Source of the DNA: Porticoccaceae bacterium
Lineage (GTDB): Bacteria > Pseudomonadota > Gammaproteobacteria > Pseudomonadales > Porticoccaceae
NCBI GenBank assembly: GCA_029212965.1
Contig: JARGOV010000015.1
Coordinates: 1-37,433, forward strand
Length of the DNA: 37,433 bases
Reading direction: 5' to 3'
The notes under the pieces were generated by a model. The model searched no databases. It saw nothing but the letters and a program-made list of their open reading frames with translations, and was not told the DNA's origin. Shown here in pieces: positions 1 to 37,433 of this stretch. A program made the translations under genes and the position numbers. Position 1 is the stretch's first letter, and the number at the start of each line of letters is the position of its first letter.

Positions 1-96
1 CCGTGTTACGACCCTGATCCATCACAAGCCTATCGGGATATCGCCGCAAATATTTCTGACTGGATTGACCACGCTATTAAGAACAAACGGAATTGA
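1..96 (+). CDS. C-terminal fragment of an unidentified cassette-encoded protein
   Basis: An open frame runs from the first base to a TGA at 94-96 and gives 31 residues (PCYDPDPSQAYRDIAANISD and on). The amphipathic helix at the end would suit the closing helix of a Rossmann- or TIR-like domain, but 31 residues cannot show a family. It stops 2 nt before the next start codon, so the two genes look translationally coupled. It lies in the same integron cassette as the SLATT-like gene, because no attC site separates them. The 5' part is outside the window. Being a real coding end is moderately sure; the function is unknown. Confidence 0.55.
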   Translation, partial: PCYDPDPSQAYRDIAANISDWIDHAIKNKRN

Positions 97-98
97 AT

Positions 99-542
99 AT
101 GAGTGAAGATCCGCTCCAAATCGACCCCGAAGCAGCCTCGATTCAGACGCACCTTGGAATAATCCAAAACGTCATCCAGCGCATGTCAACAAATAGCACC
201 AATTGCAAAGCTTGGTGCGTGACCTTAGTGGCTGCTGTCCTTGTGATAGTAGCTGATAAAGGTAAACCAGAATATGCTTGGATTGCACTTTTACCAACAG
301 TGGTATTTTTGGCTCTTGATGCCTATTACTTGGCTCTAGAAAAGGGCTTTCGCAATTCTTATAACCAGTTTGTTTCCAAGCTTCGAGCTGGAAGCCTTAC
401 CGAGCAAGACCTTTATTCCGTCATGCCCGTTGGTAATATGTCGAAACTACAGTTCGAAGCCGCCAAATCCTTTTCAGTTTGGGGGTTCTACATTTCTCTT
501 GGTATCTTAATTGGCGTGACTAAATGGATAGCATTGGGGTGA
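99..542 (+). CDS. Two-helix SLATT-like membrane protein, integron cassette gene
   Basis: This encodes 147 residues. An N-terminal soluble helix (about 8-30) is followed by two hydrophobic segments, about 39-54 and 60-80, then a charged helical region and a final hydrophobic segment near the C-terminus (about 125-145). A short N-terminal helix, a tight transmembrane hairpin and a helical tail match the general plan of SLATT proteins, which are predicted membrane effectors in nucleotide-signalling and phage-defence operons. That assignment rests on architecture and remembered similarity, not on a search. ATG 99 is preferred to the upstream TTG at 93 because it sits just after the preceding stop. 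The stop codon is 4 nt from the attC core, typical of cassette genes. An orphan small membrane protein is the alternative. Confidence 0.6.
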   Translation: MSEDPLQIDPEAASIQTHLGIIQNVIQRMSTNSTNCKAWCVTLVAAVLVIVADKGKPEYAWIALLPTVVFLALDAYYLALEKGFRNSYNQFVSKLRAGSLTEQDLYSVMPVGNMSKLQFEAAKSFSVWGFYISLGILIGVTKWIALG

Positions 543-546
543 AACC

Positions 547-618
547 ACCTAACAAAACGCTGCTGTCGGACAATTTTTCCGCTGCGCTCCAAAATTGCCG
601 CAGAGCGCGGCGTTAGGG
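547..618 (+). other. Integron attC recombination site 1
   Basis: The left core box is ACCTAAC (547-553, matching RYYYAAC) and the right core is GTTAGGG (612-618). Between them lies an imperfect inverted repeat: GGACAATTTT on the left faces AAAATTGCCG on the right around the loop CCGCTGCGCTCC, with unpaired bases on one arm as in real attC sites. The recombination point falls between G612 and T613, so the upstream cassette ends at 612. The site follows the SLATT-like stop codon by 4 nt. Confidence 0.85.
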
Positions 619-1377
619 TTACAAAAAATGAAATTGGGACTCACATTGGCATCATTAGTAAGCTTGGCCATCGCTTTAGTTGGTGGCTGGAATGAATTAC
701 ATGGTGTTCTAACAATAGGTTTTCTCGCATTTGTTTCACTATTGTTTACAGCACATCTTGATCAAATTGCAGAATTTACGGCTTCTGGAACTGGGATTAC
801 AGCAAAAACCAGAGAGGTTCTGTCAAAGGCAGAAAATACGGTTACTGAACTTCAATCACTTGCAAAAATATTTGCTGGTACAACGCTCTCCTCAGTTAAA
901 CGCTCTGGGCGTTTTGGTGGTTATGAAGATGATGAAGAAGAGCAAATAAAAGAATCAGTGCTCGAAGTCTTAAAAGACATTGGGTTAAAAGAAACTGAAT
1001 TCAATTCTGTCTTAGTTGACTGGCATAGGTTTACAAAGTTTGATTATGTTATGGCAATTCTTGGTGGCAATACTATTCCACAGGGCTTTGAGGATCAGTC
1101 TATTCAAACAGAATGGAAGCAACTGAGAGATTTTAAAAAAATACCTACCAGTAATGACATTAAAGAATTCCTAAGTAAATGGCAGCTTTTAGATAAAGCA
1201 CGCTCAGAGTATCTCAGTGATTATGAGTATTATATTGTTAATCTTAAACACCGTCGGCCAGAGGTGTGGAAAGAAAGAGAGTCATGGGAACCACTAAAAA
1301 AACCCTAACAAAAAAATCAAGTCGTTCGCTACCGCTCACTGGGACGCGCAAAAAGCTGCGCGCCCCTTATTTAGGCG
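613..1377 (+). mobile_element. Complete integron gene cassette (one gene plus its attC)
   Basis: The 765-bp unit lies between the two recombination points (G612|T613 and G1377|T1378). Its first bases, TTAGGGTT (613-620), are the exact reverse complement of AACCCTAA (1301-1308) at the left end of its own attC. This is expected for a cassette that closes into a circle and is good evidence that the boundaries are right. It holds the 226-residue membrane protein gene with only 15 bp of leader, so expression must come from upstream or from a weak internal signal. Confidence 0.8.
628..1308 (+). CDS. Uncharacterised membrane protein with helical cytosolic domain, integron cassette gene
   Basis: This encodes 226 residues. 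Two adjacent hydrophobic segments (about 4-22 and 25-43) form a hairpin. A helical stretch follows (about 50-85), then an acidic linker (GGYEDDEEEQ, about 97-106) and a long, soluble, tryptophan-rich C-terminal part. I do not recognise the family; the two-helix hairpin plus cytosolic domain again recalls membrane effectors, but this is only analogy. ATG 628 is chosen because an earlier TTG (595) lies inside the attC site. The stop TAA (1306-1308) is part of the left core box of the next attC, so gene and recombination site overlap. The base composition is visibly more AT-rich than the core genes, in keeping with an acquired cassette. Confidence 0.75.
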   Translation: MKLGLTLASLVSLAIALVGGWNELHGVLTIGFLAFVSLLFTAHLDQIAEFTASGTGITAKTREVLSKAENTVTELQSLAKIFAGTTLSSVKRSGRFGGYEDDEEEQIKESVLEVLKDIGLKETEFNSVLVDWHRFTKFDYVMAILGGNTIPQGFEDQSIQTEWKQLRDFKKIPTSNDIKEFLSKWQLLDKARSEYLSDYEYYIVNLKHRRPEVWKERESWEPLKKP

Positions 1378-1383
1378 TTATGA
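1303..1383 (+). other. Integron attC recombination site 2
   Basis: The left core is CCCTAAC (1303-1309) and the right core is GTTATGA (1377-1383). The inner stem pairs GGGACGCGC with GCGCGCCCC around AAAAAGCT, leaving an extrahelical base as is usual for attC. The site is about 81 bp and differs from site 1 in loop and stem sequence, so the cassettes did not come from one recent duplication. The right core runs directly into the next reading frame. Confidence 0.85.
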
Positions 1384-1409
1384 AACTTAAAGAATTTCGT
1401 GAAATGTGA
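1380..1409 (+). CDS. Possible 9-codon leader ORF at the cassette boundary
   Basis: ATG 1380-1382 lies in the right core of attC site 2 and opens a frame reading MKLKEFREM, ending in TGA 1407-1409. The stop overlaps the transporter ATG (1409-1411) as TGATG, an arrangement that favours re-initiation. A partial ribosome site (AGG, 1373-1375) precedes it, while the transporter itself has no clear one. A translated short ORF at attI is known to raise expression of the first cassette in class 1 integrons. Whether this ORF is translated is inference. Confidence 0.3.
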   Translation: MKLKEFREM

Positions 1410-2125
1410 TGAACGACTTAGCTCAAATCATTGTATTAACGCTAATCGCAGGGCTCGCAATACCAATGGGTGCGTCGATTGCGGCGGTCGAGCGAATCCG
1501 TCCTCGCTGGCTTGAAATTGAAGTGCGCCATAGTGTTATCGCCTTTGGTGGAGGTGCGCTTTTAGCTGCGGTTGCACTGGTCCTCGTGCCTGAGGGCGTG
1601 AGTAATTTGTCGTCGCTTCTGGTTTTTGTTTGTTTTTTTGGCGGCGGTCTCATCTTTATGATGCTCGATATACGTTTGGCTGCGAGCGATACGCCACTTA
1701 GCCAGCTAACTGCTATGTTATCGGATTTTGTGCCAGAGGCCTTAGCACTTGGCGCTACTTTCGCTTTTTCCAGAGATGCTGGAGTTCTTCTTGCTGGAAT
1801 TATTGCGCTGCAGAATGTACCTGAAGGCTTCAACGCATTTCGAGAAATTAAAGACTCCACTCATTATAGCCGACTACAAATTATTGGCGCGTTTACTCTA
1901 ATGGCCTTGTTGGGCCCAATTGCAGGCGCTACTGGTTACTTTATATTATCGGGGTATCCGCAAGTCATTTCTTGCATCATGCTATTTGCAGCCGGTGGTA
2001 TCTTGTACATTATTTTTCAAGACATTGCGCCACAGTCCAAACTGAAAAATCACTGGGCGCCTCCATTGGGTGCTGTTGCAGGATTTTTACTGGGTGTGTT
2101 GGGCCAAGAGTGGGCTGGGGTATAA
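1409..2125 (+). CDS. ZIP-family divalent metal transporter
   Basis: This encodes a 238-residue polytopic inner-membrane protein with about seven to eight hydrophobic segments. Two family signatures are visible: DFVPEALALGA in the predicted fourth helix and QNVPEGFN in the predicted fifth, the places where ZIP proteins coordinate zinc or iron for uptake. The fourth-helix motif has D and F where the usual family motif begins HN, so metal choice may differ. ATG 1409 is preferred to GTG 1406. It begins 32 bp after the recombination point of attC site 2, so it could be the gene of a third cassette, but no clear attC follows it. A transporter of this family is fairly sure; the substrate is not. Confidence 0.75.
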   Translation: MNDLAQIIVLTLIAGLAIPMGASIAAVERIRPRWLEIEVRHSVIAFGGGALLAAVALVLVPEGVSNLSSLLVFVCFFGGGLIFMMLDIRLAASDTPLSQLTAMLSDFVPEALALGATFAFSRDAGVLLAGIIALQNVPEGFNAFREIKDSTHYSRLQIIGAFTLMALLGPIAGATGYFILSGYPQVISCIMLFAAGGILYIIFQDIAPQSKLKNHWAPPLGAVAGFLLGVLGQEWAGV

Positions 2126-2270
2126 CAATGGGCTGGTGTAAGATAAATTCTTCACGTTAGTAAAAAATACATAATTAGTTTGACTCATTCTCATAAGGAA
2201 AAAAATATATCCACTCCAGGGCTGCTAAACTGATTGCTTTTGTATTGGCTAATCATCACGGGAATTCAAA

Positions 2271-3182
2271 GTGAAGATTTCTTACGAAGCTTTAAGCTTG
2301 ATACTTGATTCGATCACTGAACATATTGTGGTTGTTAATGAAACAGGCGAAATTCAATATGCCAATAAGAGTTGGTCAAAATTTGGAGATAACAATGCTT
2401 GCAATATTGGCGCTGACTGGATTGGTGTTAATTATTTAGACGAGTGTGATAAAGCGGCGGCCATGGGAGATGAATTCGGGCAGAAGGCGGGTAATGGAAT
2501 TCGAAATGTTATAAATAAAGCCCAATCACTTTTTTATTTTGAATACCCTTGCCATAGCCCTGCTGAAAAGCGTTGGTTTATGATGCGTGTCACTCCTTTA
2601 CAGGTCGCGGGGAAGGACTACTTCGTTGTTTCCCATCAAAATATTACCGAAAGAAAATTAGCCGAAGAAGAAGTAAGCAATTTGGCTAGAATAGATGGAC
2701 TGACTAACATCCCTAACCGCCGTGCTTTTAATGAATTCCTTCGTAGTGAATGGCAGCGATGTTTTAGGCTAAAAAAACCAATGTGCCTTGCACTACTTGA
2801 TTTAGATCACTTCAAATTACTCAATGATACCTATGGGCATCAGTCTGGTGACGAATGTTTGGTGAGAGTGGGCGCCTTACTCAAACAGTTTTGTAACAGG
2901 CCTGGTGATATTTCTGCAAGGTATGGAGGGGAGGAGTTCGCTCTGATATGGGGAGATACATGGCTAGTGCAGGCTCAGCAGTTAGCAAATAAGTTGCTAA
3001 ATAAAATTGCCAATTTAAATATTGCTAATAGTCAGTCGCCAGTAGAGAATTATTTGACTGCTAGCATTGGTTTAGCTGAGATGTTTCCAGGTAATAGCAG
3101 CAGTGAAAGCGAATTAATCAGTCAGGCAGATACTATGCTTTATAAAGCAAAGGACAGTGGAAGAAATAGAGTTATCTGCTAG
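2271..3182 (+). CDS. PAS-GGDEF diguanylate cyclase
   Basis: This encodes 303 residues that would make cyclic di-GMP from two GTP. A PAS sensory domain covers about 10-125 (WFMMRVTPL, then the link ITERKLAEEEV), and a GGDEF domain covers about 135-303, opening with DGLTNIPNRR. The active-site motif is GGEEF at 219-223. An RxxD inhibitory site (R210-D213) sits exactly five residues before it, so product inhibition is predicted. There is no transmembrane segment, so the protein is probably cytosolic. The start is GTG with GGA eight bases upstream. No regulator or partner gene is adjacent; the signal sensed is unknown. Confidence 0.9.
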   Translation: MKISYEALSLILDSITEHIVVVNETGEIQYANKSWSKFGDNNACNIGADWIGVNYLDECDKAAAMGDEFGQKAGNGIRNVINKAQSLFYFEYPCHSPAEKRWFMMRVTPLQVAGKDYFVVSHQNITERKLAEEEVSNLARIDGLTNIPNRRAFNEFLRSEWQRCFRLKKPMCLALLDLDHFKLLNDTYGHQSGDECLVRVGALLKQFCNRPGDISARYGGEEFALIWGDTWLVQAQQLANKLLNKIANLNIANSQSPVENYLTASIGLAEMFPGNSSSESELISQADTMLYKAKDSGRNRVIC

Positions 3183-3332
3183 AAATTCTGATTAGTAAAT
3201 GCTGATTGTGACTGTTTGTTCGACGATTATTCTAAAGCAAAGACACCGCGCCATGACCTTTTCATAACAAAAAACTTCACTGACAAAACGTTGTTATCAG
3301 CTATACCCTTTTTTCCAGCAGGGCGATGGTAT

Positions 3333-4907
3333 CTAACCGGGCTTTTTCATCAGGGCAATAAAGCCAAGACTGATGATAAAGGCAGCACCCATAAAATAGA
3401 AACAGTCGTTGTAGGCCATGATAAAGCTCTCGCGCCGGGCGATAGCGTCAACAGCGCGAAGTGCTTGCTCCTGTGCCATCATCGGGTCGGCTCCGAGGTT
3501 GCCAAAATAATTGCTAAAACCCTGCAGGCGTTCCGTAGTGAAGGGGTTGTAGGCGCTCACCTTTTCAACGATATGGCTAGAGTGAAATTGTTGGCGTAGT
3601 GACAAAAAGGTCGCCAACGTGGCGATACCAACGGCGCCACCTAAATTTCTTAGCACGTTGAACAAACCCGAGGCCGAGCCGACCTGTTCTTTTTCAATGC
3701 CTGCGGTGGCGATGACATTGAGCGGCACCATAATAAAAGGCATACCCAGGCCGCGGATAATATTTGGCCAGACCAAATGGTCGTGACCGTAGTCGGCTGT
3801 CATGTGAATATTTGACAGGCAGCTTAAGCCAAAAATGAAAGCCCCAAAGGCCAGTAGTATGCGGATGTCGACGTGGGGCATTAGTCGCAGCACTATCGGT
3901 ACAACGATAAGTTGAGGCAGGCCAACCCACATCATTACCAAGCCTATCTGCATGGCGTTAAAACCGTGCACCTGAGCAAGAAACATGGGCAGTATAAAAA
4001 CTGAGCCGTAGAGGCCAAGTCCGAGAACAATGCCCACTAGATTAGAGAGCAAAAAGTTGCGCCGTTGGAGCAGGCGTAGGTTAATAAAGGGATTTTTGCG
4101 TTTCAGCTCTATGACGACAAAGGTGAGCAGGCAGGTGGCAGCGAGTAGGGTGCCGTTGAAAATAAAGTCAGATTCCAGCCAGTCTTTACGGTTACCTTCT
4201 TCCAGTACGATAATCATTGCACCCAGACCTACTGCCATTGAGAGGATGCCAAACCAATCGCCATCTTTTAGGAGTTCGAACTGGGGCTTGGTTTTTTTCA
4301 GGCCTTGAAAAAGGATCAAAAACATAATGCCAGTGGGCACAATTTGCAGGAAAAAAACCGATTGCCAGCCAAAGGCTTCAGTTAAGTAACCACCGAGGGT
4401 GGGGCCAATGGAGGGGGCCTGAGTGGCAGTGAGAGCAAACATGCCCATGCCAATAGCTTGTTTACTAGGAGGCAGTAAAGTGAGAATCAGTGTGAAAGAA
4501 AGGGGGATAAGCGTGCCACCAGCAAGACCTGCCAGGGTTCTGAAAACCAGCATTGATTCGAGATTCCATGCCCAGGCACAAAGTAGGGTGGCCAGGGCAA
4601 AAAGCACGGTATTAAAGAGCATGTAAGGGCGCAGGCCAAAGACCATCGTTAACCAGCCGGTAACGGGAATTACGACCACTTCAGCAGTGAGGTAGGCGGT
4701 GGAAATAAAAGAACCTTCTTCTAGCGTTGCCGAGAGCGCACCTTGAATATCTTTCAGTGAGGCATTGGTAATGTGAATGTTGAGAACGGCGATAAATGCA
4801 CCGAGTACACCGCCAAACACGGTGAGCCAGGTGCCGAAGCTGACGGTTTCTTCTGGCTCGCTGGTTTGGGGGGCATCCTCAATAGCAGGACTTGTCAAGT
4901 TGCTCAT
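3333..4907 (-). CDS. emrB: EmrB-type MFS drug efflux transporter (DHA2, 14 helices)
   Basis: This encodes 524 residues with the hydrophobic pattern of the 14-helix DHA2 family. The antiporter motif C is present as APSIGPTLGGYL in the predicted fifth helix, and the N-terminus shows the family's ITNASLKDIQGAL stretch. Such proteins export hydrophobic toxic compounds using the proton gradient, working with an EmrA adaptor and a TolC-like outer membrane channel. The adaptor gene lies 63 bp upstream in the same direction, so the two form an operon. No TolC gene is nearby. The substrate cannot be read from the sequence. Confidence 0.88.
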   Translation of the reverse strand: MSNLTSPAIEDAPQTSEPEETVSFGTWLTVFGGVLGAFIAVLNIHITNASLKDIQGALSATLEEGSFISTAYLTAEVVVIPVTGWLTMVFGLRPYMLFNTVLFALATLLCAWAWNLESMLVFRTLAGLAGGTLIPLSFTLILTLLPPSKQAIGMGMFALTATQAPSIGPTLGGYLTEAFGWQSVFFLQIVPTGIMFLILFQGLKKTKPQFELLKDGDWFGILSMAVGLGAMIIVLEEGNRKDWLESDFIFNGTLLAATCLLTFVVIELKRKNPFINLRLLQRRNFLLSNLVGIVLGLGLYGSVFILPMFLAQVHGFNAMQIGLVMMWVGLPQLIVVPIVLRLMPHVDIRILLAFGAFIFGLSCLSNIHMTADYGHDHLVWPNIIRGLGMPFIMVPLNVIATAGIEKEQVGSASGLFNVLRNLGGAVGIATLATFLSLRQQFHSSHIVEKVSAYNPFTTERLQGFSNYFGNLGADPMMAQEQALRAVDAIARRESFIMAYNDCFYFMGAAFIISLGFIALMKKPG

Positions 4908-4970
4908 GATGATCGTCCGTATTTGCCTTACTTGGCTGCAGGCACACTATTGATAGAGTTTATCTGCTGA

Positions 4971-6065
4971 CTAGTCAGTAAGCGCGACTTTGGAATTGCT
5001 TTTTATAGTGGGGTTTTTGCCGGTCTGGTTTTTTGTATTGGCGTTGTCGCGGGTATCAATTTTAGCGAGTACAGACATGCCAGGGCGCAGTTGTTTGACT
5101 ATGGGGTTGTCCTGGTCGAGAAGAATTTTTACCGGTACGCGCTGGACAATTTTGGTGAAATTGCCGGTAGCGTTATCGGGCGGTAGTAGACTGAACTGGG
5201 CGCCACTGGCTGGCGATAAACTTTCGACGACTCCTTCAATAAGTTCGTCTGGGAAAGCATCGATTTCAACAAGGGCTCTTTGTCCCGGCACCATGCCGTT
5301 GAGCTGGGTTTCTTTAAAATTGGCGTTAACCCATACGTGGTCGAGAGAGACAATGGCCATTTTACGTGCCCCCACATGGATATATTCGCCGTTTTCCACA
5401 TGCTTGGCACCAACGACGCCATCGCGAGGGGCGCGAATGTCAGATAAATACAGGGCAATCTTGGCTAGGTTGAGCTCGGCTTTCGCATGAGCCTGTTCGG
5501 CGCTAATTTCAGCCTTTTCGGCGGTAAGAACATCCAGCTGAGCTTTAGCCGCGCTGACATTGGCCTTGGTACGTGCTAGCTCGGCTTCTGCACTGCTGAC
5601 GTCAGTGAGGGCGTGGTCATAATGCTGTTTCTCTGCATAGCCTTTGTCTTTTAACGTTTTCGAGCGCTGTAGATCAAGGTTGGCGCGTTTTACCTGTGCT
5701 TCGGCGGCTTTAACTTCAGCACGGTTGGCGGCAATAATCGCCTGCTGTAAAGTGGTTTGAGTGTCTACACGGGCAAGGCTGGCTTCTGCTTCGACAACTT
5801 CAGCTTCAGCACGGGCTATTTTGGCATCAAAGGTGGGCTTATACATAGAGATAAGAATATCGCCCGCTTTAACTTTTTCGTTTTCACTGACGTTGACACT
5901 ACCGACTATACCGGCGACTTTTGCGCTGATGACGGTAATGTCACTCTTGGTGTAGGCATTGTCGGTCGACTCCCAATAGCGCCCTTCAAACCACCATTCT
6001 TTGGCCCAAAGCCCCCCAAAAATAATGCCGACTATAAGAATCCCGAGAAATAAAAATTTACGCAT
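4971..6065 (-). CDS. emrA: EmrA-like periplasmic adaptor (HlyD family)
   Basis: This encodes a 364-residue membrane-fusion protein. One N-terminal transmembrane helix (about 3-24) is followed by a lipoyl-like half domain (SAKVAGIVGSVNVSENEKV), a long alanine- and glutamate-rich coiled coil (about 85-200) and the second lipoyl half with the barrel domain (IRAPRDGVVGAKHVENGEY). It would bridge the EmrB transporter to an outer membrane channel. It is the first gene of the minus-strand pair and faces the TetR regulator gene across about 310 bp, the classical layout for a drug-responsive efflux operon. Confidence 0.88.
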   Translation of the reverse strand: MRKFLFLGILIVGIIFGGLWAKEWWFEGRYWESTDNAYTKSDITVISAKVAGIVGSVNVSENEKVKAGDILISMYKPTFDAKIARAEAEVVEAEASLARVDTQTTLQQAIIAANRAEVKAAEAQVKRANLDLQRSKTLKDKGYAEKQHYDHALTDVSSAEAELARTKANVSAAKAQLDVLTAEKAEISAEQAHAKAELNLAKIALYLSDIRAPRDGVVGAKHVENGEYIHVGARKMAIVSLDHVWVNANFKETQLNGMVPGQRALVEIDAFPDELIEGVVESLSPASGAQFSLLPPDNATGNFTKIVQRVPVKILLDQDNPIVKQLRPGMSVLAKIDTRDNANTKNQTGKNPTIKSNSKVALTD

Positions 6066-6379
6066 TGTGTTTACCGTTTGATCTATTGGGGCAAATGTTG
6101 TCCTAGCGGCCTCTATTTCTTATTGCGCTCTGTGCGGCCGGTTGGTTAGGGGGCAGTATCGCAGTATGTGGTTTCAACGCTTAAAATATAAAGCTTGATC
6201 TTATCTGGTACTGGTCCGTACCCTAGCACTGGGCTTGATTTGATGCAAGCTGTTGACACAGATTTATAGCTCCAGAATGGGTACGCTCGACCGTGTTGCG
6301 ATAGAATATTGTCTTTTAGCTAGATCAGCATTTACTGTACTGGGACTGCTGTTAGTGATAATTGGGAAATTTTTTAGTC
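6066..6379. promoter_or_regulatory. Divergent control region between emrA and the TetR gene
   Basis: This 314-bp non-coding stretch must hold the promoters of both units. On the minus strand TTGCAT, 17 bp and TAGGGT form a weak candidate emrA promoter overlapping the palindrome listed separately. On the plus strand TTGACA occurs at 6251-6256 but without a convincing -10 at the right distance. I see no small ORF or RNA gene in it. Confidence 0.45.
6207..6222. promoter_or_regulatory. Candidate TetR operator palindrome
   Basis: GGTAC and GTACC form a perfect inverted repeat separated by six bases (TGGTCC). A further GGTAC occurs inside GGGTAC at 6277-6282. A short palindrome in the intergenic region shared by a TetR gene and its presumed target operon is a reasonable operator candidate; five-base arms are short, so chance cannot be excluded. 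Confidence 0.35.
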
Positions 6380-6991
6380 ATGCCTAAAACGGAAAGAACG
6401 GCTGAACAGGTGCGTCGCAATGCGATTTTACAGGCAGGTATTCAGGTCTTTCTTGAATATGGCTACGTCAACGCCAGTGTGGACGAAATTGTGCGCAGAG
6501 CTGGTGGTTCAAAACGTACGGTTTACAAGTATTTCGGCAACAAAGAAGACTTGTTCGCGGCCATTATCGAAAACCTTGCAGGACAAATGCTGTCGCCTTT
6601 AAGTACCGCAATAGATGACGATAGCTCCTTGCAAACAACTCTTGAGAAATTGGGTAAAGCGTATTTGGATGTGCTTTTGCGAGAGGGTAGTTTGGCAATT
6701 TTTCGAACGGTCGTTTCTGAGGGGCAGCGTTTTCCCGAGTTGGCAAAGACTTTTTTTCGCAATGGCCCCCATGCGGCAGTTATGCGGCTATCGAGCTATC
6801 TTGATCAACAGGTCGCGAACGGCAGCCTCAAGCTTGATGATACCTGCGCAGCCGCACGGCAATATTTCGGCATGATTCGCTCTGATTTACATATGCGTGC
6901 GGCGCTGGGTGTGGAGCCACCGACAAGAGATGAAATAAACCGGGAAGTCGGTACGGCCGTGGCTATGTTTGTGCGTGAATACAGCGTTTAG
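6380..6991 (+). CDS. TetR/AcrR-family transcriptional regulator
   Basis: This encodes 203 residues. The N-terminal helix-turn-helix is clear (about 11-58: SVDEIVRRAGGSKRTVYKYF, then GNKEDLF). The C-terminal ligand domain contains FRTVVSEGQRFPELAKTFF, resembling the AefR-like C-terminal family. ATG 6380 is chosen over an upstream TTG at 6362 because it begins the usual short polar tail before the first helix. It is divergent from emrAB and is most likely its local repressor, released by a transported compound. That role is inferred from position. Confidence 0.88.
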   Translation: MPKTERTAEQVRRNAILQAGIQVFLEYGYVNASVDEIVRRAGGSKRTVYKYFGNKEDLFAAIIENLAGQMLSPLSTAIDDDSSLQTTLEKLGKAYLDVLLREGSLAIFRTVVSEGQRFPELAKTFFRNGPHAAVMRLSSYLDQQVANGSLKLDDTCAAARQYFGMIRSDLHMRAALGVEPPTRDEINREVGTAVAMFVREYSV

Positions 6992-6993
6992 AC

Positions 6994-7034
6994 GTTGTTC
7001 ACACCTTGATTGACAGCATAAGGTCGATGACAAC
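6994..7034 (+). terminator. Weak hairpin downstream of the TetR gene
   Basis: GTTGT (6994-6998) and ACCTT (7003-7007) can pair with AAGGT (7020-7024) and ACAAC (7030-7034), giving an interrupted stem three bases after the TetR stop. A short T run (7039-7044) follows. It may act as a terminator, but the stem is broken and the call is weak. Confidence 0.25.
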
Positions 7035-7042
7035 TGTTGTTT

Positions 7043-7112
7043 TTAGCCATTAGCCATTAGCCATTAGCCATTAGCCATTAGCCATTAGCCATTAGCCATT
7101 AGGCATTAGGCA
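7043..7112. repeat. Ten tandem 7-bp repeats (TTAGCCA, last two TTAGGCA)
   Basis: Eight perfect TTAGCCA units (7043-7098) are followed by two TTAGGCA units (7099-7112). The tract fills the gap between the convergent TetR and endonuclease-fold genes. The tenth unit holds the stop codon of the latter (TTA on the + strand at 7106-7108, TAA on the minus strand). Because the unit is 7 bp and each holds a minus-strand TAA, stops occur in all three minus-strand frames. Unit number may vary between strains by slippage. Confidence 0.95.
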
Positions 7113-7858
7113 TTGAGTTCAAACTCGACGATAATCGGGAGGTGATCACTGGCGACACGAGCAGCTTGATGACGGCAGGGAATGGCGGAGATCGTCCGCA
7201 AATTACCCCGGTAATAAATTCTGTCGAGGCCACCGCGAGGTGCAAACGAGGGGTACGTTTTGATGGGCCGGGTCCGTAAGCGAGTTTCTTTATCGGTCGC
7301 ACAATGCAATGACATGCCTTCAACGAAAAGTGCTCTTAAGCGCGATAGCCAGTCATTAAAGTCACCACCGACAATGCAGGCCGCTTCGGGGGCAATATCG
7401 GTAAATTCTTTACAGCGCATCAACATCCCTGCCTGGCGTTGCCGTTCTAACGGTGAAAGCCCCAAATGCAAATTGAAAACGTCGAGGTGAGACGTTCGTT
7501 CGTTATTGTCGGGTATTTCTATAGCCGTATGTTGGCAACCTCGTCGCTTATGGTCGCCGATAGTTAAATCGATATTGCGCTCACGCGTGATGGGGTAGCG
7601 GCTTAAAGTGGCATTGCCATAGCGACCTTTGCGCAGGCTGACATTGTGCCCAGCGGCGTAGTGGGCGTAACCCAACTCTCTGGCAATGTCCCGGGCCATG
7701 TCTTGCTCTCTTGAGCGTGGTGCGCCTTCGTCAACTTCCTGTAATAACACAATATCAGCGTCGTGATCAGCGAGTATTTTAATAATTCGTTCGGGCTGAT
7801 AGCGGCGATCGAGACCAATCGCGCGATGGATATTATAGGTGATAACACGCAGTTTCAC
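7106..7858 (-). CDS. Endonuclease/exonuclease/phosphatase-fold protein
   Basis: This encodes 250 residues of the EEP metallo-phosphodiesterase fold. The visible catalytic signatures are TYNIH (7-11), LQEVD with Glu41, NLHLG, GGDFNDW, LDRIYYRG and the terminal ASDHLPI. Together they supply the metal-binding Asn/Glu and the Asp-His pairs. Family members cleave DNA, RNA or phospholipid phosphodiesters, and the substrate here cannot be told. There is no signal peptide. It is the last gene of a minus-strand series, and its stop codon is provided by the heptamer repeat tract, so contraction or shift of the tract would barely change the C-terminus. Confidence 0.87.
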   Translation of the reverse strand: MKLRVITYNIHRAIGLDRRYQPERIIKILADHDADIVLLQEVDEGAPRSREQDMARDIARELGYAHYAAGHNVSLRKGRYGNATLSRYPITRERNIDLTIGDHKRRGCQHTAIEIPDNNERTSHLDVFNLHLGLSPLERQRQAGMLMRCKEFTDIAPEAACIVGGDFNDWLSRLRALFVEGMSLHCATDKETRLRTRPIKTYPSFAPRGGLDRIYYRGNLRTISAIPCRHQAARVASDHLPIIVEFELNA

Positions 7859-8015
7859 TGAGCTACATCCGTGAAGAATCGTCTTGCTGATAGGGAGGTT
7901 TTATCACTTGTCAGAGAGTCATCCTACTAAATAACATCCTGGAAGTTGTGGGGCGACGTCGATTATCTTGAACGAGGCTATCTTCAGGACAATCCGGAAG
8001 TGGTTAAACCCCATT

Positions 8016-8786
8016 TTATCCAGCTGAATAGCCTGCATCAATGACCAGCTCAGAGCCCGTCATATATTTTGATTCGTCGGAGGCTAAAAATAGCACGCCA
8101 TTGGCAATATCGGTGGGCTCACCTAGCTCACCGAGAGGTGACATGGCCTCGAAGCGTTGTTTGACTTTCTCCGAACCACCGTACTTTTTGATGGTCGCTT
8201 CGACTCCTGGGGTGCGTATGACACCGGGGTGTACCGAGTTAATGCGTACCTTGTTTTTTAACTGTGCAAACTCCACCGCTGCTGCTTTGGTGAGTAATTT
8301 TACGCCACCTTTAGCGGCACAATAAGCGGCGGATTTGTCGAGACCAATGATGCCTGCAATGGAAGAAATATTAATAATCGAGCCACCGCCTGACTGTTCC
8401 ATGGCGTCAGCGCCGTATTTAACACCGAGAAATACACCATCGAGGGCAATGCTGTTTTGCCATTGCCAATCTTTTAACGTGGTGTCTTTTATCGATTTGG
8501 CAATAATTACAGCTGCGTTATTGACCAGTACATCGAGTTGGCCGTAGGTGGCAGCAGTGTTGGCGATAACCGCTTGCCACTCTCCATCGCTAGACACATC
8601 GTGGTGCTGATAACTTGCTTCACCTCCCGCTTGTTTGATCAGCTCAACGGTTTCGTTGCCACCCCTATCCTCCCAGTCTGTGACCATGACTTTGGCGCCT
8701 TCCTCAGCAAGGCGCAGTGCTGTCGCTCGCCCAAGGCCCGATGCTGCACCAGTAATTAGTGCCACCTTTCCATCAACTCTGCCCAT
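8016..8786 (-). CDS. Short-chain dehydrogenase/reductase (SDR)
   Basis: This encodes 256 residues of a classical SDR acting on an alcohol or ketone with NAD(P). The cofactor motif TGAASGLG is at 12-19, NNAA at 89-92, the catalytic serine near 141-142, and Tyr155/Lys159 in YCAAK. ATG 8786 is chosen because AAGGGAA lies seven bases upstream; the frame stays open to 8885, but a longer form would overlap the preceding gene. It lies 31 bp after the enoyl-CoA hydratase-like gene and is probably cotranscribed, suggesting a role in fatty or alicyclic acid breakdown. The substrate is not known. Confidence 0.88.
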   Translation of the reverse strand: MGRVDGKVALITGAASGLGRATALRLAEEGAKVMVTDWEDRGGNETVELIKQAGGEASYQHHDVSSDGEWQAVIANTAATYGQLDVLVNNAAVIIAKSIKDTTLKDWQWQNSIALDGVFLGVKYGADAMEQSGGGSIINISSIAGIIGLDKSAAYCAAKGGVKLLTKAAAVEFAQLKNKVRINSVHPGVIRTPGVEATIKKYGGSEKVKQRFEAMSPLGELGEPTDIANGVLFLASDESKYMTGSELVIDAGYSAG

Positions 8787-8817
8787 GTTTATTCCCTTTA
8801 TATATTCAGTTTTAATT

Positions 8818-9639
8818 TTATTGGCCAGAGAAATTTGGCGCGCGTTTTTGAAGAAAGTGGGATACACCTTCTTTAAAATCGTCACTCGCGATACTGGCTT
8901 TCATCTCGGTGTGCGCCATATCCAGGGCGGTATCGAGGTCTTGAAACAGCGATTCCCAGAGCTGCTGCTTAATCACACGCATGGAGCGGGGCGAATTGTT
9001 ATTGGCCATATCATGGGCGATTGCCATGGCGTTTTCGATGAAATTTTCCTGAGGGAGTACTCGATTGACAACGCCCAGTGCTTTGGCTTCGGTGCCATCG
9101 AAAACACGGCCCGTCAGCCAGACATCCATCGCGTTGCCAAAACCGGCGATGCGGGGCAGTAACCAGGCACCACCATATTCGGTGATCAAACCACGTTTCA
9201 CAAAGGCCGAGGTAAACTTGGCCTCGGCAGCGGCAATGCGCATATCACAAAACAAGGTAAGAACCAGACTGATACCGGCGCAGGGGCCATTAATGGCGGC
9301 GATAATGGGTTTCGGAACAGCGGGGAAATAGGAGTAGGCGTGTTTGAAATCGGGGCGCACGTCTTGGGGTGTGGGCCTGGGCTGCTCAGCTTTGCCAGCC
9401 TTTTGACCGCCGCCGTCACCCAAATCTTGCAGTACACTCATATCAGCGCCGGCAGAAAACCCACGGCCCGCACCGGTGATGACAATTACATTTACAGCGT
9501 CATCGGCGGCGGCAGTCATTACCGCATCTTGAATTTCTTCAGCCATGCGCGTGGTCCAGGCGTTGAGTTTGTCGGGCCGATTGAGTGTAATGACAGCAAC
9601 TTTTTCGTCGACACGATAAAGTGTTTCGCGGTATTCCAT
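8818..9639 (-). CDS. Enoyl-CoA hydratase/isomerase family (crotonase fold)
   Basis: This encodes 273 residues. The two oxyanion-hole regions are visible: GAGRGFSAGADM in the first half and AAINGPCAGISLVL in the second, followed by the family's EYGGAWLLPRIAG. Crotonase-fold enzymes hydrate, isomerise or cleave CoA thioesters; EYGG places a Glu where hydratases often have a catalytic acid. TAGGAGT eight bases before ATG 9639 is a strong ribosome site. With the SDR downstream it may supply a beta-oxidation-like step. The exact substrate is unknown. Confidence 0.88.
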   Translation of the reverse strand: MEYRETLYRVDEKVAVITLNRPDKLNAWTTRMAEEIQDAVMTAAADDAVNVIVITGAGRGFSAGADMSVLQDLGDGGGQKAGKAEQPRPTPQDVRPDFKHAYSYFPAVPKPIIAAINGPCAGISLVLTLFCDMRIAAAEAKFTSAFVKRGLITEYGGAWLLPRIAGFGNAMDVWLTGRVFDGTEAKALGVVNRVLPQENFIENAMAIAHDMANNNSPRSMRVIKQQLWESLFQDLDTALDMAHTEMKASIASDDFKEGVSHFLQKRAPNFSGQ

Positions 9640-9657
9640 TGCTTGACTCCTACATTT

Positions 9658-9671
9658 ACCCCCGCAGGGGT
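9658..9671. other. Hairpin in the leader of the hydratase-like gene
   Basis: ACCCC (9658-9662) and GGGGT (9667-9671) form a perfect five-pair stem with a four-base loop. On the plus strand it is followed by a T-rich run, so it would stop antisense rather than sense transcription. It sits about 20 bp before the start codon at 9639. Its role is unclear. Confidence 0.4.
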
Positions 9672-9713
9672 TTATTATTTTTAGTGTTAGTTTTTAGCAG
9701 TTTTTGCTGGGCT

Positions 9714-10637
9714 TCAATCCATTTCGGCAAAGGCTTTGATCAATTGAAAACCAATAGCCATAGGCGGGGGCAATAGCACACCTTGGTCGGTGGCGCCGTT
9801 GAGTACATCGCGCAGAACACTGCGTGACACCCAACGGGCCTCTTCCAGCTCGAGGCCATCAATGGTGATTTCTTCACTTTCTGCTTCGGCAAAGCAACCG
9901 ATCATTAACGACGAGGGCCAGGGCCAGGGTTGGGTTGAGTGGTAGCTCACGTCGCCGACTTTTATCCCTGCTTCTTCCATAATTTCACGGCGCACGGCCT
10001 CTTCGATATTTTCCCCGGGTTCAACAAAACCGGCGAGGCAGGAGTACATGTGCTGGGGGAACATAGCCTGACGGCCGACCAGACACTGATCCCCGCGCAC
10101 GGCGAGCATAATTACTACGGGATCGGTTCGGGGAAAGTGCTCCGCATTACAGGTGTCACTGCTGCACTTACGCATATAACCGGCATCGCGCATGTCGGTT
10201 TTTTGGCCACAGACGGCACAAAACCCGTGGCGTGCATTCCAGTCGAGAATGGCTTTGGCAGTGCCGAGTGTGGAGGGGTCGCCGAGGGGCAGTTGCAGGG
10301 CAATTGAACGCAGGTCCATAAACCGACCTACCTGAATAAAAGGCTCACTTTTGTTGGCGTCTTCAAACACAGTGATATCAATGGCGAAGTGGGCGACACC
10401 CTCGGCGTCGTTACCGAGGAAAATTGTTGGCACACCGCTGGCTATATAGTCCGCGAGATCGACTGGCGATAGCCAGCCAATACCGTCGCGTCGGCGGGTG
10501 ACCAGGGGCTGTAGTTTCCACAGGGGGACGATGCGGCTGGCAGGGTCTGCTAACTGGGTGCTCAACCATTCGCTGTTGGTGCGTAAATGACTGGCTCTAT
10601 CAAGTGGGCCGCCAGCAAAAGTGTGGACATCAGACAT
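9714..10637 (-). CDS. nudC: NAD(+) diphosphatase / RNA decapping hydrolase NudC
   Basis: This encodes 307 residues that would hydrolyse NAD(H) to NMN and AMP and, in characterised members, remove NAD caps from RNA. A four-cysteine zinc ribbon is present (CAVC, then CSSDTC). The Nudix box is complete (GFVEPGENIEEAV, RREIMEEAGI), and it is followed by the NudC-specific TQPWPWPSSLM. The N-terminal domain is longer than in the 257-residue E. coli enzyme. It lies in the minus-strand series, 67 bp after the hydrolase gene. Confidence 0.93.
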   Translation of the reverse strand: MSDVHTFAGGPLDRASHLRTNSEWLSTQLADPASRIVPLWKLQPLVTRRRDGIGWLSPVDLADYIASGVPTIFLGNDAEGVAHFAIDITVFEDANKSEPFIQVGRFMDLRSIALQLPLGDPSTLGTAKAILDWNARHGFCAVCGQKTDMRDAGYMRKCSSDTCNAEHFPRTDPVVIMLAVRGDQCLVGRQAMFPQHMYSCLAGFVEPGENIEEAVRREIMEEAGIKVGDVSYHSTQPWPWPSSLMIGCFAEAESEEITIDGLELEEARWVSRSVLRDVLNGATDQGVLLPPPMAIGFQLIKAFAEMD

Positions 10638-10704
10638 GGGGTTTCCTTCTTATAAATCAGTTAAGCGTTCTACGTAAGGTCAGGTGTGTTCAAGCGTAAG
10701 AGCT

Positions 10705-11352
10705 TTACATGCGGTCAGAGACAAAGCCGTTGGTCTGGCGTTCCTGGCCGAACGTTGACATCGGACCGTGGCCGGGAATAAAGCTCACATCATTACCCAG
10801 GGGCCAGAGCTTGTTACGAATGGAACTAATCAGAGTGTCAAAGTCACCTTTGGGGAAATCGGTGCGGCCGATAGAACCTTGAAATAACACGTCGCCGACA
10901 ATTGCCAGGCGCTCTTTGGGATCGAAAAAAACCAGGTGCCCAGGGGTGTGCCCCGGACAGTGAATGACCTCGAGGGTTTGATTGCCTACAGAGAGGGTGT
11001 CGCCATCGTCGAGCCAGCGGTCGGGGATGAAAGTCCGGTAGGTTTGAGCGTCGCCCAAGCCAAACATTCTGCCCTGTTCAGGAAGATTGTCGATCCAGAA
11101 TTTCTCTTCTTTATGAGGACCCTCAATGGGGATATTTTTTTGCTCCGCCAGATCGGCCACACTACCGGCATGGTCCATGTGGGCGTGAGTAACAAGTATT
11201 TTTTCTAGAGTGACGCCATTGCTTGTAACGGCTTGTTCGATACGCTCAAGGTCACCACCGGGGTCGACAACAGCACCGCGTAGAGTCTCTTCACACCACA
11301 TTAAGGTGCAGTTTTGTTGGAAGGGCGTGACGGGAATTATGACGAACTTCAT
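10705..11352 (-). CDS. Glyoxalase-II-like metallo-beta-lactamase-fold hydrolase
   Basis: This encodes 215 residues. The metal-binding motif is THAHMDHAG (His56, His58, Asp60, His61), followed by HCPGHTPGH, the bridging Asp in IVGDVLF, and a final His in IPGHGPMSTFG. The length and the MKFVIIPVTPFQQNCT opening match YcbL-type small glyoxalase II-like proteins, which hydrolyse thioesters such as lactoylglutathione. There is no signal peptide. The true substrate could be another thioester. Confidence 0.88.
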   Translation of the reverse strand: MKFVIIPVTPFQQNCTLMWCEETLRGAVVDPGGDLERIEQAVTSNGVTLEKILVTHAHMDHAGSVADLAEQKNIPIEGPHKEEKFWIDNLPEQGRMFGLGDAQTYRTFIPDRWLDDGDTLSVGNQTLEVIHCPGHTPGHLVFFDPKERLAIVGDVLFQGSIGRTDFPKGDFDTLISSIRNKLWPLGNDVSFIPGHGPMSTFGQERQTNGFVSDRM

Positions 11353-11508
11353 TAGTTTTTCCGTGTGATAAAAAGAGTTAGTTAGGCCGATTTACACTGG
11401 CTTTTCGCGAACATAATGCCTCTACCGTTCAAGTTTCACTCACACAATAGCGGGACATTTTCCAGGCTGTATTGTGTGGTGATGTTGAATAGATCAGCGC
11501 CAAGCTCG

Positions 11509-12393
11509 TTAAGATTTAGGGGCAAAAGCTTGCAGAGCAAGAGGATCGTAGCCGGGTTCTCCATCGGGACGTAAAGCCTGAATACAGACATGGTCGGCAC
11601 CATTTTGCCAGTGGGCTTCAAGGCGTTTTAAAATTGTCGCTTCGTCACCCCAAGCGACAATGGCATCGACCAATCTGTCGCTGCCGCCGTGCTCAAAATC
11701 ATCGGTGCTAAAACCTAGTGTTAACAAGTTGTTACGATAATTATCAAGGCTCAGGTACATTTCCATAAACTTCCGCGCGATGGAACGGGCTTCGCCAGGG
11801 TCTTTTACGAGTAATACTTTTTGTTCAGGGGCGAGAAATTTATTGGGGCCGATAATATCTCGGGCGCGAGCGGTGTGTTCGGGGGTAACAAAGTAGGGGT
11901 GGGCACCATCGCTGGCACTGCCTGCCAGGCCGAGCATTTTTTCTCGTAGTGCCGCTAGCACTATCATTCCCTGTTTTGCCGGTGGTGGCGCGGTGTACAT
12001 GGCAGCGTTCAAGGCGTCAAGATAGGCGCGCATGGTGCTGACAGGCTTGCCGTAGTCGTGGCTACGAATAGCGCTAACTAACTCTCGGTGAGAGACGCCG
12101 AGGCCGAGAATCAAACGCCCGCCACTAAGTTCGTCAATGGCATTGCGCGCCGATGCCATTGCCATGGGGTCGCGGGCGTAGACATTAGCGATACCCGTGG
12201 CGAGGTAGAGCTTTTCGGTTTCGCCAGCCAGCAGGGTGATGGTGACAAATGGGTCCCGACCAAAGGCCTCGGGTACCCATAGCGTTGAATAGCCTAATTG
12301 TTCGACAGTTTGTGCGAGTTCGATGCATTGTTTGTAGTTGCAGGCATCGAGGAAGCCCCAGACGCCGAGTTTGCCTATATCAGATGCTTTCAT
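11509..12393 (-). CDS. Luciferase-like (LLM) oxidoreductase, TIGR03620-type, predicted F420-dependent
   Basis: This encodes 294 residues of the flavin/F420 luciferase-like barrel. The opening KLGVWGFLDACNYKQ, the RDPFVTITLLAGET stretch, IANVYARDPMAMA and GGRLILGLGVSH are typical of the TIGR03620 family, which is predicted to use coenzyme F420. ATG 12393 (MKAS) is preferred to a GTG at 12429, since the added residues are basic and atypical; neither has a strong ribosome site. A Ddn-like gene is divergent from it. FMN use is possible, and the substrate is unknown. Confidence 0.8.
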   Translation of the reverse strand: MKASDIGKLGVWGFLDACNYKQCIELAQTVEQLGYSTLWVPEAFGRDPFVTITLLAGETEKLYLATGIANVYARDPMAMASARNAIDELSGGRLILGLGVSHRELVSAIRSHDYGKPVSTMRAYLDALNAAMYTAPPPAKQGMIVLAALREKMLGLAGSASDGAHPYFVTPEHTARARDIIGPNKFLAPEQKVLLVKDPGEARSIARKFMEMYLSLDNYRNNLLTLGFSTDDFEHGGSDRLVDAIVAWGDEATILKRLEAHWQNGADHVCIQALRPDGEPGYDPLALQAFAPKS

Positions 12394-12578
12394 GGTTAGA
12401 TGGTTTCTCTGTGATTTTTTATTTGGCACCCAGTCTACCCTTTGCCAATTGTCGATTTCAACGGCTCAGAGTTTTGCTGTGCAGACAATGAAAGACAGAA
12501 AAGGGGTATTGACTTTCGTGTGACGCACTGGAGTAGACTAAGTAAACGACAACCACCACTACTCTCGAGACTATCGTA

Positions 12579-13037
12579 ATGATAAATATAAAGACCGCCA
12601 GCTCTGAGCAAATGGGCAAACTGCTACCTTATCTTAAAGTCTTCTCTTCATTGAACGAGAAGGTTTATCGCCTGACTAATGGGCGTATTCTCGGCAAATT
12701 GAATGGCTATGACGTTTGTCTGGTGACCATGACTGGCGCAAAATCAGGTAAGCAGAGAGTGATTCCCCTGATGTACGTACCCTATAAAGATGGGGTGATT
12801 ATAGTTGCATCGCAGGGTGGTGCGCCGAAAAACCCGGTTTGGTTTAATAACCTTGTTGCAAACCCCGATATTGAAGTGCAGTACAAAGCTAAGAAAATGA
12901 AATTACGGGCGCGTCGCGTTGATGCCGAAGAAAAGGCTACGGTATGGCCTGTTTGTTGTGAGTACTACCCCGATTACGATATTTATCAGAAACGAACCGG
13001 GCGCGATATTCCGGTGTTTGTTTGCGAACCGCGTTAG
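12579..13037 (+). CDS. Ddn-like deazaflavin-dependent nitroreductase-family protein
   Basis: This encodes 152 residues. The sequence LVTMTGAKSGKQR, VIPLMYVPY, VASQGGAPKNPVWFNNL and ANPDIEVQY follows the Ddn/Rv3547 split-barrel family, which binds F420 in mycobacteria. The GAKSG/R and NP-W motifs surround the phosphate-binding region. It faces the luciferase-like gene across about 185 bp, so both may respond to one control region. Use of F420 in this organism is a prediction; some family members bind other ligands. Confidence 0.85.
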   Translation: MINIKTASSEQMGKLLPYLKVFSSLNEKVYRLTNGRILGKLNGYDVCLVTMTGAKSGKQRVIPLMYVPYKDGVIIVASQGGAPKNPVWFNNLVANPDIEVQYKAKKMKLRARRVDAEEKATVWPVCCEYYPDYDIYQKRTGRDIPVFVCEPR

Positions 13038-13141
13038 CGAATTGCTAAACCCTAATAAACTTTAGCCCTGCTGGAGTAGGAGAGGGTACCGGCGAGTCGT
13101 AGCTTTATGGGCACAAACTTTTTGTACTGTTTGTAAGAACT

Positions 13142-13459
13142 TCAGTAATCGTCGCTGCTCAGTAGAGATTCCGGCTCGATATCTCTGAGGGGGTCATCCA
13201 TGGGCGTCATGGTAAAGGTTTTGTCAGGATCAGCACTGTCCTCATTGGTCAGCTCGTAGGGCGCACTCCAGTCCTCAGGAGGCTGGGCGGGTAGTACCAG
13301 CATTTGGTACCAGGTGTCGTAGTCAAATTCACCAATTTCACCGTCTGCGTATTGAATGTCTATGCAGTCGCCTTCCTCGTCCAGAGCCACAACCTCAAAG
13401 ATTTGATTTTCTTCGATGTCCTGATACCAAGCGCCAATAACCGGTAGTTTCTTGCTCAT
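13142..13459 (-). CDS. Small acidic DUF6763-like protein
   Basis: This encodes 105 residues, very acidic, with no membrane segment. The opening LPVIGAWYQDIEENQIFEVV, IDIQYADGEIGEFDYDTWY and PPEDWSAP resemble a conserved gammaproteobacterial family of unknown function (DUF6763). ATG 13459 has GGAGAG just upstream, which settles the start. It is convergent with the Ddn-like gene. No role can be stated. Confidence 0.7.
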   Translation of the reverse strand: MSKKLPVIGAWYQDIEENQIFEVVALDEEGDCIDIQYADGEIGEFDYDTWYQMLVLPAQPPEDWSAPYELTNEDSADPDKTFTMTPMDDPLRDIEPESLLSSDDY

Positions 13460-13707
13460 TTGTTCTCTCCTTTTATGCGCGTTGAGTCCAAGATAGCACT
13501 GCCAAAACTTCATGGCACCCGTATTTCAATAGTCACAAACACTATTATTTCAGAGTGGAATGCACATATAAGTTGATGCCTCGTATGTAACTCGCTGATA
13601 TGTATGAACATGTTTGAAATCAAATGCTAACCATTAATCGCTACTGGGAATATCAGCAAAACTGTACATGCGCTATTTGTCTAATATTCTCTGTTTGGGG
13701 AAAGCCA

Positions 13708-13736
13708 TTGACAATGATTGGCAGCGTTTCTATTGT
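13708..13736 (+). promoter_or_regulatory. Predicted sigma-70 promoter of nagZ
   Basis: TTGACA (13708-13713), a 17-bp spacer and TATTGT (13731-13736) lie 22 bp before the nagZ start region. The -35 is perfect and the -10 matches four of six positions. This is the best promoter-like sequence in the 300-bp gap between the DUF6763-like gene and nagZ, which otherwise shows nothing I recognise. The transcript leader would be very short. Confidence 0.6.
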
Positions 13737-13758
13737 CCAAGCCATCAATTAGCAATGG

Positions 13759-14781
13759 ATGATGATGATGGCCCCAGGCCCCTTAATGCTCGATTTGGAA
13801 GGTACTGCTCTCAGTGATGCTGAACGTGATTTACTGACACAAAGCCCTGTTGGTGGCGTGATTTTTTTTGCGCGTAATATCAAATCCAAGGCGCAATTTA
13901 TGGCTTTGACGGCGGAGGTGTCTGCTCTGCGGCCCGAATTACTACTGGCGATAGATCAGGAGGGTGGTCGTGTGCAACGTTTGCGTGAGGGCTACACCCT
14001 ATTGCCTGCGATGCAGCAGTTAGGTTCTCTGCTTGCTGATGACAGTGCGCGGGGAGCCGAGTTGTTGAAAAATACGGGCTGGTTACTGGCTGTAGAGATG
14101 ATCGCGAGTGGCCTCGATTTTAGTTTTGCCCCAGTGCTTGATCTCGACAGTAACCACTGCGATGTGATTGCCAATCGCTCCTTTTCCCTCAATCCCGATA
14201 TAGCCAGTGCTGCGGCGGGTTATTTTATCGACGGCATGGCCGAGGCGGGGATGGCGGCTACGGGTAAGCACTTCCCGGGCCACGGTGGCGTAACGGCAGA
14301 TAGCCATTTGGAGATACCCTATGACTTGCGCTCTATGGCTCAACTTCAGGCTCGGGATCTGCTTCCTTTCAAAGCGCTAAGTCCTAAACTGCAGGGGGTT
14401 ATGCCGGCCCATATTGTCTTTCCCGAAATTGATAGCAAAGCCGTCGGCTTTTCGTCGTATTGGTTGCAGAGCATATTGCGCGAAGAACTTTCGTTTGATG
14501 GTGTTATTTTTAGTGACGATTTGTCGATGAAAGGCGCCGATCAATTGGGTAGTTATGCTGAAAAAGCAGAAGCTGCACTGCGTGCGGGCTGCGATATGGT
14601 ACTGGTATGCAATAATCGTCACGGTGCATTAGAGGTGCTCGACTTCCTTAAAGGCGGGGCAGAGAGCGTCACGTCGCGGCGTTTGCCTTTAATGAAGGCG
14701 CACAAACAATGGCGCTGGGCTGAACTACTGGGTAATCCACGCTGGTTGGCAACACAAAAAGCACTGGCTGCATTGCAGTAA
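13759..14781 (+). CDS. nagZ: Beta-N-acetylhexosaminidase NagZ (peptidoglycan recycling)
   Basis: This encodes 340 residues of glycoside hydrolase family 3. It would remove N-acetylglucosamine from anhydro-muropeptides in the cytoplasm. Visible motifs are PLMLDLEGTAL, DQEGGRVQR, KHFPGHGG (the His-bearing loop) and SDDLSMKG with the nucleophile Asp. The start is ambiguous: ATG is repeated four times in frame (13759-13770), with a fifth ATG at 13755 out of frame. Product release in other species links this enzyme to AmpC induction, but no ampR is seen here. Confidence 0.93.
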   Translation: MMMMAPGPLMLDLEGTALSDAERDLLTQSPVGGVIFFARNIKSKAQFMALTAEVSALRPELLLAIDQEGGRVQRLREGYTLLPAMQQLGSLLADDSARGAELLKNTGWLLAVEMIASGLDFSFAPVLDLDSNHCDVIANRSFSLNPDIASAAAGYFIDGMAEAGMAATGKHFPGHGGVTADSHLEIPYDLRSMAQLQARDLLPFKALSPKLQGVMPAHIVFPEIDSKAVGFSSYWLQSILREELSFDGVIFSDDLSMKGADQLGSYAEKAEAALRAGCDMVLVCNNRHGALEVLDFLKGGAESVTSRRLPLMKAHKQWRWAELLGNPRWLATQKALAALQ

Positions 14782-14797
14782 TTTGGAAATAGTAAAT

Positions 14798-14820
14798 CCA
14801 CCTTGATTTAAAAGGTGTGG
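14798..14820 (+). other. Hairpin between nagZ and the MscS-type gene
   Basis: CACCTT and AAGGTG form a six-pair stem with a short AT-rich loop, 17 bp after the nagZ stop. No T run follows, so it is a poor intrinsic terminator. It may be a processing or attenuation structure, or have no function. Confidence 0.3.
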
Positions 14821-14847
14821 TTGATGGCTGATATATTGAGGTAATAA

Positions 14848-15960
14848 ATGTTTCAAAAGTTTGAAGGTTGGTTGATAGAAGTGACAGGTACGGAATCAAC
14901 CTGGTGGTTTCAAGTTTTTCTAGTGGTCTTTTTATCACTTGTGTTGGGTTACATTGCCAGTCGGTTTTTTAATCGACTTTCATCCCATGCCGTTGCAACA
15001 AAAACCCTATGGGATGACGCTTTAATTGAGGCTGCCCGAAAACCGTTTGTGTGGTTGATTTGGGTGTTGGGGGTCAATATCGCAGCGGGGATAGCGGCGA
15101 GGGCGGTTGACTCAGATTGGGTGGAGTTAATCGAGCCAGTAAATCGCGTAGCGGTTATTTTACTGCTGGCACAATTCTTATTAAATTTTGTGAAACGTGC
15201 AGAAAGTAATTTGGTCGATCCTTCTTACTTAAATGAGCCCTTAGATACCACTACAGTCAGGGCAATAGGTAAGTTGCTGCGGGCTTCCATTATTATCTCC
15301 GCCGTTTTAATTGCCATGCAGATGTTTGGCCTTAGCGTTTCTGGTGTGCTGGCTTTTGGTGGTATTGGTGGTTTAGCTGTTGGTTTTGCGGCCAAAGATT
15401 TACTCTCAAATTTCTTTGGTGGTTTGATGATTTATCTCGACCGCCCCTTTTCAGTCGGCGACTGGGTTCGTTCCCCCGATAAAGAGATCGAAGGCACGGT
15501 TGAAGATATCGGTTGGCGTTTAACGCGCATTCGCACCTTTGACAAGCGACCTCTCTATATCCCCAATGGCATTTTTGCAACGCTTTCCGTTGAAAACCCC
15601 TCGCGTATGCTCAACCGCCGAATCTACGAGACCATTGGTTTACGCTATGGAGATATCGACAAGATGGGAGCCATTGTTAATGACGTTGAGTCGATGCTAA
15701 AAAATCACCCTGAAATTGATACTACGCAAACGTTGATGGTTAATTTTAATAGTTTTGCTGCAAGTTCGATTGATTTTTTTATTTACACAATGACTAAAAC
15801 CACCGACTGGGCAAAGTATCACGCAATTAAACAAGAAATACTTTTGAAGATAGCGGATATTATTGCCAGCCACAAAGCAGAGATTGCCTTCCCTACGTCA
15901 ACGTTACACATCGCCGATGATCAGGACGGTTTTGTTGTGCCTCGTATCAATAAAGAATAA
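14848..15960 (+). CDS. MscS-family mechanosensitive channel, YnaI-like
   Basis: This encodes 370 residues with about five transmembrane helices. The pore helix and start of the beta domain read GGLAVGFAAKDLLSNFFGG, then DRPFSVGDWVRS, GTVEDIGWRLTRIRTFD and YIPNGIFA, all diagnostic of MscS proteins. The extra helices before the pore and the length near 343 fit YnaI better than the three-helix MscS. Such channels open on membrane tension and protect against osmotic downshock. It follows nagZ by 66 bp. Confidence 0.9.
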   Translation: MFQKFEGWLIEVTGTESTWWFQVFLVVFLSLVLGYIASRFFNRLSSHAVATKTLWDDALIEAARKPFVWLIWVLGVNIAAGIAARAVDSDWVELIEPVNRVAVILLLAQFLLNFVKRAESNLVDPSYLNEPLDTTTVRAIGKLLRASIIISAVLIAMQMFGLSVSGVLAFGGIGGLAVGFAAKDLLSNFFGGLMIYLDRPFSVGDWVRSPDKEIEGTVEDIGWRLTRIRTFDKRPLYIPNGIFATLSVENPSRMLNRRIYETIGLRYGDIDKMGAIVNDVESMLKNHPEIDTTQTLMVNFNSFAASSIDFFIYTMTKTTDWAKYHAIKQEILLKIADIIASHKAEIAFPTSTLHIADDQDGFVVPRINKE

Positions 15961-16008
15961 ATAGTATGACTATTCAGGCGCGCAAAACAGAGGCAAGTGG
16001 GGAGTAAT

Positions 16009-16773
16009 GTGAATATAAAGCCAGCCATCATTGCCGGCAGCGGTTTACTGACTATGCCGGGCCTGACTGTTGATGAAACACTAACTGTGGATACGCCCTG
16101 GGGGCAGCCTTCTGGGCCTGTCTATAAGGGGCGTTTACAGGATGTCGACGTGCTATTTTTGGCGCGTCACGGTGATGCCCATACCATTCCGCCACATAAA
16201 GTGAATTACCGGGCCAATATTGCGGCACTCAAGCAAGAGGGTGCAACGCATCTGCTGGCCTATAACGCGGTAGGTGGCATTTGTGCGGATTGTGAAACGG
16301 GCAGCCTGGTCGTCGCCGATCAAGTTATTGACTACACATGGGGGCGTGACCACACCTACTACGATGGCATAGAAGAGGGTCTTGAGCATATAGAATTTAC
16401 CTCGCCCTATGATGAAGCTTTGCGACAAGTGCTGATTAGCGCAGCTGATGGCGCCAGCGTGACTATTCTTCGTCAGGGTGTTTATGGGGCGACACAGGGG
16501 CCGAGGCTGGAGTCTGGCGCCGAGATAATAAGAATGGAGCGCGATGGCTGCGATATTGTGGGCATGACAGGTATGCCCGAAGTGGCTCTGGCACGAGAAA
16601 AAGGGTTGTCTTATGCCAGCCTGTCGCTGGTGGTAAATGCTGCGGCAGGTAAGCACAGTGGGCCAATTACTATGGCGGACATCGAGCAAGTTTTGGCTGA
16701 GCGCATTCCCGTTGTCTGTGACATTCTCAGCCGTGCCTGTGCGTTGGTTAGCGAACAAGTTCACGTCAGTTGA
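16009..16773 (+). CDS. S-methyl-5'-thioinosine phosphorylase (MTIP)
   Basis: This encodes 254 residues of the purine nucleoside phosphorylase/MTAP fold. It would split methylthioinosine with phosphate in polyamine and quorum-signal by-product salvage. Motifs include LARHG, HTIPPHKVNYRANI, NAVGGI, TQGPRLES and DIVGMTGMPE, which closely resemble the Pseudomonas enzyme. GTG 16009 is preferred to GTG 15997 because GGGGAG stands six bases before it. The Pseudomonas homologue also lies beside nagZ; here the channel gene intervenes. A true MTAP acting on methylthioadenosine is the alternative. Confidence 0.85.
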   Translation: MNIKPAIIAGSGLLTMPGLTVDETLTVDTPWGQPSGPVYKGRLQDVDVLFLARHGDAHTIPPHKVNYRANIAALKQEGATHLLAYNAVGGICADCETGSLVVADQVIDYTWGRDHTYYDGIEEGLEHIEFTSPYDEALRQVLISAADGASVTILRQGVYGATQGPRLESGAEIIRMERDGCDIVGMTGMPEVALAREKGLSYASLSLVVNAAAGKHSGPITMADIEQVLAERIPVVCDILSRACALVSEQVHVS

Positions 16774-17225
16774 TAGATTTTTTTTCGGCCCTATTTAGTC
16801 AAGAGGGTGGTTTGCTAGGGCTAGCCGTCAGCGCCTTTCTGTCTTCAACTTTATTGCCAGGTGGTTCAGAATTATTACTGCTGTGGCTGGTGGAGCAGGA
16901 CGGAAGTCGCTTGCTGCTTTTGCTCGCTGTTGCCAGTGTTGCTAATACAGCTGGTGGTTTTCTTACCTATTGGATGGGCCGCTGGGCAGAAAAAGGGGCT
17001 GAGCGACTCCGACATCGTCCGCGACCCTCCAGTGCTGTTAATCACTACGTGAGGCGCTGGGGTTACCCAGTGTTATTAATGAGCTGGTTACCCGTAGTTG
17101 GTGATGGTTTATGCTTGGCAGCAGGGTGGCTGCAACTGCGGTGGTTGCCGAGTCTGCTTTTTATTTTCGTTGGCAAAGTATTACGCTACTGGTTGCTAAT
17201 TTATGCTGTCGACTTTTTAAAATAA
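16770..17225 (+). CDS. YqaA-like small membrane protein (DedA/SNARE-associated type)
   Basis: This encodes 151 residues. The start is TTG, overlapping the phosphorylase stop by four bases, which implies translational coupling. Hydrophobic segments are near 12-30, 36-60, 97-112 and 120-148. The motif SAFLSSTLLPGGSELLL, GGFLTYWMGRW and the loop GYPVLLMSWLPVVGDGLCLAAG follow the DedA-like half repeat seen in YqaA. DedA relatives are linked to lipid flipping and envelope homeostasis; the role of YqaA is not established. Confidence 0.8.
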   Translation: MIDFFSALFSQEGGLLGLAVSAFLSSTLLPGGSELLLLWLVEQDGSRLLLLLAVASVANTAGGFLTYWMGRWAEKGAERLRHRPRPSSAVNHYVRRWGYPVLLMSWLPVVGDGLCLAAGWLQLRWLPSLLFIFVGKVLRYWLLIYAVDFLK

Positions 17226-17264
17226 ATTAATGTGGCAAAAATAAAGTTTTAAAAGAGAAATAGA

Positions 17265-18167
17265 ATGCAAAGTATTCATCGGCATCAACAGGGTATTTCT
17301 CTACTCTCTAAAATTTATTGTGTGTTGATTATTGTCATTGGTGTCACGCTTTTATACTTATACGATAGCTACACCTTTGGTGTTGAATACACCACGCCGG
17401 GTGCTTTTGTTTATCCTGAAGGCTATGCTCCAGCCTGTACTAATAAGCAAAGCGCAGTGGCGGATCATCTTAGGCATAAAGATGACAACAATATGCGCTT
17501 TACTGTTACCACACCGACTAATTATCGTAGTGATTATGCCCACCCTTTGGTGATGGTTTGGGCGCCCTCGGGCATGAGTGAAGGTTTGTCAGAGCGCTTT
17601 ACCGGCCTGACTCGCCAGGCTACCGAGGCGGGTTATGTGATCGTGTATACACGCAGTATTCCCCTGGGTATGAAATCCTTAACGGCTTTAAGTACGATAC
17701 CGGCGACAGTGATTGACAGTTGGTGCATAGACCCTGAATTCGTGTTTTATACCGGCCACTCCGATGGCGGCACGGTGTCTAATGCACTGTCAATTATGCC
17801 TGAGTCTGCTTTTCATCCTAGGGCATTGGCGCCCAGCGCTATGGGCATGCAGGGCAAAGATATGGCGACTTATACTTGTCCCAATCCAACCAGTGTGATG
17901 GTGATGCACAATAAGGGTGATGGTCATTTCCCCGGCTATGGTAGTCAGGTCGCTAACTGGTGGGCTGACTGTAATCAATGTTCGGGGCAAACAGTGCCTT
18001 CTGACTTTAAAGGTTGTGTCGAGTTCAAGGCGTGTGCCGACGGTATAAAAACTTTATTTTGCGAAACTGAAGGTAATCACGCCCATTGGCCGGGGCCTGA
18101 ACACGATCCTGTTCGTTTCTTTTCAAAGATTATCGACATCTATAGTAATGCAACTATCGAGGAATAA
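17265..18167 (+). CDS. Membrane-anchored alpha/beta-hydrolase, CE1/PHB-depolymerase-like
   Basis: This encodes 300 residues. One N-terminal hydrophobic helix (about 13-33), with no obvious cleavage site, would anchor a periplasmic domain. The nucleophile elbow is GHSDGG, and a likely catalytic histidine lies in GNHAHWPGPEHD near the end. Eight cysteines follow the anchor, for example CNQC, suggesting disulfides and export. The layout resembles feruloyl esterase and poly-hydroxybutyrate depolymerase relatives of carbohydrate esterase family 1. AAAGAGAAA precedes the ATG. The substrate is unknown. Confidence 0.72.
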   Translation: MQSIHRHQQGISLLSKIYCVLIIVIGVTLLYLYDSYTFGVEYTTPGAFVYPEGYAPACTNKQSAVADHLRHKDDNNMRFTVTTPTNYRSDYAHPLVMVWAPSGMSEGLSERFTGLTRQATEAGYVIVYTRSIPLGMKSLTALSTIPATVIDSWCIDPEFVFYTGHSDGGTVSNALSIMPESAFHPRALAPSAMGMQGKDMATYTCPNPTSVMVMHNKGDGHFPGYGSQVANWWADCNQCSGQTVPSDFKGCVEFKACADGIKTLFCETEGNHAHWPGPEHDPVRFFSKIIDIYSNATIEE

Positions 18168-18255
18168 CCCGTTAAAATCTGCGGTTAATTGATTTCTGTC
18201 AATGCCACGTTAAGCGTATTTTTTTAGGCTTCTACCTCTAATCTATACTGAGCGG

Positions 18256-18375
18256 GTGACTAAGGTGGAAGAGACTATTACAGATAAACAGGTGTGGGCA
18301 CGCATTGCCATAACTATTGGCAGTTTAGTTGGGGTAATGGTCATTGCTATCATCGCCTCCAATATGATCGGCTAA
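18256..18375 (+). CDS. Possible 39-residue single-pass membrane protein
   Basis: GTG 18256 opens a frame ending at TAA 18373-18375. A polar head (TKVEETITDKQVWARI) is followed by one strongly hydrophobic helix (AITIGSLVGVMVIAIIAS) and a short tail. A second GTG at 18265 is possible. The composition is what a real small membrane protein would show, and it fills the 320-bp gap between two clear genes, but no strong ribosome site is visible. The family is unknown. Confidence 0.45.
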   Translation: MTKVEETITDKQVWARIAITIGSLVGVMVIAIIASNMIG

Positions 18376-18487
18376 ACAGTGGTTAACATTACCTTTAGGG
18401 CTACTTGGTTTGAATTTCTAAAGTAGCGTTTATTACACATCTTCTCTGGCACAATAAGCTTACTTTTAATGATGGGGAGTAGGCTAA

Positions 18488-18976
18488 GTGTCTGGAGGAA
18501 ATACCGAAACTACGCTGACCAGGACAGTAATCACTGTCGAGCCTGATTGGGTTGATTACAACGGCCATATGAATCTGGCTTTTTATGTCCTAGCCTTCGA
18601 TAAGGCCACTGACAATTTTTACGATCAGCTGGGTATCGGTCTCGACTACCGTACTCAGCAAGACAGTTCAATGTTTACTCTGGGTATTAATGTTGACTAT
18701 TTGCGTGAAGTTTTTCAGGGCGATGAACTCCTCATCACCACGCAATTACTTGCTGTCGACAGAAAACGCTTGCGCTATATTCACCAAATGTATCAAGGGG
18801 GTGATGGTAGCCCAGTTGCAGTGAATGAGTGTCTCGCCATTCACGTTGATATGAATAGCCGCAAAAGCGAGCCTTTTCCTGTCACTATTCAGGCCCGCAT
18901 TGATGAAGCCATGGTTTTCCATCAGGGTTTGGCGCACCCTGTGAGCGCGGGGCGACGTTTAGGTGAAAAACTATAG
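18488..18976 (+). CDS. Hotdog-fold acyl-CoA thioesterase
   Basis: This encodes 162 residues. The pattern VEPDWVDYNGHMNLAFYV, then FTLGINVDYLREVFQGDEL and RKRLRYIHQMY, is that of single-domain hotdog thioesterases, with the catalytic Asp in the DYNGHMN turn. Similar proteins hydrolyse betainyl- or carnityl-type CoA esters, but the substrate here is open. GTG 18488 has GGGGAG about nine bases upstream. It is probably its own unit. Confidence 0.82.
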   Translation: MSGGNTETTLTRTVITVEPDWVDYNGHMNLAFYVLAFDKATDNFYDQLGIGLDYRTQQDSSMFTLGINVDYLREVFQGDELLITTQLLAVDRKRLRYIHQMYQGGDGSPVAVNECLAIHVDMNSRKSEPFPVTIQARIDEAMVFHQGLAHPVSAGRRLGEKL

Positions 18977-19146
18977 GCCGGTTATTTGATCTTTTCGTGT
19001 TACTCAATCGTTATTCGAGGCATCTGAAATGATCGAATCAGGTGTAGGCTTAAATGACTTGGTTTGAATTACTTGCTATAAATTCACTGGGATTACAGGG
19101 ATAGTGTCGTTAAAATGCTCTATTCGCAACAGCCTCGGCACTATTG

Positions 19147-19818
19147 ATGAGTTTATTACCTTGTGAAATCGTTGAAACAAAAGCAACAAATATTGATGCT
19201 TGTGTGATTTGGCTCCATGGTTTGGGTGCTAGCGGTCACGATTTTGTGCCCGTCGTTCCTGAATTGCACTTACCCGATACTATGGGCGTGCGCTTTGTCT
19301 TTCCCCACGCACCACTCATTCCAGTGACCATTAATAACGGTATGGTGATGCCTGCCTGGTACGATATTTTGACGTTGGCCGGGGCCGAACGCCAGCTCGA
19401 TATTGCCCAGCTTATGGCCAGTGTTGATGCCGTCGCCGCGCTGATAGCCGATCAATGTGAACAAGGTATTGCCAGTGAGCGCATTGTGCTTGCCGGCTTT
19501 TCTCAGGGCGGTGCTGTGGCCTACCAGCTGGCACTGTCTTACCCAGAAACCCTCGCGGGTTTGATGACGATGTCGACTTATTTTCCCACCAGCGAAACCC
19601 TAGTTCCCAGTGTTGCTAACGCGGCATTACCAGTTCACGTTTTTCATGGCAGCCGCGACTTGATGGTGCCTGAGAGTATGGGGCTTGATGCTGTGTCAAC
19701 CTTACAAAAACTCGGTTTTTCACCTAAATATAAAAGCTATGCAATGGGGCATGAGCTCTGTGTTGCGCAAATACAGGATATTTCGCAGTGGTTGCAAGGT
19801 GTGCTTAGTGCTCATTAA
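19147..19818 (+). CDS. Carboxylesterase/phospholipase-type alpha/beta hydrolase
   Basis: This encodes 223 residues, the usual length for the bacterial carboxylesterase II / acyl-protein thioesterase-like family. It shows VIWLHGLGASGHDFVPVVPE, the nucleophile elbow GFSQGG, the acid in HGSRDLMVPE, and a late histidine in MGHELC. ATG 19147 is used rather than the TTG three bases earlier. There is no signal peptide. It probably cleaves short acyl esters in the cytoplasm. It lies 115 bp before the monooxygenase gene and could serve the same pathway. Confidence 0.88.
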   Translation: MSLLPCEIVETKATNIDACVIWLHGLGASGHDFVPVVPELHLPDTMGVRFVFPHAPLIPVTINNGMVMPAWYDILTLAGAERQLDIAQLMASVDAVAALIADQCEQGIASERIVLAGFSQGGAVAYQLALSYPETLAGLMTMSTYFPTSETLVPSVANAALPVHVFHGSRDLMVPESMGLDAVSTLQKLGFSPKYKSYAMGHELCVAQIQDISQWLQGVLSAH

Positions 19819-19933
19819 GCATTTTTTGCATTCGGCCAGATAAGAAGTATTTCCAGTGTGATATCTGATCAAAATACACGTATCAATCAATTTTACTTCT
19901 TTATTTTATTATAATTTTAAAAGAGCTTTAGTC

Positions 19934-21583
19934 ATGACAAATTCTACTAATACAACTTCTAAAACTGATTACGATGTCATTATCGTAGGGGCAGGATTCG
20001 CCGGTTTAACAGCCGTTCATCGTATGCGTGAATTGGGCTTTAGCGTGCGTTTGTTTGAGGCAGGCAGCGATGTCGGCGGTACTTGGTACTGGAATCAGTA
20101 TCCGGGCCTCAAAGTCGATGTGGAGAGTGTTGAATACTCTTTGTCATTTTCTTATGTGATCGAGCAAGAGTGGACCTGGTCTGAGCGTTACGCTGGCCCA
20201 CAGGAGCTATGCCGTTATGCTAATTTCGTTGCTGATCGTCTTGATTTACGTCGCGATATCCAGACGGGTACACGCATCGATGCTGCCGAATTCGATGAAG
20301 GTTGTGGTATCTGGGCTCTCACTACTAACAGTGGGGAGCAATTACGCTCGCGTTTTGTGATTATGTGTACTGGCATGCTCAATCAGCCTGTTAAACCACC
20401 CTTTAAAGGTCTCGATAGCTTTGAAGGCAAGCAGTATCACAGTGCTCGGTGGCCCAAAGAAGGCGTTGATTTGAGTGAACAGCGCGTTGGAGTCATTGGC
20501 ACCGGTTCTTCCGGCGTACAGATTATTTCAGCTATTGCCAGTCAAGTGGGTCACCTGCATGTATTTCACCGCACACCGGGTTATTGTTTACCACTGCGCA
20601 ACTGTGTGATGCCTGAGGAATACTCGACGCGTGTTAAAGCCAACTATGGTGAATGGCGCGCCGCTGAACGCTATAACTCTTTTGGCGGCTGGGTAGCGCT
20701 GAATTATCAAATTGGCAAGCCCGTCACCGGTTCTGCCCTCGACGCAACGCCCGAAGAACGACAGGCGCTTTTCGATGAACGCTGGGAGAGCGGCGGCCTG
20801 AGTTTTTATAATGTCTATCCTGATGTCTATACCGACCTTAAAGCAAATGCAGTGCTTAGCAAATATCTACAGGATAAAATTCGGGAGCGTGTTAAAGACC
20901 CCAAGCTAGCAGAGATTCTTACGCCTAAGTATCCTGCCCTGACGAAGCGGTTAATTGCCGAGACTAACTACTACGAAGTTTATGAGCAGGAAAATGTTGA
21001 GCTAGTTGATCTGAGTAAACAGGGTATTGATGAAATTACGCCAAAAGGCGTACGAGTTGGCGATACCGAGTACGCGCTTGACTGCATTGTTTTTGCCACT
21101 GGTTTTGATGCCATGATCGGCTCGCTTAAAGCGATGGATGTACGCGGTCGTAACGGTCTTACCTTTGCCGAGCACTGGGATGATGGCGCTCGTACTCATA
21201 TGGGTTTGATGAGCGCGGGTTTCCCTAATCTGTTTATCATTAACGCGGCGGGTAGCCCTGCACCGTTGTTTCAACCGATCATACTAGGTCAAGAGCAAGT
21301 GCAATGGGTAGGCAGGTTGATGATTAAATTAGCTGAACGCAACATTAACTGCATAGAAACCACATCTAAGGCGGAAGACGATTGGGGCCGTCTGTGTGAC
21401 GAAACGCTGTCTGCGACATTATTTCCGCTTACAGATAGCTGGTATATTGGTAAGAATGTACCCGGGAAGTCCCACACTGGACTGGCTTATTTCGGCGGAA
21501 TGGAGAGTTACCGTCAGGCGATGACCGATGCTGAAGTGAGTGCTTATGCGGATGATTTTATTTTGACGACCTTCGAAGGTTAA
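19934..21583 (+). CDS. Baeyer-Villiger-type flavin monooxygenase
   Basis: This encodes 549 residues. There are two Rossmann motifs, GAGFAG (19-24) for FAD and GTGSSG (189-194) for NADPH. Between them is the class B fingerprint FEGKQYHSARWP starting at Phe163. DVGGTWYWNQYPGLKVDVES is typical of cyclohexanone and steroid monooxygenase relatives. Such enzymes insert oxygen beside a ketone to give an ester or lactone. Dehydrogenase and esterase genes follow. TATAAT at 19910-19915 may be its -10 box, though no good -35 is seen. The substrate is not known. Confidence 0.92.
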   Translation: MTNSTNTTSKTDYDVIIVGAGFAGLTAVHRMRELGFSVRLFEAGSDVGGTWYWNQYPGLKVDVESVEYSLSFSYVIEQEWTWSERYAGPQELCRYANFVADRLDLRRDIQTGTRIDAAEFDEGCGIWALTTNSGEQLRSRFVIMCTGMLNQPVKPPFKGLDSFEGKQYHSARWPKEGVDLSEQRVGVIGTGSSGVQIISAIASQVGHLHVFHRTPGYCLPLRNCVMPEEYSTRVKANYGEWRAAERYNSFGGWVALNYQIGKPVTGSALDATPEERQALFDERWESGGLSFYNVYPDVYTDLKANAVLSKYLQDKIRERVKDPKLAEILTPKYPALTKRLIAETNYYEVYEQENVELVDLSKQGIDEITPKGVRVGDTEYALDCIVFATGFDAMIGSLKAMDVRGRNGLTFAEHWDDGARTHMGLMSAGFPNLFIINAAGSPAPLFQPIILGQEQVQWVGRLMIKLAERNINCIETTSKAEDDWGRLCDETLSATLFPLTDSWYIGKNVPGKSHTGLAYFGGMESYRQAMTDAEVSAYADDFILTTFEG

Positions 21584-21612
21584 TTCCAGCGCCAAAGATG
21601 GGAAGCTGTTAA

Positions 21613-21648
21613 CCGGCTTAATGTGTTCTTATATGTGCATTAAGTCGG
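21613..21648. terminator. Strong hairpin after the monooxygenase gene
   Basis: CCGGCTTAATG (21613-21623) pairs with CATTAAGTCGG (21638-21648): eleven pairs including one G-U, with a 14-base loop. It lies 30 bp after the stop codon. No T run follows, so it may be a stabilising 3' structure or an operator rather than an intrinsic terminator. Confidence 0.5.
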
Positions 21649-22115
21649 AGTTCGATATTCGTTATTTGCACAAGATTTTATGACCGGTAAAAATAAAGTT
21701 TACACGGTTTTTTAAAATGCCTGAACAAACGAAGCCTCAAATACCGCAATATTTTATTGCTCATCTTAAATACTTGAGTAGAACAAATCTTTGCCTATGA
21801 TTATGTCCAAGTAATGAATTGTCTGATTTTCTGTCGGATTTTATTTTGGCTCGTGGTGAGGCACTTCAGGATATCGTGCTTTGATAAAGCAGGTTCGTGT
21901 TATTGACTTATTTAGGGTAACTGATAATTAATTCTATTTGAAAAATAAACAATTGTTTCCCCATTAATCTGATACTTTTAGTAGAAAGCTAGTAGCACAA
22001 TGGGTGAAAATTGTTGATCAACTGGTCTTTCCCTGTCACCTTTAATTCAGAAAAAAATTATTAATTCAAGAGAAATTTTTCCATTTAATTAGGCTAATCA
22101 TTAGGAGTAAAGACC
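21649..22115. other. AT-rich intergenic region without a clear gene
   Basis: Together with the hairpin this makes a 532-bp gap. A 27-codon frame begins at ATG 21717 (MPEQTKPQIPQYFIAHLKYL) but has no ribosome site. The second half is AT-rich with many TTAATT-like runs, as a promoter region would be, and ends in AGGAG before the dehydrogenase start. I see no RNA gene or repeat. Confidence 0.6.
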
Positions 22116-22892
22116 ATGACATTATTTGATCTCAGCGGCAAAGTTGCCGTTATTACCGGTTCCACCAAGGGTATCGGTAAAGCAATTGCCGAACAAATGG
22201 CCCTGCATGGTGCCCGTGTTGTGGTGTCGAGTCGTAAGGCCGATGCCTGCGCCCAGGTGAGTGCCGATATTAATGCGTTGGTTGAAGGGCAGAGTGGGGA
22301 AGCCATTGGCATTCCAGCCAATATTTCACGCAAAGCTGATCTTGAAGATTTAGTTGCGCAAACTGAAAAGGCCTATGGCAGGATTGATATTCTGGTTTGT
22401 AATGCTGCAGCCAACCCCTATTACGGGTCTATGCTTGGTATTAACGATGAGCAATTTGATAAAATTATGGACAATAATATCAAGTCAAACCATTGGTTGA
22501 GCTCAATGGTGATACCTCAAATGCAGGCCCGAAAAGACGGAGTAATTATTATTATTTCTTCGATTGGTGGAGTGGTTGGTCACACTACCCTAGGATCTTA
22601 CGGTCTATCAAAAGCGGCGGATATGGCGCTTGCCCGTAATATTGGTGCTGAGTTTGGTGGTGATAATATTCGTGCTAATGCCATCGCGCCCGGGCTAATT
22701 AAAACTGACTTTGCCAAGGCGTTATGGGACAACCCTGAGTATCTTAAAAAAGCTACTGCCAGTTGTCCTTTGGCGCGTATCGGTGAACCGAATGAAATTG
22801 CTGGGGCCACAATTTTTCTAGCATCAGCCGCTGGTGCTTTTATGAATGGTCAAACTTTAATTATTGATGGTGGTCGCACGATGTCGAATTAG
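22116..22892 (+). CDS. Short-chain dehydrogenase/reductase (SDR)
   Basis: This encodes 258 residues with the cofactor motif TGSTKGIG (14-21), CNAAANPYYG in place of the usual NNAG region, the catalytic serine in IISSIGG, and Tyr162/Lys166 in YGLSK. The C-terminal INDGGRTM-like ending (IIDGGRTMSN) is normal for the family. TTAGGAGT precedes the start. Between the monooxygenase and the esterase it could oxidise an alcohol to the ketone used by the former. NAD or NADP preference is not clear. Confidence 0.9.
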   Translation: MTLFDLSGKVAVITGSTKGIGKAIAEQMALHGARVVVSSRKADACAQVSADINALVEGQSGEAIGIPANISRKADLEDLVAQTEKAYGRIDILVCNAAANPYYGSMLGINDEQFDKIMDNNIKSNHWLSSMVIPQMQARKDGVIIIISSIGGVVGHTTLGSYGLSKAADMALARNIGAEFGGDNIRANAIAPGLIKTDFAKALWDNPEYLKKATASCPLARIGEPNEIAGATIFLASAAGAFMNGQTLIIDGGRTMSN

Positions 22893-23126
22893 GCACCGAC
22901 GCTGACTTTCTAAATATTTACCACGTCTTTAATCAGGCGCAGTTTATGTGTGAAAATGTACTATCGCCCTGGTTTAGATGAGCTTGACCGTTAAAGGGGT
23001 GTTTTTTAAAGATGACTAAAGGCTTTATCGTTGCGACCGTGATGCCTTTGTTGCAAACTAACAGCGACGCGACATTACTAGCAATGCAAGTTAGATGAAC
23101 GATTAATCGGTAAAAGGAGATAAGCA

Positions 23127-24017
23127 ATGGCGAGTTTACGCAGCCAGATAATAGCCCCCATCATGCGTATGACGATGAAGAAAAAACTCGGTCAAAGTGG
23201 TGATCCCGCTAAAGAGCGAGAATTTCTCGACAAAATGTCCGGTATGACCTCACGCCGACCACAGGGCAAGTACGATGTGATTGGCGGTGTGTCTGGTGAG
23301 TGGCAGCAAGCCAACTTGGGCAGCGCAGACAATGTCATTTTATATTTACACGGTGGTGCTTTTGTCATCGGCTCTCCGACAAGCCACAGAGACATGGTTG
23401 GTGCGATTGCTGATGTTGCCCAGGCGCGAGCTTTTATTGTCGATTATCGTCTTGCTCCTGAAACCCCATTCCCAGGGGCCGTCGATGACGCTGTTGCTGC
23501 CTACAAGGGTCTATTAGCCAATGGTGAAAAAGCTGAAAAGATTATTATCGTTGGCGACTCTGCCGGTGGTGGTCTGACCATGTCGACCCTGGTTGCCCTG
23601 CGTGAAGAAGGTATAGAGCTGCCCGCAGGCGCTGTTTGTATCTCCCCCTGGGCTGATCTCACCTTTACCGGCGACTCAATGATAGTCAAAGATAAGGTTG
23701 ATGCTATGCTCGGTCGTGGCAGCCTGTCGTGGTTTGCCGATCAATATCTGGCAGGACAGGATGCAGCTCAACCTTTGGCCTCGCCAATTTTTGCCGACCT
23801 TGAAGGTATGCCACCCATACTCATTCAAGTGGGTAGTAACGAGGTGTTACTCGATGATGCCGTTCGCCTCAATAAAGCACTTAAGAAAGCCGGCAGTGAT
23901 GTCACTCTCGAAGTATGGGATGGGCAAATGCACGTTTGGCACCTGATGTCGATGGTTGTGCCTGAAGGTAAACACGCGATTAATGTGATTGGTACTTTTG
24001 TTAAAACTCATACTTAA
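23127..24017 (+). CDS. HSL-family alpha/beta-hydrolase esterase
   Basis: This encodes 296 residues of the hormone-sensitive-lipase family. The oxyanion motif HGGAF is at 75-79, the nucleophile Ser145 lies in GDSAGGG, and the catalytic His is in MHVWHLM (269 or 272). AAAGGAGA eight bases upstream is a near-ideal ribosome site. It would open the ester or lactone made by the monooxygenase, or act on other short acyl esters. The 234-bp gap before it holds only a 28-codon frame (23012-23098) without a ribosome site. Confidence 0.9.
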   Translation: MASLRSQIIAPIMRMTMKKKLGQSGDPAKEREFLDKMSGMTSRRPQGKYDVIGGVSGEWQQANLGSADNVILYLHGGAFVIGSPTSHRDMVGAIADVAQARAFIVDYRLAPETPFPGAVDDAVAAYKGLLANGEKAEKIIIVGDSAGGGLTMSTLVALREEGIELPAGAVCISPWADLTFTGDSMIVKDKVDAMLGRGSLSWFADQYLAGQDAAQPLASPIFADLEGMPPILIQVGSNEVLLDDAVRLNKALKKAGSDVTLEVWDGQMHVWHLMSMVVPEGKHAINVIGTFVKTHT

Positions 24018-24033
24018 AATTCATTGATTGGGA

Positions 24034-24065
24034 AGACCCCTCCGTTCTATTAAATAGAGAGGTCT
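24034..24065 (+). terminator. Hairpin between the esterase and the sensor kinase
   Basis: AGACCCCTC (24034-24042) can pair with GAGAGGTCT (24057-24065) with one mismatch, around a loop that itself contains CTATT/AATAG. It sits 17 bp after the esterase stop and is followed by TATTGGTTATTTG. It is a moderate terminator candidate separating the metabolic genes from the kinase. Confidence 0.45.
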
Positions 24066-24127
24066 ATTGGTTATTTGAAAATGTATATTTATAGCTCAGT
24101 TGTCTAAATTGACTAAGGGTGGATTAC

Positions 24128-26749
24128 ATGAGTTCTGTGCAATACTTAATAGTCCTCTGTCTCTCCACTCTGTTTTATCTTGTTGTTTTCGCCAGCTCAA
24201 TTTATGTTTGGCGCCTATCTAATTTACGTTGGGTGTGGGTGGGCGTTGGTGGCGCGACGCTATTAATTGCCCTGCAGCGTTTTGTAACCCTTTCCACAGT
24301 CTGGTCAACACTTGGTGTAACGACAACCTACCCCTGGATTAATCTCCTTGATTTAATTATTCCTGTCTTACTAATGGTTGCAGCGGCACTCACACTGCCC
24401 GCCATTAATCAATTCAATACTCGGTTAGAAAAAACTGAAGAAACTCAGCGGGCATTGGTTGAAAGTGAGGCCAAATATCGTGCACTAATCGAAAGCACTA
24501 ACTCGGGTTATGTTATTACCAATGACGAGGGTATCGTTCTTGAGTGTAATGATACCTATGTGAAGCTTACTGGACGTAGTCGCAGTGACGAAGTGATTGG
24601 CCACAATCTAGCGGAATGGGCAATACGTGGTGGTGAGGCTAATTTCGTCAAGGCAGCGCTCCTTACACATTATGACGAAGAGCTAAAACAATACGACAGG
24701 TTAGTTTTTCGCCATCCCGATGGATCTCAAATCCCCATTGAGCTGTTTAGTCGCGGTTTGAAAACCGCAGAAGGCTTTCGTATTGTGGGTCTGCTGCGAG
24801 ATGTATCCGAGCGCGAGACCGTACGGAAACAGCTTGAAGCTAGTGAGAAACAAGCTAATCTATTATTTGAAAACTCACCGATTTCAACGGCCATTTTTAG
24901 GCCTGATGGCCAATTTGTTCGAGCTAATAAAGCCCACGATGAACTATGGGGTGTGGTGCTGCGCGAGGTTGACCCCAATTTTAATATTCTTAAAGACGAT
25001 CAGGCGAATGCTCAAATCGGTACAGACACGCTGGCCGCTATTTTTCGGGGTCAGCAAATAGCACTGCAACCTTTTGTTTATCGGGGTAGTGAATTTCTCC
25101 CTCAGACTGAGAATGTGATGGTCCAGGCGCGTGATAACACGGTCTTGCCTATGTTCTTTCCCCTTAAAGATGAACAAGGCGAATTAATAAGCATTGTGCA
25201 AATGCACATTGATTTGAGTGAACGGGTGGCGGCAGAAGAGCAATTGAAAGAGCGTGAAGCGTTTTACCGTGCTTTGGTCGACAGTACCAATGATGGTTAC
25301 GCCCTGCTCAAGCCTGATGAGACAGTGGTTGATGCCAATGCGGAATACGTACGGCTTACAGGCCATACAGATTTAGCAGAAATTAAGGGTCAGGTTTCTC
25401 GCCAGTGGGTGAGTGGTGACATGGGTCTGGCTGAGCTTCAGCAGCTGCTCGAGCAAGGTGGCAATGCCCATGGTGTCCGATGTGACTATCGTCACCCCGA
25501 TGGCACGCTTATTCCGGCAGAAGTCAGCGCATGTTTAGTCGAGTCCGCTGCGGGTCCTCAGGTAGTGGTGCTGGCTCGTGATATTAGCGAGCGACTAGAT
25601 ACCGAAAATAGATTGCGTCAGGCTCAAAAAATGGATGCTATTGGTAAGTTGACCGGTGGTGTGGCCCACGATTTTAATAATTTACTGGGTGTTGTTCTTG
25701 GTAATGCTGAACTGGCCTTGGCAAATGGAATGGCACAAGGGCCTATTCAGCGCTATTTACAGGCTATTCTCGATGCTGCCGAGCGCGGTGCAGATCTCAC
25801 CCATCGTTTGCTCGCCTTTTCACGTCAAACCCCGTTGTCACCAAAAGTAGTTGATATTAATGTTTCGCTGGGTAGTGCCTGTGCACTTTTACAGCGCTTA
25901 ATTGGTGAGGATGTCGACTTAGTGTTGGAAAAAGTCGAGGATTTACCCAACTGTGAGGTCGATCCAGGGGAACTGGAAAATGTCATTATAAATCTGGCTA
26001 ATAATGCCCGTGATGCGATGCCCGAAGGGGGTAAATTAACAGTAGAAACTCGCAGAGTGACGTGTGATCACCACCACAAAATGGTTAGATCTGCTGAGCT
26101 TGCTGCGGGGGACTATGTCGTGATTTCCGTCAGTGATTCGGGGAGAGGTATAGCAAAAGACATACTGAATCGCGTGACCGATCCTTTTTTTACCACCAAA
26201 GATGTGGGTAAGGGCACAGGCTTGGGTTTGAGCATGGCTTACGGTTTCGCCAAACAGTCCAATGGGCATTTGAGTATTTACAGCGAATTGGGGGAGGGAA
26301 CCACTGTCAATATCTATCTGCCTGCCCATGTTGATCCGGCGGATGAAATAAAGGTTAGACCATTTAGTGTTAGTCCGCGTGGTAATGAGAAAATACTGCT
26401 AGTAGAGGATGATCCGGCATTAGTCGTACTAGCGCGACATATGTTAGAAAATCTCGGGTACCACGTAGAGGCCGCCGGTGATGTCGCTGAAGGACTTGCT
26501 GTATATCGCCAACATGGTGATTTTGACTTGCTGTTGACGGACATGATTTTACCCGGTGGTCGCAATGGTCGGGAGCTGGCTGAGGAGCTTGTCACGCTAA
26601 ACCCAGAGTTGCACGTTCTCTATATGTCTGGCTATACCGAAAATGCGATTCTTCACCACGGACGACTGGATGAGGGTGTGGCATTACTGCAAAAACCTTT
26701 CAGGTCCTCTGAACTATCGGTCGCGCTTCGTCAGCTATTCGATGCTTGA
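24128..26749 (+). CDS. Hybrid sensor histidine kinase with three PAS-like domains
   Basis: This encodes 873 residues. Three N-terminal membrane helices (about 4-28, 35-55, 70-92) are followed by PAS-like domains at about 111-230, 240-365 and 375-495. A HisKA domain has phospho-acceptor His514 (GGVAHDFNN), then comes an ATPase domain with NLANNARDAMPEGG, DSGRGI and GKGTGLGLSM. The C-terminal receiver domain (about 753-870) carries phospho-acceptor Asp805 (LLTDMILPGG) and Lys in QKPF. ATG 24128 is preferred to GTG 24119 because AAGGGTGG precedes it. No separate response regulator or phosphotransfer gene is adjacent, so its output partner is elsewhere. Confidence 0.93.
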   Translation: MSSVQYLIVLCLSTLFYLVVFASSIYVWRLSNLRWVWVGVGGATLLIALQRFVTLSTVWSTLGVTTTYPWINLLDLIIPVLLMVAAALTLPAINQFNTRLEKTEETQRALVESEAKYRALIESTNSGYVITNDEGIVLECNDTYVKLTGRSRSDEVIGHNLAEWAIRGGEANFVKAALLTHYDEELKQYDRLVFRHPDGSQIPIELFSRGLKTAEGFRIVGLLRDVSERETVRKQLEASEKQANLLFENSPISTAIFRPDGQFVRANKAHDELWGVVLREVDPNFNILKDDQANAQIGTDTLAAIFRGQQIALQPFVYRGSEFLPQTENVMVQARDNTVLPMFFPLKDEQGELISIVQMHIDLSERVAAEEQLKEREAFYRALVDSTNDGYALLKPDETVVDANAEYVRLTGHTDLAEIKGQVSRQWVSGDMGLAELQQLLEQGGNAHGVRCDYRHPDGTLIPAEVSACLVESAAGPQVVVLARDISERLDTENRLRQAQKMDAIGKLTGGVAHDFNNLLGVVLGNAELALANGMAQGPIQRYLQAILDAAERGADLTHRLLAFSRQTPLSPKVVDINVSLGSACALLQRLIGEDVDLVLEKVEDLPNCEVDPGELENVIINLANNARDAMPEGGKLTVETRRVTCDHHHKMVRSAELAAGDYVVISVSDSGRGIAKDILNRVTDPFFTTKDVGKGTGLGLSMAYGFAKQSNGHLSIYSELGEGTTVNIYLPAHVDPADEIKVRPFSVSPRGNEKILLVEDDPALVVLARHMLENLGYHVEAAGDVAEGLAVYRQHGDFDLLLTDMILPGGRNGRELAEELVTLNPELHVLYMSGYTENAILHHGRLDEGVALLQKPFRSSELSVALRQLFDA

Positions 26750-27238
26750 TGTGATGGTTTATTGAATACTTGAGTGTAACCACTCAGGTGGTGAAAAAAT
26801 CGTAAATTTATTACACCCGACTGGGAACAGAACAAATAGGTCGGGCAGGGAGAAATCAATTCAGGCACCTGCGTAGGATTGATATCGAGAGGCAAAACTA
26901 CCGCAAAAATAACTAGTCCAATGGATCAAAATTTCTGGCGATGAAAATCGCAAAATTCATGGCCGGGAGGTCTGTAACCTTACACGCATAGACGTTTTAT
27001 CTGACTTATTTGATCATGTTGCGGCTATTTGGCACACTGGCTGAGTCCACCTCTATTGCTTTCAGCAACATCTATTCAAAGGATTAATGTCGGCCTTGAA
27101 TCACTACACGTCATACGTGATCACCTAGGGAAACGACAAAGTTCGATGTTACTATTTCAGATTGCAAATGATACCGGCACTTTAAACTAGGGTTTTTTCA
27201 AAGATTGGATTATTTAGTGAGTCTATTTAATGAGCTTG
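26750..27238. other. Intergenic region with small inverted repeats, no gene
   Basis: This gap lies between convergent genes. TGAGTG/CACTCA (26771-26786, four-base loop) lies 22 bp after the kinase stop and is followed by a short A run. CCCGAC/GTCGGG (26816-26821 and 26840-26845) forms a second possible stem. The remaining 390 bp hold no convincing coding frame, RNA gene or repeat. Confidence 0.55.
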
Positions 27239-28072
27239 TTAATCAATCTTGTTTATTGAATAGGTATCAGAACTGTGTTCAAAGGGTTGAAATAACATGC
27301 GGTGCAGAGCGAGATCGCGTTTAGTGCGAAAAGAACTAATACCAATGCACATGTCCTCATGACCAGCTTGCGGCTGGGCGCAGTAGGTGCCAAACCAACG
27401 ATCCCAAATGGCGAGATTAAACCCGAAATTACTGTTGGTCTCGTTGGGAATAACAGAGTGGTGAACACGGTGCATATCAGGGGTAACAATGAGACGGCGC
27501 AGCAAGTTATCGAAGCCTAAGGGCAAGCGTACATTGGCGTGATTAAACATCGCCAGTGTACTCAGCAGTACTTCGAAAAGTAACACGGCGACAGCGGGTG
27601 GACCGAGTGCGGTAATTACCGTTAATTTAAGTAGCATTGAGAGAATAATTTCAATGGGGTGGAAGCGGGCACCGGTAGTGACATCAAAATCTAAATCAGC
27701 ATGGTGCATGCGGTGCAAACGCCACAGCACTGGCACAGCATGGAACATGACGTGTTGTAAATAAATAGCCAGGTCGAGACAAATAAGAGCGAATAAAACG
27801 CCAGCCCACAGGGGTAATTCAACTTGGTGCAACAAGCCCCAGCCGGCGCTCTCGCCGACTAGCGCGAGTGCGACGGCCGTGGTTGGCATAACAAAGCGCA
27901 ACAGCAGTGTATTAAAGACGACAATACCGAGATTGCCGGGCCAGCGTAAAAGCCGTGTTACTTGTGCTGTGCGTCGTGGTGCCAATATCTCCCAGGTGGC
28001 CATAAAGGCAAAAATAGCAGTGAAAAACCCCAGTCGAATTGCTATCTCATTGCTTAGCAAAAGTTCGTTCAC
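27239..28072 (-). CDS. Fatty-acid hydroxylase / sterol desaturase-family membrane protein
   Basis: This encodes 277 residues with about four hydrophobic segments. The di-iron histidine clusters are present: HVMFH, HRMHH, and HRVHH toward the C-terminus, with FHPIE and FNHANVRLP between them as in the family. Members hydroxylate or desaturate lipids, sterols or carotenoids in the membrane using oxygen. No dedicated electron donor is next to it, although a Rieske protein lies 2.5 kb away. The substrate cannot be inferred. Confidence 0.88.
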   Translation of the reverse strand: MNELLLSNEIAIRLGFFTAIFAFMATWEILAPRRTAQVTRLLRWPGNLGIVVFNTLLLRFVMPTTAVALALVGESAGWGLLHQVELPLWAGVLFALICLDLAIYLQHVMFHAVPVLWRLHRMHHADLDFDVTTGARFHPIEIILSMLLKLTVITALGPPAVAVLLFEVLLSTLAMFNHANVRLPLGFDNLLRRLIVTPDMHRVHHSVIPNETNSNFGFNLAIWDRWFGTYCAQPQAGHEDMCIGISSFRTKRDLALHRMLFQPFEHSSDTYSINKID

Positions 28073-28162
28073 TGTATTAAGCCTCTAGGGTTAGGTAGCA
28101 TATTTAAGCCTTATATTTCAGCCTCTATGTTGCCAGATATTTTATGGATAGACTCTTCTGTA

Positions 28163-29938
28163 TTAGTGGTCGTGGGCCACACCGGCACCTGCTGGGATAC
28201 GAATATCATCAATCATGTCTTGTACATGGGCTGGCGGTGCAGGGGTGAGGCGACTAACAATAACAGCCGCGCAGACATTTAAAGCTGCGCCAATGGTGCC
28301 AATGCCGGTTGGCGAAATCCCCAAAAACCAGTGCTCAGGATTATTGATTTCGGGTGCGATAAAATTAAAGTAAATAATATAGGCCAGTGTACTACTTAGG
28401 CCAACCAACATACCTGCCACAGCTCCCGAGCGATTAATGCGTTTGGAAAATATGCCCATCACAATGGGAGGGAAGAGTGAAGCGGCTGCCATGCCAAAGG
28501 CAAAGGCCACAACCTGGGCGACAAAGGCCGGTGGGTTAATGCCAAACCAACCGGCAATAAGAATGGCGACAACGGCGGCGAGCCTGGCAAAAAGCAGTTC
28601 CTTTTTGTCGTTAATGTCGGGCATAAAAGTACGCTTCATTAAGTCGTGAGCCACAGAGCTGGAGATAACCAGTAATAAACCAGCTGCTGTGGATAAAGCC
28701 GCGGCAACCGCGCCGGCGGCCACTAAAGCGATTACCCAGTTGGGCAGCTTGGCAATTTCAGGATTGGCCATTACCATAATGTCCCGGTCGACATACATTT
28801 CATTGCCATTGCTAGTTAATTCATTGCTAATTACACGCTCGCCATAAGTACCTCGTGCTTCGGTAAAAATCGGTTTGGTAGGGGTAAAAGCATGACCTGG
28901 GCGGTATTGCATAATGCCGTCGCCGTTTTTGTCCTTCCAGGCGATGAGGCCAGTGTTCTCCCATTTTTCAATCCATGCTGGGGCTTCACTATAGGCGACC
29001 TCGTTAACGCTTTCGGTAAGATTTAAGCGTGAGAATGCGGCTACCGCGGGTATCGTGGTGTACATAACGCAGATGAAGGCCAATGCATAACCCGCTGATT
29101 TGCGTGCATCAGACACTTTGGGCACGGTAAAAAATCGTACAATAACGTGGGGTAGTCCGGCAGTGCCAATCATTAATGCGGCGGCAATGGCCAGAGAGTC
29201 AATGGTGCTGCGTGTGCCCACGGTGTAGGTGTTAAAACCTAACTCGGTCGTCACCTGGTCGAGTTTTTGCAACACGCTAAGGCCCGAGCCGTCGTTGAGT
29301 TTATCGCCCAGGCCAAGCTGGGGAATGGGGTTGTCGGTCCACATAATCGACATAAAAATGGCCGGTACCATAAAGGCAAAAATCAGTACGCAGTACTGGG
29401 CGACCTGGGTGTAAGTAATGCCTTTCATGCCACCGAGTACGGCGTAACAAAAAACAATGGCCATGCCGATCACTACGCCGGTTTCAATTTCCACTTCGAG
29501 AAAACGTGAAAACACAATACCAACACCGCGCATTTGTCCCGCAATATAGGTAAAGGAAATAAAGATTAAACAGACAACGGCGACCACGCGGGCGAGCTTG
29601 GAGTAGTAGCGATCACCAATAAATTCGGGCACTGTAAAACGGCCAAATTTGCGTAAATAGGGTGCTAATAACAGAGCGAGAAGCACATAGCCCCCGGTCC
29701 AGCCGACTAAATAAACTGCGCCATCGCGCCCGGTAAAGGCGAGTATACCGGCCACTGATAAAAACGATGCTGCGCTCATCCAGTCAGCCGCAGTGGCCAT
29801 GCCGTTAACAACAGGGTGTACACCGCCACCGGCAACATAGAACTCTTTAGTAGAGCCAACCCGTGACCAAATGGCAATGCCGATATAGAGTGCGAAGGAG
29901 AGGCCAACGAAGATAAAACTCAATGTTTGTGCATTCAC
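28163..29938 (-). CDS. Sodium:solute symporter, large subunit (VC_2705-type)
   Basis: This encodes a 591-residue transporter of the SSS family with about thirteen hydrophobic segments. ADWMSAASFLSVAG (51-64) and RFTVPEFIGDRY are hallmarks shared with acetate permease ActP. Between two helices is a long soluble insert (about 308-385) containing DKNGDGIMQYRP (336-347), an EF-hand-like calcium loop. Its start overlaps the small-subunit stop by four bases. Two-gene systems with a DUF4212 partner are typical of this subfamily; the substrate may be acetate or another short organic acid. Confidence 0.88.
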   Translation of the reverse strand: MNAQTLSFIFVGLSFALYIGIAIWSRVGSTKEFYVAGGGVHPVVNGMATAADWMSAASFLSVAGILAFTGRDGAVYLVGWTGGYVLLALLLAPYLRKFGRFTVPEFIGDRYYSKLARVVAVVCLIFISFTYIAGQMRGVGIVFSRFLEVEIETGVVIGMAIVFCYAVLGGMKGITYTQVAQYCVLIFAFMVPAIFMSIMWTDNPIPQLGLGDKLNDGSGLSVLQKLDQVTTELGFNTYTVGTRSTIDSLAIAAALMIGTAGLPHVIVRFFTVPKVSDARKSAGYALAFICVMYTTIPAVAAFSRLNLTESVNEVAYSEAPAWIEKWENTGLIAWKDKNGDGIMQYRPGHAFTPTKPIFTEARGTYGERVISNELTSNGNEMYVDRDIMVMANPEIAKLPNWVIALVAAGAVAAALSTAAGLLLVISSSVAHDLMKRTFMPDINDKKELLFARLAAVVAILIAGWFGINPPAFVAQVVAFAFGMAAASLFPPIVMGIFSKRINRSGAVAGMLVGLSSTLAYIIYFNFIAPEINNPEHWFLGISPTGIGTIGAALNVCAAVIVSRLTPAPPAHVQDMIDDIRIPAGAGVAHDH

Positions 29939-30354
29939 GGCTTGGCTCCTGTGTCAGCCTGGCTTGTAAGGCGACCTTCAACATTATCTTCGTCGTCATC
30001 GACACCGTGGTCGCGTTCGATTTTCTTCATCCAAATATGGTAGATAAAAATAATTGCGACAAAACAAAGCATAGTGCCTTGTTGGGTGAACCAGAAGCCT
30101 AGGGGGAAACCACCAATATAGAATTGGTCCAGCCAGTTGCTAAATAAAACCCCACAACCAAAAGAGACGAAAGCCCAACTACTGAGCAGTACTATCAATA
30201 CTTTAACGTTGGCTCGCCAGTAGGCCTGCACATCAATTTCACTCAAGGTTTCTTCATCGTGGTGGGAATGGGGTGGCAAATTCTCAGCCTCATCGTGGTG
30301 ATAGGCTTCACCCCTACTATCAGGTTGATGATTACTATCGGTATTTTGGTTCAT
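29935..30354 (-). CDS. DUF4212 small subunit of a sodium:solute symporter
   Basis: This encodes 139 residues. A histidine- and acid-rich N-terminal tail (about 1-45, including HSHHDEE) is followed by two membrane helices, around 52-72 and 89-111. AYWRANVKVLIVLLSSWAF and the FPLGFWFTQQG stretch are characteristic of DUF4212, which is always found beside an SSS transporter. It overlaps the large-subunit gene by four bases, so the two are translated together. It is the first gene of the operon. Confidence 0.9.
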   Translation of the reverse strand: MNQNTDSNHQPDSRGEAYHHDEAENLPPHSHHDEETLSEIDVQAYWRANVKVLIVLLSSWAFVSFGCGVLFSNWLDQFYIGGFPLGFWFTQQGTMLCFVAIIFIYHIWMKKIERDHGVDDDEDNVEGRLTSQADTGAKP

Positions 30355-30580
30355 CGAGTCCTCTCAATAGCGTTATTTTTCTGATGCGCAAGGCTGGCAA
30401 GATGCGTAGTTGATGTCAACCGAAAGCAGCGGACTGATAGCAATTAAATAGGCTTTGAGCGGGCGAGAAACTTCGTGAACACAAAAAGCGAGCTTCATCT
30501 CGCCATTGCCTGGTTGCTTGTAATAGCCGTGCTAGCGCGACATACTTTATAAATACTAATAATAAATAGGGGGAAATAGT

Positions 30581-30928
30581 ATGCCTAAACACAGCGTTGG
30601 ACACGTTAATGATATTCCACCGGGGCAGCGTAAAGTGACAAAGGTGGAGGGCAACAAAGTAATTATCTTTCATCTCGATAGTGGTTTTTTTGCGACCGAG
30701 GCGAACTGCCCTCATTTGCGTATGCCCCTGGGCAAGGGGGAAATACTCGATGGTGAGGTGCTACAGTGCCCCATTCACCGTGCCAAATTCTGTATTAAAA
30801 GTGGTGATGTTAAACAGTGGGCCTGCTTTCCCCCGGGCATTCAATTATTGAATGTGGTGCGTGGGGAAAAGCAATTGAAGACTTACCCTGTGCATATTGA
30901 CAACGACGAGGTATTTGTCGAGCTTTGA
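30581..30928 (+). CDS. Rieske [2Fe-2S] ferredoxin-type protein
   Basis: This encodes 115 residues. The cluster ligands are Cys43 and His45 (CPH) and Cys63 and His66 (CPIH), the spacing of ferredoxin-type Rieske domains. It would carry electrons, as in ring-hydroxylating or other oxygenase systems, but no oxygenase or reductase gene adjoins it. AGGGGG stands eight bases before the ATG. The 226-bp gap to the divergent symporter operon contains an AT-rich TTTATAAAT stretch near 30545-30555 that may hold its promoter. Confidence 0.9.
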   Translation: MPKHSVGHVNDIPPGQRKVTKVEGNKVIIFHLDSGFFATEANCPHLRMPLGKGEILDGEVLQCPIHRAKFCIKSGDVKQWACFPPGIQLLNVVRGEKQLKTYPVHIDNDEVFVEL

Positions 30929-30988
30929 CTGGGCAATACTGGCTGATGTTTAACAAGCGCTTAAACGTCTGGTTTAGCCCCTACCTTT

Positions 30989-33487
30989 TTATTCGACCTG
31001 ACTGCGCAATAAGCTCAGGGCAGGTTGTTGCAGAGCCTTGCGACTGGCGAATAATCCGCAAAGAGTGACGAATAAAGCGAGAGCAAGTGGCAGCGTCTGC
31101 CAGGTAGAAATACTCATGCCCTGCTGAAATAACCTTTCATTTAAAGGGTAGAGGGCGAGCAGTGATATAACTGTTGCACCGAGGGCCGCACTGCCACTGA
31201 GGCAGAGAAACTCTATCCAGAGAATGCCTTTGATCAATTGCTGATTGCCGCCGAGTGCTCGCAGCAGGGCATTATCGCGGCCCCGTTGTTGCTGGCCGCT
31301 TAGCAGACCAGCGGCGAGTACGAGTAGTGCAGCAAACATGAGTAAGGCGCCGAGCAATGCGCTGGCCTGACTGGCTTGGGCAATAATCGTCTGGGCTTTG
31401 TCGAGCAGGGTTTTGACATCGAGTAGGGTGATGTGGGGCAGATCGTGCAGTAGCTCGGCAAGGCGGGCACCATCGCCCTCGGGCAACCAGAAACTGGTTA
31501 TCCAAGTGATATCTTGCGCGGCGAATTCACCCTGTTCAAAAATAAAATAAAAATTCGGTTCAAAACTGTTCCAGTCCACTTTGCGCAGACTGCTAATGCT
31601 GGCCTTGAGGACGCCTCGGCTGGTGATAAATTCGAGTTTATCACCCACGTTTAAACCAAGATTGTCGGCAATTTCTTGCTCGACGGAAACGTGACGAATA
31701 GCCGATTGAGCTGTCGATTTCGGCCTTACATTAAGCGCTTTATCGCCGTGCCATTGGCCGATAATAATACGATTACTGTCAGGCAATGAGTTTGTTTCAG
31801 TTAGCACCAGGTCTCTATTCAGATGCCGATGGCCGGATGTTTTTTCCTTGGTGATAGCTTCTTTTACAGGTACGTCATTAATACGACTAAGACGACCGCG
31901 AACCACGGGGTAAAAGGGTTGGTTGATGGCGTCATGTTGTTCAAGCCATTGTTCGAAAGTCGGCATATCACGCTCAAAAAGGTTGAGTACAAAATGGTTG
32001 GGTGCCTTTGCAGGCAGACGAGTACGCCAGTCGTTGAGTAGTTGCGAACCCGTTTGCCCAGCCAGTGTTAGCACGGCCATGGCCAATGTCAGTGATACCA
32101 GTAGCGGTAACGTTAGCGCCGGGCGGCGGCTAAGGCGACGAATCGCCAGGCGGGCGGCAAGGGGTAAACGTGTGCTGAGCAGATCGAGGCCTTTGATTAA
32201 AGGCCATAGTAGTGCGGGTAACAGTACGCCAAGGGCGGCAATTAAGCCAAGAACTTTGCCGAGTTCGACAAGGGAATCGGTGAGTAAGCCTGCGAGTAAA
32301 ACGGGTGCGCTTAGGGCGGCGAATAGTTCGACATTCGTGCTTAGCAAGTGAGTTTGTTGCCGCTGGCGTAACACCTCAATAGCGGGTATGCGCACTAATG
32401 TGCTGAGTCGGGGCAGAGCAAAGGCGAGCCACAGCAGTAAGGGGGCGAGCAGGGCGATGAGCCATTCGAGCGGGCTGGTAGCGCTTACATAGGCATTGCC
32501 AATGTTGGCTCCCTGGTTGCCCATCGTGATCACAATCAGTGCGCCACCCAGTGTGCTGGCGATGACGACAGCTGGCAGAACAGCGAGAAATTCCCAGCCC
32601 AATAGACGCGTTGCGACTTGATAGCGAGTGGCGCCAAAGCTGCGTAATAAGCCGGCCAGTTTTTCTCGACTCCGTACCCGTTGTGACGTCGCTAGATAAA
32701 TGGCTGCACCGCAGAGCAAGCTGATGAGTAGTACTACCAGATTGGCCCAAAGGCTGAGCTGGCGCAGAGGGCCCAGGCTGCGCAGTGCAGCATCGTCAAC
32801 GGTTTCCAATGTTTGGTCGGGGCGCAAGTTGTTGCCGAGTTCAAGGCTGAGCTTTTTAATGAACTCAAGATCGCCGCCGACCACACTTTGTTGGCGAATC
32901 CGGGTGCCTGGACCCATGACGCCTGTAGCCTCAAGGTCTTCGCTATTGATAACAATACGCGGGTTCATACTGTAGAACCCGGCATTTTGATCGGGCAGTT
33001 GCCGAATAACGGCACTGATCTGCAGCGGCTTGTTACCGACAGTAATCATTGCGCCAACGTTAATAGTTAAGCGGTCGAGCACTTGATCGGCGACCCAAAT
33101 ATGACCGGGTGCAGGGCCCTGCTTTTGGGTGTATTCGTCACCAAAGCGGTTTTTGGCGAGCTGTATTTGTCCGTAGAGTGGATAGGCCGCGTCGACGGCG
33201 CGAGCGCTTACCAGCAGAAAGGCGTCCTTATGCACAAGCACGCTGGAGAAATCGATAATTTGCGATATCGAAAAGTTGTTCATTCTGGCGAGCTGTTCAG
33301 GTTCTGGCGCTCGACTGCCTGCAAGTACCAGGTCACCACCCAGTGCTTCGGCGGTATTAATGTTAAAACGCTGCTCCAACTCGGCTCGCAGAAATATAGC
33401 GGCACTCAAGGCGAAGGCAGCAATGGCGAGTGCCAGGGTCAGTAATTGAAAGCTGTGATCCCGCCAGGGGCGAAGCAGTTTACTCAT
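30989..33487 (-). CDS. ybbP: ABC transporter permease, YbbP-like (FtsX/MacB type)
   Basis: This encodes 832 residues. One N-terminal helix (about 14-32) is followed by a large periplasmic domain, then three helices (about 245-360), a central group (about 385-480), a second large soluble domain and three terminal helices (about 700-820). Two FtsX-like units in tandem are the YbbP/LolE-like plan. The last TM block includes ALLRALGGNQQLIKGILW, a typical coupling helix. It overlaps its ATPase gene by four bases. The ybbAP pair next to tesA is conserved in E. coli and Pseudomonas; the transported molecule is unknown, perhaps a lipid or lipoprotein. Confidence 0.9.
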   Translation of the reverse strand: MSKLLRPWRDHSFQLLTLALAIAAFALSAAIFLRAELEQRFNINTAEALGGDLVLAGSRAPEPEQLARMNNFSISQIIDFSSVLVHKDAFLLVSARAVDAAYPLYGQIQLAKNRFGDEYTQKQGPAPGHIWVADQVLDRLTINVGAMITVGNKPLQISAVIRQLPDQNAGFYSMNPRIVINSEDLEATGVMGPGTRIRQQSVVGGDLEFIKKLSLELGNNLRPDQTLETVDDAALRSLGPLRQLSLWANLVVLLISLLCGAAIYLATSQRVRSREKLAGLLRSFGATRYQVATRLLGWEFLAVLPAVVIASTLGGALIVITMGNQGANIGNAYVSATSPLEWLIALLAPLLLWLAFALPRLSTLVRIPAIEVLRQRQQTHLLSTNVELFAALSAPVLLAGLLTDSLVELGKVLGLIAALGVLLPALLWPLIKGLDLLSTRLPLAARLAIRRLSRRPALTLPLLVSLTLAMAVLTLAGQTGSQLLNDWRTRLPAKAPNHFVLNLFERDMPTFEQWLEQHDAINQPFYPVVRGRLSRINDVPVKEAITKEKTSGHRHLNRDLVLTETNSLPDSNRIIIGQWHGDKALNVRPKSTAQSAIRHVSVEQEIADNLGLNVGDKLEFITSRGVLKASISSLRKVDWNSFEPNFYFIFEQGEFAAQDITWITSFWLPEGDGARLAELLHDLPHITLLDVKTLLDKAQTIIAQASQASALLGALLMFAALLVLAAGLLSGQQQRGRDNALLRALGGNQQLIKGILWIEFLCLSGSAALGATVISLLALYPLNERLFQQGMSISTWQTLPLALALFVTLCGLFASRKALQQPALSLLRSQVE

Positions 33488-34275
33488 GACGGATGGGTTT
33501 GATGGATGAATTTTTCGATGGCAGATTCTTCAACAAGCTTTTCTCCAGAAAAAACTTTTTTAATGATTTTGCCTTCGTGTAATTCAAGGTGGTGCTGACA
33601 GCGACTGGCCAGTTGAGGGTCGTGGGTAACCAGAACCAATGCAGCGCCACTGTGTTGATTCAATTCGAATAAAAGCTCGATCACGCGTTTGCCATTGGCG
33701 TGATCGAGACTGCCGGTGGGTTCGTCGGCAAAGAGTAGGCGCGGTTGCACCGCAAAGGCGCGAGCGAGAGCGACGCGCTGCTGTTCGCCTCCCGACAAAG
33801 TTGCCGGAAAATGATGGATGCGATGTGAGAGTCCAACGCGTTCAAGCCAGTCTTTGGCGGTGGAGGCAGGCTTCGCCAGCCCCGCTAATTCTAACGGTAA
33901 CATGACGTTTTCAAGTACGTTCATATCAGATACAAGATGAAATTCCTGAAACACAAAAGCGCAGGTTGTGGCGCGATGTCTGGCTCGCCGATCTTCACTG
34001 ATTGAGCTGAAAGCATTACCATTGAGGTGTATTTCTCCGGCTGTGGGTGTGTCGAGTCCAGCGAGGAGCCCCAGTAACGTTGTTTTACCACTACCGGAGG
34101 GTCCGGTGATGGCGAGGCTTTCGCCGGCAGATAGGGTAAAATCGATGCCTTCAAGAAGAGTGAGTTCGCCCTCTGGCCCCTGTACGCGCTTGGCAAGCTT
34201 GCTGACCTCGAGCAGGGCTGCTACTTGCTGAGGCAGATCAGGCGAGGGGGCGTCAGACGCAGAGGGTTTATTCAT
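33484..34275 (-). CDS. ybbA: ABC transporter ATP-binding protein, YbbA/LolD-like
   Basis: This encodes 263 residues. Walker [10 protein letters not shown] (58-66), the Q-loop in FVFQEFHL, signature LSGGEQQR (160-167), Walker [13 protein letters not shown] and the switch THD are all intact. The [17 protein letters not shown] segment is typical of the MacB/LolD/YbbA group. Short extensions at both ends make it longer than LolD. Its ATG (34273-34275 on the minus strand) overlaps the divergent tesA ATG. The partner permease is translated from the overlapping downstream frame. Confidence 0.93.
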
Positions 34276-34942
34276 GGCTTGTCGGTTCCTGATAAAAATT
34301 GTGTTGTTATACGGGCTGTTGTGCGGCTCGAGTTCATTGCTCGCCAGCGAATATCGTCATGTGGGTAGTTCTAATGCGGTGCTCGTATTGGGGGATAGTA
34401 TCAGTGCAGCCTATGGAATAGACAAGCGCGATGGTTGGGTGGCATTGCTAGAGAAGCGTCTCGCGTCTCAGTGCCCAAATATCAACATTATTAATGCTTC
34501 AGTGAGTGGTGAGACTACCACAGGTGGTTTAGCACGCTTGCCGGCTTTGCTGGCTGTTCATCAGCCCAGCCTGCTAGTTATTGAATTAGGCGGTAATGAC
34601 GGTCTACGTGGTTTATCACCTCGACAAATGCTCAAAAACCTGCAGCAAATGATTGCGCTTGGCGAAGGGGCTGGGGCACAAGTTGCCGTGTTGGGGATAT
34701 TGATGCCCCCCAATCTCGGCGCGGCTTATGTACGACTTTTCGAACAGGCTATGGCAGAGGTGGCTGAACATGAGTCAGTGCTGTTTCAGACGTTTTTTCT
34801 GCAAGGTGTGGCGGGCCAGGCTGATTTAATACAGGTCGATGGCCTACATCCTACGGCGGCCGCTCAGCCTCGTTTGCTGAACAATGCCTGGCAGCTGCTG
34901 GAAAAACCCTTAAGAGGGCTTTGTCAGACTAGTACGCGTTAA
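34274..34942 (+). CDS. tesA: Arylesterase / thioesterase I (GDSL family)
   Basis: This encodes 222 residues with an N-terminal signal peptide (about 1-25, LLYGLLCGSSSLLAS). The SGNH blocks are complete: GDSIS with Ser42, the glycine block in VSGETTTGG, GGND with Asn108, and the DGLHPTA block with Asp189 and His192. The enzyme would hydrolyse acyl esters and thioesters in the periplasm. AGAGGG seven bases before ATG 34274 supports this start. Divergence from ybbA matches E. coli. The last codons belong to an inverted repeat described separately. Confidence 0.93.
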   Translation: MACRFLIKIVLLYGLLCGSSSLLASEYRHVGSSNAVLVLGDSISAAYGIDKRDGWVALLEKRLASQCPNINIINASVSGETTTGGLARLPALLAVHQPSLLVIELGGNDGLRGLSPRQMLKNLQQMIALGEGAGAQVAVLGILMPPNLGAAYVRLFEQAMAEVAEHESVLFQTFFLQGVAGQADLIQVDGLHPTAAAQPRLLNNAWQLLEKPLRGLCQTSTR

Positions 34943-34977
34943 ATAAAGGTTGTTGAAGAATCGTTTAAACGCGTACT
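34931..34977. repeat. Perfect 10-bp inverted repeat overlapping the tesA stop
   Basis: AGTACGCGTT (34931-34940) is the exact reverse complement of AACGCGTACT (34968-34977), with 27 bases between. The left arm encodes the last three residues and the start of the stop codon of tesA. As RNA it would form a stem between the convergent tesA and folE genes. No T run follows, so it may be a 3' stabiliser, a bidirectional terminator element or a pair of protein sites. Confidence 0.6.
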
Positions 34978-35002
34978 CTGAATATCTTGGGCCAGAGGGC
35001 CG

Positions 35003-35542
35003 CTACTGTATTAAGGATAAAAACTCACTACGGGTCGTTTGATTACTTCGGAAGGCGCCGAGCATGGCCGAGGTCTTCATACTTGAATTTTGTTTCTCGA
35101 CACCGCGCATCATCATACACATATGCTTGGCTTCAATGATGACGCCAACCCCTAGAGCGCCGGTGATTTGTTCGATGGTGTTGGCGATTTGGGTGGCGAG
35201 ATTTTCCTGTATTTGCAGTCGCCGGGCGTACATATCAACAATGCGGGCGATTTTCGACAGGCCAACCACTTTGCCGTCGGGAATATAAGCGACGTGACAA
35301 ACACCGACAAAGGGCAGCAGGTGATGCTCGCACAGCGAGTAGAGTTCAATGTCTTTGACGATAACCATTTCACTGGAATCGCTGGGGAAGAGGGCGTCAT
35401 TGACCACTTCGTCAAGATCGAGATGGTAGCCTTCAGTAAGAAACTGAAAGGCTTTTGCGGCACGCTTGGGTGTATCTACCAAACCAGGGCGGTTTAGGTC
35501 TTCGCCGATGGCTTCTATGATTTTGGCGTATTGCTCTTCCAT
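35003..35542 (-). CDS. folE: GTP cyclohydrolase I
   Basis: This encodes 179 residues. It converts GTP to dihydroneopterin triphosphate, the first step to folate. Zinc ligands Cys71 and His74 (CEHH) and Cys142 (HMCMMMRGV) are present, so it is the usual type IA enzyme. [19 protein letters not shown] is a family signature. ATG 35542 (MEEQ) is preferred to TTG 35560 since homologues begin with MEEQ. It is convergent with tesA and divergent from prmB across about 240 bp. Confidence 0.94.
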
Positions 35543-35783
35543 AATTATGTCCGGTCTCAATGGTAAGTTCTTCGTTATAATTAGCTGGCCACCCTTTTTC
35601 CATGTCTTAAAGATCTGTGAAAAAGAACTTGAATAAAAGTGCTATTTAGTAAGGGGTTAATCGCGCTGGCGAGACCAATTTTTTTTGATGAGACGATTAT
35701 AATGGTCGCTTCCGAGAAATTACAGCGATGGTTGTTGCCATCTCTTCTTAAGGCGAGTCCACAACTTGAAAACATTATCAACT
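35543..35783. promoter_or_regulatory. Divergent promoter region of folE and prmB
   Basis: A consensus-like TATAAT (35698-35703) faces prmB, with only a poor -35 (CCAATT) at 17 bp. No second box for folE is convincing. No other feature is visible in this stretch. Confidence 0.35.
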
Positions 35784-36701
35784 ATGACAGCGAAAATCAT
35801 TCCAGAAATCGTCGACCACTTACACACCGTACGCGACTATATTCGTTTTGGCACCAGCCGTTTTAACGAGGCCCAGCTGTATTTCGGCCACGGTAGCGAT
35901 AACGCCTGGGATGATGCGCTGGCTCTCGTCCTTCATGCCCTACACTTGGGGGAACAGGGGCGTGAACAAATACTCGATGCGCGTTTGACGCCGGGTGAAG
36001 GCAGGGCGATATTGGCACTGTTTATACGCCGTATTGAGGGCCGCATACCGGTGCCCTATTTGACCGGGGAGGCCTGGTTTGCCGGGCTTAAATTCAAGGT
36101 TGACGAGAGGGTACTGATTCCGCGCTCGCCCATTGCCGAGCTAATAGAGGTGGGGTTTTCACCCTGGTTAGCGGATGAACCGGCGACGATTCTCGACTTG
36201 TGTACGGGCGGTGGCTGTATTGGTATTGGCTGTGCCTATGCTTTTCCTGACGCCCAAGTGGTGTTGAGCGATATTTCTGCCGATGCCCTGGTGGTGGCTG
36301 GTGAAAATATTGAACAGCACAATGTGTCTTCGCGCGTGAAAACTGTTGAGTCTGACCTGTTTGCCGATATTACTGAACGCTTTGATCTTATCGTCTCCAA
36401 TCCACCCTATGTTGATGCCCCAGACTATGGAGCGATGCCTCCGGAGTACCATTGTGAACCCGCTCTGGCTCTTGAATCAGGCGCTGATGGTCTCGACTTT
36501 ACCCGGCGCCTGTTGCGTGAGGCGGCTGATCACCTGTACGACAACGGTGTGTTGGTAGTTGAGGTTGGCAATAGCGCCGTGCATCTGGAAAGGGCCTTCC
36601 CCGATGTGCCCTTTACTTGGTTAGAGTTTGAGCGTGGTGGTTGCGGCGTTTTTGTCCTTACCCGTGCAGAGCTACTTACCCACGCGGCAGATTTTGCCTA
36701 A
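35784..36701 (+). CDS. prmB: Ribosomal protein L3 glutamine methyltransferase PrmB
   Basis: This encodes 305 residues. It would methylate a glutamine of ribosomal protein L3 with S-adenosylmethionine. The SAM-binding [13 protein letters not shown] and catalytic NPPYVD (206-211) are clear, and the N-terminal [20 protein letters not shown] and [13 protein letters not shown] distinguish PrmB from PrmC. ATG 35784 is taken; a TTG at 35766 is in frame but less likely. prmB followed by aroC is a common gammaproteobacterial order. Confidence 0.93.
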
Positions 36702-36731
36702 GCCCTAGCCCATTTTTGTAGGCGCTGGGTT

Positions 36732-36737
36732 TATAAT
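36732..36737 (+). promoter_or_regulatory. Candidate -10 element upstream of aroC
   Basis: A perfect TATAAT lies 46 bp before the aroC start, 30 bp after the prmB stop. The matching -35 is weak, so aroC may have its own promoter as well as reading through from prmB. Confidence 0.4.
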
Positions 36738-36777
36738 AGCGGCGCAATTTTCACGCACTGAATAACGGGAGTCACCT

Positions 36778-37433
36778 TTGCCGGGCAATACTTTTGGAAA
36801 ACTGTTTACCGTGACCACTTTTGGCGAGAGTCACGGGCCTGCTCTGGGCTGCATTATTGATGGCTGCCCCCCAGGGTTGGCACTGTGCGAAGCGGATTTA
36901 CAGGTTGATCTGGACCGTCGCAAACCGGGGCAGTCGCGCTATACCACCCAGCGCCGTGAAGCCGATCAGGTGCGTATACTTTCCGGTGTTTTTGAGGGTA
37001 AGACCACAGGTACCTCAATAGGGTTGCTGATTGAAAATACCGATCAACGCTCGAAAGATTACGGCGATATTAAAGACATGTTCCGCCCAGCCCATGCCGA
37101 CTACAGCTATTTCCAGAAGTACGGCGTGCGTGACTATCGTGGTGGGGGTCGTTCATCGGCCCGCGAAACAGCTATGCGTGTCGCTGCCGGTGGCGTTGCT
37201 AAAAAATATTTAGCCGAAACCTTGGGTATTAGCGTGCGCGGCTATTTAAGCCAACTTGGCCCTATCAGCATTGATAGCGTCGATTGGAATGAAATTGATA
37301 ATAACCCCTTCTTTTGCCCCGATGCCGACAAAGTCGAAGAAATGGCGGCTTATATGCAGGCCTTGTCTAAAGAAGGGAACTCTATTGGCGCCAAACTCAC
37401 CGTCGTGGCCGAAGGTATTGCGCCGGGCCTGGG
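36778..37433 (+). CDS. aroC: Chorismate synthase, 5' part (runs off the window)
   Basis: The frame is open to the last base, giving the first 218 codons of a protein that is usually about 360. It makes chorismate from EPSP with reduced FMN, the last step of the shikimate pathway. [35 protein letters not shown] and [18 protein letters not shown] are strictly conserved. The start is TTG, with CGGGAG eight bases upstream; family members begin (M)xGNTFG, which supports it. Confidence 0.96.

Follow-up and report, generated by a model that had tools for sequence, protein, structure and literature searches.

Three groups of described proteins and producers lie closest to the locus reported here. Ddn of Mycobacterium tuberculosis (FDOR-A1) is an F420H2-dependent menaquinone and nitroimidazole reductase, for which the roles of the residues S78, Y130, Y133 and Y136 have been reported (PMC3267046). 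In the luciferase-like class, the nearest references are Mer, the archaeal F420-dependent methylene-H4MPT reductase, and the TIGR03620 family (type MSMEG_4141), for which we found no characterised reaction, MSMEG_4141 being absent from the literature matches listed. With respect to the cofactor itself, a 2021 review (PMC8498797) gives alpha- and betaproteobacteria as confirmed F420 producers, with fbiC, cofC, cofD, cofE and, as F420 reductant, Fno in common; the FDOR enzymes it covers are those of Actinobacteria and Chloroflexi, and it poses the question why Proteobacteria make F420. The string 'gammaproteobacteri' has zero occurrences in the main text of that review. F420 and Porticoccaceae are each mentioned once in PMC11847657, and we make no claim that F420 in gammaproteobacteria is unpublished.

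The window (the whole stretch of DNA that was analysed, 37,433 nucleotides from a Porticoccaceae bacterium) was annotated in an earlier note as containing a TIGR03620-type luciferase-like oxidoreductase that faces a Ddn-like protein across one control region. Both open reading frames are present and both family assignments were borne out. The luciferase-like protein (LLM/LLHT, predicted to be F420-dependent; 11509-12393, or to 12429 with a GTG start, reverse strand) scored 291 bits against the TIGR03620 profile (E 8.7e-87), which exceeds the subfamily cut-off of 219.8 but in a gammaproteobacterium, and 109.2 bits against PF00296. The Ddn-type protein (FDOR-A, PF04075/TIGR00026; 12579-13037, forward strand, 152 aa), a predicted F420H2-dependent quinone or enone reductase, scored 135.1 bits against PF04075 (E 2e-39, cut-off 22) and 108.1 bits against TIGR00026 (cut-off 46.35). 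The LLM reading frame (11509-12429) spans 306 aa when counted from the GTG; the ATG at 12393 is the likelier start, because the TIGR03620 match begins only at residue 18, because a TGA in the related genome G393 precedes the residue that matches this ATG and because the LLM of G400 aligns only from residue 10-12. Contrary to this choice, the alignment with the LLMs of G406 and L193 begins at residue 1. Counted from ATG 12393 to ATG 12579, a single region of 185 bp lies between the two divergent genes.

The Ddn-like protein and Ddn of M. tuberculosis aligned without gaps over residues 39-151 and share the active-site residues. At the 17 contact and active-site positions named by Cellitti et al. 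(PMC3267046) 11 residues were identical (K55, R60, P63, S78, W88, N91, Y130, Y133, Y136, R142 and I144), which includes all four active-site residues S78, Y130, Y133 and Y136 at the same numbers, and six were changed (R54 to A, T56 to S, Y65 to M, A76 to V, K79 to Q and M87 to V). The contacts of Ddn with the F420 tail and phosphate are thus kept at R60, W88 and N91 and replaced at R54, T56 and K79. M59 and Q73 stand at the places of Y65 and K79 in nfa33440, a homologue from Nocardia that has been crystallised together with F420 (PMC3267046), so that two of the six differences are found in a proven F420 protein as well. The exchange K79Q in M. tuberculosis Ddn abolishes pretomanid activation (PMC7032734), and therefore nitroimidazole reduction should not be assumed for the protein in the window. 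Its structure model was poor (mean pLDDT 57.9, 11 sequences).

The structure model of the LLM was confident (mean pLDDT 94.5, pTM 0.92, 40 sequences). Every one of the top 15 rows of its VIA-align comparison (Z 30.4 to 25.1) was an enzyme that depends on F420, of the Mer, Adf or Fgd type; Mer headed them (1f07; 23% identity over 279 aligned residues, rmsd 2.6 A, Z 30.4) and was also ranked first by Foldseek. The LLM is not a Mer itself, because it scored only 56.9 bits against the Mer equivalog TIGR03555 (cut-off 348.7). The common fold does not prove the cofactor: the FMN-dependent bacterial luciferase followed right behind the F420 rows (Z 24.8 after 25.1), the F420 enzyme KvPepI (Z 22.2) stood below many FMN enzymes, and in the Foldseek list F420 and other rows were mixed from rank 14. 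Among the best 80 LLM loci listed, the closest (90-92% identity) came from gammaproteobacterial assemblies, including 50_400_T64, and the next-closest from assemblies of which several are titled Porticoccaceae. One LLM locus titled Klebsiella pneumoniae (L252) is a metagenome assembly that matches genome G008 of the window's order, and the title looks wrong.

Two options had been left by the earlier note, namely that the organism makes F420 or that both proteins have been adapted to another cofactor, and the former is backed by the genome to which the window belongs (G000; 2.76 Mb, 64 contigs, 94.1% complete; the window lies on contig C36). The search for cofC, cofD, cofE, cofG/H and fbiC recovered all of them, so the organism is not one devoid of F420 genes. 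They lie together on contig C38, in the order: an LLM gene in the same direction as the genes that follow (L013:2109-3188), npdG/fno (L013:3303-3989; 196.2 bits, cut-off 149.8), cofE (L013:4049-4945; TIGR01916, 250 bits, cut-off 180.65), cofD (L013:5086-6057; TIGR01819, 305.7 bits, cut-off 257.45), cofC (L013:6126-6899; TIGR03552, 143.6 bits, cut-off 105) and fbiC, a fused cofG-cofH (L013:6896-9274; bifunctional CofGH, 1130.5 bits, cut-off 1018), the halves of which scored 491.8 for cofG (TIGR03550, cut-off 213.35) and 578.8 for cofH (TIGR03551, cut-off 374.1). All five cof functions thus exceeded their TIGRFAM cut-offs. For CofD the TIGR01819 score is the one to be used, because the broad CofD family also matched the E. 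coli control; CofE, whose sequence is partly masked, stayed below two longer models (NF009809, 239.1 against 274; NF009810, 186.5 against 304). Reading frames that we read as bioB, bioF and bioD directly follow the cluster in the same direction (L013:9415-12368).

The presence of npdG, cofE, cofD, cofC and fbiC in one genome makes it most likely that this Porticoccaceae-type gammaproteobacterium produces F420 and reduces it with NADPH. Production of 3PG-F420 was considered and rejected: a Ser/Thr at the CofC position corresponding to S162 of Mycetohabitans, a 3PG-F420 producer, is diagnostic for that variant (PMC8764529), whereas the CofC encoded here has a Gly, within an F-G-E-N-S stretch that aligned with F-S-G-P-S of 7p97 and F-G-P-D-S of 6bwg. 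Ordinary F420 made via 2-phospholactate or PEP is therefore to be expected. Because CofE is single-domain and CofC looks to be of the 2-phospholactate/PEP type, the reduction of dehydro-F420 may call for an enzyme of its own; a nitroreductase for this step was not recognised among the reading frames of the 20 kb of C38. The window genome as a whole holds three Ddn-type matches (contig C36, C47:15482-15838 and C4:117554-117955) and, from an unchecked first look, 18 LLM candidates, and these numbers suggest a wider use of F420.

We then compared the occurrence of the two families with that of F420 synthesis genes in an even sample of 390 genomes of the window's order (thresholds: cofH, E ≤ 1e-80; Ddn relative, E ≤ 1e-10; LLM relative, E ≤ 1e-30). 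A cofH gene was found in 101 genomes (100 over the cut-off) and in 44 of 143 genera, a Ddn relative in 76 genomes and an LLM relative in 31, all of which fall within the 76. The genomes with a Ddn relative carried cofH in 66 of 76 cases versus 35 of 314 without one (Fisher p 9e-38), and those with an LLM relative in 24 of 31 versus 77 of 359 (p 5e-10); since the sampled genomes are related, these p values overstate independence and the results should be read as associations. That the ten Ddn-positive genomes without cofH use F420 without making it was considered and set aside, because eight of them carry cofD over the cut-off (G088 only with its neighbours in the frame), so that most are probably assembly gaps. 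Either marker was present in 74 of the 76 Ddn-positive and 29 of the 31 LLM-positive genomes, totals that stand without a matched background, as the cofD search covered only these ten. Both markers went unseen in G200 (97% complete) and G286 (78%), which are positive for Ddn and LLM. In a sample of 41 genomes of the family, cofH occurred in 14, a Ddn relative in 18 and an LLM relative in 13, and cofH, the only marker counted here, accompanied 13 of the 18 Ddn genomes and 10 of the 13 LLM genomes.

At the genomic level, both families are linked to F420 most directly by a cluster in a single assembly, that of the alphaproteobacterium JOPF012 (L263:1211-8873), where a Ddn-type gene, fbiC, two LLM genes and cofE-cofD-cofC stand together. 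A TIGR03620 protein (317.8 bits, 55% identical to the LLM in the window) follows cofE-cofD-cofC, and a TIGR00026 protein (112 bits), fbiC and the second LLM lie within the same 8 kb. For the LLM, the co-occurrence, the fold ranking and this cluster favour F420 over FMN.

Taken together, the two proteins are very probably F420 enzymes whose host produces the cofactor itself. Judged from gene content, FbiC (CofG+CofH) would make FO, CofC, CofD and CofE would build F420 via the 2-phospholactate/PEP route and add glutamates, and NpdG (Fno) would reduce F420 with NADPH, after which F420H2 would be used by the pair. The Ddn-type split-barrel protein would use F420H2 as hydride donor for a quinone or some other conjugated acceptor, and the TIM-barrel LLM would carry out hydride exchange of F420 with an organic substrate, without oxygen chemistry. 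The LLM gene comes first in a series of genes that share its direction, the others coding for a metallo-beta-lactamase-fold hydrolase, NudC, an enoyl-CoA hydratase and a short-chain dehydrogenase; such a series suggests the breakdown of acyl-CoA-type or carbonyl compounds.

From the shared location the earlier note had suggested that the two genes serve one pathway, a suggestion that the conserved divergent order supports in part. The pair was found at the same place in five genomes of the window's genus (G000, G393, G400, G406 and L193, NORP45), and in all five sampled genomes of the sister genus g146 (G392, G399, G405, G411 and G416). A first reading that the pair is private to the window genome, made when the order sample listed no congener, was ruled out by these family-level searches; ten genomes from two genera have the divergent arrangement, and none was seen beyond them. 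A rival explanation opposes the single pathway and leaves the F420 cofactor untouched: the two genes may be F420 enzymes of unrelated pathways that are merely adjacent, their order being inherited synteny and not co-regulation, to which we give an even chance. It is favoured by the surroundings, since the genes between ech and mtnP, these two included, were collinear in the three same-genus genomes compared (the short-chain dehydrogenase gene in two of the three), and in the sister genus the pair is likewise accompanied by gloB-like, nudC and ech, which are co-conserved without an evident role in F420 metabolism. In four of the five sister-genus genomes a ThiF-rhodanese gene (~390 aa) lies between the LLM and Ddn genes (L195:2819-3967, L197:2740-3873, L203:6579-7763 and L208:5656-6810); it is missing between the pair in the window's genus and in L198. 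Elsewhere in the family the two genes were on separate contigs in G396, G409 and G414, and G403 had the Ddn gene only.

Outside the family the association was rarer: none of 29 LLM loci had a Ddn gene beside it within flanks of up to 1.5 kb. Among the best 80 LLM loci listed, with flanks of up to 8 kb, a Ddn match was present in 10 and missing in 70; nine of the 10 came from the two genera and the remaining one was L263, i.e. one of 68 non-family loci, with the match 6.5 kb off and inside the F420 cluster. In the family loci among these 80, a gloB-like gene was near the LLM in 12 of 12 and a Ddn gene in 9 of 12. The linkage is thus real but shallow and non-exclusive. Beyond the family no pathway could be read from recurrent LLM neighbours, as the neighbour clusters were mixed with antisense reading frames and blocks from kin genomes; the weak matches to ech and short-chain dehydrogenases found close to remote relatives of the LLM belong to very common families and, with no control, were not counted as evidence. 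Inherited synteny is argued against by the sister genus, where the divergent pair is kept in all five genomes although none of them has nagZ on the same contig, and where in G411 no LLM or Ddn gene was found in the 11 kb read upstream of nagZ. The same-genus genome G412 jointly misses cofH, the LLM and a close Ddn; nagZ was not found there either, so the region of the pair may be absent from that assembly. The two proteins may share a pathway.

The intergenic region (12394-12578) also speaks against mere adjacency, in that it holds two mirrored GTAGACT heptamers, one on the LLM side (12432-12438, reverse strand, 38 bp from the start codon) and one on the Ddn side (12533-12539, forward strand, 39 bp from the start codon). 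The heptamer occurs three times in the whole window, and two of the three are these. In all five genus genomes GTAGAC was kept on both sides, at 30-39 bp from the LLM start and 36-39 bp from the Ddn start, and a block of ~50 bp was conserved on the LLM side. The sites face outward, an arrangement that was noticed post hoc, and may represent two -10 boxes or two operator sites. A promoter-like pair for the LLM (-35 TTGAAA, -10 TAGACT; 12461-12432, reverse strand) came from a consensus scan of 1.9 kb that found two sites with 2.1 expected by chance and hence is no evidence alone. In the sister genus the hexamers AGTCTA/TAGACT were absent from four of the five regions (that of L208 being partly masked), and L198 has the LLM-side one.

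A closer functional coupling, which we consider unlikely, would have the pair act as an F420 electron shuttle. The LLM would then work as a dehydrogenase and load F420 with hydride taken from a substrate that the neighbouring acyl-CoA-type genes catabolise, and the Ddn-type protein would unload the electrons of F420H2 into the quinone pool. Among bacteria such a respiratory role of F420 has been shown for the mycobacterial Ddn; if the shuttle were real, aerobic marine gammaproteobacteria would use F420 to carry electrons in respiration.

That both proteins have switched to FMN or another flavin despite F420 production is very unlikely in our estimation. FMN members do exist in the LLM superfamily and in the nitroreductase-type classes, some F420 reductases can bind FMN (PMC6279831), and five Ddn genomes (G399, G403, G412, G414 and G416) and three LLM genomes of the family gave no cofH match; these points are countered by the tracking of F420 synthesis genes by relatives of both proteins in the order, by the retained active-site residues of Ddn and by the presence of relatives of both in the L263 cluster. 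A recent transfer of the pair and the F420 genes from actinobacteria would fit the patchiness of F420 synthesis in order and family but is highly improbable, as none of the best 80 LLM loci listed has an actinobacterial title, in a search whose patterns came from an alignment of the window's order and with Ddn relatives sought within order and family only.

Ordinary F420 enzymes are then the best reading of the pair, in a bacterial group for which F420 has been little described. Both proteins belong to known families, and the interest lies in a simple, testable pair and in the breadth of F420 genes across the order; how common these and Ddn-type genes are in a gammaproteobacterial order was less expected. 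The genes are also carried by a named strain, Litorivivens lipolytica CECT 8654 (L206, G095), in which cofH was found along with four Ddn relatives and an LLM relative, and the question is therefore open to bench work.
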